This document shows, piece by piece, positions 1 through 64,000 of a stretch of DNA of 64,000 nt (position 1 is the first letter of the stretch; each line of letters begins with the position of its first letter). Source of the DNA: Shewanella oncorhynchi (GTDB lineage: Bacteria > Pseudomonadota > Gammaproteobacteria > Enterobacterales > Shewanellaceae); contig NZ_JABAEB010000005.1 of NCBI RefSeq assembly GCF_012584455.1, positions 248,001-312,000 of the forward strand, written 5' to 3'. The position numbers and the translations under genes were made by a program. The notes below the pieces were generated by a model that saw nothing but the letters and a program-made list of their open reading frames with translations, made no database searches and had not been told where the DNA came from.

Positions 1-331
1 CATCGCAATAGGTGACTGATTTTTCATGACCTTTATGGCAGCTAGTACAAGCAATTTCGCCAATTAGGTGAGATTTATGGGGTGATACTTTATCTTTAGG
101 TGCAGCGGCGGCCAGTTCTTTTAAATCACCGTGGCAGCTAACACACTGAGCATTTTCATGGGTAAGGTTGTCGTTGGTGACGCCACCTTTGTCTGATACG
201 TGGCAGCTGTCGCAGCTACCCATTTCACCGTGAAAATCGGCTAGCACTTCTGGTGCTGCATAGGCAGTACCTGCCATAGCGCCAGAGATCAGCATGGCTA
301 GTGCTGTTTTTTGAATCTTTCTTGTGAACAT
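1..331 (-). CDS. fccA: Periplasmic multihaem cytochrome, probably N-terminal haem domain of flavocytochrome c fumarate reductase (5' part only)
   Basis: The gene runs off the left edge; about 110 N-terminal residues are visible. A signal peptide (basic MFTRKIQK, hydrophobic stretch, AYA-A cleavage site near residue 26) is followed by [19 protein letters not shown] and CTSCH haem sites and the start of a fourth (TYCD). The spacing and phrases such as [12 protein letters not shown] resemble my memory of the tetrahaem domain of Shewanella Fcc3/FccA, the periplasmic fumarate reductase fed by CymA. The flavin domain would lie outside the window, so a stand-alone small tetrahaem cytochrome cannot be excluded. 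The start has a GGAGG ribosome-binding site a few bases upstream. Haem count and export are seen; the fumarate reductase assignment is by resemblance. Confidence 0.72.
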
Positions 332-829
332 GATAGTTCCTCCGCCGTACATTCATCTACTTAATAAGGGTTATTCATCGTGGCGTGATATTTATTTTTT
401 ACGCAGCTCACGCACTGTTAGAGCATTCTCCATTTGCAAATTTAGCACTATCTAAAGAGGTATATGTGTGCTCAGATCACATAACCTTTGTTACAGCGAA
501 AATAACATATTTAAAATGTGCAATCGGATGGGAAATATTAATGAAGTTGAGACTAATCACTGCTTCAATACGGTATAACATGCGTTAGTTAACATATTGA
601 ATGGATTGATTTTAACTTTATAAAATAAAAATGGTATGAATTATGGTTTTGGTAGTGTGTTTTATCTATTTGTATTTTATAGATATTATAATTTAATCTT
701 GTATATTGAGGTGATGGCTTATTTATTTTTATGTATTCTATAAATAATGTTATTTCAAAAGCCTTTATTGTATAAAATTATATTTCAATTTTAATTAAAT
801 GTTACGCAATTGATTCTTAAGGGGTTGTA
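332..829. other. Intergenic region, AT-rich, no gene seen
   Basis: Divergent spacer between the cytochrome gene (minus) and the 136-residue membrane protein (plus). The second half (about 590-829) is strongly AT-rich. A 67-codon open frame at 385-588 has no ribosome-binding site and unconvincing composition, so I do not call it. The region presumably holds the promoters of both flanking genes, but I see no regulatory site strong enough to name. Confidence 0.5.
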
Positions 830-1240
830 ATGCACAAACAAGGCATATCTGAAAAACGTTTTTGGTTTCAACGTTTGAGTAAAACCAGTTTAAGGGCATT
901 ACATATTTTAGGGATAGTAGGTGTCGGTGGTGGCATTTTATTAGATGTAAATAAAGTGCAATGGTTGAGTTATTGGTATCTCGCGATGACGACGGGCAGC
1001 ATATTAATGTTGTGGGAAATCGCACGGGATTGGCGCTGGCTGATCCAGCTTAAGGGAGTGTTAACTTTAGTAAAAATAGGCTTGCTTGGCCTGTTTGTGC
1101 CGCTGGCTCATTACAAACCTGAGCTGTTAATCGTGATACTTTTTTTGTCAGTGATCGTGTCCCATGGTCCTGCAGGGCTCAGGCATTATTCTATTGTGCA
1201 TCGTCGGCAAATTGACTCGAAAAAAGAAATTAAGGGCTAA
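830..1240 (+). CDS. Small four-helix inner-membrane protein, unknown function
   Basis: 136 residues, start ATG preceded by AAGGGG at good spacing. Four hydrophobic segments are visible at roughly residues 24-43, 46-66, 74-95 and 97-115, with a basic C-terminal tail (HRRQIDSKKEIKG) that should be cytoplasmic. I do not recognise a named family or catalytic motif. It ends 5 bp before the next gene, a methyltransferase, and a second small membrane protein follows, so the three probably form one transcript ending at the hairpin at 2165. Function unknown. Confidence 0.75.
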   Translation: MHKQGISEKRFWFQRLSKTSLRALHILGIVGVGGGILLDVNKVQWLSYWYLAMTTGSILMLWEIARDWRWLIQLKGVLTLVKIGLLGLFVPLAHYKPELLIVILFLSVIVSHGPAGLRHYSIVHRRQIDSKKEIKG

Positions 1241-1245
1241 TTGAT

Positions 1246-1815
1246 ATGTCTGTAACCCATACGTCAACTTTAACGCCTGCCGCGTTAATCACAGAGTTCG
1301 CTTGGCCTAATCCATCTGTGTCTAACTTAGACTTGAGTTGTTTCGATGGGCTTAAGGTACTCGATCTCGCTTGCGGTTCTGGGCGTAATGGTTTGTGGTT
1401 TTTAGCGCGAGGGGCTGAAGTGACGTTTATAGACAGAGATTTGTCAGCCATGTCACACATTGTTCAGGCTAATGCTTACAAATTACAAAGGGATTTAGAA
1501 GCTGAGGCAGGACCATTATTGCCGGTTGAAGAGTACGATATTGTCTTAGTATTTAATTATCTGCATCGCCCATTACTGCCACAAATTGCTAAGGCGGTTA
1601 AGAGCACAGGCCTTATTGTCTATGAAACCTTTACAACGCAACAGGCGCAGATAGGTAGGCCACGCAACCCAGATTTCTTACTTACTGAAAATGAACTCAA
1701 ATCAGTGTTTGCTAACTGGCAATCTTTACATTACTTTGAAGGTCGATTATGTGATCCGCAGTCCACTCAAAGCAGTTATAAAGCCCAGTTGATTGCGCGA
1801 AAACCTACAACGTAA
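1246..1815 (+). CDS. Class I SAM-dependent methyltransferase (TehB-like)
   Basis: 189 residues. Motif I VLDLACGSGRNG (about residues 38-49) is the SAM-binding glycine loop, followed by an acidic strand end (FIDRD) and the motif-IV-like stretch YDIVLVFNYLHRPLL. This is the layout of the TehB/methyltransferase-11 and -25 families that modify small molecules; substrate unknown. An AAGGGC ribosome-binding site lies just inside the end of the upstream gene, supporting co-transcription. Nearby genes give no clue to the substrate. Confidence 0.85.
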   Translation: MSVTHTSTLTPAALITEFAWPNPSVSNLDLSCFDGLKVLDLACGSGRNGLWFLARGAEVTFIDRDLSAMSHIVQANAYKLQRDLEAEAGPLLPVEEYDIVLVFNYLHRPLLPQIAKAVKSTGLIVYETFTTQQAQIGRPRNPDFLLTENELKSVFANWQSLHYFEGRLCDPQSTQSSYKAQLIARKPTT

Positions 1816-1845
1816 ATTTATTGATTGAGACTCAGAGGTCGTAGG

Positions 1846-2136
1846 ATGTTTCCCTATCCAGAGCAATATCGCATTGCAACGCCGCCGTTGACGACCGCCT
1901 TTATGGTGGCGTGGGCTTTATTCAGTCACAGCTTATTTTCCGATGCAAACCCTGTCGCACTCTATCCGCTGTTAGCGCTATTTCCTTTGGTGATTGGATT
2001 ACACTTATATTTGATTTTGTTAGCAAAAGGAATGGGGCGACTCGATCAGTGTTTCTATGCCTTAGTGCATATCCCACTGGCGTTTGTGGTGTGGACATTC
2101 ACTATTATGCACGTGAATGGTAACGCTTTTTCTTAA
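1846..2136 (+). CDS. Small inner-membrane protein, unknown function
   Basis: 96 residues from ATG 1846, which has an AGAGG ribosome-binding site 7 bp upstream; a TTG seven codons earlier (1825) is less likely. Three hydrophobic segments (about residues 16-34, 40-60 and 66-88). No family recognised. It begins 30 bp after the methyltransferase and is followed by a strong hairpin, so it is likely the last gene of that operon. Confidence 0.7.
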   Translation: MFPYPEQYRIATPPLTTAFMVAWALFSHSLFSDANPVALYPLLALFPLVIGLHLYLILLAKGMGRLDQCFYALVHIPLAFVVWTFTIMHVNGNAFS

Positions 2137-2164
2137 ATTCGCCTGACGTTTTAGAGAAAATAAC

Positions 2165-2198
2165 AAAAAAGCGCCCTGATAATCAGAGCGCTTTTTTT
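2165..2198. terminator. Bidirectional rho-independent terminator
   Basis: A-tract, then GCGC-CTGAT/ATCAG-GCGC stem, then a run of seven T. It can end both the plus-strand operon ending at 2136 and the minus-strand gene ending at 2218 on its other side. Confidence 0.85.
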
Positions 2199-2217
2199 GA
2201 TTTTGTATTGCTAACAA

Positions 2218-2403
2218 TTAGGCCGTGGTGTTGATGTTGTGGCCTGCATTGCCTACGGGTTTTGGCGCCGCAGCTGCAATTAAATCTACCGCGATTTTAC
2301 CTTCGGCTTTTTGCTGCTCTTTTGCTAACTGAGCAACCTTAACGCCAATTGCACCATTTTCTAGATTCGGTGCGATAGCTTGGGTATTCAGTGAAATTGA
2401 CAT
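2218..2403 (-). CDS. Short YjfB-like protein (putative motility protein family)
   Basis: 61 residues from MSISLNTQAIAP. The frame is open 15 codons further upstream, but this ATG fits the family length better. The pattern (short N-terminus, VAQLAKEQQKAEGKIAVDLIAAA amphipathic helix, small hydrophobic C-terminus with GHNINTTA) is like the YjfB 'putative motility protein' family, whose role is not established. No flagellar genes are adjacent. It lies 86 bp downstream of the thioredoxin-CcdA fusion gene on the same strand. Family assignment is moderate. Confidence 0.6.
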   Translation of the reverse strand: MSISLNTQAIAPNLENGAIGVKVAQLAKEQQKAEGKIAVDLIAAAAPKPVGNAGHNINTTA

Positions 2404-2489
2404 AACTAACCTCGATTGTAAGCTGGATCCCTTTATCGGCAAACCCACGGTTAACTTTAGTCGTTACACATGAATTTGCCAATCTGCAA

Positions 2490-3923
2490 TTATTTTGCCT
2501 TGGCCGTGAACAGTTTGCGGCCGATGACAATTATTGCTGTAACGCCTAGTGAGCCTAAAATCAATCCAAGTGCCAGGCTCACATTTTGCAGTGCTGTTGG
2601 GTCAATAACCAGTGCGATACCCATACCTAACATCATCACGCCTGACATAAGTTTCAGGGTTTGGCCTTCTTTTTCGGTTAACTTACGTTTGCCTAAGGTC
2701 GCACTGAAAACGATAACAATAATAGCCAGCGGGATCACATATACAATATTGTATAAAACCAGATACATATAGCGTTCAATGTCTGGCAGATTGTGCATAG
2801 ATAGCACACTGGTGTAGATCATTGGGAAGCCTGCGGTGCAAAGTAATTCATAGGCGTTGGCGAGGATAGCTAATACGGTAGAACCTATGAGTAACGCGCC
2901 TAAGTTACTGGAATTGGATAGTTTTCCCATGCGTTTTATCAGACTCGTACGATTTTCTGCCGACATTGATAGTGTCACTTCTCCCTTAGTAAAGAAGTAA
3001 TCTTTGATATTGATGACTCCTGCGATCAAAGCTAAACAACCCGCCGCTAAAATGATCATACCGCCATCACTGCCTGCCCCCAGCAGTTGGAAGATGTTTA
3101 GCCATGCCGTCATAAACAGGAAATAGATAAAGCCGGAGAAGAATACGAAAATCCCGCCGACGAGTAACATGCGGCTGCGACTCTTGGCATTAACCATTAT
3201 CGACAGTAAAAATAGCAACACAAAGAAGGCACAAGGGTTAAAAGCATCGACACCTGCGAGCACTAAGGTGAGTAACGGCAGAGACATAGTCTCAGGTGTC
3301 ACGACTCCCACTAAAGGTAATTCAACGGGCTGAACTTCTGCCTCTGCAACGGACTCGCTTAAGCTGGTGGCATCACAGGTGCCTTCACCAGTATCCGTGC
3401 CACAAGTGCCAAAGAGCGGTGCATCAGTTTGAGCGCTTGTGGTTGTGCTGGTGGCTCCTTTGGTGGGGAGGTCAGCGTCGCTCAGTTTACCGCCAAGGGC
3501 TAAATAACAATTCTTTAGTCGATTGACTAAAAACTCACCCGTTACCGCTTCACTTGAATATCCCACAATGGCCTTTTCACAACTTGCCATATAGGGTACT
3601 GAGCGTGCTTCAGTACTGGTTTTGGAGGCAACATTTTGCCAAATATCCTGTACGCCGGGATCTGACACCCTATGGGATTCGAGTTCTATCCAAGGGTATT
3701 TTTGCGGTAATGAATCAATGAACGGATGGGCCTCTGCACAGTGCGGACAGGTTTTTGACCAAAAGAAATACAGCTTAATTTTGAGCTCACCCTGATCATT
3801 CACATAATGCCACGTTCGATCCGCTGAGCTTGAGGGTGTTGTCTCGGCCCAGCTCGGGATAGAAAAGGCAAAGAGGAATAATAGCGAGCAAAAGAGAGAT
3901 AATTTCGATAGATATTTTGTCAT
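2490..3923 (-). CDS. Periplasmic thioredoxin-fold domain fused to CcdA/DsbD-type membrane domain
   Basis: 477 residues from ATG 3923, which has GGGAGG 5 bp upstream; a GTG four codons earlier (3935) sits in that ribosome-binding site. Signal peptide to about residue 26 (IPSWA). Next a thioredoxin-like domain with C59-P-H-C62 and a cis-proline-like SVPY loop, then a low-complexity linker, then about eight membrane segments with the NPCAFF and LLCTAGFP cysteines typical of the DsbD beta/CcdA electron channel. It should move electrons from cytoplasmic thioredoxin to the periplasm. The order is the reverse of DsbD, whose thioredoxin domain is C-terminal. Physiological target unknown; cytochrome maturation or disulfide repair are possible. 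Confidence 0.82.
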   Translation of the reverse strand: MTKYLSKLSLFCSLLFLFAFSIPSWAETTPSSSADRTWHYVNDQGELKIKLYFFWSKTCPHCAEAHPFIDSLPQKYPWIELESHRVSDPGVQDIWQNVASKTSTEARSVPYMASCEKAIVGYSSEAVTGEFLVNRLKNCYLALGGKLSDADLPTKGATSTTTSAQTDAPLFGTCGTDTGEGTCDATSLSESVAEAEVQPVELPLVGVVTPETMSLPLLTLVLAGVDAFNPCAFFVLLFLLSIMVNAKSRSRMLLVGGIFVFFSGFIYFLFMTAWLNIFQLLGAGSDGGMIILAAGCLALIAGVINIKDYFFTKGEVTLSMSAENRTSLIKRMGKLSNSSNLGALLIGSTVLAILANAYELLCTAGFPMIYTSVLSMHNLPDIERYMYLVLYNIVYVIPLAIIVIVFSATLGKRKLTEKEGQTLKLMSGVMMLGMGIALVIDPTALQNVSLALGLILGSLGVTAIIVIGRKLFTAKAK

Positions 3924-4130
3924 AGCGCCTCCCACAGAGAGTGGGTTTAAGTATCGTCAAACGGTTCGATTATCTCTTACTCTACTTAAATCAATCATTT
4001 TGATTAAATTAGATATTAAGAAGTGTTAGTTAACTCGCGAATAATAATTTTTTGGGAACTGAAACCAGTTTATCTCCCTGTGAAATGGGGTGATGCACAC
4101 TCACTCTCAGCTTGAGTCGTTATTGGCTAA

Positions 4131-4158
4131 TAAAGAATAAAGCACCCGAGGGTGCTCT
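4131..4158 (-). terminator. Rho-independent terminator of ohr
   Basis: On the minus strand a AGCACCC/GGGTGCT stem with two-base loop is followed by TTATTCTTTA, about 40 bp past the ohr stop codon. Confidence 0.75.
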
Positions 4159-4198
4159 ATTTCTGACGTTATCAACAGGTGCCGATGATGGGTTATGG

Positions 4199-4624
4199 TT
4201 AGCCTAGCGTTACGCCATTTACGCTAAGTTTCACGTCGATATTATTGCGCGTGGCGTTCGAGTATGGACAAACTTGATGTGCATGACGCACGAGGGCTTC
4301 TGCGGCTTCTTGCGGTAAATCTAAGCTGACTTCTAAGGCAACCGCTAATGCAAAACCACCGGCGTCATTGGCACCTATGCCAACAACCGCACTGACTGGC
4401 GCTTCGGTAATATCCACTTTGCCGATTTTTGCGACGTGCAGAACGGCGTTTGAGAAACAGGCGGCATAACCTGCGGCAAACAGTTGTTCAGGATTAGTGG
4501 CGAGACCGCTACCGCCCATGGCTTTTGGATAGGCTAAAGCGACATCAAGTAAACCATCATCAGTGCTGACTTGACCTTGACGACCCGCTTTTGCTGTGGC
4601 ACGTGTTTCATAAAGTGTTTTCAT
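4199..4624 (-). CDS. ohr: Organic hydroperoxide resistance protein Ohr
   Basis: 141 residues, the usual family length, from MKTLYETRATAKAGRQG. Ohr is a dithiol peroxidase of the OsmC/Ohr fold that reduces organic (fatty acid) hydroperoxides using lipoylated partners. The two redox cysteines are visible: C56 in GYAACF and C119 in HQVCPYSNATRNN, as is the conserved arginine region (TAKAGRQG). It is divergent from ohrR; two identical 12-bp palindromes lie in the spacer, so repression by OhrR is expected. The frame extends 38 codons upstream through the promoter, which is not credible as coding. Confidence 0.96.
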   Translation of the reverse strand: MKTLYETRATAKAGRQGQVSTDDGLLDVALAYPKAMGGSGLATNPEQLFAAGYAACFSNAVLHVAKIGKVDITEAPVSAVVGIGANDAGGFALAVALEVSLDLPQEAAEALVRHAHQVCPYSNATRNNIDVKLSVNGVTLG

Positions 4625-4668
4625 AGTATTAGACCTTCTGAGGTTAAGGATTAAGTAAATCGATTTAA

Positions 4669-4680
4669 ATTGTGCGCAAT
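4669..4680. promoter_or_regulatory. Candidate OhrR operator, copy 1
   Basis: ATTGTGCGCAAT, a palindrome with one mismatched pair, 45 bp upstream of the ohr start. An identical copy lies 59 bp away at 4728. Identity and placement between ohr and ohrR suggest OhrR binding; not proven by sequence alone. Confidence 0.6.
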
Positions 4681-4727
4681 TCAATTGTGATAAACTATAA
4701 TTCGATCTTTGGTGTGAATGCAAGTAT

Positions 4728-4739
4728 ATTGTGCGCAAT
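4728..4739. promoter_or_regulatory. Candidate OhrR operator, copy 2
   Basis: Second exact copy of ATTGTGCGCAAT, 25 bp before the preferred ohrR ATG and overlapping an alternative GTG start at 4731. Supports both autorepression of ohrR and the choice of the downstream ATG. Confidence 0.6.
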
Positions 4740-4763
4740 ATATTTAATTTGTCGGATCTTCCT

Positions 4764-5261
4764 ATGGCAACAACTCAACCCAACACCCGTGTTAATACTG
4801 TCGATATGGCAGAAAATACCAGCACAGAGAATGCCTTATGTCTTGAGAATCAAGTGTGCTTCTCACTTTATAGTGCTGCAAATGCTATGGTGCGTGCCTA
4901 TCGGCCTTTGTTGGACAAATTAGATCTAACCTATCCGCAGTACTTAGTCATGCTAGTGCTATGGGAAGAGCAGGGGATTAGTGTCAAAACCTTAGGCGAT
5001 AAACTTTTCCTCGATTCAGGCACATTAACGCCATTGCTGAAGCGGCTAGAATCTAAAGGATTAGTGACTCGCGGGCGTAGCGAGCAGGATGAACGCGTGA
5101 GAGTGCTGGCCTTAACGCCAGCGGGGCTTGCCCTCAAAACACAGGCAAGTGAAATTCCCCATTTGATGCGTTGCAAAGTCGGCGGCGAGGCGAGCGAACT
5201 AAAAGCCTTAAAGACTATGTGCGATCAAGCACTTAAGCAATTACATGCCAGTATTGATTAA
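4764..5261 (+). CDS. ohrR: MarR-family peroxide-sensing repressor OhrR
   Basis: 165 residues from ATG 4764; the open frame starts at GTG 4731 but that lies in an apparent operator. Close to OhrR throughout: LENQVCFSLY with the sensing cysteine (C32), YRPLLDKLDLTYPQYLVMLVLWE, the winged-helix segment LDSGTLTPLLKRLESKGLVTR and the wing RSEQDERVR. A second cysteine at about residue 137 (HLMRC) is where the resolving cysteine of the two-cysteine (Xanthomonas-type) class falls, so it probably forms an intersubunit disulfide on oxidation. It should repress ohr and itself until organic peroxide oxidises C32. Confidence 0.93.
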   Translation: MATTQPNTRVNTVDMAENTSTENALCLENQVCFSLYSAANAMVRAYRPLLDKLDLTYPQYLVMLVLWEEQGISVKTLGDKLFLDSGTLTPLLKRLESKGLVTRGRSEQDERVRVLALTPAGLALKTQASEIPHLMRCKVGGEASELKALKTMCDQALKQLHASID

Positions 5262-5398
5262 ACACTTATCGTCAAGATTTGATCTAAGATTAACTTATTG
5301 ACATATTAACGCTTATTAGCGGTTCGACTGAGTGTAATGGGTTGTATGCTTGAGGCTCAGCGGGTCAGTCGTCTATTTAAGGTTAGCGAGAGTAAGTT

Positions 5399-6574
5399 AT
5401 GGCCTGTTTCGATGTAGCCATTATTGGCGGTGGGATCAGCGGTGTCGGCATTGCCCAATATGCAGCAGCATCGGGCTATTCCACCTTGCTGATTGAAAAG
5501 GGCGAAATTGGCGGCCAAACCTCGGCGAATTCCAGCAAGCTTATCCACGGTGGTTTACGCTATTTAGAAACTGGACAAATTAATTTAGTCCGCAAATCAT
5601 TGCTTGAAAGGCGACATTTACTCAATCTTGCACCATCACTTGTTAAAGCTGTGCCCTTTTATATTCCCGTGTACGACAACAGTCAGCGCAGTCCTTGGAC
5701 CATTCGCGCAGGACTGAGTATGTATGCACTGCTGAGTGAATTTGATCCTTTAGGCCAATTTGTGTCAGTACCTGCTGTGCATTGGCATCGTTTCAAGGGA
5801 TTAAAACTCTCTGGATTAAAAGCCGTATTTCAGTACTGGGATGCGCAGACCGACGATAAATTGCTCACTCAAGCGGTGGCGCGCAGCGCGCAGGCACTGG
5901 GCGCTGAAGTCTATGCCGAGGCTGAGTTTCTTGAGCTGGAACATAAGCGCGAGGCTTGTGAGCTGAGTTTTAGCCACAGGGGCGAAATCCATAAAGCCGA
6001 GGCGAAGCTTGTGATTAATGCTGCAGGTCCTTGGGTGAATGCTGTTTTAAGCAAAGTCTTGCCCCCACTTGCGGGTGTTGAACTCGATTGGGTGCAAGGC
6101 GCCCATGTGTTACTGGATATTCCTGCGCCCGATGGCATCTTGTACTTAGAGTCATGCTTCGATAAACGGGTAATATTTGTGATGCCTTGGTATGGTCAAA
6201 CCTTAGTCGGCACCACAGAAACTGAATTAACCTCTTTAGATAAGCCGCCCCAAGCGACCGAGTCTGAAATTAATTATCTGCTTGGTATTTATAAGCATTA
6301 CTTCCCGCTAACGTCGGAGATTGATGAGCTTAAGGCTTTAATTACCCAAACCTTCTGCGGTATTCGGGTTTTACCTAAGCAAAATAGCCAAGCCTTTGAG
6401 CGACCGCGGGATACCTTGATGAAAACATCAATTTCCCATCCGCGAATACTCAGTTTATATGGCGGTAAGTTAACGACGTTTCGCAGTACCTCAGCCGAAG
6501 TGCTTGAATGGATTGAAAAGGCCATAGGTAAGCGGCAGTCTATTGCTGATGTTGATAAACTCACCCTATCTTGA
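5399..6574 (+). CDS. FAD-dependent glycerol-3-phosphate dehydrogenase-like oxidoreductase (GlpD/DAO family), short form
   Basis: 391 residues. N-terminal Rossmann FAD motif IIGGGISGVGIAQYAAASGY, a substrate-region block SSKLIHGGLRYLETG, then WVQGAHVLLDI, MPWYGQTLVGTTETEL and a C-terminal GIRVLPK...LSLYGGKLTTFR. These blocks match aerobic glycerol-3-phosphate dehydrogenase, which passes electrons from glycerol 3-phosphate to quinone at the membrane. The protein is about 100 residues shorter than GlpD because the C-terminal helical domain is missing. No glycerol kinase or facilitator genes are nearby, so the substrate is uncertain. Ribosome-binding site weak. Confidence 0.8.
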   Translation: MACFDVAIIGGGISGVGIAQYAAASGYSTLLIEKGEIGGQTSANSSKLIHGGLRYLETGQINLVRKSLLERRHLLNLAPSLVKAVPFYIPVYDNSQRSPWTIRAGLSMYALLSEFDPLGQFVSVPAVHWHRFKGLKLSGLKAVFQYWDAQTDDKLLTQAVARSAQALGAEVYAEAEFLELEHKREACELSFSHRGEIHKAEAKLVINAAGPWVNAVLSKVLPPLAGVELDWVQGAHVLLDIPAPDGILYLESCFDKRVIFVMPWYGQTLVGTTETELTSLDKPPQATESEINYLLGIYKHYFPLTSEIDELKALITQTFCGIRVLPKQNSQAFERPRDTLMKTSISHPRILSLYGGKLTTFRSTSAEVLEWIEKAIGKRQSIADVDKLTLS

Positions 6575-6683
6575 GTGCGCCGTGAATTATGCACTTGATG
6601 CTGATTTGAATATGCTTCAAGGTGATTTTTACCTGTAAAACCGCTACAGTGTGGCGCTTTTTTACTGATATCTAGGATCTGCC

Positions 6684-7856
6684 GTGAATGCTGCTATTGT
6701 AAATACCGCCAAGCAATGTGGTTATTTTAACCAAGGTCAGTGCCTTTCTTGCCGGCATATACAACAACCTATGGTGCAGCAAGTGGCGGTTAAGACTCAA
6801 ATTTTACAGCAACTACTCGCGCCTTTTATCCCAGCTAATTTGCCCGATATTTTTCAGCCGCCGGTAATTGGCGAGGACAGCGGCTTTCGTAATAAAGCTA
6901 AAATGGTGGCCTTAGGCGCCGCCCATGCGCCTGTGTTGGGGATTGTGGGCCCAAGTGGCGAGGCGGTAGATCTTTGCGACTGCCTTTTATATCCATCTGA
7001 TATGCAAGATTTATTACATCGCTTAACACGCTTTGTGCAGCAGGCTGGACTTCCTCCTTATCGGGTAGATAGAGCCAAGGGTGAACTTAAATTTATTCTG
7101 CTGACCCGCAGCCAAGTGCGTGGTGAATATCTACTGCGGTTTGTACTGCGGTCCACCAATAGTATCGAACGTATCGAACGTGAATTACCTGCATTATTAG
7201 CTGAATATCCGCAAATAAAAGTGGTGTCAGTCAATATCCAACCGGTTCATATGGCAATACTTGAGGGGGATGAAGAGATTTTCTTAACTGAGAATACTAG
7301 GCTTGAAGAACGTTTTAATCATGTGCCTTTGTTCATTCGGCCTAAAAGCTTTTTCCAAACTAATCCACACGTTGCGGCTCAGTTATATCAAACGGCCCGT
7401 GAATGGGTTGCCGAGTTTTCACCTCATTCGTTATGGGATCTCTTCTGTGGTGTAGGCGGTTTCGGACTGCACTGCGCATCCAATGACATTACACTCACAG
7501 GGATTGAAATTGAAGCTGAAGCGATTGCCTGCGCGCAAATGTCAGCGCAGATGATGGGGCTCGAAAACGTGCAATTTATGGCGCTCGATTCCACCGACTT
7601 TGCTAAGGGTAAAAGCGCTGCCGATAAGCCGGATTTGATCATAGTTAATCCGCCGAGGCGCGGTATTGGCGAGGCGCTATGTCAGTCTTTAAGCGAGTTT
7701 GCCCCTAAGGCCATTCTCTATTCAAGCTGTAATCCGCAAACCTTAGCGAAAGATCTCGAACATATTCAAGGCTATCACTTAACCAAAGTGCAGCTATTTG
7801 ATTTATTCCCCCACACGGATCACTTCGAAGTACTAGTCATGTTGGTGAAGGATTAA
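6684..7856 (+). CDS. rlmC: 23S rRNA (uracil-747-C5)-methyltransferase RlmC
   Basis: 390 residues, GTG start. N-terminal iron-sulfur cysteines [12 protein letters not shown] (C12, C20, C23) and the VDLCDC pair near residue 98-100 form the 4Fe-4S site of the RlmC/RlmD/TrmA group. The SAM motif [14 protein letters not shown], the [11 protein letters not shown] block and the nucleophile in [10 protein letters not shown] (C349) are all present. Length and the CGYF...C..C N-terminus without a TRAM domain fit RlmC (RumB) better than RlmD. It methylates U747 of 23S rRNA. Confidence 0.93.
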
Positions 7857-7946
7857 TTTTTTAGCTCATCAATTTATCACTAAGCATTTGTGTTCACTCG
7901 CTTTACGACTCTTGAAGTCCGCTCAAACAATCATAAGGACTCTACC

Positions 7947-8021
7947 ATGTGGAGTCTTTGCAATACTTTTATCTGTGCTGCTCGCGTGAAACTTCATCAA
8001 AGTGTCTTTTTAGTGGCATAA
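7947..8021 (+). CDS. Possible 24-codon upstream ORF before chrA
   Basis: ATG with AAGGA eight bases upstream opens a 24-residue frame (MWSLCNTFICAARV...) ending TAA 35 bp before the chrA start. It contains two cysteines and no obvious protein family. It may be a leader peptide for chrA, or an accident; the nearby GGACTC/GAGTC inverted repeat (7938-7955) overlaps its start codon. Evidence is only the ribosome-binding site and position. Confidence 0.3.
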   Translation: MWSLCNTFICAARVKLHQSVFLVA

Positions 8022-8056
8022 TCTTCAGCACTTTATGCATTGATGGGCGGCGATTT

Positions 8057-9205
8057 ATGCTACAGATTTTCCTACGCTTTTTTACCTTGGGCTTGATGAG
8101 TTTTGGCGGACCTGCGGCGCACATTGGTTATTTTCGCCAGACCTTCGTAAATGAACTCGGTTGGCTCGATGATAAGCGTTACGCCAGTCTGGTTGCCTTA
8201 AGCCAATTTATGCCGGGGCCAGGGTCGAGCCAAGTGGGTTTTGCCATTGGTTATCAAAGAGGCGGGCTTGTTGGCGCGCTTGCTGCTTTTGCCGGTTTTA
8301 CACTACCTTCCTTTATTTTGATGTACTTACTGGCGGTAACAACGTCGGCATGGCTCGCCAATCATTATGTTCAAGGGATGATTTATGGGCTTAAATTAAT
8401 GGCCGTTGTTGTGGTTGCCGATGCCGTTCTCGCCATGTTTAAACAGTTCTGCCAACGCAAATCCGCACGCCTATTAATGTTAGTCAGTGCCGCGGCAATT
8501 TTGATTGCGCCATCGATGTGGACGCAAATCCTGCTGTTACTCGGCGCTGCGACTATCGGCATCTATAAATTGAGTGCGACGCAAGATGACACCGCACCGC
8601 TTGCACCTATCAAATTGAATTATATATATTTACTGCTCTTTTTTGTGTTGCTCATCGGCAGTTTTTTTATCGTGGATTTAGGCTCTGAAGCTTGGATCTT
8701 CGGTGAGTTTTATCGCGTAGGGAGCTTAGTATTTGGTGGTGGTCATGTTGTGCTACCTCTGCTAGAAACTGCGGTGGGTGATACCATAGGTGGCGATCGT
8801 TTTCTGACAGGTTATGCCTTTGCCCAAGCAGTGCCAGGACCTATGTTTACCTTTGCGACCTTTTTAGGCGCTGAAGTGATGTTAGATAAGCCCTTCATGG
8901 GAGCTTGCATCGCAACCGCAGCCATTTTCTTACCCGGTTTTTTACTCATGCTGGTGGGGTTGAAAAGTTGGCATGCGATTGCCGCAAGACCAAAAATTGC
9001 TGGCGCGATAGCGGGAGTGAATGCCTGTGTTGTTGGCTTACTTGCTGCAGCACTTTATCAACCCGTGTTTTCTCAGGCGGTATTCTCAGGTAAAGATATG
9101 GCCTTGGTATTGCTCGGTTTTGGTGCATTAAAGTTATTTAAACCACCCATGCTACAACTGGTATTAGGCTTTAGTGTATGTGGTGTGCTGCTTAATATGC
9201 TTTGA
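8057..9205 (+). CDS. chrA: Chromate transporter ChrA (long, two-domain form)
   Basis: 382 residues from MLQIFLRFF; the frame is open 36 codons further upstream but that part is not hydrophobic in the family manner. Two homologous CHR domains: the first has SFGGPAAHIGYF and QFMPGPGSSQ, the second FGGGHVVLP and QAVPGPMFTF. About ten membrane segments. Members of the CHR superfamily expel chromate from the cytoplasm, energised by the membrane potential. No chrB-like regulator is adjacent. An ORF of 24 codons precedes it. Confidence 0.92.
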   Translation: MLQIFLRFFTLGLMSFGGPAAHIGYFRQTFVNELGWLDDKRYASLVALSQFMPGPGSSQVGFAIGYQRGGLVGALAAFAGFTLPSFILMYLLAVTTSAWLANHYVQGMIYGLKLMAVVVVADAVLAMFKQFCQRKSARLLMLVSAAAILIAPSMWTQILLLLGAATIGIYKLSATQDDTAPLAPIKLNYIYLLLFFVLLIGSFFIVDLGSEAWIFGEFYRVGSLVFGGGHVVLPLLETAVGDTIGGDRFLTGYAFAQAVPGPMFTFATFLGAEVMLDKPFMGACIATAAIFLPGFLLMLVGLKSWHAIAARPKIAGAIAGVNACVVGLLAAALYQPVFSQAVFSGKDMALVLLGFGALKLFKPPMLQLVLGFSVCGVLLNML

Positions 9206-9332
9206 ACTGAGTCGTTATTAATCGAATGTTTATTGAGCAAGATTAAGATTTTGTTACTTTAAGCGCATAGAAATACAACAATCTTAGCTATACTCCGAAG
9301 ATACAAGTTGTAATCCTTTGGAGCATTCAAGT

Positions 9333-10997
9333 ATGTCTAAGTTGAGTTTGCGCAATAAATTATTATTGCTATCGCTATTTCCTTTGATCCTCGCATTATT
9401 GGTGTTGATGTCGGTTTCTTATTATGTCGAGCAAAATGCGCTTGCCGATGAGGTGGTTACCTTTAGATCTAAGCTCGTCGGTGAACGTAAACAACAAATT
9501 AAAGAAGCTACCGAAATTGCCGCTGGTATAGTGAATTACCAATTATCGTTAAAAGAACAAGGGAATGTGAATCAAGCGCTAAGAGACATACGTTTTGGCA
9601 GTGCGGGTTATTTCTTCATGTATGACTCTCAAGGGAAAAATATTTTTCATGCCCTCATACCGAGTTTAGAAGGGCAAAATAAAATGGATATGACAGATCC
9701 TCGCGGCACTAAAATTATCGTCGGTCTGCTCGATGCCGCTAAACGTGGCGATGGTAGTTTTTCCTATTACTATCAAAAACCTAATACTAATGAACAGATT
9801 GAAAAAATCAGTTACGCCATGATGATCCCTGGTACTGACTGGATGTTAGGTACTGGGGCATATATCGATGATATTGAAGCTGTTGTTGAAGATTATCGCG
9901 AGACAGTGACTGAGCAAATGGCAGAAAAATCCTTCGCGATTTTGCTGATAGCGCTTTTCCTTACGGGTATTACTGGCTTTATTATTATGATTGCCGCCCA
10001 TCGTATGGTTGTGCCAATCAAGAATATGGCCGATAACTTAAATGATATTGCTAAGGGCGAAGGGGATTTAACCAAGCGACTTACCGTAAAAGGTGAAGAC
10101 GAAATTGCCCAACTTGGGCGCTCCTTTAACCTCTTTGTCGATAAACTTCAGCATATTATCGGCGATGTCGCGACCGCGACGGCTAAAGTAAAAACGGCAG
10201 CCAATGCGATTCATGATCAAACTAAAGTCATGTCGAGCCAGTTGGTGAGTCATAACAATGAAACCGATCAGGTGGTGACTGCAATCACTGAGATGTCCTC
10301 CACTGCGAACGAAGTGGCTAAGAATACCACTCAAGTAGCCGAAGCGACTCACGCTGCTACTGGTGATGTGGCGAATGCACAGCGCTGTGTTGATGCTTCG
10401 CTTGAGGAGATTGCGTCTTTAATGTCGCAAATCAACAATGCGGCAGGCAGTATAAAATCACTCAGCGAGCAATCACAGAAGATCAACAGCGTGCTTTCTG
10501 TCATTGGCGGTATTGCCGAGCAGACCAACCTGTTGGCATTAAACGCCGCCATCGAAGCGGCCCGTGCTGGTGAACAGGGTCGTGGATTTGCTGTGGTCGC
10601 CGATGAGGTGCGTAATTTAGCCAGTCGAACTCAAGCCAGCACGTTAGAAATCAACGAGATGTTATCGGCACTGCATAAGCTAGTGACCCAAGCCGTGAAA
10701 GCCATGGAAGAGAGTCAGCAAAGCTGTGTACGTTCGGTGGATTCTTCTCGCACGATTTCCGATAGTTTAGGTTCAGTCACTTCAGCGGTAACGGCTATTA
10801 ATGATATGAGTACCCAAATTGCGGCCGCGGCGACAGAGCAAAGCTCAGTAACCGAAGAAATTAACCGTAACGTGTATGCCATCCAAGAGATTGTAAACGA
10901 GCTGCTTCATTCCAGCGAAGATGCCGCTAGGATCAGTATGACAGTCTCGGAAGAAGGCATTAACTTGGGCAAGTTAGTGGGCCAGTTTAAGATTTAG
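9333..10997 (+). CDS. Methyl-accepting chemotaxis protein with single Cache sensor
   Basis: 554 residues from [13 protein letters not shown] lies about 11 bp upstream. TM1 about residues 11-33, a periplasmic single-Cache domain ([48 protein letters not shown]), TM2 about 195-217, HAMP ([23 protein letters not shown]) and the MA signalling hairpin with [34 protein letters not shown]. sCache_2 receptors usually sense small organic acids; ligand unknown. A 20-bp tandem duplication spans its stop codon. Confidence 0.94.
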
Positions 10998-11015
10998 TGG
11001 GACAGTTTAAGATTT
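10976..11015 (+). repeat. Tandem 20-bp duplication across the mcp stop codon
   Basis: AGTGGGCCAGTTTAAGATTT followed directly by the same 20 bases with one change (C to A). The first copy encodes the last residues and stop; the second lies just behind it. A recent slippage or short duplication event. Confidence 0.9.
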
Positions 11016-11034
11016 AATTGCAGCAATCTTGATT

Positions 11035-11063
11035 AAAACGGGAGACTTAAGGTCTCCCGTTTT
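11035..11063. terminator. Bidirectional terminator between mcp and fdh
   Basis: AAAACGGGAGAC, five-base loop, GTCTCCCGTTTT: a perfect 12-bp stem with A and T tracts on both sides, between two convergent genes. Confidence 0.9.
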
Positions 11064-11135
11064 ATTTGGCTTATTTATCTTTTTGAAGAGCACTTAATCC
11101 ATTTACTTTAGTCAATCCAGCCTAGTCAGTTCATT

Positions 11136-14100
11136 CTAATCAATTTTCTCGGCAACCCGCTCAACCCTTACCGAGCAGACCTTATATTCAGGGATAAAAG
11201 CGACAGGATCGAGTGCATTGATGGTGAGTTTATTCGCCGCAGCTTCCACAAAGTGGAAGGGCAGGAATAGTACGCCAGCTTGGGCTCTTTTCGTCACAAA
11301 GGCGTCGATTTCAATTTCACCGCGACGGGTTGTGAGTTTGATTTTATCGCCATTGCCTATGCCGAGTTGCTCGGCATCGTAGACTGATATCATTACTTTA
11401 GGCGAGCCGAGTAAGTCGAGTCCAGCCGTTTTACGGGTTAAGGTGCCTGTGTGGAACTGTTCCAGTAAACGTCCGGTCGACAGAGTGAGCGGGTACTCAC
11501 TGCAGGGCATTTCTGCGGGTAAGCGATAACTTACTGGCGTGAACTTGCCTAAGCCGCGGGTGAATTGACCTTGGTGCATGATGGGCGTTCCCGGATGGGT
11601 TTCATCTGGACATGGCCATTGAATGCCTTGGGGAATTTTACCGTCAACTCCAGTGCTTAATCGCTGCCAAGTAATGCCGCGATATTGTGGTGTCAGCTCA
11701 TTGATTTCCTGCCAAATCGCTTCTTCATTAGGGTAATCCCAAGCGGCACCCATCGCATTGGCAATGGCTTGGACAATTTGCCAATCGGGCAGGGCTTCAC
11801 CTGGCGGTAGCAGGGCCTGTTCGAGTCGCTGCACTCGTCGTTCAGTATTAGTGAAATGACCGCGTTTTTCGACAAAGGCTGCGGCGGGCAGAACCACATC
11901 GGCAAGCTCGGCGGTTTCGGTGAGGAAGATGTCCTGCACCACTAAAAAGTCGATTGCATTAAGCGCCCTAAGCACATGGGCTTGATCTGGGTCGCTTAAT
12001 ACGGGGTTTTCGCCCATTACATATAAAGCCTTGATTTTCCCTTTGGAAATATCATGCATCATATGGGTTGCGGTCACGCCAATTTCTCCCGATAACGGCG
12101 TTTGCCAATGTGCCTCGAAACGCATTCTGGCATGAATGTCGGTGACTTTTTGGTAACCACTGAAGAAGTTAGGCAGTGCGCCCATGTCACAGGCACCTTG
12201 CACATTACTTTGTCCCCGCAGTGGATTAATCCCCGCTCCTTCAACTCCAATATTGCCGCATAGAAGTTGTAGATTAGATATGGCGGTGACATTGTCGTGT
12301 CCCGTCGTGTGCTGGGTAATGCCCATAGCATAGTAGACTGCGGTTTTGTCTGCAGTACCTATGGTGCGTGCGATGCGGGCGATATCTTCGGCTTTAACAC
12401 CTGTTATCAAGGCTGCGTTTTCTAGGCTGTAATCTACTTTTTTGAGTTCAGCATAGAGAGCATCCACGCCTTCGGTGCGTGCGGCAATGTAGCTTTTATC
12501 CTGCCAGTCGTTGCGGATAATTTCCGCCATAATCGCATTGAGTAGCATGACGTCAGTGCCGGGTCTGTGGGCGACATAAAGCTGTGCACTGTCGGCAATG
12601 GCAACACGTTTAGGGTCGGCCACCATTAGTCTCGCGCCATGCAAAGCCACGGCTTGCTTAATTTTCGAGGCGATGATCGGGTGAGCACTGCTGGTGTCTG
12701 AGCCTATGATAAAAATCACATCCGATGCTTGAATGCTCGGAATGTCATTGGTCATGGCGCCACTGCCGATACTTTGCTGTAGCCCAGTGACTGTAGATGA
12801 ATGACACAGACGGGCACAATGGTCGATGTTATTGGTGCCGAGTATGCTTCTGACAAATTTTTGCAGGAGGAAGTTTTCTTCATTAGTGGCTTTTGCCGAG
12901 GCCAAACTTGCCAGTGCATTGCTGCCATATTGCTGTTTTATTTGCAGTAAATGTTCGGCCACATAGGCGATAGCTTCAGGCCAACTACTCGGCGTGAGCT
13001 GGCCATTTTTACGAATGAGTGGCGTGGTGAGGCGTTTTTCACTGTGAATAAAATCGAAGCCAAATCGCCCTTTGACGCAGAGCATGCCTTGGTTAACCAC
13101 AGACTCTTTATTGCCCTCAATATGACGGATCTGATTCGTGCTGGTATCGATTTTAAGGTCAAGCCGACAGCCTACGCCGCAATAGGTACAAATCGTTGAG
13201 GCGGTTTTGAGTGGCGTTTCATCGCCTTGGCGTTTGTCCCGCGCATCGACGAGTGCGCCTGTTGGGCAAACCTGCACACAGTTGCCGCATTGCACACATT
13301 TGCTGTCGGCCATGCTAGCGCTAAAGCCGACTCTCGGTGCACGGCGCGTGGCGGTTTCGCTTATGTCTTGCGGCAGCGCTTGATAGGAATCATGGGCAAA
13401 TTGAATCGCACAATGGCCACTCTGCAACTGGCACACATCGACGCACTTACCGCAGCTAATACAACGATTTGCATCAAATTGAATGAACGGACTCGATTTA
13501 TCGACCGAAAACTTACGCGCGCTTTGAGTGCTGAGTGACTTAGGTTCGACATGGTAGTCGGTCGCATAGTCCCTTAATTTACAATCCGTATTGGCTTGGC
13601 AGGCGCATTCGAGGCAGCGAGCAGCTTCTTGCATGGCGGCATCGGGAGCAAAGCCTAGCTCGACTTCGCCGTAATTGAGTAAACGTTGCACCGCGTTCAA
13701 TTCGGGCATGGTTAAACGGGCTTTACGTGCGACAGAGGGGTAGAGTTCGGTAGTTGGCAAGCCTTGTTTTATTGTGTTACCGACTGCTTTTGATGAATTA
13801 AATTCAGTGGCATGCAGCTCGCAACTTAGGCCTTGTTTGAGCAATTTATCTATGGCAATTGCGGCTTTATTGCCGTCGCCTATCGCGGCGACTGCGGTAG
13901 CAGGGCCGCGGCGTGCATCCCCCACCACAAAGAGTTTTTCAACCCCGGACGACATAGTGTGCTCGCAGCCAATAAAGGTATTCCAGCGGCTGAGAGCGAG
14001 TTCACCATTGCTTAAGTGGCTCGCGGGATCTTGCATAAAACTCATATCGGGAGTTTGTGATACTGCGGCTATCACAGTGTCGAAATCTTGAGTAAAGGTT

Positions 14101-15401
14101 TCACCAGTATCAACGGGAGCGCGTCTGCCAGAGGCATCGGCTTCGCCGAGTGCCATCTTAGCGAAGGTGACTGAATGGACTCTACCTTGCACATCGCTAT
14201 GGTTTTCAAGCGGATTGGTTAAAAAATGAAACTTCACCCCTTCGACTTCGGCCTCATGTACCTCGTAAGCTTCGGCGGGCATTTCTGCGCGGGTGCGACG
14301 GTAAATTAGGGTGACATCGCAACCTTCACGCACTGCTGTGCGGGCGCAATCAATAGCGGTATTGCCACCACCAATGACGGCGACTTTCTTACCTAAAACA
14401 AGTGTCTTTTCGAGACAATGATCTTTTAAGTAATCGACACCTAAGTAGCAACCCGCGAGTGTGCTGCCGGGATAATCCATAGGCACAGCTTTTTGGGCGC
14501 CAATGGCGAGACAGACGGCATCAAAATCTTCAACTAATTGATTTAAATGTATCTCGTGACCGAGACGTGTTTCTGTGTGTATGGTTAAGCCATTGCGGCA
14601 CAGGAGTGCGATCTCCTTGTCTAGTATCGCCTTAGGTAAACGATACTCAGGAATGCCATAACGTAGCCAACCACCAGCCTGTGGCATAGATTCGAATATC
14701 TCAACGCTATGGCCTTGGTTTGATAAGTAATATCCGGCACTTAACCCTGCTGGACCCGCACCGATAATCGCGACTTTTTTGCCCGTGTCGGTTTGGCGTG
14801 GCGGCACATAACTCATGCCCCCATTTTCGCCATCAGCTAAATCGAGATCGGCGGCGTGGCGTTTTAATTGACGTATGGCAATGGGCTCATCGACCAGCCC
14901 GCGGCGACATTGTGCTTCACAAAAAGCAGGGCAGACACGGCCAATGGATAGTGGCAGCGGCAAAGTTTGTTTAATGACTTTAACGGCTTCAGTATGGTTG
15001 CCTTGGGCTATGTGATACAGGTAACTCTGCACATCGACGCCCGCGGGGCATGCTTGTTGGCAGGGGGCTTCGCAATCGGCAAAATGATCGCTCAAGATCT
15101 CAGTCAGCGATTGTTTGCGTTTTTGACTTAAGAATTCAGACTGAGTTATGACTCGCATGCCGACTGTGGCGGACGTTTCACAGGCGCGTACGCAGCGCAA
15201 ACTGGCGTCAGAATTCTCAATCTGGACGACACACAAATTGCAGGCTTGCTTGTCTGCATGCTCGTGAACGCCTAATTGCTGCGAGGCTGCGCTGGGATCA
15301 CATAAGCTGGGTATTGCTATGCCAGCAGCATGCGCCACTTGCAGTAGGTTATCGGTCGGATTAACCGACAACACTTGGTCATCAATTCGAAGTTCTATCA
15401 T
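11136..15401 (-). CDS. Giant formate dehydrogenase: molybdopterin subunit fused to GltD-like flavoprotein and ferredoxin domains
   Basis: 1421 residues. Order of domains: 2Fe-2S ferredoxin (C34, C54, C57, C70); an N-terminal GltD-type cluster region (C110, C114, C118); FAD and NAD(P) Rossmann folds of the glutamate synthase small-subunit type (IIGAGPAG at 212-219, VIGGGNTA at 342-349); two 4Fe-4S ferredoxin sites (C647-C657, C702-C712); molybdopterin domain with its own cluster (CTYCGVGC at 738, C775). The residue at the active site is cysteine (C866 in ARLCHSST) where E. coli FdhF has selenocysteine. The C-terminal part is a MopB dinucleotide-binding domain. It should oxidise formate and pass electrons to NAD(P)+ in one chain, cytoplasmic because no signal is present. 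Start has AAGG at 7-bp spacing. Alternative molybdo-substrates cannot be excluded. Confidence 0.88.
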   Translation of the reverse strand: MIELRIDDQVLSVNPTDNLLQVAHAAGIAIPSLCDPSAASQQLGVHEHADKQACNLCVVQIENSDASLRCVRACETSATVGMRVITQSEFLSQKRKQSLTEILSDHFADCEAPCQQACPAGVDVQSYLYHIAQGNHTEAVKVIKQTLPLPLSIGRVCPAFCEAQCRRGLVDEPIAIRQLKRHAADLDLADGENGGMSYVPPRQTDTGKKVAIIGAGPAGLSAGYYLSNQGHSVEIFESMPQAGGWLRYGIPEYRLPKAILDKEIALLCRNGLTIHTETRLGHEIHLNQLVEDFDAVCLAIGAQKAVPMDYPGSTLAGCYLGVDYLKDHCLEKTLVLGKKVAVIGGGNTAIDCARTAVREGCDVTLIYRRTRAEMPAEAYEVHEAEVEGVKFHFLTNPLENHSDVQGRVHSVTFAKMALGEADASGRRAPVDTGETFTQDFDTVIAAVSQTPDMSFMQDPASHLSNGELALSRWNTFIGCEHTMSSGVEKLFVVGDARRGPATAVAAIGDGNKAAIAIDKLLKQGLSCELHATEFNSSKAVGNTIKQGLPTTELYPSVARKARLTMPELNAVQRLLNYGEVELGFAPDAAMQEAARCLECACQANTDCKLRDYATDYHVEPKSLSTQSARKFSVDKSSPFIQFDANRCISCGKCVDVCQLQSGHCAIQFAHDSYQALPQDISETATRRAPRVGFSASMADSKCVQCGNCVQVCPTGALVDARDKRQGDETPLKTASTICTYCGVGCRLDLKIDTSTNQIRHIEGNKESVVNQGMLCVKGRFGFDFIHSEKRLTTPLIRKNGQLTPSSWPEAIAYVAEHLLQIKQQYGSNALASLASAKATNEENFLLQKFVRSILGTNNIDHCARLCHSSTVTGLQQSIGSGAMTNDIPSIQASDVIFIIGSDTSSAHPIIASKIKQAVALHGARLMVADPKRVAIADSAQLYVAHRPGTDVMLLNAIMAEIIRNDWQDKSYIAARTEGVDALYAELKKVDYSLENAALITGVKAEDIARIARTIGTADKTAVYYAMGITQHTTGHDNVTAISNLQLLCGNIGVEGAGINPLRGQSNVQGACDMGALPNFFSGYQKVTDIHARMRFEAHWQTPLSGEIGVTATHMMHDISKGKIKALYVMGENPVLSDPDQAHVLRALNAIDFLVVQDIFLTETAELADVVLPAAAFVEKRGHFTNTERRVQRLEQALLPPGEALPDWQIVQAIANAMGAAWDYPNEEAIWQEINELTPQYRGITWQRLSTGVDGKIPQGIQWPCPDETHPGTPIMHQGQFTRGLGKFTPVSYRLPAEMPCSEYPLTLSTGRLLEQFHTGTLTRKTAGLDLLGSPKVMISVYDAEQLGIGNGDKIKLTTRRGEIEIDAFVTKRAQAGVLFLPFHFVEAAANKLTINALDPVAFIPEYKVCSVRVERVAEKID

Positions 15402-15950
15402 CCCATGGCCTTTTTATATGTAGGGTGCTTAGCTGCTATAGCGCGGGGCTGCAGGCTTAGGTTGTTTCGAGTATACCTAGACAGCTTTAGAAGACGCTTA
15501 TGGGCAAGTGAAGTTTGCTGCAAAATTGCAGCTTGAATCACAAACCCGCCCAGATTGTGCGCTGGTGAATGTTTGTTCTGATTTAGTCGTGATGGGGTTG
15601 GCGTTATCAGGCCTTTTTAGTTGTGTTTCCTTTGATATTATGGGGATTTTTTAGGCAGGAGAGCGCTTGTGTGTCAGCCATTGGCCTCGCGCATAGCACT
15701 ATCTTGGCTAAATTCTTGGCTAAATTTAAGTAAGATCACAGTCTTAACTCATTGCTTTTTGTTAGTCTCGGCTTTAGTGCTGTGGTCTTTTAGCTTGGAA
15801 AATAATCCTTGTTATCCCATTTAATGAACAGTGCACCCCTAGGTTTACCAGTCTGGTTAGGTTAAAATGCGCGGTTGCAAATACTGTTAATCACTGCCCC
15901 TTTTAGTGGAAGATCAATTAAAGCGGCCAAATAAAGAAAGTTGAAAACTC
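15402..15950. other. Intergenic region between fdh and prfB
   Basis: 549 bp between divergent genes. No gene-like frame or RNA recognised. It contains the palindrome GCTGCAAAATTGCAGC at 15517-15532 (7-bp arms, 2-bp spacer), a possible operator for the formate dehydrogenase gene. In many gammaproteobacteria recJ precedes prfB; it is absent here. Confidence 0.5.
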
Positions 15951-17049
15951 ATGTTTGAAGTTAATCCAGTAAAATTCAAAATTAAGGAGCTTGCCGAGCG
16001 CACGGAGCTTCTTAGGGGGTATCTTTGACTACGATGCCAAAAATGAGCGTCTAGAAGAAGTTACCCGTGAGCTTGAAAGTTCAGAAGTGTGGAACGACCC
16101 AGAGCGCGCCCAAGCCTTAGGCAAAGAGCGCGCCAGCCTAGAAGCTGTGGTCAAAACCATAGACGATATGGACTCAGGTCTTGAAGATGTTGAAGGCTTA
16201 CTCGAGCTGGCTATTGAAGAGGAAGACGAAGATACCTTCAATGAAACCAGTAAAGAGCTGGATTATCTCGAAAGCCGCCTTGCCGATCTTGAATTCCGTC
16301 GTATGTTCTCCGGCCCGCAAGATGCGTCAAACTGTTATTTAGACATTCAGTCTGGTAGTGGTGGTACCGAAGCCCAAGATTGGGCCAACATGGTGCTGCG
16401 TATGTACCTACGTTGGGGCGAAGCCCATGGCTTTAGCCCTGAGTTGATGGAGGTGACCGATGGTGACGTGGCCGGTATTAAAGGCGCAACCATTAAGTTT
16501 ACTGGCGAATATGCGTTCGGTTGGTTACGCACTGAGACTGGCGTGCACCGTTTAGTACGTAAGTCGCCATTCGATTCATCGGGTCGTCGTCATACATCAT
16601 TCTGCTCTGTGTTCGTTTATCCAGAAATCGATGATGATATTACGATTGATATCAACCCATCGGATCTACGTATTGATACTTACCGCGCATCGGGCGCGGG
16701 TGGTCAGCACGTTAACAAAACGGAATCGGCGATTCGTATTACCCACTTACCGACGAATACCGTTGTGCAGTGCCAGAACGACCGTTCACAGCATAAAAAT
16801 AAAGATGCTGCGATGAAGCAGCTGAAAGCAAAACTGTTTGAGTTAGAAATGCTCAAGCAAAATGCCGACAAACAGGCCGCAGAAGACGCTAAGTCTGATA
16901 TCGGCTGGGGCAGTCAAATTCGCTCTTATGTATTAGACGATGCCCGCATTAAAGACTTACGCACAGGCGTTGAAACCCGCAATACTCAAGCGGTACTCGA
17001 TGGCGATCTGGATAAGTTTATCGAAGCCAGTTTGAAATCTGGGCTGTAA
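15951..17049 (+). CDS. prfB: Peptide chain release factor 2 (programmed +1 frameshift)
   Basis: Translation starts at ATG 15951 ([20 protein letters not shown]) and meets an in-frame TGA at 16026 after codon 25; shifting +1 on CTT continues [15 protein letters not shown] to the stop at 17047. Total 365 residues, the same as E. coli RF2. The GGQ motif ([13 protein letters not shown]), and the SPF tripeptide ([10 protein letters not shown]) that reads UGA/UAA, are present. RF2 releases peptides at UAA and UGA and limits its own synthesis by ending at the UGA. lysS follows 28 bp later, as in E. coli. A naive gene call would begin at 15991 and miss the true N-terminus. Confidence 0.97.
16014..16028 (+). 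promoter_or_regulatory. RF2 autoregulatory frameshift signal
   Basis: AGGGGG (internal Shine-Dalgarno-like), three bases TAT, slippery CTT and stop TGA followed by C: the canonical release factor 2 +1 recoding site. When RF2 is scarce, the ribosome slips from CTT to TTT. Confidence 0.97.
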
Positions 17050-17077
17050 TTAATTCAAGGTATAGACGAGAAATAAG

Positions 17078-18580
17078 ATGACTGAACAAGTAATTGATGA
17101 GAACAAACTGATCGCCGAGCGCCGTGCCAAGCTAGAAAGCATCCGCCCAAATTGTAGTGCTAATGCCCATCCAAATACCTTCCGTCGCACCCATAAAGCG
17201 GCTGAATTACAAGCACAGTATGGTCAAAGCACTAAAGAAGAACTCGAAGCCTTAGGTTTTAAGACCAGCATCGCTGGCCGCATCATGGCAAAACGTGGTC
17301 CTTTCTTAGTGATCCAAGACGTGTCTGGCCGTATTCAAGCTTACGCTGAAAAAAGCGTACAAGCTGATTTGAAAGAGCGTTTTCAAGGTCTGGATATCGG
17401 TGACATCATAGGTGTAACCGGTCAGCTGCATTTGTCTGGCAAAGGCGACTTATACGTCAACATGGAACAGTACGAGTTACTGACCAAGGCGCTGCGTCCA
17501 TTGCCTGCGGACTATTATGGTCTAGCCGATCAAGAAATGCGTTACCGTCAACGTTACGTGGATCTCATCGTTAACGAAGATTCGCGCAATGCCTTCATCA
17601 TGCGTTCTAAAGTGGTTTCTGCAATTCGTAACTTCATGATCAAAAAAGAGTTCATGGAAGTTGAAACCCCTATGATGCACGTGATCCCTGGTGGTGCTTC
17701 GGCCCGTCCTTTCATCACTCATCACAACGCCTTAGACATGCCAATGTACCTGCGTATCGCGCCAGAATTATATCTGAAGCGTTTAGTGGTAGGTGGTTTT
17801 GAGCGTGTGTTTGAAATCAACCGTAACTTCCGTAACGAAGGTCTGTCGCCACGTCATAACCCAGAATTCACTATGATGGAATTCTATATGGCTTATGCTG
17901 ACTACAAAGATCTGATGGACCTTACCGAAGAAATGCTCAGCTCGATTGCTATCGAACTGCTTGGCAGTGCGCAAATGCCCTACGGTGAGCACACAGTCGA
18001 TTTCGGTGGCCCATACGCACGTTTAAGCATGTTAGAAGCGATTCAGAAGTACAATCCTGATAACGCCACTATCCAAGCTATGACCTATGAGCAAGTGAAA
18101 GATGTTGAATTCATGCGCGATTTAGCGAAAAGCTTAGGCATGAAGATTGAGAAGTTCTGGACCTGTGGTCAGCTGCTTGAAGAAATCTTCGGTGAAACTG
18201 CTGAATGGCAATTGATGCAACCAACGTTCATCACTGGCTACCCAGCGGACATTTCGCCATTGGCACGTCGTAATGATGACAACCATTTCATCACTGACCG
18301 TTTCGAATTCTTCATCGGTGGCCGCGAAGTGGCTAACGGCTTTAGCGAGCTGAACGATGCTGAAGATCAAGACAACCGCTTTAAAGCACAGGTTGACGCG
18401 AAAGATGCAGGTGACGATGAAGCTATGTTCTACGATGCAGACTATATCACTGCACTGGAACACGGTTTGCCACCCACGGCAGGTCAAGGTATTGGTATCG
18501 ACCGTTTAGTGATGTTGTTCACTAACACTCATACTATCCGTGACGTGATCCTGTTCCCTGCTATGCGCCCACAGGCGTAA
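17078..18580 (+). CDS. lysS: Lysyl-tRNA synthetase (class II)
   Basis: 500 residues. N-terminal OB-fold anticodon-binding domain ([25 protein letters not shown]), then the class II catalytic core: motif 1 region [19 protein letters not shown], motif 2 [26 protein letters not shown], motif 3 [13 protein letters not shown]. Charges tRNA-Lys in the cytoplasm. Same strand as prfB with a 28-bp gap, the conserved prfB-lysS pair. A strong hairpin lies about 120 bp downstream. Confidence 0.98.
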
Positions 18581-18696
18581 TGCAGTCGAACAAGGTATTT
18601 CGGTTAGTCATTTTATCGACGATGAATGAGTGGGAATTGGCTAAACAGTAAAAGGTTTACTCATTAGCTGACAATCATAGTGATAAAATGCACCAT

Positions 18697-18723
18697 AAAA
18701 ACCAGCCATTTGGCTGGTTTTTT
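18697..18723 (+). terminator. Terminator of prfB-lysS
   Basis: ACCAGCC/GGCTGGT stem, four-base loop, preceded by A and followed by six T. Confidence 0.88.
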
Positions 18724-18823
18724 GTTTTCTAGAACTTTTTAAAAGGCGTGATTATTAAAGATACAACTGGATAAGCTATGTTGTTACAGCTGAATTTTTA
18801 TAAAAGCACAAATTAGCTATAAA

Positions 18824-19264
18824 CTATTTGGCAAGTTTACATTCTTTAACATTCTTCATGCCTTCACCGTCAGTTACTGACTGCAACCCCGCACCGCCAA
18901 CAAAAACACCTATTTTTATATATTGCTCGATAAAGTAGTTTTTACCACCTTCTGTCGATAGTTTTAAATTATTTTCACTGAATTCTGATTCGGTAGAAAG
19001 TGTTTGCTCACCTGGTTCGACTTCCTTGTAGAAGTAGACTTTATTAGCAGATTCGCCAATCATCTCACCATTAATATAGATATTTTTCTTTAGAGCCTGA
19101 CCCGCAAAACTATTGCGGTATATATAAATCCCTGTTTTATTGTCAGCTGGCTTCTGGAATGTCTTAAGCTTTGCATCTTCCTCTTGTGAAGCCATTGGTA
19201 CTGTGGCACAACCTGAGAGTAGAAGGAAAATGGCCAGCATAGGCGTTAGAAGTTTTTTTAACAT
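18824..19264 (-). CDS. DUF2846-like outer-membrane lipoprotein
   Basis: 146 residues with a lipoprotein signal (LLLSGC, lipidated C19). The mature part has GIYIYRNSFAGQALKKNIYINGEMIGE and PGEQTLSTES followed by NNLKLSTEGGKNYFIEQY, which is the pattern of the DUF2846 family of small lipoproteins of unknown role. It stands alone on the minus strand beside a long AT-rich gap. No export or sorting signal other than the lipobox is seen. Confidence 0.8.
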   Translation of the reverse strand: MLKKLLTPMLAIFLLLSGCATVPMASQEEDAKLKTFQKPADNKTGIYIYRNSFAGQALKKNIYINGEMIGESANKVYFYKEVEPGEQTLSTESEFSENNLKLSTEGGKNYFIEQYIKIGVFVGGAGLQSVTDGEGMKNVKECKLAK

Positions 19265-20116
19265 GATTTGTCCTTAAATAAGTGTCTTATTTTAATTGTA
19301 AAAATATAAGCTTTTGTTATTTAGATAAATTTATCTTTATTTATAACGCTTTAATTTATTGAGCTTTTAAAGTTATTAAATGTGTTATCTCCTTTGGGAT
19401 CGTTTGAACATTCAACATGAATGCCATAACATGGGCAGAATGTATGGAATGTCATGTTGGTAAAGTCAGCTATTATCATTTTTGTGCAAGAGCGCTCGGC
19501 CAAAAATAAGTTATTATAAAGTCATTAAGAGGCAGGTTAATGGTGTTTTTATTCTTGCTAAATATAACTTAAGTTTTATTGGTTTGCTAATGGTTTATTT
19601 TAAATTTTGTGATGTCAAATAGTAGTTTTCTTTGTTTTCTGTTATTTTTGAAAGCTAGTGAGTTTTTTGTTTTTGGTCTTTGATTTTTTCTTGCGGTTTT
19701 ACGGTTTTTATAAATCGTAAAATGATTAAGTAATAAGTCGCTAGCGCTTAAGGTAGTTTTGTTTATGTTGCTGATTAACTAATTTAGACTCTATTGCAAT
19801 ATGAAGTTATAGAATGGATTAGGTTTATTACTTGGGTAGGAGTTAAGTGGTCTGATATTTAGCTCAATTTATAAAGAAGTTTTAAATCAGCAATGAGTTA
19901 ATTATTATACTTAAGGTTACTTGTATGCCCATGGTTAACTTAGTAGGTGTTGACTGACTAGCTTAGTACTACTAAATCGTGGAATAGAATAAGGACGATG
20001 AGAGGAACTCAGTTTTAGCATGATAAGTACTGTTGCAGATAAATTGAATACTTCATAGGGATTATTTTTAAACGCGTTTGTTCATCTATACCCACTCGTA
20101 CGGCTGTTTCAGATAA
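19265..20116. other. Long AT-rich intergenic region
   Basis: About 850 bp of AT-rich sequence between the lipoprotein gene and the cstA-like gene, with no convincing frame, RNA gene or known riboswitch. Some of it must be the promoter and leader of cstA, but I can place no site. TTCATCTATACCCA at 20081-20094 is identical to the left edge of the palindromic element at 29540-29553, possibly a chance match or a decayed end. Confidence 0.45.
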
Positions 20117-20182
20117 TCAACCCGACATTAGTCTAATAGTGTGTTGCTTGACCTCAGTCGCTAACTCAATGAAACTCTCCAT
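20117..20182 (-). CDS. Possible 21-codon ORF with perfect ribosome-binding site, divergent from cstA
   Basis: On the minus strand AGGAGGTGA (exact anti-16S match) sits 7 bp (from AGGAGG) before ATG of a 21-residue frame beginning MESFIELATEVKQH and ending RLMSG. It lies 36 bp upstream of cstA on the other strand. Evidence is the unusually good ribosome-binding site; no similarity recognised. Read on the plus strand the same bases (TCACCTCCT) form an anti-Shine-Dalgarno in the cstA leader, an alternative explanation. Confidence 0.35.
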   Translation of the reverse strand: MESFIELATEVKQHTIRLMSG

Positions 20183-20218
20183 TAAATCACCTCCTACTAA
20201 AGTATGGATAATTAAATA

Positions 20219-21691
20219 ATGTTAATTTTCTTTATTTGTATCGCACTCTTAGTGCTTGCATATAAGTTCTATAGCCCCTTTGTTGAGCGGCAAGCGGGTA
20301 TAGATCCTAAAGCGATTACACCACAGGCGAGATTCGAAGATGGCGTCGATTACGTTCCGGTTCATCCGGCTAAAGCGTTTCTGATCCAGTTCCTCAATGT
20401 CGCTGGTGTGGGGCCGATATTTGGCCCGATCCTCGGTGCACTTTACGGCCCAATAGCCTTAGTGTGGATTGTACTGGGGAATATTATTGGCGGCGCAGTA
20501 CATGATTATTTTTCTGGCGTGCTCAGCATAAAAGAAGACGGTAAGAGTCTGCCAGAGATTGCGGGCCACTACTTTAATATTTACTTTAAAGGCGTGATGT
20601 TGCTGTTTACGGCTATGCTGCTGTTTTTTGTGGGCGTGGTCTTCATCATGAGCCCCGCAGGTTTGCTGAGTAATCTCGATTATTTTAAAGACACCATCTT
20701 TGGCAATAATACCTTCTGGGTGTTAGTGATTTTAGTTTATTACTTTTTAGCGACTATGCTGCCGATTGATAAAATCATCACTAAATTATATCCCGCATTT
20801 GGTTTGTTGATGATAGTCATGACAGTTTCTATCGCCGTTGCTCTAATGATCAATGCGCCGCAGTTACCTGAAATGGGTGATGTGTTTGCCTATTTCGACC
20901 ACAGCCATTACAACAATGAGTTACTCGAACCAAATCCAGATGGACTACCTGTTTGGCCACTATTATTTGTGACTATTACCTGTGGTGCGATTAGCGGTTT
21001 CCATTCAACTCAAGCGCCCATCATGGCTCGTTGCTTGACGAATGAGAAGTATGTTCGCCCTGTGTATTATGGCGCTATGGTTGCTGAAGGTATCGTTGCT
21101 TGTGTATGGGCAACGGCGGGTATTGCAGCTTTCCCTGGCGGTTATGTTGAGCTTAAGAGTTTGCTCGACCAAGGGGGCCCAGGTTTAGTGGTTAATCAAG
21201 TGGCAACTACGTATTTAGGTGTTGCGGGCGGTATTATGGCGATTGTGGCCGTGGCTATCTTCCCTATCACCTCTGGCGATACCGCATTTCGTTCGCTGCG
21301 TTTGACAATTATCGATGCCTTCCATATTCCGCAAAGTATGCGTAATCGTTTATTGGTTGCAGTGCCTATTCTGACCATTGCGTACTTTATGACGAAGATC
21401 GATTTCTCTTTGATTTGGCGTTACTTTGCCTTCTCAAATATGCTGCTATCAACCAGTGTGTTGTGGTTAGCGACTAAGTATTTGTTCGATCGCGGGACCT
21501 TCCATTGGATTGTTAGCTTACCAGCGATTGGCGGCACCAGCGTTACTGTGTCTTATATTATGACAGCGGGTATTGGACTAGGCTTACCGCAACCTTTGAG
21601 CCAGCCAGTGGGTATTGCAGTCGGGGTTATCTGTTTAGTTGCCCTGATCATTGCACACAATAGACGCAAACCTGTGGCAGAAGTTAAATAG
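20219..21691 (+). CDS. CstA-family carbon starvation / peptide-pyruvate transporter
   Basis: 490 residues, about 13 membrane segments. FVERQAGIDPKAITPQARFEDGVDYVP, FLNVAGVGPIFGPILGALYGP and GAISGFHSTQAPIMARC are CstA-family blocks; the length is that of the short CstA form, not of the ~700-residue E. coli CstA. Known members import pyruvate or peptides in starved cells. No obvious ribosome-binding site precedes ATG 20219; the leader instead contains CACCTCCT, the complement of a Shine-Dalgarno. Substrate uncertain. No histidine kinase pair is adjacent. Confidence 0.88.
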   Translation: MLIFFICIALLVLAYKFYSPFVERQAGIDPKAITPQARFEDGVDYVPVHPAKAFLIQFLNVAGVGPIFGPILGALYGPIALVWIVLGNIIGGAVHDYFSGVLSIKEDGKSLPEIAGHYFNIYFKGVMLLFTAMLLFFVGVVFIMSPAGLLSNLDYFKDTIFGNNTFWVLVILVYYFLATMLPIDKIITKLYPAFGLLMIVMTVSIAVALMINAPQLPEMGDVFAYFDHSHYNNELLEPNPDGLPVWPLLFVTITCGAISGFHSTQAPIMARCLTNEKYVRPVYYGAMVAEGIVACVWATAGIAAFPGGYVELKSLLDQGGPGLVVNQVATTYLGVAGGIMAIVAVAIFPITSGDTAFRSLRLTIIDAFHIPQSMRNRLLVAVPILTIAYFMTKIDFSLIWRYFAFSNMLLSTSVLWLATKYLFDRGTFHWIVSLPAIGGTSVTVSYIMTAGIGLGLPQPLSQPVGIAVGVICLVALIIAHNRRKPVAEVK

Positions 21692-21721
21692 TCCGTTATT
21701 CCATAGTTTTACCCAATAACA

Positions 21722-21755
21722 AACAAGGGCTGCATTTTGCAGCCCTTGTTTTTTT
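21722..21755 (+). terminator. Terminator of the cstA-like gene
   Basis: AACAAGGGCTGC, five-base loop, GCAGCCCTTGTT and then T-run; a 12-bp stem 30 bp past the stop. Confidence 0.92.
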
Positions 21756-21916
21756 ATGATTGGTATCATTCTACTATCCTTTAATAGCTTATTTTAGAAA
21801 GGGTAATTTTTGCTGAATATTTTTTAATGAGCGGATTCATCGCGTTTCATCTAGAGGTAAGGTAAGGTCGTTAGACTGGTTTTTATTTCTCTATTGAAAC
21901 GATTAGTCTGTGGTAG

Positions 21917-24169
<2,253 letters not shown>

Positions 24170-24339
24170 GCTTATATTTATTAGTCTTTTTAGTAGTAGA
24201 TTGGCCCAATTTAGGCGCAGCTGGGGTTAATGCAGACTGAGCGTTTAAGTGGATTTTCAGTTAAATGATCGCCTAATCCAAAGTGGTTAAGCGGTCATTT
24301 TTATTCATGTGATTTGACGCTCATCAATTTAGGTGGAAT

Positions 24340-24774
24340 ATGAATATTCAGCAAATGTCGGGTTTAGCCATTTTACAGGCAATGGCAAGGGGTGAATTAC
24401 CCGCACCTTCTATCTCTCTCACTATGCCAATGTCGCTGGTTCAAGCCGACGAAGGAACGGTGACATTCCATGCGACTGCCGATGATAAGCACCTCAACCC
24501 ATTGGGCGGTGTTCATGGTGGTTTTGCCGCGACTGTATTGGATTCGGTTACAGGTTGCGCCGTGCATACATTGCTTGAAGCGGGTGTCGGTTACGGCACT
24601 ATCGATTTGAATATTAAAATGATTCGACCTGTGCCTAAACATCAAGTGTTAGTGGCTGAGGGCAAGGTGATCAATTTATCTAAGTCTTTAGGTATTTCGG
24701 AAGGTACGCTAAAAACGCAGGATGGAAAACTGCTCGCCACTGCTACGGCGACTTGTATGATTTTAAGGCCATAA
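24340..24774 (+). CDS. PaaI-type hotdog thioesterase
   Basis: 144 residues. HLNPLGGVHGGFAATVLDSVTGCAV is the hotdog helix with the HGG motif of the PaaI/4-hydroxybenzoyl-CoA thioesterase group, followed by TIDLNIKMIRPVP and GKLLATATATCMI. Such enzymes hydrolyse acyl- or aryl-CoA thioesters; the substrate is unknown. Start ATG has TAGGTGG five bases upstream. It stands alone behind katG. A second, more MenI-like thioesterase is at 46639. Confidence 0.85.
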   Translation: MNIQQMSGLAILQAMARGELPAPSISLTMPMSLVQADEGTVTFHATADDKHLNPLGGVHGGFAATVLDSVTGCAVHTLLEAGVGYGTIDLNIKMIRPVPKHQVLVAEGKVINLSKSLGISEGTLKTQDGKLLATATATCMILRP

Positions 24775-25144
24775 ACAGATTTTGCGGGCTGGCGATATTA
24801 TCTCTTCGAGTTAACATGCTGAGCAGATAATTAACCTATGCCGAAGGTGCACTTTATCTTCAGATATTAAGTCGACGGCCTTCTTGCTGGCAGTGAAGTT
24901 TTTATGGGCGTGAATTCAGTAAATAACGGAATTTTTTAATCATATTTTCATAAATAGGCCTCAAGATTGAAAATAGCTAGCATGCCATATTCCATTCGAC
25001 AGAAAGTATGCTAGATTCTGGCGAATTGTTGCTGATCGCTGTATTGTTACCTCTGTCATCAACAGTTCTCCACAGGGCCATCGCTGCAATTGAGTCAGAT
25101 TTGCAGGGAAGTGTCAGGAAGTTACACCAATTCAGAGTCTGCTT
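24775..25144. other. Intergenic region upstream of the glucan biosynthesis gene
   Basis: 370 bp without a convincing gene; a 63-codon open frame at 25008-25199 overlaps the next coding region and has no ribosome-binding site. No riboswitch or terminator recognised. Confidence 0.45.
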
Positions 25145-26833
25145 ATGCAACCCAATTTATTTCCCGAACAAAGAAACGTTTATCAAGAATCGAGGATGAC
25201 ACAACCCTCGATTGAAGCCCAATCTTCCTCTCGTCGCGGCCGTTTGCAGCGTATGGTTGGCGGCGTATTGTTAACCTGTAGTGTATTGCTGAGTCTTTCA
25301 GCATGTGCGGCAGGTAAGCAGGCGTCACCACAAGAAGGTGAAGAGTTTAGTTACGCTTGGCTTAAGGGTTATGCCCGTACTATGGCTGCACAACCCTATG
25401 AGAGTCATAAAGGCGAATTACCTAAAAGCCTTCAGGGCATGAGTTGGGATGATTACCAACAATTCCACTTCAAGAAGAAAGCCGCACTATGGCGTGATCA
25501 AGATTCGGAGTTTCGTGCCGAACTGTTCCATCTTGGGCTGTTTTTCGATACCCCTATTCATATTTATGAGCTAAATGAGGGTAAGGCTAAGTTAATCGAA
25601 TATTCACCTTCAATGTTCGATTACGGCAAGTCAAAGGTCAAAGGTAGTCAGTTGCCTAAGGATCTTGGTTTTGCGGGTTTCCGTATGCAATTTAATACCG
25701 ATTGGCAGCGTGACATTGTTGCCTTCCTTGGCGCTAGTTATTTCCGCGCAGTGGGGCAAGAAATGCAGTACGGTTTGTCGGCTCGTGGCTTAGCGGTTGA
25801 TACTGCACTGCCAAAACCTGAAGAGTTTCCAATGTTCACCAATTTCTGGTTAGAAAAACCTAAACCAGGATCGAATATCACCACTGTGTATGCCTTGTTA
25901 GATTCTCCGAGTGTCACGGGGGCTTATCGTTTTGATATCGAACCGGGTGAACGTTTAAAAATGAAGGTGGATGTGGCTGTTTATCCACGTAAAGCGATTG
26001 AACGTTTAGGCGTTGCGCCACTGACCAGTATGTTTATGGTGGGTGAGAACGATCGCCGCACCGGTTATGACTGGCGTCCAGAAATCCATGATACCGATGG
26101 TTTAGCCATGCACACGGGGAATGGTGAATGGATTTGGCGTCCGCTAGGTAACCCTGAAAACCTGCGATTCAACGCCTATAGCGATGAAAATCCAAAAGGT
26201 TTTGGCTTACTGCAACGTGATCGTAACTTCGATCATTATCAGGACGACGGCGTGTTTTATGATAAACGCCCAAGCCTATGGATTGAACCAACCAGCAGTT
26301 GGGGTAAAGGTTCAGTGCAGTTGGTTGAAATTCCAACACTGGATGAAACCTTCGATAACATAGTGGCTTTCTGGAATCCTGCTGAGCCGATTGTTCCTGG
26401 TCAAGAGCTGCTGTACAGCTACAACATGTACTGGGGTGGCATTCCACCGGTTCAATCACCCCGTGCTCGGGTTGTCGATACCTTCACCGGGATTGGCGGT
26501 GTAGTTGGCCAGAAACGCAAATACTACAGTAAGCGTTTTGTGGTTGATTTCGCGGGCGGAACTTTACCTATGATAGGTAAAGACACCCAAGTTAAAGCCG
26601 TGATCACAGCATCTGAAGGCAAAGTGGAAATTGAATCAGCCCGTCCTTTAGCCTCGATTAATGGTTACCGCGCTATGTTTGACGTAGTGCCACCCGGAGA
26701 CGGTACTGAGCCGATTAACCTGAGAGTCTATTTGGAGGTTGATGGTCAGCCATTGTCTGAAACTTGGATGTATCAGTGGAATCCGCCTGCAAAGGATGAT
26801 CGTGAATTGCACAATGCAGGTCATCTGCAATAA
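25145..26833 (+). CDS. Periplasmic glucan biosynthesis protein, OpgD/OpgG family, lipoprotein form
   Basis: 562 residues from ATG 25145; ATG 25196 (18th codon) is an alternative and neither has an ideal ribosome-binding site. An arginine-rich start (SSRRGRLQR) precedes a hydrophobic stretch and the lipobox LSAC, so the protein is probably a lipoprotein. The body has family blocks FRAELFHLGLFF, DIVAFLGASYFRAVGQEMQYGLSARGLA, NPKGFGLLQRDRNFDHYQD, RPSLWIEP and SETWMYQW, closer to OpgD than OpgG by my reading. OpgG/OpgD shape osmoregulated periplasmic glucans. No opgH synthase gene is adjacent. Confidence 0.85.
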   Translation: MQPNLFPEQRNVYQESRMTQPSIEAQSSSRRGRLQRMVGGVLLTCSVLLSLSACAAGKQASPQEGEEFSYAWLKGYARTMAAQPYESHKGELPKSLQGMSWDDYQQFHFKKKAALWRDQDSEFRAELFHLGLFFDTPIHIYELNEGKAKLIEYSPSMFDYGKSKVKGSQLPKDLGFAGFRMQFNTDWQRDIVAFLGASYFRAVGQEMQYGLSARGLAVDTALPKPEEFPMFTNFWLEKPKPGSNITTVYALLDSPSVTGAYRFDIEPGERLKMKVDVAVYPRKAIERLGVAPLTSMFMVGENDRRTGYDWRPEIHDTDGLAMHTGNGEWIWRPLGNPENLRFNAYSDENPKGFGLLQRDRNFDHYQDDGVFYDKRPSLWIEPTSSWGKGSVQLVEIPTLDETFDNIVAFWNPAEPIVPGQELLYSYNMYWGGIPPVQSPRARVVDTFTGIGGVVGQKRKYYSKRFVVDFAGGTLPMIGKDTQVKAVITASEGKVEIESARPLASINGYRAMFDVVPPGDGTEPINLRVYLEVDGQPLSETWMYQWNPPAKDDRELHNAGHLQ

Positions 26834-26855
26834 GCGATTTGTGAGTCATTAATCT

Positions 26856-26886
26856 AAAACGCCAGCTAACTTAGCTGGCGTTTTTG
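26856..26886 (+). terminator. Terminator of the glucan biosynthesis gene
   Basis: AAAACGCCAGCTAA / TTAGCTGGCGTTTTT, long perfect stem with a tiny loop and T-tract. Confidence 0.9.
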
Positions 26887-27063
26887 TTTTGATGATTAAC
26901 AAGATGCGGGGAATGCCGCTCATTTGACATCTAAAAAATCAAGCCAGTTGTAATTGCAAGCATGCTACTGAGTTATTGGGGGCTAATTCACTTTTTGACA
27001 ATCTAAACAATTTTTCACTGTAAAAGACCCCAAACTTGGGCGTAACCTGTGGGCGTTCTCGCC

Positions 27064-28548
27064 ATGGGTAAGTATTTTATGTTTGAAATGTTCACAACGT
27101 TAGGCTTTGCGTGGTCGGTGGGTTTAGTCCTTGCCGTACTTTTTGTACTGGCATACGAATTTATTAATGGCTTCCACGACACGGCAAATGCGGTGGCGAC
27201 GGTGATCTATACCAAGGCTATGCCGGCAAATCTGGCGGTCGTTACCTCTGCACTATTTAATTTTGCGGGTGTGCTGTTAGGGGGGTTAGGGGTGGCCTAT
27301 GCGATAGTGCATTTATTACCCGTAGACTCCTTGCTCGGTATGGACTCAATCCAAGGCTTGCTGATGGTGTTTTCCCTGCTATTTTCGGCAATTATCTGGA
27401 ACTTAGGTACTTGGTATTTTGGTATTCCGGCATCGAGCTCCCATACCTTGATTGGTTCGATAATGGGTGTGGGTGGCGCGTTCGCTTGGATAAATCATCA
27501 GCCTATCTTGCAGGGCATTAATGTCTCTAAAGCAACGCAGATCATGCTGTCCTTGATTATTTCGCCGACCTTAGGGTTTGTGATGGCAGGGATTTTTTTG
27601 CTCATCATGAAATATGTTTGGCAGAAACATAAAATTCACCGTACCCCCGATGAGCAGATGCAGATTAATGGTAAAAAACACCCTCCATTTTGGGCAAGAG
27701 CGAGTTTAATTATCTCTGCTATGGGGGTGAGTTTCGCCCATGGTTCTAACGATGGACAGAAGGGGATAGGTTTAGTGATGCTAGTGCTGATTTGTATGGC
27801 ACCGGCTTATTTTGCCTTGGACATGGGCAGTCAACCCTATGATTTAGAAAGAACTCAAGATGCTAATCGTCGCATTATGGCGATTTATGACCGTAACCAA
27901 GCCGTTATTGCGGATGTTATCGACTTTAAAGCCTTGGTCAACGTTCCCGAATATATGCTGGCCCATTGCTCATCTGCCAATGTATTACCTGCGATGTCGT
28001 TGCTTGACCGTCGCTTAGCAAAAGTCTCAACTTACAAAGATATGGATGTAGAAGAGCGACGCGAGGTGCGACGTTTATTGTTGTGCATCGATGATACTGC
28101 TCGCCAAGTGGCTAAATTGGATCTTCCTGCTAAGGATTTGAGTTCATTGGCTAAATGGCGAAAAGATCTCACTAGAACTACTGAGTATGCGCCCATTTGG
28201 GTGATTATTGCCATTGCTACTGCGCTGGGTTGCGGCACGTTGGTGGGGTGGCGGCGGATTGTATATACCGTGGGGGAAAAAATTGGTTCATCGAGTATGA
28301 CTTACAGCCAGGGTATTGCCGCGCAGGCCACCGCTGCCGTCTCTATTGGGATTGCTAGTATGACGGGGATGCCTGTATCGACGACTCATATTTTGTCTTC
28401 CGCTGTAGCGGGTACTATGGTGGCTAATCGTTCAGGGCTTCAGATCCAAACCATTAAGCAGATCATGCTTGCTTGGCTGCTGACACTACCTATTACTATG
28501 TTGCTCTCCGCGAGTGTGTTTATCCTTGCCAATGCACTTTGGGGTTAG
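27064..28548 (+). CDS. pitA: PiT-family low-affinity inorganic phosphate transporter
   Basis: 494 residues from ATG 27064 (GTG 27049 and ATG 27079 are also in frame; no clear ribosome-binding site decides). The two inverted PiT signature blocks are present: GFHDTANAVATVI near the N-terminus and SFAHGSNDGQKGIGLVML in the middle. About ten membrane segments with a cytoplasmic loop of roughly 130 residues (YDLERTQDANRR...). It imports phosphate, often as metal-phosphate, with protons. Alone on its transcript with a hairpin 30 bp behind the stop. Confidence 0.93.
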   Translation: MGKYFMFEMFTTLGFAWSVGLVLAVLFVLAYEFINGFHDTANAVATVIYTKAMPANLAVVTSALFNFAGVLLGGLGVAYAIVHLLPVDSLLGMDSIQGLLMVFSLLFSAIIWNLGTWYFGIPASSSHTLIGSIMGVGGAFAWINHQPILQGINVSKATQIMLSLIISPTLGFVMAGIFLLIMKYVWQKHKIHRTPDEQMQINGKKHPPFWARASLIISAMGVSFAHGSNDGQKGIGLVMLVLICMAPAYFALDMGSQPYDLERTQDANRRIMAIYDRNQAVIADVIDFKALVNVPEYMLAHCSSANVLPAMSLLDRRLAKVSTYKDMDVEERREVRRLLLCIDDTARQVAKLDLPAKDLSSLAKWRKDLTRTTEYAPIWVIIAIATALGCGTLVGWRRIVYTVGEKIGSSSMTYSQGIAAQATAAVSIGIASMTGMPVSTTHILSSAVAGTMVANRSGLQIQTIKQIMLAWLLTLPITMLLSASVFILANALWG

Positions 28549-28577
28549 CCAAGAATACTCAAGTTGAATGCTCACAT

Positions 28578-28603
28578 AGCCAAGCCTTGAGGGCTTGGCT
28601 TTT
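28578..28603 (+). terminator. Terminator of pitA
   Basis: AGCCAAGCC, four-base loop, GGCTTGGCT, then TTT. Confidence 0.78.
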
Positions 28604-28682
28604 CGGTTCAGTGCCGTTTCCCGCGATAATTACCTAAGCCATCTTGTTAGAGTTGAGCCTTCAACACCAACAAGGACATAAG

Positions 28683-29531
28683 ATGGCTGAGCAATCTAGA
28701 ATACTTTTCAAAGCACTACATCAACAATCAGAGCCGCTGATATTAACTAACGCTTGGGATGCCGCCAGTGCGGCCATCATCCAAGCATCTGGCGCCCGTG
28801 CGATTGCGACCAGTAGCGCGGCATTGGCTTGGTCGCTCGGTTATCCCGATGGGCAAGCGCTACCTAAAGCGGCTTTATTGGACGTAGTGAACAATATCCT
28901 ACGGCTGAGCCGAGTGCCCGTGACGATAGATATTGAATCTGGTTATAGCCAAGATCCCGATGAGGTTGCTGCTTTTGTTGCGCAGCTCGCTGAGCTTGGC
29001 GTAGCAGGAATTAATATTGAGGATGGCAGTGCAAGTGTTGCTGAGATGGTGGCAAAAATTAAAGCTATTCGCGCCCATCCTCGTTGCCAAGGATTATTTA
29101 TTAATGCGCGAACTGATGTGTATTTACTGGGTTTAGCCAGTGGTGAGGCCGCTGTTGTTATGACTATCGATAGGTTAACTCAATATCAGGCTGCGGGTGC
29201 TGATGGTGGCTTTATCCCTGGCGCGAATCAGGTCGAGACCGCTAAGCGCTTGTCTGCCGCTGTGGATATGCCACTGAATTTTATGCTATTGAATGAGCAG
29301 ATGGATATCGGCGAGTTATTTGCCGCAGGTGTGCAGCGTTTTTCCACTGGCCCAGCTTCATTTTTACAGGCCTATAGCACTTTGCTTAATCCAATTTTGT
29401 TAAATTCAATTAAGGCAAAACCGTTTCAGCGAGAGTCAAATGATGCTGTTATTGCCGTTGATAAGGATTCAATACCTAAAGCCATTTCCCTTGGTTTTGA
29501 GCAAATGAATAACTTATTTATCCCGAGTTAA
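28683..29531 (+). CDS. Isocitrate lyase / PEP mutase superfamily protein
   Basis: 282 residues from MAEQSRILFKAL, with AAGGA eight bases upstream; the frame extends 13 codons earlier. TIM-barrel markers: TNAWDAASAAIIQASGARAIATSS, VTIDIESGYSQDPDEVAAF, INIEDGS, INARTDVYLLG. The KKCGH catalytic loop of isocitrate lyase and methylisocitrate lyase is absent, so it is a member of the broad oxaloacetate-decarboxylase/phosphonopyruvate group whose substrates are mostly unknown. No phosphonate genes are nearby. Confidence 0.85.
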   Translation: MAEQSRILFKALHQQSEPLILTNAWDAASAAIIQASGARAIATSSAALAWSLGYPDGQALPKAALLDVVNNILRLSRVPVTIDIESGYSQDPDEVAAFVAQLAELGVAGINIEDGSASVAEMVAKIKAIRAHPRCQGLFINARTDVYLLGLASGEAAVVMTIDRLTQYQAAGADGGFIPGANQVETAKRLSAAVDMPLNFMLLNEQMDIGELFAAGVQRFSTGPASFLQAYSTLLNPILLNSIKAKPFQRESNDAVIAVDKDSIPKAISLGFEQMNNLFIPS

Positions 29532-29545
29532 AGCTGTTTTTCATC

Positions 29546-29810
29546 TATACCCAAGCTACCTGAAGATACGAGTTTCAGAGCGCCCAGGGTGCTTCAATTC
29601 AAGGCGCATTAATGACAGAATGTCGGCCACCTTTTGAATTGATGCAACACGGAAGTGGAGTGCCCTGGGCGCTCCGTCCCGGCGGGTTTTAACGCACTTT
29701 ATGCTGCGTTGGTTATTTTTAACTTAGCCCGCTAGGCCTGCAAATAACCGCCTTGCCTAAAGTGCGTTAAATTCCCGCTGAATCCTGCATCTTCAGGTTG
29801 TTTGGGTATA
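29546..29810. mobile_element. 265-bp palindromic MITE-like repeat element
   Basis: Terminal inverted repeats of about 26 bp, TATACCCAAGCTACCTGAAG at the left (29546) and its complement at the right (29785-29810), with few mismatches. Inside are two further hairpins: GAGCGCCCAGGG/CCCTGGGCGCTC (29578-29674) and AACGCACTTTA/TAAAGTGCGTT (29691-29768, with inner GGTTATTT/AAATAACC). No coding capacity. It has the build of non-autonomous miniature transposable elements; I recall similar repeats in Shewanella genomes but cannot verify. Confidence 0.75.
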
Positions 29811-29811
29811 T

Positions 29812-29835
29812 ACCCACGGCGAGTTTGCCGTGGGT
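29812..29835 (+). terminator. Hairpin, probable terminator
   Basis: ACCCACGGC, six-base loop, GCCGTGGGT, then TTCTTCTT. Lies between the palindromic element and the convergent yecE homologue. The T-tract is interrupted, so activity is likely but not certain. Confidence 0.55.
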
Positions 29836-29868
29836 TTCTTCTTACGTCCATTTTACTTAGCGACCTTT

Positions 29869-30822
29869 TTACCAAGAAAGTCCCATCTGCGTGCTTGTCT
29901 CCTCAGGTTTCTTATCAAGTAGTCTTAGCTCGGTGAGGTGAATGTGCGCTGCAATTTGGCTGCGCAATTTTTGATAGAGACGGATGGCTAGTTCAGGCGC
30001 GGCTTCATTGTCGGAAGTATGGATAAACAGATAGGGTTCTCGACCTTCTGCGAGCCACTGCGGGAGTTGGGTGAGCCAATTATCAAAAAAGGTATCGTTA
30101 TCCTTAGGTAAAACAGCAACGCCTTGCTGTGCGAGTTGTGCGATGGCATCGTCTGGTTGGCCGATAAAGCGCACCACTGGATTATTGGCGGTGGCAATTG
30201 CATGCACTGGCACTCGAGGTTTTTTCTTGTGAGCGTCGATAATCGCGACATTGCAGGGCGGCAGTGCAAACAAGGGCCTGCTGTCCATGATGATGCGATT
30301 CACTTTTTTATCGATGAGTAATCGATTAAGCGCACGCTCGGCATCTCCCTTAGCAAAAAACGCAGCATGCCTGACTTCGACGCCATAGGTTAACCCTTGG
30401 GGGATTTGATCTAGAAATTGCGCTAACGCAGGCAAGTTTTCTGGGCCGAAATGGGCGGGCAGTTGAATTTTCCAGATCCCTGTTTTATCGATTAATGGTG
30501 TCATTATCTGGAAAAAATCTTTCAATTCTTGGCCGCAGTGTTGCAATAATCTTTGGTGAGTGATGGTTTGCGGTAGTTTGAAGGTAAAACGAAAGCTATC
30601 GGGCGTGGCACTGTGCCAATTCATTACCGTTTGCTGTGCAGGCGTTGCGTAGAAGCTGGTGTTCCCTTCGACAGTATTGAATATTGTCGCGTAACGGGCG
30701 AGTCGCTCCGCTTGTTTAGTTCCGTGACCATACACACTTTCTTGCCAATTCGAGTGCGACCACATGGCAAGCCCAAGGCGAAAATGGTTGGGTTGATGTA
30801 ACGGAGAGCACAATCGGTCCAA
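29869..30822 (-). CDS. yecE: DUF72 family protein YecE
   Basis: 317 residues from TTG 30822, which has AAGGA 8 bp upstream and no better in-frame start. LAMWSHSNWQESVYG, FNTVEGNTSFYATP, FRFTFKLPQTITHQ, YGVEVRHAAFF, DSRPLF, KPRVPVHAIATANNPVVRFIG and PYLFIHTSDN follow E. coli YecE closely. The DUF72 TIM-barrel family has no established biochemical function. Alone on the minus strand. Confidence 0.9.
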   Translation of the reverse strand: MDRLCSPLHQPNHFRLGLAMWSHSNWQESVYGHGTKQAERLARYATIFNTVEGNTSFYATPAQQTVMNWHSATPDSFRFTFKLPQTITHQRLLQHCGQELKDFFQIMTPLIDKTGIWKIQLPAHFGPENLPALAQFLDQIPQGLTYGVEVRHAAFFAKGDAERALNRLLIDKKVNRIIMDSRPLFALPPCNVAIIDAHKKKPRVPVHAIATANNPVVRFIGQPDDAIAQLAQQGVAVLPKDNDTFFDNWLTQLPQWLAEGREPYLFIHTSDNEAAPELAIRLYQKLRSQIAAHIHLTELRLLDKKPEETSTQMGLSW

Positions 30823-31113
30823 AAATAAATTCCTTTAATGCGATTTGCGCGTACCAAAGCTGCGCCCTGATGTTGACCAACATTTTAGGGCATTGTGCCG
30901 ATATCTGTCGTCCAGAGTCAAATAGTGCCACCGATGGCCTTAAGTATTGTGTTTGATTTTGTTTGAATTTAACTCTGTAAAAGTCGGACTTAACTTAGCC
31001 AACTCTGGAATGACATTGAAAATTAACCTACTCTAATAGTGCGTTATTATTATTTTTATGCTTATGATCAAACTTAGGACTTAGCCAAAGACGGACGTTT
31101 ATTGGAGAATTAC

Positions 31114-32541
31114 GTGAATAATGATGGCTACACTTCCTTAAGCAATTTTATCGACCTTCTCTTGGATGCTATTTGTGTCGTCGATAAAGCGGGGAGGTTT
31201 GAATTTGTCAGTGCAGGGGCAGAACGTATTTTTGGCTATACCCCAGAAGAAATGATGGGTATGCAGATGCTAGATCTTGTCATTCCAGAGGATAGGGAAC
31301 GCACTCTCGCAACGGCCAATGAAATTATGGCAGGTCGCTTTAAAGTCGATTTTGAAAACCGTTATGTGCGTAAAGATGGTGTTATCGTCGATATTCTTTG
31401 GTCTGCACGTTGGTCCGATGCTTATCAACAACGTGTCGCAGTCGCTAGAGATATTTCTAAGAGCAAAAATGCCGAACGTAGACAAGCAGCCTTATATGAG
31501 ATTTCAGAGGCTGTGCATGTCGCTGAGGACTTGCTAGCCCTATATCGTCGAATTCATGAAATTATTGCTAAATTATTGCCTGCAGTAAACTTTGCTATTG
31601 CATTGTACGATCAAGATTTAAATGAATTAAGTTTTCCTTATAAAGCCGCTACTGGCAAGGATTCACTTATCGATATTGCAAGTTTCAGTGTGTTCACTGA
31701 CCAAGTGATCCGCAGTGCTGAGTCTTTACTCCTGTGTCCCGTGACCTTAACTGATTATCCCCAAGCGATTCGTGAAGATTTGGGTAATGGTAGTTTAAGT
31801 TGGCTGGGTGTGCCGCTAAAGCTACAGAAAGGCGTTATCGGCGCTTTGATTATGCATAGCTTGCCCACTTCGGCTTCATATACACACCAAGACCGTGAGT
31901 TATTGGAGTTTGTTTCTACGCAAATAGCCTTTGCGATTGAGCGTCGACAAATGCTCGCGCGATTAGAGCATATTGCACTTTATGATCAGTTAACCTTGTT
32001 ACCCAATCGTGAGCTTTTTTACGATAGATTTCAAAAGGCGTTATCTCGAGCCCATAGGGAATCAAGTTATTTCTCTTTGCTTTATTTAGACTTAGATAAA
32101 TTTAAGTGGGTTAACGATACTTTTGGTCATAGCGTGGGCGATTTATTACTGCAAGTGACAGCACAGCGAATAGTCAGTTGTGTGAGGGGCTCAGATACCG
32201 TTGCGCGTTTTGGGGGGGATGAGTTTGTCATCTTACTTGAACGAGTCGATTCAGCACATAATACCCTGCTGGCCGCACAAAAAATATTGCAAGTATTCGA
32301 GCAACCCTTCGAGCTTGCCGAACAGCAGATCCATATTCTGCCGAGTATCGGTATTGCTCTGTATCCAGAGCACGGTGAAGATGAGAAACAGCTTATTTCC
32401 TGTGCGGATACTGCTATGTATAAAGCTAAAAAGAATGGCGGAAATCGAATTGAAATGGGTTACCAAGGATTAAGAAACTTACATGCTGAGCTTCGGCCTG
32501 AGGCCAATATTCCTGAAAATAAAGCGATGAAGATCATTTAA
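31114..32541 (+). CDS. PAS-GAF-GGDEF diguanylate cyclase
   Basis: 475 residues from GTG 31114, which has GGAG six bases upstream; TTG 31102 overlaps that site. PAS domain (about residues 8-120: LLDAICVVDKAGRFEFVSAGAERIFGYTPEEM), GAF domain (about 140-285), then GGDEF (about 295-455) with intact FGGDEF. RGSD five residues before GGDEF is a product-inhibition I-site. It should make cyclic di-GMP in response to a signal seen by PAS/GAF. No membrane segment, so cytoplasmic. A c-di-GMP riboswitch elsewhere in the window (54849) is one possible output. Confidence 0.93.
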   Translation: MNNDGYTSLSNFIDLLLDAICVVDKAGRFEFVSAGAERIFGYTPEEMMGMQMLDLVIPEDRERTLATANEIMAGRFKVDFENRYVRKDGVIVDILWSARWSDAYQQRVAVARDISKSKNAERRQAALYEISEAVHVAEDLLALYRRIHEIIAKLLPAVNFAIALYDQDLNELSFPYKAATGKDSLIDIASFSVFTDQVIRSAESLLLCPVTLTDYPQAIREDLGNGSLSWLGVPLKLQKGVIGALIMHSLPTSASYTHQDRELLEFVSTQIAFAIERRQMLARLEHIALYDQLTLLPNRELFYDRFQKALSRAHRESSYFSLLYLDLDKFKWVNDTFGHSVGDLLLQVTAQRIVSCVRGSDTVARFGGDEFVILLERVDSAHNTLLAAQKILQVFEQPFELAEQQIHILPSIGIALYPEHGEDEKQLISCADTAMYKAKKNGGNRIEMGYQGLRNLHAELRPEANIPENKAMKII

Positions 32542-32592
32542 GCTCGCTTTAGGCGAGCCATTGTAAGTCTTTGAATAAATAATATGTAAAGT

Positions 32593-32627
32593 AATGCCCG
32601 CAAATGTCACTGACACTTGCGGGCATT
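32593..32627. terminator. Bidirectional terminator
   Basis: AATGCCCGCAA/TTGCGGGCATT stem with inner TGTCA/TGACA, between the GGDEF gene and the convergent chemoreceptor gene. Confidence 0.75.
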
Positions 32628-32675
32628 ATTGTATGGAACTGTTGATGTAATCTTTATATAAAATAAGGCTTTTGA

Positions 32676-34568
32676 TTACAGTTTAAAGCGATTAACTTCC
32701 TGCTGCAATGATGCGGCTAAATGGGCGAGCTCTTGAGCTTGGACCATAGACGTTTGTGCCTCAATCGAGAGATTCTCTGACACTTCACGAATCGATTCTG
32801 TATTACGGTTGATTTCGCTGGTGACTGAGGTTTGCTCCTCGGCTGCTGTGGCAATTTGGCTCGCCATATCTGAAATATCATTAATGGCTTTGCTGATTTG
32901 CAACAGACTTTCGCTGGCTGAATTAGCATCGGCCACACTGGTTTCTGCCATTTCATGACTTTGAGTCATAGACTTAACGGCTTTGCCTGCGGTTTGTTGT
33001 AGGGTTTCGATCATCGCTTGAATTTCTTGTGTCGATGAATGCGTACGTTGTGACAGTACACGCACCTCATCAGCAACTACAGCGAAGCCACGACCTTGTT
33101 CTCCTGCACGTGCCGCCTCAATGGCTGCATTGAGTGCAAGTAAGTTGGTTTGCTCTGCGATGCCACTAATGGTCAACAAAATGCTGTTGATCTTTTGTGA
33201 GTGCTCGTTCAGTTCACCGATAATTCGCCCTGCAGTTTCGACTTCACTGGCTAAATTACGGATAGATTGCTGGCTTTGCATTACCTGTTTATGGCCATGG
33301 TTTGAAAGTCCGACCGCATTTTGAGCGGTCTGCGCTGTATGCTCAGCATTACTGGCAATTTCCTCGGTGGCGCTGGCCATTTCGGTCACCGCAGTGGCAA
33401 CCATAGTCACTTCATCTTGCTGTACTTCAATGCGCTGACTGTTATCCGTTGCCGATGCACTACTTCCTTTGGCTTGATATTCCAATTGACCCGCAATCTT
33501 GTGCATGCGGGAAATCATACCGTGTAGACGTTCTACAAAGCGGTTAAAACCCGAAGCTAACATACCAATTTCATCGTGGCTGTTGGCAGTATGAATGCGC
33601 ACAGTGAGATCGCCATCGCCTTCGGCAATATCATTGAGTGCTTGGGCAACGCGTTCGAGATCTTTGAATTGAATTTTAAAGATGGCGATTAAAATCAAAC
33701 CAAACAGCACCAATAGTGCAACACCTACGGCAGACATCCACCAAGCGAGATCGGTTGCCTGTGACATGATTTCTTGCTTATCCATCACGAAAATCAGTGC
33801 CCAGTCAGTTGAGGGTATTGCCGCAACGTAAACTAATTTAGTGGCACCATCGAGGTTTCGCTCTTCCATGGTATTGGCATTAGTGCGCTGTGATAACCAG
33901 TTATTGCTAAAATTACTATCGATTTTAGTGAGCTGTTGAGTATTTAGCTGGCTATTGGGATGACTAATAATGAGCCCTGCATTATCGACCATCAGAGTGT
34001 AACCTTTGCCTGGTACTTGGAGGCGCTGCACTGCATCTGTTAACTGATCTATGGTTAAGTTCGCAGCCGCTACGCCTATGAGCTGGCCTGAGCTCATCAC
34101 AGGTTCTGCTATAGTTACGACTTGTTTTTTCAATGTGGCGCTGACGTAGGGCGCCGTCATGATCATTTTACCCGCCGTTTTAGCATCCATATACCAAGGG
34201 CGAACGCGGGGATCATAATTTGCGGTATTCAGCGACGGATCTTGGCGATACATGTTGCCTTGCTCGTCACCATAGTAAGTGAGGGCAAAGTCAACCGCAG
34301 TATGCGCTTGCAACAAATGAGGGGTAACGTTGGCACTAGGATCGGCTTCAATGGTCTGCTTTAGGCTAGTAATGGCCATTTTTCTGTCTTGCATCCACTG
34401 ACCTATGCCGGATGAAAAAGTCTTCGCCAGTTGGTCAATTTCATGTTGGGTGTTTTCTAACGCATTATTTCTAATGAAATAACTAGAGATACTCACGAGT
34501 ACAGCAATAGTGATCAGTACAGCGGAAAGACTGCTAAACAGCAGCCGCGTTTTGAGTGTCGATCGCAT
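32676..34568 (-). CDS. Methyl-accepting chemotaxis protein with double Cache sensor
   Basis: 630 residues. TM1 about residues 9-31; periplasmic dCache_1 domain ([67 protein letters not shown]); TM2 about 276-297; HAMP ([22 protein letters not shown]); MA domain with [37 protein letters not shown]. The DxRxRPWY pattern resembles dCache receptors for amino acids and amines, but the ligand is not certain. Monocistronic. Confidence 0.94.
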
Positions 34569-35015
34569 AATCTATATCCTTTATATTCCGTTAGCTCTCT
34601 AACGTTGTTTTAGTATAGCGGCAGTACGGGGCAAAACATTAAATCATTGAAGAATTATAGTAATAAATTTAGAAGTGACGCCCATAATTTATGAATTTAA
34701 TAATTACATGATTTTTATATCAATAACGATTGCGTCAGCGGTTGTTTATTTGATGAGCTGATGGAACTTAGCAGACTAAACTGAAGAGATGAATAATATT
34801 TTACAGGTGATAAATAACATTAGTTATCGTCAGTAAGCCGTTAAAATACATAAGCTCAAGCTAACAATTTAATTAAATATGTCACTGGTTGTGAGTGTGA
34901 TTAATTCATTATTCAGAATGCTGGCTTGTTTATATCAAAGGTTAGTGAGCATAATTTCGCGCGGGTAGCATCTTGTGTGCTGGTTCAAGTTTAAGACTCA
35001 TCTGTAACAGAACAT
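34569..35015. other. Intergenic region, no gene seen
   Basis: About 450 bp of AT-rich sequence between two minus-strand genes. It probably carries the promoter of the chemoreceptor gene. No RNA gene, repeat or riboswitch recognised. Confidence 0.45.
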
Positions 35016-35041
35016 AAAAAAGGGACTCCTAGGAGCCCCTT
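35016..35041 (-). terminator. Terminator of the M1 aminopeptidase gene
   Basis: On the minus strand AGGGGCTCCTAGGAGTCCCT with one mismatch is followed by TTTTTATG, 25 bp past the stop. Confidence 0.78.
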
Positions 35042-35065
35042 GTTAATTTTAAAATGACCTTAATA

Positions 35066-37699
35066 TTAGTGAGTCATCTTATTTTTGATCAGCACACAAC
35101 GCTGCTCTATTTGACGGGTTTCCAGTAGATTACGGCGGGTAAGGTTAGATAGCCCAGTTTGGCGATCAAGTACTTTGTCCAATGCCGCTATGCTAGTGTA
35201 ATTACAATCGGTTGGGATGAGGAAATGGCTATAATTACGCATAAATACAGGCCCTTTTTTGTCCATATCCATTAAGCTCGCCAGACGCTCTTCCGCTGTA
35301 GCTGCGCTTAATAGTTTTTGCTCAGCAGGATAAAGATTTTGCATAATAATCCGCTGTTTGGAGAAAGGCAGGCTGTCTAGATGGACTTTACTTAACCAAC
35401 GACGTTTTGCGGCCGCTTCAGGGCGGATCACTTGTGCCGCAAGTGCCGCTTTTTCACCAGAGTCTGAATTATCCTTGGCAGCTTCTTTGGTTAAGCGCTG
35501 CAGCGCGTTAGGAAAATCATAGCGATTAAGCTGGGTGATGATTGCCCATCGTAAATCTTGATCTAAAGTTAACCCCTTAATTTTTGTTTCACCGTCAATG
35601 AGTTGTGCTAAATGACGCAGTGAATCTCTGTCGCTTGCTAAACTGACATAGGCATTGAACCAGATCCGTTGGAAGTCATTATCGCCTTTATTTTCCATTG
35701 CTTTTCTCAGACTCATTTGGCTTAAGCCTTTAATTGCATTTTCAGCGTAGTTTTGCTGAATAGGGGCGATCTGCGCGAGATATTCCTTCGAGCGCAACAT
35801 GCTATCGATGATCTGACCAACAATCGTGTAGTCCGTCTCAGCTGGCGCGTTAACAAACACTGTGCTTAGGTATTGATCTAAGCTCAATTTACCTTCGCGG
35901 ACGCTGTCCCACAGACTTTGCCACAGCATAGATCGCAGTAGTGGATCGGAAATGTTACTCAGTTGTTGTTTTGCGGTATTAAATGACTTGTCATCAAGCT
36001 CGACTTTCACAAAGCCCCAATCATCAAAGTTTGGATAGACTAGGTCTGGGCAGCGCTCACCAATCAGTTGTTTAACTTCAGTACGCTCGCCTTTGTAAGT
36101 CACTGGCACTGTAATGTCATTTCGCAGATCAAAGCGACCTTGGGTAAATAAAGCCACTTGGACTTTTTGTTCACGTAATGTGGGTAGCTCTGCGCTTGCA
36201 GGGAGCTGCCGTAGGTTAAATTCGCTGATTCGGTTGCCCTCACAACGATATTCCGCCTTGATGGTGTTAACGCCCGCGCTGTAGAGCCATTCTTGAGTCC
36301 ATGCACTTAAATCGCGGCCAGCGGCTTTCCCTAGGCTATTGATAAAATCGTCTAACTCAGCGTTTTGATAACTGTATTGTTTTAAATAGTTACTGACGCC
36401 ACGACGAAACACCATGTCCCCGAGTAAATGGCGTAATTGTTTCAGCGTTGATGCGCCTTTTTGGTAAGTGATAGCATCGATATTGTCGAAGGCGTTCTGG
36501 GTTGTTGCTACGGGTACTTCAATGGGGTGCGTGGTGACTAAGCTGTCCTGCTCATAGGCTTTTTGCTTGCCTTTAGCGTAGAAGGTACGCCAAGCATTAG
36601 TGAACTCTGTGGCTTCTTTAGTCGCAAGTGTGCCCATAAATGAAGCAAAACTTTCATTTAACCACAAGCCGTTCCACCATTTCATGGTGACGAGATCGCC
36701 AAACCACTGGTGCGCCATTTCGTGCATGATCACGCCCGCAAGATTTTGCTTTTGATCTGCTGTCATAGCCGCTTTATGAAGGAAGATATCTTCGGAAAAG
36801 GTCACTGCACCCGCGTTTTCCATCGCGCCATAAAGGAAGTCTGGCACTAGAATTTGATCGTATTTCTTAAAGGGGTAAGGAATACCAAAGTAATTATCGA
36901 AAAAAGTTAACCCTTGTTTCGTATAGGTAAACCAATCTTGCTCCGTGACTTGGTTAGCAACGGATTGGCGGGCGAACAGGCGCATAGGATAGCGGCCTGA
37001 GTTGTCTTGCCACATGTGATAAGGGCCCGCGTGCATTGAAAAGTTATATGGGCTTAGCTTAGGTGTTTGTGGGAAAGTCCAACGATTGTAAGCACCCGCT
37101 GGGGTGATTTGGCTTTCACGCATCGAGCTAATGACTTGCCAGTCTTTGGGCGCTGTTACCGTAATTTGATAGTTAGCCTTGAGATCCGGTTGGTCGAACA
37201 CTGCGAACATCTGCTGAGCTGCAGCGGGTTCAAAATGAGAGTAGAGGTAGACCTTGCCATCGATTGGATCTTTAAAACGGTGTAAACCTTCACCATTGGT
37301 GCTGTGGGCACGGCTAAATTGCACTTCAATGATATTTTCACCTGAGGTGAGCAAACGCGTATTTAAGCTGATGTAAGCGCCATTGTAATTGGGGTATACG
37401 GCGGTACCGTTGATGATAAAGCGTTTTATCTGCGCCTTGTTTAAATCTAAGCTCAGTTGTTTTGGCACTTCACTTAATTGAAATGTCACTTTGGAGGTGG
37501 CTGAAAACTCGGCGTCCCCTGTGAGCTGAAAATCCAAGTCATAGTGAATATCGGAGATGACCTGCGAGCGAAGCGCAGCCTGATATTGGCTAATATAAGC
37601 GCTAGCATCACGTGGACCCGTATTGAGTGTACTTTGGGTTGCACACGACATTAATGTGCCGCAGGTAAGGGCAACGAGACTGGCTTTAAACAAGTTCAC
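35066..37699 (-). CDS. pepN: M1-family aminopeptidase N, lipoprotein
   Basis: 877 residues with lipoprotein signal (LMSC, C19), so membrane-anchored in the periplasm or outer membrane, unlike cytoplasmic E. coli PepN. The exopeptidase motif GAMEN (291-295), zinc site HEMAH (326-330) with the third ligand E349 (WLNESFA) and a C-terminal helical ERAP1-like domain are present. It removes N-terminal residues from peptides. Upstream is a 250-bp spacer with the lpoB terminator. pepN is used in the family sense. Confidence 0.92.
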   Translation of the reverse strand: MNLFKASLVALTCGTLMSCATQSTLNTGPRDASAYISQYQAALRSQVISDIHYDLDFQLTGDAEFSATSKVTFQLSEVPKQLSLDLNKAQIKRFIINGTAVYPNYNGAYISLNTRLLTSGENIIEVQFSRAHSTNGEGLHRFKDPIDGKVYLYSHFEPAAAQQMFAVFDQPDLKANYQITVTAPKDWQVISSMRESQITPAGAYNRWTFPQTPKLSPYNFSMHAGPYHMWQDNSGRYPMRLFARQSVANQVTEQDWFTYTKQGLTFFDNYFGIPYPFKKYDQILVPDFLYGAMENAGAVTFSEDIFLHKAAMTADQKQNLAGVIMHEMAHQWFGDLVTMKWWNGLWLNESFASFMGTLATKEATEFTNAWRTFYAKGKQKAYEQDSLVTTHPIEVPVATTQNAFDNIDAITYQKGASTLKQLRHLLGDMVFRRGVSNYLKQYSYQNAELDDFINSLGKAAGRDLSAWTQEWLYSAGVNTIKAEYRCEGNRISEFNLRQLPASAELPTLREQKVQVALFTQGRFDLRNDITVPVTYKGERTEVKQLIGERCPDLVYPNFDDWGFVKVELDDKSFNTAKQQLSNISDPLLRSMLWQSLWDSVREGKLSLDQYLSTVFVNAPAETDYTIVGQIIDSMLRSKEYLAQIAPIQQNYAENAIKGLSQMSLRKAMENKGDNDFQRIWFNAYVSLASDRDSLRHLAQLIDGETKIKGLTLDQDLRWAIITQLNRYDFPNALQRLTKEAAKDNSDSGEKAALAAQVIRPEAAAKRRWLSKVHLDSLPFSKQRIIMQNLYPAEQKLLSAATAEERLASLMDMDKKGPVFMRNYSHFLIPTDCNYTSIAALDKVLDRQTGLSNLTRRNLLETRQIEQRCVLIKNKMTH

Positions 37700-37885
37700 A
37701 ACTTAAATCCTTCAACGATTTGTTTTGTTTTCTGCTTGGATGTTTGCATTCAATATCGTGTGTGTAGGTTTGCCTTTGTGGCAAATTATCCCTCGCGCCA
37801 GCGCCAATTTTGAGCATCATCATCGCAGTGTATTTTGGCCGAGTACACTACCTTATTTACCTTGGATTACCAATGTTAAAAATGT

Positions 37886-37915
37886 AAAAAAAAGCCAGCG
37901 TTAACGCTGGCTTCT
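37886..37915 (-). terminator. Terminator of the lpoB operon
   Basis: AGCCAGCGTTAACGCTGGCT, a perfect 10+10 inverted repeat, followed on the minus strand by TTTTTTTT. Confidence 0.9.
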
Positions 37916-37955
37916 TGAGATTACTGCTTGGCAGAATTAAGTGCCAATAGGACAA

Positions 37956-38549
37956 TTACATGCCTAAGAAAGACTTAGACTTCATCTTACGGATTTCTTT
38001 TTCATCAGACCATTCGATAAGGCCTGTTTCTAAATCCATTAAACGCATTGTCATCTTATAGTAGACATCTTTAGTGCTACCGTCTTGCTTCACTATGCTA
38101 GATAAATTGCCATATAACATGTATTGAGCGCCAATTTGACGACCAAACTTGATGGCGGTTGATGGGTCAACCATGCCAGTGTTGTTTTGGTAATCCAGTT
38201 GTTTACGGACTGAATCTACTTTAGTCATGTCGATAAAACGGAACTTGCCTGAGCGCAATAATTTGTTACTGATAGAGTCAGTGACAGACTCAGTGTCGAT
38301 ATGTTCTGAGGTTTTGTTTTTGATGCTATCAACAAATAAAATCGGGCGGTCATTGGCTGTTATTGCCACGATAGGAGGGAAAGTCATCATGCTATCCACC
38401 ATCTTGGCTGCAATAGCTTGTAGATCCGTCGAGCCAAAGTTCTCATTGACGGTTTCAACTTCTGTGGCATCGCCATATTCGACTTTAGATTGACATGCAG
38501 CTAGACCCATAACGGCAGCCAGTACAAAAATCAGTTTAAATTGTTTCAT
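37956..38549 (-). CDS. lpoB: Penicillin-binding protein activator LpoB
   Basis: 197 residues from MKQFKLIFVL; the frame is open 13 codons upstream. Lipobox LAAC with C19. Mature part VESMM-type helix (AAKMVDSMM), PILFVDSIKNKTSEHIDT, LLRSGKFRFIDM and GAQYMLYGNLSSI, the LpoB/PBP1B-activator fold. It reaches from the outer membrane to stimulate PBP1B peptidoglycan synthesis. It follows the COG3014 lipoprotein gene by 69 bp on the same strand and is the last gene before the terminator. Confidence 0.88.
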   Translation of the reverse strand: MKQFKLIFVLAAVMGLAACQSKVEYGDATEVETVNENFGSTDLQAIAAKMVDSMMTFPPIVAITANDRPILFVDSIKNKTSEHIDTESVTDSISNKLLRSGKFRFIDMTKVDSVRKQLDYQNNTGMVDPSTAIKFGRQIGAQYMLYGNLSSIVKQDGSTKDVYYKMTMRLMDLETGLIEWSDEKEIRKMKSKSFLGM

Positions 38550-38618
38550 AGTCAGTTCCATTTTGTGATTGTATAAACTTAATGACACACGTCTTATTCA
38601 AATACCACAACCGCTAGG

Positions 38619-40019
38619 CTAAATGATTATTGAATAAATTCGGGTGTAATTACCAGTATCAATTGCCCAGACTAAGGTGGTTTTGCCTGCTGCAACATCA
38701 ATTTTAGCCGGTGGCGCTTTGTCTAACTGCAAAGTGTATTCACCTGCACTCAAATAACGCCGCCCGATCTGTGCTTGTTTAGGGAGCGTCAGCCAACTGC
38801 GACGATCCGCTTGTTCTGTTACTACGTTAAAAATCTGCATCGCTATACTGCCAATATCGGCAGCATTGTTCCCTGGTTTACCACTCTTCTCAATCTGATA
38901 GGCCATCTCAGATTTAGCATAGACCCTAGCGACTTGACGAACTAGCGTCGCGGGCAGATCTTCCTTGAGTGCTGTGATGGCTAAGGCATCGATATTGGCA
39001 ATAGGTTCAGTTTTCAGCACTGTACCTAAACCTTGCACTTGCGTCTCTGGCACAAAAGTATTGTTTGGCATGTAGGTAGCGAGTGACACTGTCTGCCAGT
39101 TACCATGGATAGTAAAAGGTACCGTGAGAGCTTGTTTTGCAGGCACAAAGCCGCGCTCGACCATCAAAATCACTTGACCATCTTTGGGGTTGGGCAATTT
39201 AGCATCGCCCCAACGGCGCTTAAACTCATCATACTGTGGCATGCCGAGCTGCTTGGCGAGGCGAACCAGATCTTGCTGTAAATAGGTGTTATCTGGAGTG
39301 ATTTGTGCTGCTTTACGATAATCGATATAGGCATCGTTCGGCTCACCCAGCACTTCGTGCAGTACGCCAGTCGTGTAATAACTGTAAGCGTTTAAGAAAG
39401 AACTGGTGACTGTGCCCGCAGCTTGTCCTAGTTTGTTAACCTCGGCATCTATGGTGCCGTTTGCCATGGCTTGAACTGACTTTTGTGATTTTTGATAGCG
39501 TTCTTGCTCGCTGCTCTGTAGTTCGTTACTGCGACGAACTTCGACTAGAGCCCCCTGATAGTCGCCACTAAACAAATAGTTAAGAGCTTGGTATTGGTGC
39601 AGCATAATGCGTTCATACCCAGGGCCTCGGTACGGAATCGCATTGTCGTTTAACACTAAGCTGCTGGCTGTTGCGCCAATGTCACTAACGCTGACTTTGG
39701 CCTTATCATCAAAGGCGGTATAAGCATCTACTGCTTGCTGATAATATGTTTTACTGGCAGCAAAATCGCCGGCGACTTGAGCAATTCGTCCCGCTTCTTG
39801 GGCATAGAGTAAGCCGTCATTGCCATTGATATTGCTGGCAAGTTTGTCGATATCGGCCATGGGAGTCGCACTATTAAGCTCTTGTTTGAGTGGTTCAATC
39901 TGCGCAGGATAATTAATGAAAATACTGTTATAAGCGCAGCCCGATAAGTTTAAAACCAATCCCATTGCCAAGGTTGGTGCAATAAATGCGCGAAAAGGTG
40001 TAACGAAGGACAGTTTCAT
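38619..40019 (-). CDS. COG3014-family TPR-like lipoprotein
   Basis: 466 residues. Lipobox LSGC (C28). Contains tetratricopeptide-like helices in the middle (YERIMLHQYQALNYLFSGDYQGALVEVRRSNELQ, EPNDAYIDYRKAAQITPDNTYLQQDLVRLAKQLG) and a beta-rich C-terminal part. I recognise it as the family commonly found beside lpoB, suggesting a role in the outer-membrane control of peptidoglycan synthases; function not established. Its ATG overlaps the def stop codon by one base (TAATG), so translation is coupled. Confidence 0.8.
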   Translation of the reverse strand: MKLSFVTPFRAFIAPTLAMGLVLNLSGCAYNSIFINYPAQIEPLKQELNSATPMADIDKLASNINGNDGLLYAQEAGRIAQVAGDFAASKTYYQQAVDAYTAFDDKAKVSVSDIGATASSLVLNDNAIPYRGPGYERIMLHQYQALNYLFSGDYQGALVEVRRSNELQSSEQERYQKSQKSVQAMANGTIDAEVNKLGQAAGTVTSSFLNAYSYYTTGVLHEVLGEPNDAYIDYRKAAQITPDNTYLQQDLVRLAKQLGMPQYDEFKRRWGDAKLPNPKDGQVILMVERGFVPAKQALTVPFTIHGNWQTVSLATYMPNNTFVPETQVQGLGTVLKTEPIANIDALAITALKEDLPATLVRQVARVYAKSEMAYQIEKSGKPGNNAADIGSIAMQIFNVVTEQADRRSWLTLPKQAQIGRRYLSAGEYTLQLDKAPPAKIDVAAGKTTLVWAIDTGNYTRIYSIII

Positions 40020-40576
40020 TATTGCGCTTCACCTTTTTTGATGGATTGGGCTGAAATCGCCTGAGTCTGTTCTGGCATAAGTGAACGCTCGAGTAATGTG
40101 ATCCCTTGAAGGTGATCAAATTCATGTTGAAAAATCCGTGCAATAAAGCCCGTTAATTCGGTTTGTTGCCACTCGCCTTGTAAATTTTGATAGCGTACTT
40201 CAATGGCTTGATGTCTTTGTATCGTAAATCTTTGCCCCGGTACAGATAAGCAGCCTTCTTCTCCGCTGACCAACTCGCTTGATGCATTAATGATTTGCGG
40301 ATTAACCACGACCACAGGCGCCATATTAGGCGCGTCGGGATAACGCTCATTAGGGCGAGAAGCCATAATAAATAAGGCTAAAGGGCTGTGAACTTGGGGG
40401 GCTGCGATACCAACGCCATTGGCAGCGTCCATGCTGGCAGACATTTGCTCGGCAAGATGCACGAGCTCGGCATCGAAATGGTGCACTGTGATTGCAGTCT
40501 GCCTTAGAATGGGTTCACCCACTAACGCTATGGGTAATAGAGTTGGGGTTTCTTTTGGCATTAAATGTTTAAACAT
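40019..40576 (-). CDS. def: Peptide deformylase
   Basis: 185 residues from ATG 40576, preceded by AGGGA at 5 bp; a frame open 17 codons further upstream is not credible. All three motifs: GVGIAAPQ (54-61), EGCLS (107-111, metal ligand C109) and HEFDH (151-155). It removes formyl groups from nascent proteins using Fe2+. It is not paired with fmt, so it is probably an extra deformylase rather than the housekeeping one. Sits between slyX and the COG3014 gene in one apparent operon. Confidence 0.92.
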   Translation of the reverse strand: MFKHLMPKETPTLLPIALVGEPILRQTAITVHHFDAELVHLAEQMSASMDAANGVGIAAPQVHSPLALFIMASRPNERYPDAPNMAPVVVVNPQIINASSELVSGEEGCLSVPGQRFTIQRHQAIEVRYQNLQGEWQQTELTGFIARIFQHEFDHLQGITLLERSLMPEQTQAISAQSIKKGEAQ

Positions 40577-40641
40577 CGCATTCCCTGGATATTTTGCAGT
40601 AACTGTTTTTTTAATCAAAGTTAACATCTAAAGCGTCAGTG

Positions 40642-40854
40642 TTAATAATGTGGTGGTGGCGTTTCTTCAGCCTGAGTCGCCATATTACTCGGTTCCATGT
40701 CCTGCAACTTACCAATTAACATGTGAATTTGGTGTTGCTGGTGAGCCACCAGTCGATTTAATTTGATGACCTCTTGGTTTAATTCTTCGACTGTGAGCTC
40801 TTGAAAAGCCAATTTGGTTTCTAGATCTTCAATCTGTGCTTGTACGCCTTGCAT
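40642..40854 (-). CDS. slyX: SlyX family coiled-coil protein
   Basis: 70 residues. A single coiled coil ([34 protein letters not shown]) and the C-terminal PPPHY ending typical of SlyX. Function unknown. It is 9 bp after the WD40 lipoprotein gene and upstream of def on the minus strand; in E. coli slyX also lies near fkpA, which is divergent here. Confidence 0.93.
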
Positions 40855-40863
40855 GGCTAACCT

Positions 40864-41814
40864 CTATTTCTGCCAAGTTTCAACTAAGCCTTGGCTACTG
40901 ATACTAACGACTTTATTGGTATCTCGAATTGCCACAGAGTATACAACGGCTCCTCGATTTTGGCTGTTTTTAGTGAGTGCAACCTGCCATTTTTCAATTT
41001 GTTTACCCGAGTCACGTTGCCAGAGTATAACTTCCCGCGCTGGCGTACCTGTTAATAGCTGGCTGTCTTGTTTGATAAACCTCACCGCTGAAAAGTTCAT
41101 TTGGCGACGGGTAATATCCAGCTTATTTAACAGCTTACCGCTTGTGTTATCCCAGATTTTTGCTTCATCTGTGCTGCCATTGGTAAAACTTAAACTACCA
41201 CTGTCGTTGAGTGCCACTTTGGTTATACGGCTGCCGAGTGTCCACGTATGAAGCGGTTGGCCAGTTTGTGCCTGCCAGAGAATCGCCTGCATATCATTTG
41301 ACCCCGTTAATGCTAATCGGCCATCAGCAGAGAGGGCAACACTATTGACGCGCTCTTTATGTCCAAGAAACTTGATTAAGGCAGATTTTTCGGCATTAAG
41401 CGACATGACTGAACCATCATTTAAACCAATAAGTAGTGCGCCATTATCTGCTACCGCGACACTTTCACCGGATGAAGGTAAGGACCACCAGCCCAAAGGC
41501 TTACCGTCGGCTATTTTCCACATAGCAACTGAATCTCGGCTTAACGATGCTGCAAATATCCCGTTGGGAGAAATCGCTGTACCTGTGACGCCAGTATTAA
41601 TATCGCCATGTATCCATTGGTATTTGAGGGTAAGGGTGCTGAGATCCCAGCATTGAACTCCACTACTTTGAGTGGCAACTAAGGCGAATTGCCCATTACT
41701 TGATAGGCTCGCGCTATAGCTGGGTTCTGTCGTGAGAACACTGATATCTTCTGCTTTGGGGTGGCAAGCGATTAGAAAAACTGTGCAAATTACCAGCAGT
41801 AGATTTTTCTTCAT
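40864..41814 (-). CDS. WD40-repeat lipoprotein
   Basis: 316 residues from MKKNLLLVI (ribosome-binding site GGGAGC); the frame extends 13 codons upstream. Lipobox LIAC with C17. About seven WD-type blades are visible, ending in VQCWDLS, VAMWKIA, AILWQAQ, AKIWDN, VILWQRD and VETWQK, so it should fold as a beta-propeller held to a membrane as a protein-interaction platform. First gene of the WD40-slyX-def-COG3014-lpoB set. Partner unknown. Confidence 0.85.
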   Translation of the reverse strand: MKKNLLLVICTVFLIACHPKAEDISVLTTEPSYSASLSSNGQFALVATQSSGVQCWDLSTLTLKYQWIHGDINTGVTGTAISPNGIFAASLSRDSVAMWKIADGKPLGWWSLPSSGESVAVADNGALLIGLNDGSVMSLNAEKSALIKFLGHKERVNSVALSADGRLALTGSNDMQAILWQAQTGQPLHTWTLGSRITKVALNDSGSLSFTNGSTDEAKIWDNTSGKLLNKLDITRRQMNFSAVRFIKQDSQLLTGTPAREVILWQRDSGKQIEKWQVALTKNSQNRGAVVYSVAIRDTNKVVSISSQGLVETWQK

Positions 41815-41968
41815 GAACTTGCTCCCTAAGTTGTTGTCTTTAGACTTGATCAAGTGACATTAATCACTGTTAACCCATAAAGAATCTAGTTGGTATAACC
41901 GAGATAACTAGTATAAAGTTGTCACGCTTAGGTTATTGTAACCGCTTGAGGATGCTGAGGAAGCTTTA

Positions 41969-42736
41969 ATGAAATCGATTTATAAATTATCGTTAGTTGC
42001 ATTGGCTATTATTGGCCTATCTGCTTGTAATCAAGAAGAAAAAGCAGCTACGAGTACAAATGTTGAATTAACGACTGAAGCTCAAAAAGAAGCTTACAGT
42101 GTAGGCGCTTCAATCGGTCGTTATATGTCTGGCCATATCAAAGAGCAAGAAGAATTAGGCCTGCCAGTTGATCGCACTCTGATCGTCACTGGTTTCACTA
42201 ATGGTCTGAATGACCAATTAAGTTTAACCGAAGAAGAAATGCAAACCATTCTTCAAGGTCTAGATAAAAAGTTAAACGATAAACGTCAGGAACAAGCAAC
42301 AGCGATTTCTGCGAAAAATATCGAAGATGGTAAAAAATTCCTTGAAGAAAACAAGGTTAAGCCTGGTGTAGTGACAACTGAGTCTGGCTTACAATATGAA
42401 GTATTAACTCCAGGCACGGGTGAAAAGCCTGCCGCAGAAGACACTGTAGAAGTGGATTATGTCGGTACTTTACTTGATGGTACTGAGTTTGATAGTTCTT
42501 ATAAACGCGGCGAAGCGGCTAAGTTCCCTTTGAATCGCGTTATTCCAGGTTGGACTGAAGGCGTGCAATTAATGCCTGTTGGCGCTAAGTACAAGTTTGT
42601 GATCCCATCAGAATTAGCCTATGGCGTACGTGATACTGGTACTATTCCACCAAACTCTACGTTGATTTTCGAAGTTGAGTTGAAATCAATCGAGAAAGCT
42701 TCTGCGGCGCCAGTAGCTGAACCTGCTAAAAAGTAA
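41969..42736 (+). CDS. fkpA: FKBP-type peptidyl-prolyl isomerase, FkpA-like lipoprotein
   Basis: 255 residues. Lipobox LSAC with C20, so lipidated, whereas E. coli FkpA is soluble. N-terminal dimerisation helices (AYSVGASIGRYMSGHI..) and a C-terminal FKBP domain (about 140-240: VEVDYVGTLLDGTEFDSSYKRG, VIPGWTEGVQLMPVGAKYKFVIPSELAYG, IPPNSTLIFEVEL). Periplasmic folding catalyst and chaperone. Divergent from the WD40/slyX operon. Confidence 0.93.
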   Translation: MKSIYKLSLVALAIIGLSACNQEEKAATSTNVELTTEAQKEAYSVGASIGRYMSGHIKEQEELGLPVDRTLIVTGFTNGLNDQLSLTEEEMQTILQGLDKKLNDKRQEQATAISAKNIEDGKKFLEENKVKPGVVTTESGLQYEVLTPGTGEKPAAEDTVEVDYVGTLLDGTEFDSSYKRGEAAKFPLNRVIPGWTEGVQLMPVGAKYKFVIPSELAYGVRDTGTIPPNSTLIFEVELKSIEKASAAPVAEPAKK

Positions 42737-42770
42737 TTGATTAGCTGCGACGTGTAATACGCCGCAATTG

Positions 42771-42803
42771 AAAATACCGCTCCTAAATGAGCGGTATTTT
42801 TTT
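42771..42803 (+). terminator. Terminator of fkpA
   Basis: AAAATACCGCTC, six-base loop, GAGCGGTATTTTTTT. Confidence 0.92.
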
Positions 42804-43354
42804 GTCTGTAAAATTCGCATTATTGTTTTAATATTGAGCTCACTATCTTACAGCCGTTGGTTCTCAGACTGGCTCTGTGTTTCATTTTTATACCCATCAT
42901 CAACATTAATCTGCTGCAATAACCAAGGGTATAAATCATCCACTTTAGCAGTTTGACTGTTATGTTTATTTCAAAATAATGAATGCTAAATTAAGTTTTA
43001 ATTATATCCATTACCTTTTAAGGACCCGTGTTCCTTATATTTTATTGGGTATTGCATACTGAATAATATCATCAAAATATCACATTAAAATATTGATTGT
43101 TATTTAAGCAGGATGCCAAATGCTTTGAGCTTATGTGTATTGTTCTTACTGTTTGTTTTTACATGGCTAATACTTTTGATTTACCATCCTGTTCTGTTAG
43201 GTGAACAGTGAGAAGTCTATAATTAGTTACTCATCAATGTGTTACATTGGCAATGTGCGATCTTGCCCTCTTTTTTTACGCATTCAACTCTGAAATAATC
43301 CGCTCGCACGTTAATAGAAGTTAGCGGCAATATTATAATAATGGGGTTGATGAT
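42804..43354. other. Intergenic region upstream of exeM
   Basis: 550 bp, AT-rich, no gene seen. TATACCC (42889) and GGGTATA (ending 42933) form a 45-bp inverted repeat whose ends match the tips of the element at 29546-29810, perhaps a deletion remnant or chance. No riboswitch recognised. Confidence 0.4.
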
Positions 43355-45967
43355 ATGGATAATGTTAATAAATTAACGGCTATTTCTTTAGCTGTTGCAG
43401 CGGCTTTGCCTATGATGGCAAGCGCAGATGTGATGATCACCGAATATGTTGAAGGTAGCTCAAATAATAAAGCGATTGAACTGTATAACAGCGGCGATAC
43501 GGCAATTGATCTCGCGGGTTATAAACTGGTTCGTTATAAAGATGGTGCTACTGTTGCGTCGGATATGGTGGCTTTAGGTGGTCAAACTATTGCGGCAAAA
43601 TCGACAAAAGTTATTTTAAATACTAGCGGTACTATTACTGTTGCTCAAGGGGTTGATAGTTACTCTGGTAGTTTAAGTTTTAATGGCGGTGATGCGGTTG
43701 CCTTAATGAAAGATGATGCAGTCATCGATATTATTGGTGATGTGCCGACGCCAACGGGTTGGGGATTAGACGTTACCTTAAAACGTAAATTAGATGCGTT
43801 AGTGGCGAATACAGTATTTAATGCCGCCCAGTGGGAACAATTACCTAAAGATACCTTCTCTGGTTTAGGTTCTCTAGAAACGCCTGCTGAGCCAGAAGTG
43901 CCGCTCTTTAGCTGTACTGGCGCTAAAATTGTGCCTATTTATCAAGTACAAGGTGCGGGCGAGTCGAGCCCATTTGTACCAGCAGGGGCATTCGAATCTG
44001 AAGCCGAAGTGACTGTGCGTGGCGTAGTGACTGCCCGTGGTGAAAGCTTGTTTAAAGGTTTTTACTTACAAGAAGTTAAGGGTGATAACTCACCGTATAC
44101 CTCTGATGGTGTATTTGTATTCTTAGGTGAAGCTGCACCTGAAGCGATTCAACCAGGGGTTGAAGTGTGTGTGCAGGGTAAAGTGAAAGAATACTTTGGC
44201 CTAACTCAAATCGATATTAAAGCCGATAAGAAATTTGATGTTGGCGCTAAGGGTGAAGTCCCTGTTGCCGCACCTTTCTATGTGGCCGATGGCGAAACCT
44301 TAGCGCAAGCATTAGAGCGCTATGAAGGCATGAATGTGGCCTTAGATGCGGGCAGCGATCTTAAAATCAGCCGCACCTTCAGCTTCGACTATGCGGGTAG
44401 TCGCAATAACATGCTAGTGTCATATCAAGCACCTTTGATGAAGCCGACACAGCTGTATCCAGCGCTTTCTGCTGAAGCAACGGCATTAGTTAAATCTAAC
44501 CGCGAAAACCAACTCTTTATCGAATCCGATTACAAGCCTGCCAATGGTGTTATTCCATACTTCCCTGATTTCAATGTGGAAACGGGTTACATCCGTGTTG
44601 GCGATCAACTGACTAACCTGCAAGGTGTGATTGGTTACAGCTACGGCGCTTATCGTTTAGTGGCGACTAATACTATTACAGCGGGTGATTTTATCCGTGG
44701 TGACGATAGAACCGAAGCCCCAAGTGTTGCAACTAAGGGAGATCTGCGCGTGGCTAGCTTTAACGTGCTGAACTTCTTTAACGATGTTGATGGTGGCGAT
44801 ACCAATCCATCAGGCAGTAACCGTGGCGCCCTAACGCTGGAAGAAATGGTGCTACAACGTACTAAAATCGTTAGCGCTATTACCGCCATGAACGCCGATA
44901 TCGTCGGTTTGATGGAAATTGCTAACAACGGTTTTGGTGAGAAGAGTGCGATTAAGGATTTAGTCGATGCACTAAATGACAAGCAGACGCCTGAAAACGC
45001 CTATAGCTTTGTTGAAATCACCGATGCTGATAAGTATGACGGCAAGTACTTTGGCACAGATGCGATTACTGTCGGCATGTTATACCGTGGTGGTAAAGTG
45101 GCTTTAGCGGGGGCAGCACAAGTTATCGGTACTCCAGAACAGCACGCCAGTGCTGGCAGCGTGACTCGCACAAAAGATGGCAAAACTGAGACTAACCCTG
45201 GCAATGATGCTTATCAACGTCACAGCTTAGCGCAAACCTTTAAAATCCATGATGAGTCTCTGACCGTAGTCGTTAACCATTTGAAATCTAAAGGCTCAGG
45301 CTGTTTAGAAGATTGGGCTAACTTCGAAGAGTCAGTTGATCCGGCCGATCAACAGGGCAAGTGTAATGCTTTCCGCGTATCTGCAGCCAAAGTCTTGGGT
45401 GAAACGCTAAAAGACGTGAAAGGCGACTTACTGATCATCGGTGATATGAATGCCTATGGTATGGAGGATCCTATCCGTGTACTAACCGACTTCGATGCGA
45501 GCAAGTCAGAGCGTGACATCCTGACCGCTTCGTGGACGACGCTCGACGGCAAAGTGTTTGAACGCCAAGGCAGCAAGATTGAAAAAGGTTATGGCTTTAT
45601 CAACTTGAACACGAAAGCCCACGGTGCAAGCACTTTCTCTTATAGCTATAACGGCGAGTTAGGTAACTTAGATCATGCTTTAGCCAATGCTAGCTTAGCC
45701 AAACGTTTAGTGGATATTGAAGATTGGCATATCAACTCAGTGGAATCTAGCCTGTTTGAATACGGTAAGAAGTTCTCTGGTGATCTGGCTAAATCTGAAA
45801 ATGCTTTTTCTGCATCGGATCATGATCCTGTGATTGTTGCTTTAAGTTATCCTGCGCCAGTAGTGCCGCCAAAACCTGAGCCAAAGCCTAAAGATGATGG
45901 CGGTGCTTTAGGTTATTTAGGTTTAGCACTGATGTCCTTGTTTGGTTTGCAGCGTCGTCGCCGTTAA
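43355..45967 (+). CDS. exeM: Extracellular nuclease ExeM, GlyGly-CTERM protein
   Basis: 870 residues. Signal peptide (MASADV, cleavage about residue 25), lamin-tail domain (VMITEYVEGSSNNKAIELYNSG, about 25-120), OB-fold-like middle part (VTVRGVVTARGESLFKGFYLQE), and an endonuclease/exonuclease/phosphatase domain (about 460-830: LRVASFNVLNFFNDVD, IVGLMEIANNG, VVVNHLKSKGSG, LLIIGDMNAYG, ASDHDPVIVAL). The tail PKPKDDGGALGYLGLALMSL plus FGLQRRRR is a GlyGly-CTERM sorting signal, so it is expected to be exported, perhaps by type II secretion, and processed by rhombosortase. It degrades DNA for nutrition or biofilm release. Confidence 0.95.
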   Translation: MDNVNKLTAISLAVAAALPMMASADVMITEYVEGSSNNKAIELYNSGDTAIDLAGYKLVRYKDGATVASDMVALGGQTIAAKSTKVILNTSGTITVAQGVDSYSGSLSFNGGDAVALMKDDAVIDIIGDVPTPTGWGLDVTLKRKLDALVANTVFNAAQWEQLPKDTFSGLGSLETPAEPEVPLFSCTGAKIVPIYQVQGAGESSPFVPAGAFESEAEVTVRGVVTARGESLFKGFYLQEVKGDNSPYTSDGVFVFLGEAAPEAIQPGVEVCVQGKVKEYFGLTQIDIKADKKFDVGAKGEVPVAAPFYVADGETLAQALERYEGMNVALDAGSDLKISRTFSFDYAGSRNNMLVSYQAPLMKPTQLYPALSAEATALVKSNRENQLFIESDYKPANGVIPYFPDFNVETGYIRVGDQLTNLQGVIGYSYGAYRLVATNTITAGDFIRGDDRTEAPSVATKGDLRVASFNVLNFFNDVDGGDTNPSGSNRGALTLEEMVLQRTKIVSAITAMNADIVGLMEIANNGFGEKSAIKDLVDALNDKQTPENAYSFVEITDADKYDGKYFGTDAITVGMLYRGGKVALAGAAQVIGTPEQHASAGSVTRTKDGKTETNPGNDAYQRHSLAQTFKIHDESLTVVVNHLKSKGSGCLEDWANFEESVDPADQQGKCNAFRVSAAKVLGETLKDVKGDLLIIGDMNAYGMEDPIRVLTDFDASKSERDILTASWTTLDGKVFERQGSKIEKGYGFINLNTKAHGASTFSYSYNGELGNLDHALANASLAKRLVDIEDWHINSVESSLFEYGKKFSGDLAKSENAFSASDHDPVIVALSYPAPVVPPKPEPKPKDDGGALGYLGLALMSLFGLQRRRR

Positions 45968-46017
45968 CCTGTATATGGGGTTAACTCACAAGTGCAATTT
46001 GTGAGCTAGACTGAAAC

Positions 46018-46044
46018 AAAGGGATGGTTAACCATCCCTTTTTT
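46018..46044 (+). terminator. Terminator of exeM
   Basis: GGGATGGTTAACCATCCC perfect inverted repeat followed by TTTTTT. Confidence 0.88.
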
Positions 46045-46077
46045 ATCTCTTTTTTTCAGTTTTTATTAGGAGTGAGT

Positions 46078-46533
46078 ATGGATACCACCTCAAATCCGCT
46101 GAAAACCATGAATATCAAGGCGCCACTGTGGTTTTACTTTGTCGCAACGCTCAGTTTGTTGTGGAATATCATGGGGCTGATGGCTTTTGTTATGCAAATG
46201 ACTATGACGCCAGATGCACTGGCACAGATGAGCCCAGATCAAATTACACTCTATGAAACAACGCCAATTTGGATTGATGCTGTGTTTGGCTTTGCCGTAG
46301 TTTCAGGGGTTCTAGGATGTCTATTATTGTTATTCAGAAAATTAATTGCTTATAAAGTGTTGGTCGCCTCGCTTATCGCTATTTTGTTGCAAATGACCTA
46401 TGTATTTTGCATTCAGCAAGCGGCTGTGGTGCTAGGAGCCGACGCGTTAATTATGCCAAGTGTAGTCGTGGTGTGGGGATTATTTCTTGTCTGGTTTAGT
46501 CAGCTAAGTACCACTAAATCTTGGTTAGTTTGA
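46078..46533 (+). CDS. Four-helix inner-membrane protein, unknown function
   Basis: 151 residues from ATG 46078 with AGGAG eight bases upstream; an open frame 18 codons earlier runs through the exeM terminator and is not credible. Four membrane segments (about residues 14-38, 62-84, 90-112, 122-140) with a short loop TPDALAQMSPDQITLYETTP between the first two. No family recognised. The neighbouring genes (exeM, a thioesterase) give no functional hint. Confidence 0.75.
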   Translation: MDTTSNPLKTMNIKAPLWFYFVATLSLLWNIMGLMAFVMQMTMTPDALAQMSPDQITLYETTPIWIDAVFGFAVVSGVLGCLLLLFRKLIAYKVLVASLIAILLQMTYVFCIQQAAVVLGADALIMPSVVVVWGLFLVWFSQLSTTKSWLV

Positions 46534-46638
46534 GCCTTATTTTTGCCGATATAGATGTGACTAGCTGAGAGTAAACTAGTTGAACTTCATCCACTTCACA
46601 GTAAACTGCTGATTGGTTTTATTGACTAGGAAGTTGCA

Positions 46639-47076
46639 ATGAGTATTTGGTTTAGAGCTGTAACGTTAGAGGATTGCGCGCGTTTAGACGCCGGTATGGG
46701 TGGCAAAGGCACCTTGATGCAGACTTTAGGAATTGAGATCAGTGAGATTGGCGACGATTACATGAAGGCCACTATGCCAGCCAGTCCGGCGGTGCATAAC
46801 CCTTTGGGCATAGTGCATGGTGGCGCGAATGTCGCGCTTGCTGAAACCGTTGCTAGCTATGCGGCAAATTTCGCGGTGGATTTTGAGCAGTACTATTGTG
46901 TCGGTCAAGAAATTAACGCTAACCACTTACGGGCTTCCCGTAATGGGGTATTAACCGCCACGGCTAAGCCTATCCACTTAGGGAAGCGCAGCTCTGTATG
47001 GGAGATTTTAATCCACAACAGTGCGGGTGAACTGACTTGTATTTCACGGATGACGGCGGCTGTCGTTAAACGCTAA
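46639..47076 (+). CDS. Hotdog thioesterase, MenI/YdiI-like
   Basis: 145 residues. Closely resembles E. coli MenI (YdiI): MSIWFRAVTLEDC at the start, IGDDYMKATMP, PLGIVHGGANVALAETVAS, GQEINANHLRASRNG, LHLGKRSSVWEI-type stretch and SRMTAAV at the end. MenI hydrolyses 1,4-dihydroxy-2-naphthoyl-CoA in menaquinone synthesis, important for Shewanella respiration. The exact substrate is inferred from similarity; other acyl-CoA substrates are possible. Not adjacent to other men genes. Confidence 0.85.
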   Translation: MSIWFRAVTLEDCARLDAGMGGKGTLMQTLGIEISEIGDDYMKATMPASPAVHNPLGIVHGGANVALAETVASYAANFAVDFEQYYCVGQEINANHLRASRNGVLTATAKPIHLGKRSSVWEILIHNSAGELTCISRMTAAVVKR

Positions 47077-47158
47077 ATGCAATGAGCCAGCTTATTACCT
47101 GTGGTGTGATTGGCGTATCAATCGTTTGATTTAAATAATATATAGATAAGGATTGGAT

Positions 47159-47401
47159 ATGGATAACGCTACAATTTGGGAATGGGTTGGTTATTTAGCT
47201 TCAGTGGTCGTTGCAATATCACTGATGATGTCAAACATTAAGAAACTGCGCTGGTGGAATCTCATTGGTGCGGCTTTATTTGTGGCCTACGGTGTGGCAA
47301 TTGGGGCTTATCCTGTTGCCTTAGTTAACTTTTTTATCGTGCTGATTGATACTTATTATTTGGTTAAGCTTTATCGTGAAGCTGACTTATCCAGCAGTTA
47401 A
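47159..47401 (+). CDS. Small inner-membrane protein, YgjV-like
   Basis: 80 residues from ATG 47159, with AAGGA at six-base spacing; a TTG two codons earlier is less likely. Three short hydrophobic segments, with WNLIGAALFVAYGVAIGAYPVALVNFFIVLIDTYYL, a pattern I associate with the YgjV inner-membrane family. Function unknown. It follows the thioesterase by about 80 bp and may be co-transcribed. Confidence 0.65.
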   Translation: MDNATIWEWVGYLASVVVAISLMMSNIKKLRWWNLIGAALFVAYGVAIGAYPVALVNFFIVLIDTYYLVKLYREADLSSS

Positions 47402-47660
47402 TGGTGTATCAGCTTAACTCCGCTTTCTCGCACCGCACTTCGCTCCATTGTCCTGAGCAGCTATTTGGTTTTTCAACAGCATCTTAAGTGATGTGAGCGG
47501 ACCATTGGCTGTGAGTCCGTGTAATTCATTAACTGTCTTGCCAAACCCATTCTTAATCTTTTTTTTAGATTATGAAAATCTAGTTTAATCGTTTTATTCT
47601 AAAGTGGTAATTCTCTATTCTTGCTCCATCGACAACACGTCGCAGCCAAGGAGATAAACC

Positions 47661-47714
47661 ATGGCCACCATTTACGATTTAATTGAAACCTGGTTAACCA
47701 GCAATCAAGACTAA
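47661..47714 (+). CDS. 17-codon ORF immediately upstream of katB
   Basis: ATG with AAGGAG seven bases upstream opens MATIYDLIETWLTSNQD and stops TAA at 47712. The TAA overlaps the AAGGAG ribosome-binding site of katB (47713-47718), and katB begins 10 bp further on, so the two are likely translationally coupled. Too short for a standard gene finder. The peptide is hydrophobic and acidic with no similarity I can name. It could be a leader peptide controlling katB or a small protein. Confidence 0.6.
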   Translation: MATIYDLIETWLTSNQD

Positions 47715-47724
47715 GGAGCAGGGC

Positions 47725-49200
47725 ATGAGTCAACAACATCAAACAAGTCAGTACTTAACGAGCCAAAACGGTGCCCCAGTGGCCGATGATCAAAACTCAC
47801 TGTCGGCGGGTGAACGTGGTCCTTTGCTATTACAAGATTGGCATTTAATTGAAAAGTTAGCCCATTTCAACCGTGAGCGTATTCCTGAACGTATCGTGCA
47901 TGCCAAAGGTACAGGGGTTTACGGCACATTTACGCTGACTAAAGATTTAAGCGATTACACCATTGCTGACCATTTCAATGGTGTTGGTAAGCAAACCGAA
48001 ACCTTTATTCGTTTCTCAACCGTAGGTGGAGAAATGGGTTCTGCCGACGCAGAGCGCGATCCACGTGGCTTTGGTTTACGTTTTTATACTGCCCGTGGTA
48101 ATCACGATATCGTGGGTAACAATACGCCGACCTTTTTCTTGCGAGATGGGATTAAGTTTCCAGACTTTATTCATACGCAAAAGCGTAATCCTAAGACAAA
48201 CTTAAAAGATCCGCAGGCTATGTGGGACTTTTGGTCATTGAATCCTGAAGCTATGCATCAAGTAACCATTTTGATGTCGGATCGTGGTATTCCGGCGAAC
48301 TACCGTCAAATGCATGGTTATGGTTCACACACTTTCTCGCTGTGGAATGCCAAGGGCGAGCGTTTCTGGGTGAAGTTCCACTTTAAATCGCAGCAAGGCG
48401 TGGTCAACTTAACCAATGAACAGGCTGATAAATTAAAAGGGATTGATCCCGATTCATCACAGCGCGATATGGTGGTTGCTATTACTGATGGTAACTTCCC
48501 GTGTTGGACGGTTAATGTGCAGATTATGCCTGAGGCGGATGCCAATACTTACCATATCAATCCATTTGATTTAACTAAGGTTTGGCCGCATAGCGACTAT
48601 CCATTAATTGAGATTGGTGTATTAGAGCTGAATCGTCTGCCACAAAACTACTTTGCTGAAGTTGAGCAATTGGCATTAGCACCTAGTAATTTGGTCCCAG
48701 GCGTCGGGGCTTCACCAGACAAGATGTTACAAGCACGTTTATTTGCCTACGCCGATGCGCAGCGTTACCGCATTGGTGCTAACTACAACCAATTGCCAGT
48801 GAATTGCCCGCATGCCGCTAAGGCAAATCACCATCAACGTGCAGGTGCGATGGCGGGTACACAATGTCCTTATCATGGCAGTCAAACTGGTGGCGACGCT
48901 TCGGCAAACTATGGCCCGAACAGCACTGCTGATGCCTTGGTTGAGCCAGTAAACTTTAGCGAACCACCATTGCGTTTAGAAGGTGAAGCGGCGCGTTACA
49001 GTCGTTATAACCAAGACGATTATACCCAAGCGGGTAATTTGTATCGCATCTTCTCTGAAGCTGAGAAAGCGCGCCTAGTGGCAACAATTTCGGGTTCATT
49101 AAGTCAAGCGAGTTTAGATGTGCAGCAACGTATGGTGGCGCATTTTACTCAAGCCGATGCGGATTACGGACAACGTATTAAAGCGGCATTAGGTCTTTAA
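47725..49200 (+). CDS. katB: Monofunctional haem catalase KatB
   Basis: 491 residues, clade-3 small-subunit size. Distal H59 in RIVHAKG, the RFSTVGGE and RDPRGFGLRFYT blocks, distal asparagine in VGNNTPTFF, and proximal Y342 in RLFAYADAQRYRIG are present. It dismutates hydrogen peroxide; no signal peptide is seen. AAGGAG lies six bases before ATG and overlaps the stop of a 17-codon upstream ORF. Induction by OxyR is expected from related species, but I cannot place a site with certainty. Confidence 0.97.
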   Translation: MSQQHQTSQYLTSQNGAPVADDQNSLSAGERGPLLLQDWHLIEKLAHFNRERIPERIVHAKGTGVYGTFTLTKDLSDYTIADHFNGVGKQTETFIRFSTVGGEMGSADAERDPRGFGLRFYTARGNHDIVGNNTPTFFLRDGIKFPDFIHTQKRNPKTNLKDPQAMWDFWSLNPEAMHQVTILMSDRGIPANYRQMHGYGSHTFSLWNAKGERFWVKFHFKSQQGVVNLTNEQADKLKGIDPDSSQRDMVVAITDGNFPCWTVNVQIMPEADANTYHINPFDLTKVWPHSDYPLIEIGVLELNRLPQNYFAEVEQLALAPSNLVPGVGASPDKMLQARLFAYADAQRYRIGANYNQLPVNCPHAAKANHHQRAGAMAGTQCPYHGSQTGGDASANYGPNSTADALVEPVNFSEPPLRLEGEAARYSRYNQDDYTQAGNLYRIFSEAEKARLVATISGSLSQASLDVQQRMVAHFTQADADYGQRIKAALGL

Positions 49201-49241
49201 ACTGTTGTTGTTGCGAATGTTTGAATAATAGTGGAAACGAT

Positions 49242-49273
49242 AAAACTGAGTAGAAAGCCTCTACTCAGTTTTT
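49242..49273. terminator. Bidirectional terminator between katB and norW
   Basis: AAAACTGAGTAG, seven-base loop, CTACTCAGTTTTT between convergent genes. Confidence 0.88.
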
Positions 49274-49315
49274 ATTATCAGCGACAACAATATTAACATT
49301 CTCGTTAATGTGCTC

Positions 49316-50482
49316 TTAGGCCGCGATGAGCGCTGCATTAGGGCTATTTAGCTGCTTTAACAATCCAAATGCTTGCTGCATTTTATCCTCGGTTACGATA
49401 AATCCTATAAATGTTTCATCCACGTCGAATGCTTTAATACAGCTTCCTTGAGCATCAATATCGACTTGCCAGCGATAGACGCCATTCACTGTTATACCGC
49501 TGAGCTGCATAGGTAACAGTGGCGTTTTCACTTTAATGAGCATGGCGGGAAAATTCACTGCTGTCGGTTGGTTCAGTAATGTGTTCGCCAGCGCATTGGC
49601 GCTCAGTAACGCAGGTTGCAAATAGGCCCTATTTTGGCCGTTGATTTGGGCGCAATCACCTAGCGCATAAATATGGGCATCGTTGGTTTGTAAGCATTCG
49701 TTAACGACGATACCTTTATTGACCTCTAGCCCCGCATGCTGGGCAAGTTGACTGTTAGGGATCAGTCCGGCTGCACAGATAACCGCATCACAAATAAACC
49801 GTTGGTCATTATCTAGGCACACAGAGATACTGCCATCTTGGTGTTGCAGTTGGCTGACTCGGGTTTGCAATTGCACTGTGACGTTATGCTGCTTTAGTAC
49901 AGCGGTCAGTTTGTGGTTTAACATTTCGGGTAGCATATTCGGCATTAAGCTCGCTTGTGGATCGACCAAAAACACTTGCTTACCTGCAGTTGCTAAGTCC
50001 ATTGCCAGTTCAACTCCGACCAAACCAGCACCGATAACCAGTACTCTCCTCGCGCCATGGATGTCTGCTTCGCAGGCCTGATATTCTATTAAGCTGTTAA
50101 CTGTGTGGATGATATCGACGCCATCTCCCTCTATAGGTGGAATAAAGGGCCGTGCACCCGTGGCAAGCACTAATTTTTTGTACGCAATTTCGCGTCCTTG
50201 ATGGCAACATACTACCTGACGAACTTTATCTATTTTTATGACTTCACAGTGATTTATCACATCAATTTGTTGCTCATGTGCAAATTCAGTCGCGGTCAAT
50301 TTTATGAGATCTGACGCCATTTTTTTAAGGCTAAACACATGGCTTAAATCTGGTTTATGGTATTCGTCACCAGAGTCGGCTGTGATAACTGTAATCGGTT
50401 GTTCGCGGTTTAAACGTCGCAGTGTTTTGACTAGCTGATATGCCGCGAATCCACTGCCGATAATGACGATTGGCTTAGGCAT
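49316..50482 (-). CDS. norW: Flavorubredoxin reductase NorW
   Basis: 388 residues. FAD motif [30 protein letters not shown] motif [14 protein letters not shown] and the second FAD block [10 protein letters not shown]. NorW passes electrons from NADH to the rubredoxin domain of NorV so that nitric oxide is reduced to nitrous oxide. Its start overlaps the 3' end of norV by 8 bp, which fixes the operon and confirms the role among the many similar rubredoxin reductases. Confidence 0.94.
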
Positions 50483-52004
50483 TAGTCACCTCATTTTTTA
50501 TGACAGCGAAAACGCTTTTACCTAGGCCACATTCGGGACAGAGGAAGTCTTCGGCCACTTGAGTCCAAGGTGTGCCAGCAATGATATCTTGATTAGGTTC
50601 TCCTTTTTCAGGGTCGTAAACCCATTGGCAAACGGTGCAAATCATTGATTGTGTATCATTTAATTCGCACGCTTTTGTTGCAATCGGTGCAGTCATAGGG
50701 ACGTTATTAGTAGCAGTATTTTCAGCTGTTTGACTGGCCGTGGTGGCTTGGCTAGGTTTTGACATGACTTGATTAATGATAGAGCGACTATTAGCGCTAT
50801 CGAGGGGACGCAATGCCCATTCTCGCGCGATTCGCTGGCCGTGCTGACGGCATTCTTGCATCGCATCACGATCGGGACGCCATTTGACTTTTAATCCCAC
50901 TGAAGTTTCGAAACCAGCATCCATCAAACGAGTGTGAATTCTATCGACTGCGCCGCCATTCCAGCCATAACTACCAAAAGCTGCCGCCTTTTTATTGCGA
51001 AAACGCAGGCCCGTGATTTCTTCAAGCATGGCGGCAATTTTAGGCATCATTACATTATTCATGGTGGATGAGCCGACTAAAATACCTTTTGACCTAAATG
51101 CCTGTGCAAGGATTTCGTTTTTATCATGACGTGCGACGTTATACACTTTTACTGCTACATTGGGGTCAACATCATGAATACCTTGAGCAATACCGTCGGC
51201 CATCATGCGAGTATTATTGGACATAGAGTCGTAGAGAATCGTGATGCGGTCTTCTTGATAAGCGTCGGCCCAAGCTAAATATTGGTGAATAATTTGGGCA
51301 GGATTATCACGCCACACAATGCCGTGTGAAGTTGCGATCATATCTACAGGTAAATTAAAGCTTAATACTTCGTGAATTTTAGCCGTCACTAGGCTGCTAA
51401 AGGGCGTTAAAATGTTTGAGTAGTACCGTAGGCATTGTTCCATTAATTCATTTTGATCAACCTCATCATTGAATAAATGTTCGTCGCAATAGTGTTGGCC
51501 AAAGGCATCGTTACTGAATAAAACCGCATCTTCGGTGAGGTATGTCATCATGCTATCTGGCCAATGCAACATAGGTGCTTCGATAAATATCAGTTGCTTA
51601 CCATTGCCTATCGCTAAACTATCCCCTGTCTTTACGGTAATGAAATTCCATTCTGGGTGGTGGTGATGTCCTACAATGGAGTCGACCGCATTTTCACTGC
51701 AGTAAATTGGTGTGTTAGGAATTTTGGCCATTAATGCAGTCAGGGCGCCTGAGTGGTCTTCCTCTGCATGGTTCATCACAATATAGTCTATGTCGGTTAA
51801 ATTAATTTCAGCTTCAAGATTTTGTAAGAATTGCTGGCTAAACCGATGATCAACTGTATCAATTAACACGGTTTTTTCTTCACGGATAAGGTAGCTATTG
51901 TAGCTTGTGCCTTTAGTTATCTTGTACTCAGTACCATGAAAATCTTGCACTTCCCAATCGCGTTGGCCCACCCAGTGGATATTGTTTTTTACATGAATAG
52001 TCAT
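50475..52004 (-). CDS. norV: Anaerobic nitric oxide reductase flavorubredoxin NorV
   Basis: 509 residues. Metallo-beta-lactamase domain with di-iron ligands H79-x-E81-x-D83-H84 (NHAEEDH), flavodoxin domain (about 255-400: [18 protein letters not shown]), a Ser/Thr/Ala-rich linker and a C-terminal rubredoxin ([21 protein letters not shown]). E. coli NorV is 479 residues; the extra length is in the linker (about 410-450). Di-iron reduces nitric oxide to nitrous oxide under anaerobiosis. Sigma-54 promoter and NorR sites lie upstream. Confidence 0.96.
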
Positions 52005-52070
52005 AAATACACCTGTGATAATTAATAATGAATGCGCTACGTAAATCTTGCTTATTTAGTTAAATCTCTT

Positions 52071-52089
52071 ATTGCACTCACTATGCCAA
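52071..52089 (-). promoter_or_regulatory. Sigma-54 promoter of norVW
   Basis: On the minus strand TTGGCATAGTGAGTGCAAT: GG and GC separated by exactly 10 bases, as in -24/-12 promoters. It lies about 70 bp upstream of the norV ATG and downstream of the NorR sites. Confidence 0.8.
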
Positions 52090-52152
52090 CATTCTAACGT
52101 GTTGATTTTTATTGACATTAACGTATTTCAACATTTGGAATCACTTATTGGT

Positions 52153-52208
52153 GTCATAATGACAATTTGATATTGGTCAAATTGACATTACACTGTTGTC
52201 AATATGAC
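52153..52208. promoter_or_regulatory. Three NorR enhancer sites
   Basis: GTCATAATGAC (52153), GTCAAATTGAC (52176) and GTCAATATGAC (52198): three copies of GTCA-N3-TGAC (GT-N7-AC) spaced 22-23 bp, about two helical turns. Three tandem sites between norR and norV match the known E. coli NorR enhancer layout. Confidence 0.85.
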
Positions 52209-52230
52209 TTTATTTGACTGTGGATGTGCT

Positions 52231-53838
52231 ATGAGTGCCCATGCTGATTTAACTCAGTTAGCCTTAGATTTAACTGTCGGCGTGTCGACGCAAGACAGAT
52301 TTGAGCGTTTGTTGGCAGTGGTCAGGCGGCGTGTCAATTGTGATGCTGCGGCATTATTGGCATTTCGGGAGCAGCAATTTGTCCCCTTGGCGATAGATGG
52401 GCTCTTTGCCGAAGTGTTAGGGCGGCGCTTTCAAATTAGTGAACATCCGAGATTAGAGGCTATCGCCCGTGCTGGCGATGTGGTTCGTTTCCCGGCCGAC
52501 AGTGAACTTCCTGATCCGTATGATGGTTTAATTCCACATCATAGTGCGAACTTACATGTACATGCTTGCATTGGTTTACCACTAATCGCGAACGATCGCT
52601 TAATTGGGGCGCTCACCATTGATGGTTTCAACCCTCATCAGTTTGATGATTTTAGTGATAGCGAGTTGCGTGTGATCAGCGCACTGGCCGCAGCCAGTCT
52701 TAATACTGCGTTATTGATGCAACAGCTAGAATCCCAAGTTGTTGAAGTTTCCAATGGCACAGAGGTGCTCAATCGTCCTGCTAGTCAGCAGGAGATCATA
52801 GGGCAATCCACACAGATCCAATCGCTAAAGCAGCAGATAAGTGCCGTGGCAGGCACTGATTTATCGGTATTAATTACCGGCGAAACTGGCGTGGGTAAGG
52901 AGTTAGTGGCCGCGGCGATACATAATCAATCGACCAGAGCCGATAAATCACTTATCTATTTGAACTGCGCTGCACTGCCGGAGTCCGTCGCCGAAAGCGA
53001 GTTATTTGGGCATGTAAAAGGGGCATTTACGGGAGCAATCAGTCATAGGCAAGGTAAGTTTGAACTCGCTGACAAGGGGACCTTGTTTTTAGATGAAATC
53101 GGGGAGCTTCCCTTGGGGCTGCAAGCTAAGTTATTGAGGGTTTTACAATACGGTGAATTACAGCGAGTTGGCAGTGATAAGAGCCTAAAAGTTAATACTC
53201 GGATTATTGCCGCCACTAATCGAATTTTGCACCAAGAGGCAACGGAAGGGCGCTTTCGTTTCGATCTTTACCATAGGTTGAGCGTATTTCCTATCCACGT
53301 AGCACCATTAAGAGAGCGTGGGCAAGATATTGTTATGCTGACAGGTTTTTTTCTTGAACGTTGTAAAGCGAAGTTAGGACTCACCCATATCAATATCACA
53401 CCCGCAGCGCAGCAGTTATTAGAGCAATACACATGGCCGGGTAATGTGCGTGAGCTAGAGCATGCGATACACAGGGCTGCGGTGTTGGCGAAAGCCGAGC
53501 TAAAAACGGCTTACATCAGCTTAAGTGATAAACATTTTCAGCTCGATTCTTTGATGAATCAAGCACACAGAACAGTCGACGAAGATAGGCCATCAGATGC
53601 CGCAACGCCAGCCAGTGAATTAGCATTTAGGTCTGAGTCGGCCTGTCGTGAGCGACAATCGCAAGATAATTCCAGTGTTATACTGGGGCTTAAGGCGGCG
53701 ACTGAGAGATATCAGCGTCAACTTATTCGTCAAGTTTTAGCCGCGAATCAACAAAATTGGGCTGCGTGTGCAAGAATATTGCAAATCGATACAGGTAATT
53801 TGCACCGACTTGCAAAACGGTTAGGTTTAAAAGAATAA
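52231..53838 (+). CDS. norR: Nitric oxide-sensing sigma-54 activator NorR
   Basis: 535 residues from MSAHADL, aligned with the start of E. coli NorR; the ATG at 52204 lies inside an enhancer site. GAF domain with non-haem iron ([50 protein letters not shown]), AAA+ domain with Walker A GETGVGKE, the GAFTGA loop that touches sigma-54, Walker [11 protein letters not shown], and C-terminal HTH ([23 protein letters not shown]). Nitrosylation of the iron releases the ATPase to activate norVW. Divergent from norVW. Confidence 0.97.
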
Positions 53839-53888
53839 AATATTGCGTGAAGAAATTTTATTCTGCAGCAAAACCACAGCCTCGATTC

Positions 53889-54443
53889 TTAGAAGAACAG
53901 TGTTGCTACGCCTAAGAGTGCGAACAATACCGCGCAGCCACGGTGTATCCACAACATAGGTAATTTTTCGGCGCTGAAGTGGCCTGCGATCACTACGGGT
54001 ACGTTAGCAAGCAGCATGCCTAAGGTTGTGCCTGCAACCACCATAGTTAATGAATCGTATTTTGCGGCTAATACCACAGTTGCGATTTGCGTTTTATCCC
54101 CCATTTCGGCGATAAAAAACAGGATAAAGGTAGCGAGAAAGGGGCCCATTTTATAGAAACGGCTCTCTTCTGCATCGACTTTATCTGGGATTAACACCCA
54201 AAGAGCGATCGCGAAGAAGGACGCAGCCACTAAATAACGTGCAAGATCTGGGCTTACCCAGTTAATGGCCCATTGACCAATCCAAGCGGCGGCAAAATGG
54301 TTAAATAATGTCGACAGCAAAATACCTAAAATAATGGCGGTTTTATTTTTAAATCTTGCGGCGAGGATTAGTGCAAGTAATTGAGTTTTATCACCAATTT
54401 CGGCGATAGCAACCGTAAAGGTTGAGGCAAGTAGGGCTTCCAA
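53889..54443 (-). CDS. Gdt1/UPF0016-family manganese exporter (MneA-like)
   Basis: 184 residues from TTG 54443, preceded by AAAGGA at six-base spacing. The two inverted halves carry the metal-binding signatures EIGDKT (15-20) and EMGDKT (113-118) of the Gdt1/TMEM165 family. About six membrane segments. In related bacteria these proteins (MneA) export Mn2+. The upstream Mn2+ riboswitch strongly supports this job. Some annotation calls this family UPF0016. Confidence 0.92.
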   Translation of the reverse strand: MEALLASTFTVAIAEIGDKTQLLALILAARFKNKTAIILGILLSTLFNHFAAAWIGQWAINWVSPDLARYLVAASFFAIALWVLIPDKVDAEESRFYKMGPFLATFILFFIAEMGDKTQIATVVLAAKYDSLTMVVAGTTLGMLLANVPVVIAGHFSAEKLPMLWIHRGCAVLFALLGVATLFF

Positions 54444-54504
54444 GTGTGATCCTTTAGGGGTGGTTATGACATAAGCACAATAAACCGTCCACCCCTAGGT
54501 GCGG

Positions 54505-54634
54505 TAATTGTGCTCAGGTCTTGCTGGGCAAATCTATGATTTGCTGTGAACACCATGGCATGTTGCCAAGTATGTTGATGTTCACCCTAGATGACGATGG
54601 TTCGAAATCCAGTTAGCTACTCCCCCGAAGCGAG
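54505..54634 (-). promoter_or_regulatory. yybP-ykoY manganese riboswitch
   Basis: On the minus strand, within the leader of the exporter gene: GGGGGAGTAGCT (ends about 54615), the internal ATCAACATACTTGG stretch and CAGCAAGACCTGAG (54513-54526), the conserved elements of the yybP-ykoY aptamer. Between aptamer and start codon TAGGGGTGG (54489-54497) pairs with CCACCCCTA (54455-54463), touching the AAAGGA ribosome-binding site, so control is probably by freeing the site when Mn2+ binds. Confidence 0.88.
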
Positions 54635-54640
54635 GTGGGC

Positions 54641-54668
54641 ATTATACCTAGGTAAGATTTAGTTTCAA
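54641..54668 (-). promoter_or_regulatory. Strong sigma-70-type promoter of the Mn riboswitch leader
   Basis: On the minus strand TTGAAA (54663-54668), 16-bp spacer, perfect TATAAT (54641-54646), placing the transcript start at about 54634, at the 5' edge of the riboswitch. Confidence 0.8.
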
Positions 54669-54848
54669 GCACGAGTTTATAACAGTAGGTGCTGATAAAT
54701 GTTTGACGGGTGTCAGAAAAATACCGATTCACATTCTGTAACTTAATGAATATAAATGAATTATTTTTTGACAACGTTGTCTTTTGTTGCTAATTTAGCC
54801 AAGTCATTTCTACTTAGTTACATACTGTTAACTCGTAGTGACTCAATG

Positions 54849-54955
54849 ATAACGACTGTATTTGGCAAACTAATTGAAAAGTTAGGACGCAAAGCTTCCG
54901 GTCTAAGGTTGTAAATGGATTTTTTAGTGAACTAAGATAGCGGAGTTGCCGCAGA
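54849..54955 (+). promoter_or_regulatory. Cyclic di-GMP-I (GEMM-I) riboswitch upstream of gbpA
   Basis: GGCAAAC (54864), a GAAA tetraloop in CTAATTGAAAAGTTAG, GGACGCAAAGCTTCCGGTCTAA (54885 onward; tetraloop receptor), then AGATAGCGGAGTTGCCG (54936-54951). Order and spacing match the c-di-GMP-I aptamer, including the Vibrio cholerae example upstream of gbpA. Controls the chitin-binding monooxygenase in response to c-di-GMP. Confidence 0.92.
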
Positions 54956-55028
54956 ATTCGATTTCTGTGAAAGATAAACGACTGCTGTTTAATGCTGTTG
55001 TTTGCCCAAATACCACTTTTATATCTAA

Positions 55029-55056
55029 GCCTATCATTATGTTTAGGATGATAGGC
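55029..55056 (+). promoter_or_regulatory. Hairpin in the gbpA leader, candidate expression platform
   Basis: GCCTATCAT, ten-base loop, ATGATAGGC: a 9-bp stem just 20 bp before the gbpA start and 75 bp behind the aptamer. It has no T-tract, so it is not a classical terminator; it may act in translation control. Confidence 0.5.
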
Positions 55057-55076
55057 AATCAATGGAGTGCATTAAA

Positions 55077-56522
55077 GTGGCAAATCCTACTGTTTTTTCC
55101 CCTATTTCTAAATTGAGTTTATTGGCCGCGGCAGTAATGGCGACGAATGCGTTTGTGAGTATCTCTGCGCAGGCGCACGGTTATGTTGTGGCACCTGAAT
55201 CGCGTTCATATGCCTGTAAAACAGGTAAAAATGCCAATTGTGGTGCGGTGCAATGGGAGCCGCAAAGTGTTGAGGGGCCATCGGGTTTTCCTGAATCAGG
55301 TCCTGCTGATGGCAAATTGGCGAGTGCTGGCAATGGTGCTTTTTCACCTTTGGATGAACAAAGTCCGAGCCGTTGGGCAAAGACGGATATTAAAGCGGGC
55401 TGGAATAAGTTCAGTTGGCAGTTCACAGCAAACCATGTCACCCGTAATTGGCGTTACTATTTAACTCGCCAAGATTGGAACCCAAACCAAGCTTTGAGTC
55501 GAGCGAGCTTTGACTTAGCACCCTTTTGCGTAGTTGATGGTGGTATGGAACAGCCGCCTAAGTTAGTGACCCATGACTGCTACGTGCCAGAAGGTCGCAG
55601 TGGTTATCAAGTGATCTTGGCCGTGTGGGAAGTGGGAGATACGACGAATAGTTTCTACAATGCTATCGATGTGAACTTGGGCTCGGGTCCTGTTGTGCCG
55701 AGTGAATGGCAAGATGTGGGGGATATCAATCCGTCACTCGATCTAAAAGCAGGCGATAAAGTGATGACCCGGGTGTTTGACGCCAATGGTGAGCAAGCGG
55801 CTAAGCAAACAGTCATTACCATTAGCGATGCGACTCAAGGTGATAAACAAAATTGGCCTTTCCTATTAGCAAGCGCGATTAATGCCCAGCAGTCCCAGTT
55901 AAAAGCGGGACAAAAAAATGCATCGGGTGTGATTGAGCCTGTGTATGGCAAAAACGACATTTTTACAGCGAAAAACTCAGGTATTGAGCGTGTCGAAGTA
56001 GGATTTGATTTAGCTCCTGCTCCGGGCAACAGCTTAGAAGTCACTTCACTTGCCGATGATTATCAAATTATCGATGGTGCGGCGAAGGTCAGCTTTGATG
56101 TGACCAGTAACGCCGAGATGCTAGTGTCAGCGTATTTGTTTAGCCATGATGGCACAGCGGCAGGTTTTGTGAGCCAAACTGTTAACAATACCAGTGCTAG
56201 CTTAGTGTTAGACGTCGTTGAGCCTAAAGCTGGGCATTATCATTTGCAGGTAAAAGCTGAGCCTAAACAAGGTGATGTTATTCAGCAGAACTTTGATCTC
56301 TTCTTAAAGGACCAAGCTCCTGCACCAGAAGCTGATTTTGTATTCCCAGCAGGCGTGAAAGGTTACGTTGCAGGTACTACAGTGTTACAGCCTAAAAATG
56401 GCAAAGTGTATCAATGTAAGCCATTCCCTTATAGCGGCTATTGCGTGCAGTGGTCGGCTTCTGCCACTGGATTTGAACCAGGTGTTGGCGCTTCTTGGGC
56501 TATGGCGTGGACTGAGCTGTAA
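55077..56522 (+). CDS. gbpA: GbpA-type chitin-binding lytic polysaccharide monooxygenase
   Basis: 481 residues from GTG 55077 (GGAG nine bases upstream); ATG 55062 in the same frame has no ribosome-binding site. Signal peptide ends AQA, leaving H34 as the mature N-terminal copper ligand (HGYVVAPESRSYACKTG). AA10 LPMO domain to about residue 205, two GbpA middle domains, and a C-terminal chitin-binding module (YVAGTTVLQPKNGKVYQCKP..WAMAWTEL, CBM5/12-like). It oxidises or adheres to chitin and GlcNAc-rich surfaces; secreted. Controlled by the upstream c-di-GMP riboswitch. Confidence 0.93.
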   Translation: MANPTVFSPISKLSLLAAAVMATNAFVSISAQAHGYVVAPESRSYACKTGKNANCGAVQWEPQSVEGPSGFPESGPADGKLASAGNGAFSPLDEQSPSRWAKTDIKAGWNKFSWQFTANHVTRNWRYYLTRQDWNPNQALSRASFDLAPFCVVDGGMEQPPKLVTHDCYVPEGRSGYQVILAVWEVGDTTNSFYNAIDVNLGSGPVVPSEWQDVGDINPSLDLKAGDKVMTRVFDANGEQAAKQTVITISDATQGDKQNWPFLLASAINAQQSQLKAGQKNASGVIEPVYGKNDIFTAKNSGIERVEVGFDLAPAPGNSLEVTSLADDYQIIDGAAKVSFDVTSNAEMLVSAYLFSHDGTAAGFVSQTVNNTSASLVLDVVEPKAGHYHLQVKAEPKQGDVIQQNFDLFLKDQAPAPEADFVFPAGVKGYVAGTTVLQPKNGKVYQCKPFPYSGYCVQWSASATGFEPGVGASWAMAWTEL

Positions 56523-56563
56523 ATTAACTTTTTGAGTTAATCAATTCTCAACATGATGTGATT

Positions 56564-56598
56564 GGGCTTAAACATATCCGTGTGTTTAAGCCCTTTTT
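56564..56598 (+). terminator. Terminator of gbpA
   Basis: GGGCTTAAACA, eight-base loop, TGTTTAAGCCC and TTTTT. Confidence 0.88.
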
Positions 56599-57071
56599 GT
56601 CTGCATCGGATGGAAAAAGACCGGCTTTATTTTGATTCGAGCCTAATACAAGATTACAGGTATTCTCAACAAAGGTAGCGCTTTTGTTGGCTTGTATATT
56701 TTCGTTTATCACAGCGCTATTAAGTTGTTACCGTACCGTTTGCTGCCCTTCTTTGTTCACAACTGGCTTGCCCACTGGGTTTGGCTCTGTTAATGTCCCA
56801 AACTATCTATTTAATCGATGCTTATATCGGTACATTAATTTGGGCTATCACAATTGAAAGTCATGCCATTTTTCAATAATCGATTTAGTTAGCCTCAATG
56901 GCTACTGGGTTGAAACATTCAAAAGCTATTGGGGCCAATTGATCTGCTAGGTCGAGATCTGATTGGATGCTTTAAGTGATGTGTCGCTTATTTCGATTTA
57001 AGACGCAAGGCTTTATCGGTTCAAATCTTACTCAAATAAAATAATAATTAATTATTGAACAGGACTATTGT
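56599..57071. other. Intergenic region upstream of tyrP
   Basis: About 470 bp without a gene. No TyrR box or riboswitch that I can support. AGGA sits eight bases before the GTG start of tyrP at its right end. Confidence 0.45.
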
Positions 57072-58259
57072 GTGAATTCAAAAATGTTAGGCTCGATCGC
57101 CATCGTTGCCGGGACGGCCATTGGCGCAGGTATGTTAGCGTTACCTTTAGCCACAGCGGCTTTAGGTATTATCCCTGCTTTAGTGTTACTCGTCGTTATT
57201 TGGGGCGTGTCCGCCTATACCTCATTACTTATGCTCGAAATTAACTTACGCACTGGCGTGGGGGATAACGTGCATGCTATTACGGGTAAGTTACTGGGTA
57301 AAAAAGGTCAAATAATTCAAGGTGCTTCTTTCCTGAGTTTATTATTTGCCTTGACCGCGGCTTATCTCACCGGCGGCTCTTCGTTATTAGTGCTTAAAGC
57401 GAAGAACATGTTCGATATCGTGCTCGATAATCAAGTCGCAGTGTTGTTATTTACACTGGTGCTCGGTGGCTTTGCGGCGCTAGGTGTTGCTTGGGTCGAT
57501 AAAGTTTCACGTTTCCTATTCTCGTTAATGATTCTATTGCTCGTGGTGGTGGTATTATTTTTATTGCCCGAAGTCAGTATTGCTAGCATGGCAACTGGCG
57601 CGATTGCCGAGTCTATGACCAGCAATTGGATGGCGGCAATTCCCGTAGTGTTTACTTCGTTTGGTTTCCACGTTTGTATCGCCACTTTAGTGCGTTATCT
57701 CGATGGCGATGCAGTATCACTGCGTAAAGTGTTGTTAATCGGCTCGACGATCCCACTTGCTTGTTATGTTCTGTGGTTATTGGTGACTTTAGGCACAGTA
57801 GGCGGATATGAGGTGAATAGTTTTGAAGGTTCACTACCTTCACTCGTCACGGCATTACAGGATATTGCTCATACACCTTGGATCAGCAAATGTATTTCAT
57901 TATTCGCTGATTTAGCCTTAGTGACCTCATTCCTCGGTGTGACCTTAAGTTTATATGACTTTATCGCCGAATTAACTCGTGCCAAAGAAACGTTTGCTGG
58001 CCGTATTCAAACTTGGTTACTGACCTTTATTCCGCCTGTCTTGTGTGCCTTGTATTTGCCTGAAGGCTTTGTGGCGGTACTGGGATTTGCGGCCGTACCA
58101 TTGGTCGTGATGATCATCTTCTTGCCAATTGTTATGGCACTGCGTCAACGTCAGTCGCAGCTCGGTGGTTATCAAGTGTCTGGTGGATCTGTTGCATTAG
58201 TTATTGCAGGCTTGTTAGGTGCCGTGATTGTGGGTGCCCAGCTATTTGTTGGGCTCTAA
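57072..58259 (+). CDS. tyrP: Aromatic amino acid transporter, TyrP-like (HAAAP family)
   Basis: 395 residues, GTG start with AGGA upstream. About eleven membrane segments; the N-terminal LGSIAIVAGTAIGAGMLALPLATA and the GFHVCIATLVRYLDGD segment are family hallmarks. Members (TyrP, Mtr, TnaB) carry tyrosine or tryptophan with protons. TyrP is the closest by general resemblance; tryptophan as substrate is not excluded. A hairpin terminator follows 140 bp later. Confidence 0.85.
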   Translation: MNSKMLGSIAIVAGTAIGAGMLALPLATAALGIIPALVLLVVIWGVSAYTSLLMLEINLRTGVGDNVHAITGKLLGKKGQIIQGASFLSLLFALTAAYLTGGSSLLVLKAKNMFDIVLDNQVAVLLFTLVLGGFAALGVAWVDKVSRFLFSLMILLLVVVVLFLLPEVSIASMATGAIAESMTSNWMAAIPVVFTSFGFHVCIATLVRYLDGDAVSLRKVLLIGSTIPLACYVLWLLVTLGTVGGYEVNSFEGSLPSLVTALQDIAHTPWISKCISLFADLALVTSFLGVTLSLYDFIAELTRAKETFAGRIQTWLLTFIPPVLCALYLPEGFVAVLGFAAVPLVVMIIFLPIVMALRQRQSQLGGYQVSGGSVALVIAGLLGAVIVGAQLFVGL

Positions 58260-58399
58260 TTCATTGCAATTTAGCTTATTGTTATTTCATTGCGATAGAT
58301 GAGGGCTTTTTAGCGAATACATCTGGGTAACTTTGATTAAATGTATTTGCTTTGTAAGCGAGTTTTTCAGAGTCTGTTATAGAGAGTGTCGCATGTGAT

Positions 58400-58425
58400 A
58401 AAGTCAGGCCCCGGCCTGACTTTTT
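58400..58425 (+). terminator. Terminator of tyrP
   Basis: AAAGTCAGGCC / GGCCTGACTTTTT; near-perfect stem with T-tract. Confidence 0.88.
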
Positions 58426-58554
58426 GCTTTTTAGGTTTTAAAGCGAGTGATGCTGGGTTTTAGCACAGTTATTTAAAATTAAAACAACGCTATTAAAACG
58501 AGAAAATGGCCCAGCTTGCGCGTGGCTTCATTCACATCAAACGGACTTAACACA

Positions 58555-60711
58555 ATGAAAAAATGGTTACTCACAGTTGCCGTGGCCGCTAGTTTTGGCG
58601 CACAGGCTGACGAAGGTATGTGGCAGCCCCATCAACTGCCTGCAATGGCTGATGAGCTAAAAGCAAAAGGCCTTGAAATTGATGCAAAATCGATTTCTAA
58701 ACTCACCGAATTCCCGATGAATGCCGTGATAAGCCTTGGCGGTTGCACTGCATCATTTGTATCGCCAAAGGGCCTAGTCGTGACTAACCATCACTGTGCC
58801 TATGGGGCGATTCAATACAACTCCACTCCTGAGAAAAATCTGCTGCAGGATGGTTTTTTAGCTAAGACTTTCGCCGATGAATTACCTGCGACCCCTGGCT
58901 CACGTGTCTATGTGACTGAAGATGTAACTAATGTCACTGAGCGAGTTAAAAACGGGCTTGAAGGTAAAGTGGGCAGCGCCTTCTATCAAGGCGTTGAAAG
59001 CCAAGAAAAAGCCTTAGTTGCTGAATGTGAAAAAGAAGATGGTTACCGTTGCCAAGTGTATAGCTTTCACGGTGGTCTCGAATATTATCTGGTTAAGCAA
59101 TTGGAAATCCGTGATGTGCGTTTAGTCTATAACCCAGCCGCGAGCGTGGGTAAATACGGCGGCGACGTAGACAACTGGATGTGGCCACGTCACACAGGCG
59201 ATTTTTCTTTCTACCGTGCTTATGTATCTAAAGCGGGTAAACCCGCAGAATTTAGCAGCGACAACGTGCCATACGAGCCAAAAAGTTTCTTAAAAGTATC
59301 GGCTAAAGGCGTGAGTGAGGGTGATTTTGTGATGGTTGCAGGCTACCCAGGTCGCACCAACAGATATCGCACAGCCACTGAAGTTCAAAATGAGTTTGAG
59401 TGGGCTTATCCCGAAGGCAAAATGCTGCGTGAACGCTTTATTGAGATCATTAAAGAAACTGCGCCAGAGGGCAGCGACGAGCGGATTAAGTACGAGAGTC
59501 AAATCGCAGGTCTGGCCAATTATGCTAAAAACTTCACTTCGATGATCGAGTTTTACGGCAAATCGACCATGTTGGCCGACCGTAAAGCCCTCGAAGCTAA
59601 GCTTGCGGCGTGGATAGCCAAAGACAGCAGTCGTGAAGCGAAATACGGTAAAACCTTAGCGGAATTAGATGCCTTGATTGCCAAAGGCAAAACGCATCAA
59701 GAGCGTGACATGATCTTAAGCTACATAGGCAGCACGACTATGTTGCCGACGGCGCGCAGCTTATATCGCCTCGCGAACGAGAAACAACTGCCAGATATGC
59801 AGCGTGAACCGGGCTTCCAAGATCGTGATATGACACGTCTAAAAGCCAGCATGGAGCGTATTGACCGTCGTTATGCGCCAAGCGTTGATAAAGCGGTATT
59901 GCTCGACATGCTAAAACGCTACGCCGCACTGCCAGAAGATCAGCGCCTACCCGCATTGGATAAAGCCTTTGGTATCGATAAAAAGTTTAGTGAAGCTAAG
60001 CTTTCGAAAACCTTAGATAAAATGTACGCCAAAACTGAGTTAGGTAAGAAAGACGTTCGTCTGGCGTGGATGGACAAATCCGTTGCCGATTTTAAAGCCT
60101 CTAAAGATCCTTTCATTCAATTCGCTGTCGCTATGTATGACACCGATATGGCCGAAGAAAAGAAAGAAAAAGAATTAGCGGGTGAACTAATGAAGGTGCG
60201 TCCGCAATATATGGATGCCATTATTGCCTATAACCTTGAGCAGGGTAAGCCTGTGTATGCCGATGCTAACTCTAGCCTGCGTGTCACAGTTGGCCATGTG
60301 AAAGGCTATTCGCCAAAAGACGGTTTAGTGGCCGTGCCATTCACTCGCCTTGAAGGCATAGTGCAAAAGGACACGGGTGTTGACCCATTCGATGCACCGA
60401 AGAAAGAGTTAGAGCTGATTAAGCAGAAGCAATATGGTGATTTCTATATGAAATCAATAGATTCTGTACCAGTAAACTTTTTATCAACTTTAGATACTAC
60501 TGGCGGAAATTCTGGCTCACCGACCTTAAACGGCCGTGCTGAATTAGTGGGCCTATTGTTCGACGGTGTGTATGAAAGCATTATCGGCGGTTGGGCATTT
60601 GATAACGAGATTAACCGTTCTATTCATGTCGACAGCCGTTATATGCTGTGGGTAATGAAGTATTTAGATCATGCCGACAATTTATTAGCTGAGATGGAAA
60701 TCGTTAAGTAA
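58555..60711 (+). CDS. S46-family dipeptidyl-peptidase (DPP7-like)
   Basis: 718 residues from MKKWLLTVAV with signal peptide ending near residue 18 (AQA); the frame extends 13 codons upstream from a TTG. Catalytic triad: His in TNHHC (H80), Asp in GGDVDNWMWPRHTGDFSFYR, Ser in TGGNSGSPTLNG. Size fits S46 (about 700). A glycine in LLFDGVYES is where DPP7 has Gly and DPP11 has Arg, so it should release dipeptides with a hydrophobic rather than acidic penultimate residue. Periplasmic; supports peptide use as food. Confidence 0.92.
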   Translation: MKKWLLTVAVAASFGAQADEGMWQPHQLPAMADELKAKGLEIDAKSISKLTEFPMNAVISLGGCTASFVSPKGLVVTNHHCAYGAIQYNSTPEKNLLQDGFLAKTFADELPATPGSRVYVTEDVTNVTERVKNGLEGKVGSAFYQGVESQEKALVAECEKEDGYRCQVYSFHGGLEYYLVKQLEIRDVRLVYNPAASVGKYGGDVDNWMWPRHTGDFSFYRAYVSKAGKPAEFSSDNVPYEPKSFLKVSAKGVSEGDFVMVAGYPGRTNRYRTATEVQNEFEWAYPEGKMLRERFIEIIKETAPEGSDERIKYESQIAGLANYAKNFTSMIEFYGKSTMLADRKALEAKLAAWIAKDSSREAKYGKTLAELDALIAKGKTHQERDMILSYIGSTTMLPTARSLYRLANEKQLPDMQREPGFQDRDMTRLKASMERIDRRYAPSVDKAVLLDMLKRYAALPEDQRLPALDKAFGIDKKFSEAKLSKTLDKMYAKTELGKKDVRLAWMDKSVADFKASKDPFIQFAVAMYDTDMAEEKKEKELAGELMKVRPQYMDAIIAYNLEQGKPVYADANSSLRVTVGHVKGYSPKDGLVAVPFTRLEGIVQKDTGVDPFDAPKKELELIKQKQYGDFYMKSIDSVPVNFLSTLDTTGGNSGSPTLNGRAELVGLLFDGVYESIIGGWAFDNEINRSIHVDSRYMLWVMKYLDHADNLLAEMEIVK

Positions 60712-60810
60712 TCCATTGCCGCATCTTGAATACTGTGGCTTAGGACGATTTAGATGAGCTGCATTTAAGCGTGTTTTTGTTCGATTAGCACGCAGGAATT
60801 ACAAGACAAT

Positions 60811-60849
60811 AAAATAGCGATAGACTCATAATGTTTATCGCTATTTTTT
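60811..60849. terminator. Bidirectional terminator
   Basis: AAAATAGCGATA / TATCGCTATTTTTT between the convergent peptidase and chemoreceptor genes. Confidence 0.85.
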
Positions 60850-60869
60850 ATTCCTAGAGCGCAGTAACT

Positions 60870-62468
60870 TTAGGTTCTAAATTGCTTTAGTAACCCCTCA
60901 ATCATCTCCACTTGTTCTTCCAGATGTTGCTGTGATGTTTGTGCTAACTCTCCCGCTTGCTGATTTATTTTGGCTTGTTTTAGAATATTTGAAATGCTGT
61001 AAGTTATATGTGCCATCTCTTGTTTTTCATCTTCTGAAGCGCGGGCAATATCTCCATTCATGATTTTTATTTGATCAACAACGCGGATGATATCTGCAAA
61101 CGCATCAGAAGTTTCTCCGATCCGTTCTTTTATCATTAACGCTTGCTTCTGTGCACTATTCATTACATCTACAGCTTTAGCTGAACCGGAAGATAAATTC
61201 GTGATGATGATTTCAATGGATTTGGTGGATTCCTGTGTCCTCGATGCAAGGTTGCGAACTTCGTCCGCGACTACGGCAAAACCGCGCCCAGTTTCTCCTG
61301 CACGCGCGGCTTCAATAGCTGCATTGAGTGCTAGCAAGTTGGTTTGCTCTGCGATACTTCGAATAACATCTAACATGGCGCTGATATTTTGACTGTCGGC
61401 AACCAAACTTGAAATGACTTGTGAGGCTTTATCTACCTCACTGGCAACGAGAGCGACTCCTTGTTGAGCCAAAACGACAATCTGATTACCTGTATAAGTG
61501 CTTGAGACTGCTTGTTCAGAGGCTTTATTTGCACCCTCGGCGGAGTCACCTACTTGATTGAGGGAGTGAGAAATTTTTTCTACTGCATCTGCAACTTGAG
61601 TTATTTCTTGTAACTGTGCGCCAGCAACCTGTGAACTTGTGGTAATGGACTGGCTTATTTGCGTGCTAGCGGTGATGAGAGAGTGATTACTGAGTTGGAC
61701 TTTACTAATCAAGGCTTGTAATTTTTGTATAAACCCATTAAATGCGTCAGCTAAGCGTCCAACTTCAGTTTCTGCATTGGCATTGGGTAATCGCACTGTT
61801 AAATCGCCAGACCCTATGCTTAAATCAGCCAACTTATCAGTTACTACCGCTATCGGGGTCAATATTAATTTGAGCGCCATGAAATACACAAATACAGCGA
61901 CAAGCACTGAGGCGATAAAACCTAATATTAACTTTGTGTTTGCACTGGTAACAATGGAATCAATTTGGCTAGATTCCCCCTCTACCTTACTATCAGCAGC
62001 TTCCTCTAAACTGGTTATAAATGCTAACAGTTCACTTATTTGTTGATTAAATTGTTTAATATCATTTTCTGGTACATCTCCGCTTTGCAAGGCTGAAAAT
62101 ATGACTTCGCGGATATGATTAAAACTCTCTAAACGATGGTTTAATGAGTTAACTTGCTGAGGCTCTATCAAGTTTTGTGATTTCATTCGCCCTAAGGCTT
62201 CTTCTGCGGCTTCAATGGCGGCATCCATTTCAGTTCGAGCTGCGGCTGGATCAATTTGTTTTTGTTGTAAACGGTTAATAACAATAATTTGTTTTTCAAG
62301 CTCTATCTGCCCCTCCATGGCACCATCGGCCGTATTCCAAGCCGGACCTGTGATGTAGGTTAGCATGTTTGACATTTGTACTGTCGCTGAGTAACCCACA
62401 TAGGTATTAATACCGATAGATATTAAAAATGCCACTAAACCCGCGATAATTGATTGTTTAATATTCAT
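60870..62468 (-). CDS. Methyl-accepting chemotaxis protein, helical sensor type
   Basis: 532 residues. TM1 about residues 8-27, a mainly helical periplasmic domain of about 150 residues ([33 protein letters not shown]..), TM2 about 184-206, HAMP ([25 protein letters not shown]), and MA domain with [38 protein letters not shown]. The sensor looks like a four-helix-bundle type rather than Cache; ligand unknown. It follows the porin gene by 73 bp on the same strand, so they may be one transcript. Confidence 0.92.
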
Positions 62469-62541
62469 ATGCTGTCCCTAAAATCCTTAATAGATCCACA
62501 AACTTTAATTTTACAGCGTCATCTACGATTAATTTATTAGC

Positions 62542-63648
62542 TCAAAATTCAATATAAGCTCGCACTCCAAATGCTAATGCGTTATCTAGCACTGATGACA
62601 TACTTGGATTATCAATACCGTACAAACTGGCTTGCATACTCACTGAAGATGTGACTGGACATAAATAACTCAGCTCTAAAATATTCTCATTGAAGAGTAA
62701 ATCAGTATTTACGCGTAAGAATGGCGAACTATTTTGAGTAGAAGCATAGGCTAAACCAATGGTATCTTCTTCAAACCAAATATTATTTAGAGTGAACCCG
62801 ATACCTAGATAGGATGCTAATTGATTTTTACTGGCATCAGCTCGTCCATATTGGAAAAAAGCGGTCAATCTATCGTTAATATTCTTTTCGCCAATTAAAT
62901 AAAAACCGCTATTTGAATCACTGATATTCTCGTCAACGGGATTTTCTATTTCTGCAGAATGGTGCCATGCACCGATGGCAAATTTATAGGAATGTTCATT
63001 TTTTATTCCCCATTCAATGGCATTGAATAAACCATCAGATTGTTTAAATTTAATGTGAGTACCATGCGGATGCTCAGGATCGCCGGGAATGCCATCGTAT
63101 GTCGCAAGTAAGAGATATTGATGTTCACCAACAAGTGTTAGTTGAACTCCTACCGCGGTTGTCGCAAAAATGGAAGGGCCTACTTGAGCGACTTCTGGAC
63201 CAATACCAAAAGATGACGTTGTGAATAGTCCCGCAGATTCAAGTGTGTAAAAGGTTGAGTTGTAATCATGCAGGCCTGCCAATAAATTAACCGCGCCATT
63301 TGCAAAACTATGCTCATACCACAATTCATAGAGTTTAAGATGATTATCGGTTTGAATATTCGAAATGGTTTGTAAGTCGCCAGTCAAATCAGAGGGCGCC
63401 TTTCCATAATTACCTAAGACATAAATAAAGATGTTGCCATTATTCGACCAATTGGCAGCTTGCGTATCGATCGCTAAGGTTAAATCCAAATTTGCGAGAT
63501 TGCGTGTTCCCTCTGCGATCCCTCCTTTAAGATTGGTGACAGACTCCAGTGTAAGGGCATTCGACCAGGTATACGGGGAGTTTTCTTCCGCCATCGCATT
63601 CACAATCGTCAACTGCAACATTATGGTAAAAAAGCACTTTTTCAGCAT
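62542..63648 (-). CDS. OprB-family carbohydrate-selective porin
   Basis: 368 residues. Signal peptide (MLKKCFFTIMLQLTIVNAMA). Beta-strand-rich body with family blocks NLDLTLAIDTQAANW, LYELWYEHSFANGAVNLLAGLHDYNSTFYTLESAGLF, SSFGIGPEVAQVG and a C-terminal aromatic residue (YIEF), as needed for outer-membrane assembly. Family members admit sugars. The gene lies upstream of a chemoreceptor gene on the same strand; no sugar catabolic gene is nearby. Specific sugar unknown. Confidence 0.85.
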   Translation of the reverse strand: MLKKCFFTIMLQLTIVNAMAEENSPYTWSNALTLESVTNLKGGIAEGTRNLANLDLTLAIDTQAANWSNNGNIFIYVLGNYGKAPSDLTGDLQTISNIQTDNHLKLYELWYEHSFANGAVNLLAGLHDYNSTFYTLESAGLFTTSSFGIGPEVAQVGPSIFATTAVGVQLTLVGEHQYLLLATYDGIPGDPEHPHGTHIKFKQSDGLFNAIEWGIKNEHSYKFAIGAWHHSAEIENPVDENISDSNSGFYLIGEKNINDRLTAFFQYGRADASKNQLASYLGIGFTLNNIWFEEDTIGLAYASTQNSSPFLRVNTDLLFNENILELSYLCPVTSSVSMQASLYGIDNPSMSSVLDNALAFGVRAYIEF

Positions 63649-63923
63649 AAGGCAAATCCATTCGCTTCATATGAATTAAAAGTATAGGTAGGATTGTAAA
63701 ATATGCAGAGAAATGAGACGGATGTGATTCTAGCAATGAAAGAGTTGTCTACCTCTTATCGCCAAATACGTCTTATCACCAAAATAGTGCGACACTTGGT
63801 AATGCTCCCACTTTTTAAGAACAGTAAGGCACATCGTACGAAGTGGCTACAGTGATACTAAAGACTGATGTGAAAAGAGCGCAAGACTTCTCTGAGTGCC
63901 GCTAGGGTGAAGCATACAACCGC

Positions 63924-64000
63924 CTATATTATTGCCAGCGCGGCTTTTAGCGTTGCAATTTCATCTAGTGTGAGTGGTCGCATTTCTCCCTCTGCTAATG
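63924..64000 (-). CDS. 3' end of an unidentified gene
   Basis: The last 77 bases read on the minus strand as an open frame ending EMRPLTLDEIATLKAALAII and TAG. The composition is protein-like and helical; it enters from the right edge. I cannot name the family from 25 residues. The 275 bp between it and the porin gene hold nothing I recognise. Confidence 0.5.
   Translation of the reverse strand, partial: LAEGEMRPLTLDEIATLKAALAII

Follow-up and report, generated by a model that had tools for sequence, protein, structure and literature searches.

In the window, the whole stretch of 64,000 nucleotides of Shewanella oncorhynchi DNA that was analyzed, the catalase gene katB is directly preceded by a micro-ORF with a ribosome-binding site of its own (Table 1). 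The micro-ORF starts with an ATG at 47661-47663; its codons 1 to 12 form a conserved core and codons 13 to 17 a variable tail. The original prediction held that the micro-ORF has its own AAGGAG at ideal spacing and that its TAA forms part of the katB AAGGAG, and both statements hold in the window. For MR-1, the expression primer given in PMC6664582 matches the katB start that we used. An alternative katB start or an N-terminal extension of the catalase was ruled out: the peptide has a stop codon of its own in every case, and its frame differs from that of katB in most loci. On the left, the locus is anchored by a syntenic gene, which from its sequence we take to be hotdog-type thioesterase-like. 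On the right, a flavorubredoxin-like gene and a reductase-like partner, presumably NorV/NorW-like, converge on katB from the minus strand (window positions 49316-52004).

Table 1. Features of the katB locus, in window coordinates
Feature	Position	Strand	Basis or remark
Hotdog-type thioesterase-like gene (presumed), syntenic left anchor	46639..47076	+	tblastn; shows in-situ catalase replacement and loss
AGATT-N5-AATCT inverted repeat, then TTTAATCG; candidate LysR/OxyR-type operator	47567..47591	+	inference
TATTCT, candidate -10 element	47616..47621	+	inferred from sequence
Ribosome-binding site of micro-ORF, AAGGAG	47648..47653	+	7 nt 5' of its ATG
Micro-ORF MATIYDLIETWLTSNQD, 17 sense codons and TAA (47712-47714)	47661..47714	+	sequence, conservation, codon test
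Ribosome-binding site of katB, AAGGAG	47713..47718	+	two bases (AA) in common with the micro-ORF TAA
katB, monofunctional heme catalase, 491 aa	47725..49200	+	Pfam PF00199, E 1.4e-183; PF06628, E 1.4e-22

If TATTCT serves as the -10 element, the transcript would start ∼30 to 35 nt before the micro-ORF, and this element and the candidate operator, both upstream, would place the micro-ORF on the katB transcript. The -10 candidate was not picked up by a consensus promoter scan of the window, and a scan of the window found no terminator-like site between the micro-ORF and katB. Among 102 katB loci with the micro-ORF, a CTATTCT-like heptamer or TATTCT lies upstream in 51, in ∼25 of these 45 to 49 nt before the micro-ORF, and a pattern scan found T[TC]TAATC[GA] no more than 170 nt upstream in 85. 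In Shewanella oneidensis, katB is reported to be both repressed and activated by OxyR (PMC8787470), and OxyR control of katB is also reported in the abstract of PMC6416212.

To define how far the micro-ORF is conserved, we searched 129 Shewanella genomes, 119 of which were matched by KatB searches, and read the upstream DNA of 108 katB-orthologue loci in 107 genomes. A micro-ORF with the same core precedes katB at 102 of these 108 loci; 100 were found by pattern and two (L021 and L126) by eye, the pattern being one that can miss odd members and that also missed locus L206. The typical core is M-A-T-[ILV]-x-D-[LVI]-I-E-x-W-[LIV]. The 102 ORFs reduce to 70 distinct 36-nt cores and these to 42 distinct 12-residue cores. 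In the 70, there is no variation at T3, D6, or E9, a single exception each at I8 and W11, and three at the start codon; third codon positions vary widely. The start codons of the 102 ORFs are ATG (97), GTG (4), and TTG (1). Lengths are 13 and 15 to 23 amino acids; the sequence after residue 12 is free, and W11 stays at position 11. A GGAG/AGG/GGA-like stretch, judged by eye, is found in the 14 nt before the micro-ORF start in most of 100 loci. Frameshifts or loss of the ATG in close relatives, named beforehand as evidence against the peptide, were not encountered in most loci; the ORF is absent from 6 of the 108, which fall into two small clades of the katB tree (L150 and L156; L157, L158, L162, and L175). 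The four genomes of the second clade (G115, G114, G118, and G120) were also without a match to PF00141, the KatG-type family, in a 22-genome sample.

A whole-genome profile search gave a strong match (E of 2.8e-4 or better) in 112 of the 129 genomes, one per genome except in G021, where katB is present in two copies and two matches were found. The window's micro-ORF is the only match in its own genome (E 6e-9). The strong matches are followed by a gap up to E 0.015, the value for G109, which on reading is a member (MPDLYDIIEAWLNNGRE); the peptide is therefore present in 113 of 129 genomes in total.

The codons of the core bear the signature of a selected protein. Over 51 phylogenetically independent pairs (those of 54 with the peptide on both sides, drawn from a tree of the first 300 nt of the catalase genes), pN/pS, uncorrected for saturation, was 0.22 in the true frame, compared with 0.85 and 2.39 when the same bases were read in the two shifted frames. 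The pairs differ by 96 synonymous and 82 nonsynonymous changes (binomial P 1e-22). This contrast between the true and the shifted frames places the constraint on the peptide and not on the RNA. The excess of synonymous changes that the original prediction had proposed as the sign of amino acid conservation is thus found, as is in-frame, codon-level purifying selection, the mark of a conserved protein-coding small ORF, and its suggestion that a small protein or leader peptide has been overlooked here for its size is supported. Conservation and the codon test together rule out a chance ORF and confirm the micro-ORF.

The distance between the micro-ORF and katB is less constant than the core. From the micro-ORF stop codon to the katB ATG, it ranges from -11 to +111 nt over 101 katB loci; the katB start was assigned with a simple ribosome-site score, which gave no ATG candidate at 1 of the 102. 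The gap is 3 to 12 nt in 72 of the 101, and 81 have a gap of ≤20 nt or an overlap. In 20 loci the gap is 25 to 111 nt (>35 nt in 18); these loci also have the core motif. The coupling of stop codon and ribosome-binding site that drew attention to the window is true of it, but by pattern only 65 of 102 loci have the stop fused to an AGGAG/AGGAA-like site. An RNA element was ruled out: the leader has no Rfam match up to E 1, the consensus fold of 28 aligned close-spacing leaders is -1.1 kcal/mol with none of 8 pairs compensatory, and third codon positions are variable. When eight leaders were folded singly (z of -1.99 to 1.30), seven came out above -0.4, with no unusual folding, and L022 at -1.99. 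Thus, neither the fixed coupling geometry of a regulatory leader nor its alternative RNA structures or terminator were found.

The peptide is tightly linked to catalase. Among the 129 genomes, 102 have KatB and the peptide (counting G025, in which katB is frameshifted), 6 have KatB without the peptide, 8 have a different catalase with the peptide (G110, G088, G041, G062, G125, G095, G055, and G109), 3 have the peptide without a working catalase at the locus (G071, G051, and G020), and 10 have neither there (G007, G022, G024, G033, G075, G076, G091, G104, G111, and G122). In two of the last, G007 and G075, a catalase is encoded elsewhere in the genome; the locus was not found in G111, whose assembly is half complete, or in the very fragmented G091. 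Of the 116 genomes that have a catalase at the locus, 110 therefore have the peptide, compared with 3 of the 13 that have none there (Fisher P 8e-9), and leaving out the two poor assemblies gives 3 of 11 lacking catalase (P 3e-7). No relic of the peptide was detected by pattern at the eight thioesterase loci of genomes lacking both, one of which has only 296 nt downstream. The co-occurrence says that the function of the peptide belongs to the same physiology as catalase. In G025 (L209), katB lies in two frameshifted pieces by tblastn, a pseudogene or a sequencing error, next to an intact micro-ORF.

A KatG-type enzyme as obligate partner, suggested by the 22-genome sample, was ruled out by all 129 genomes: PF00141 occurs in 83 of them, and several genomes with the peptide, G001, G004, and G009 among them, have no match to it. 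The window itself has KatG-type catalase-peroxidase halves (PF00141) at 22232-24085, ∼24 kb upstream of katB.

Exchange of the catalase left the peptide in place. At eight loci (L199-L206), the place of katB, to the right of the same thioesterase-like gene as in the window, is held by a nonorthologous catalase 51 to 55% identical to KatB (50 to 52% in a tblastn comparison), and the peptide is retained in all eight, with gaps to the catalase of 88 to 156 nt in the seven measured. In a tree of ∼200 amino acids from the catalase start, the replacing catalases form one clade apart from KatB (support 0.99), so a single exchange probably took place. Before catalases of the wider group of this type at other sites in the genus (L211-L217), the pattern found no such ORF.

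The peptide has also outlasted katB. Most of the length of the gene is lost in G071 (L207) and about half in G051 (L210), both remnants having stop codons and frameshifts; the left neighbors and the micro-ORF beside them are intact. Compared with the relative L030, the twelve core codons have only synonymous changes, three in G071 and two in G051. At first and second codon positions, 62 of 274 are changed between L030 and the G051 remnant, compared with 24 of 288 for an intact gene that is more distant. The chance of an untouched core under neutrality is 0.034 for G051 and, with only 59 positions compared, 0.31 for G071, jointly ∼0.01 if the two are independent; retention beside the two pseudogenes is thus only moderately improbable under neutrality, which is suggestive, not conclusive. 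In G020 (L208), the thioesterase-like gene is followed by MASVYDLIEDWVQRQAIV and then by an unrelated, reversed gene. A family search found no PF00199 catalase in G071 or G020 and, in G051, the katB remnant and one distant family member elsewhere.

A similar peptide precedes catalase genes in Ferrimonas-type genomes, a second genus of the family whose loci repeat the upstream DNA of the Ferrimonas records L042-L044. By reading upstream DNA rather than by profile, we found that 10 of 12 such katB loci are preceded by a peptide, typically MWxGLY[DE]WI[EA], from which L237 and L244 deviate; L241 and L245 are without the ORF. It has a purine-rich ribosome site and runs up to or into katB, and its pN/pS is 0.41 versus 3.2 and 1.26 in the shifted frames, over all pairs of the 10, which are not independent. 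The peptides of the two genera have in common a pattern of hydrophobic-aromatic-acidic-hydrophobic-I-[EA]. A profile-profile comparison of the two shows weak similarity (probability 6%, E 0.006), so their putative homology rests mainly on position and pattern. Outside Shewanella, there was no profile match below E 0.013 in a set of 295 genomes of the order (genus members included) and none below E 0.2 in 23 other genomes of the family. No ATG-started ORF of 9 to 45 amino acids with a Shine-Dalgarno site and a fitting motif was found before 89 other catalases, taken from the better-matching loci. Two members of the peptide family (22 and 23 amino acids) gave no Pfam match up to E 1, and the best match of the profile to PDB sequences (E 0.91) is chance-like. 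Among the matches listed, the titles and abstract openings of open-access papers describe no catalase leader peptide and no such Shewanella microprotein, in agreement with the original prediction, which knew of no described leader for KatB. No Shewanella ribosome profiling or small-protein census was among the matches listed for the open-access literature.

Several features of the core suggest a helix. Over 38 distinct cores, the hydrophobic moment of residues 3 to 12 is 0.55, compared with 0.26 after shuffling. All 70 cores have T at position 3; outside these, G020 (L208) has S and G109 (L206) has D there; S and D are common helix N-caps, and by the capping rule T3 and D6 make a classical N-terminal capping box. 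An AlphaFold model in which the peptide is read through in frame into KatB is of poor confidence (mean pLDDT 66; first ten residues, 58); it has a helix from residue 4 and no sign of docking.

We propose that the micro-ORF encodes a real microprotein of 13 to 23 residues, which would be translated from the first cistron of a catalase transcript under OxyR control. Residues 3 to 12 would form a short amphipathic α-helix, capped by position 3 (T, rarely S or D), with D6 completing the capping box; I/L/V4, L7, I8, W11, and L12 would make up its hydrophobic face, and E9 would be an invariant polar contact. The helix may act in trans on a partner, either a protein or the membrane, that matters when catalase is induced, and the close spacing to katB in most species would give cotranslation, a secondary role. 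More than a mere switch for the neighboring gene, the peptide is probably a genuine protein of very small size, and we lean toward an amphipathic-helix microprotein that is made with catalase and acts in trans. Action in trans is favored because the tail is free, the gap is variable, the helix signature is present, and the peptide persists after catalase exchange and decay; the tie to catalase physiology follows from the co-occurrence. Against action in trans, a cis-acting leader also predicts the co-occurrence, one deletion can remove both genes, and two clades (6 of 108 loci) have katB but no peptide.

The chief alternative, which we consider less likely, is that nascent residues 1 to 12 stall or slow the ribosome under some condition, such as oxidative stress or heme shortage, and thereby set catalase translation. 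A leader of the ErmCL kind is conceivable because constraint ends at residue 12, in ORFs that all have at least 13 codons, and because 81 of 101 loci are closely spaced; the ribosome site of its own directly before the gene, the strong co-occurrence with catalase at the locus, and retention of the peptide when the catalase was exchanged also fit. Yet neither the 28 aligned leaders nor the eight folded singly have a conserved RNA structure for a stalled ribosome to switch, and the gaps of 25 to 111 nt at 20 of 101 katB loci and of 88 to 156 nt at the seven exchanged ones speak against it. The amphipathic periodicity and the N-cap-like exceptions suggest that the core is a folded helix and not a tunnel signal, and the ORF is intact beside a dead or absent katB in three genomes. 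The original claim that translation of the micro-ORF controls the next gene thus keeps the support of the co-occurrence but, given these gaps, the lack of conserved RNA, and the persistence of the peptide after exchange or decay of katB, it is neither the only nor the best reading.

It is improbable that the peptide is a catalase-specific partner, binding the enzyme itself for assembly, heme loading, or stability. Such a role would suit a peptide that adjoins and co-occurs with catalase at the locus and is found with two different catalase clades, but G071 and G020 have the peptide and no PF00199 protein was found there, 6 katB loci manage without it, no such ORF was detected by pattern before nonorthologous catalases elsewhere in the genus (L211-L217), and the read-through fusion model is uninformative. 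Least probable is a mini-cistron that merely delivers ribosomes to katB, whatever its sequence. The geometry of the window and of most loci is what this coupling would produce, but it alone does not explain the selection on amino acids (pN/pS of 0.22 versus 0.85 and 2.39), and the close geometry is absent at 20 of 101 loci; as the sole explanation, it is already contradicted.

Known systems resemble the preferred microprotein, or its alternatives, in part. Like ErmCL-type leaders, the micro-ORF is a very short ORF with its own ribosome site just before a gene, constrained in its early residues and free in its tail; unlike with those leaders, no conserved RNA hairpins were found, the spacing ranges from overlap to 156 nt, three genomes have the micro-ORF without the gene, and the periodicity is helix-like. 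A conserved tryptophan (W11 here, W12 in TnaC) recalls the TnaC-type arrest peptides, but their fixed distance from tryptophan to stop is not found here because the ORFs vary from 13 to 23 amino acids while W11 stays at position 11. Small accessory proteins whose genes share an operon with their enzyme, such as CydX, are likewise tiny, have a single helix (predicted for the micro-ORF product), and are encoded beside a heme enzyme; the micro-ORF product differs in having 13 to 23 amino acids and in being amphipathic and not hydrophobic throughout, and three genomes have it without the enzyme. A gene linked to that of a catalase is also the mark of catalase accessory proteins such as KapA of Helicobacter and the ankyrin proteins beside KatA, but these are full-sized, and we know of no sequence relation between them and the micro-ORF product.

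KatB is the major catalase of the model organism S. oneidensis, and reporter studies have addressed how OxyR controls it. One of these describes inserts of ∼400 bp upstream of the gene of interest (PMC6416212); such inserts would be expected to include the micro-ORF, and constructs of this kind would then mask any effect that it has. A conserved protein of 13 residues would be near the lower size limit of genes. Were the peptide to act in cis, it would be a catalase leader peptide, of which we found no earlier report in the titles and abstract openings of the open-access literature searched; were it to act in trans, it would be an unrecognized part of the peroxide response. We suggest, tentatively and with some doubt, that a free amphipathic helix of 13 to 23 amino acids, among the smallest conserved bacterial proteins, is produced throughout Shewanella from the transcript of the catalase gene, that Ferrimonas has a diverged counterpart, and that the target of the helix in the peroxide response is independent of catalase, which would be why it is kept when the catalase is exchanged or, in some lineages, lost.
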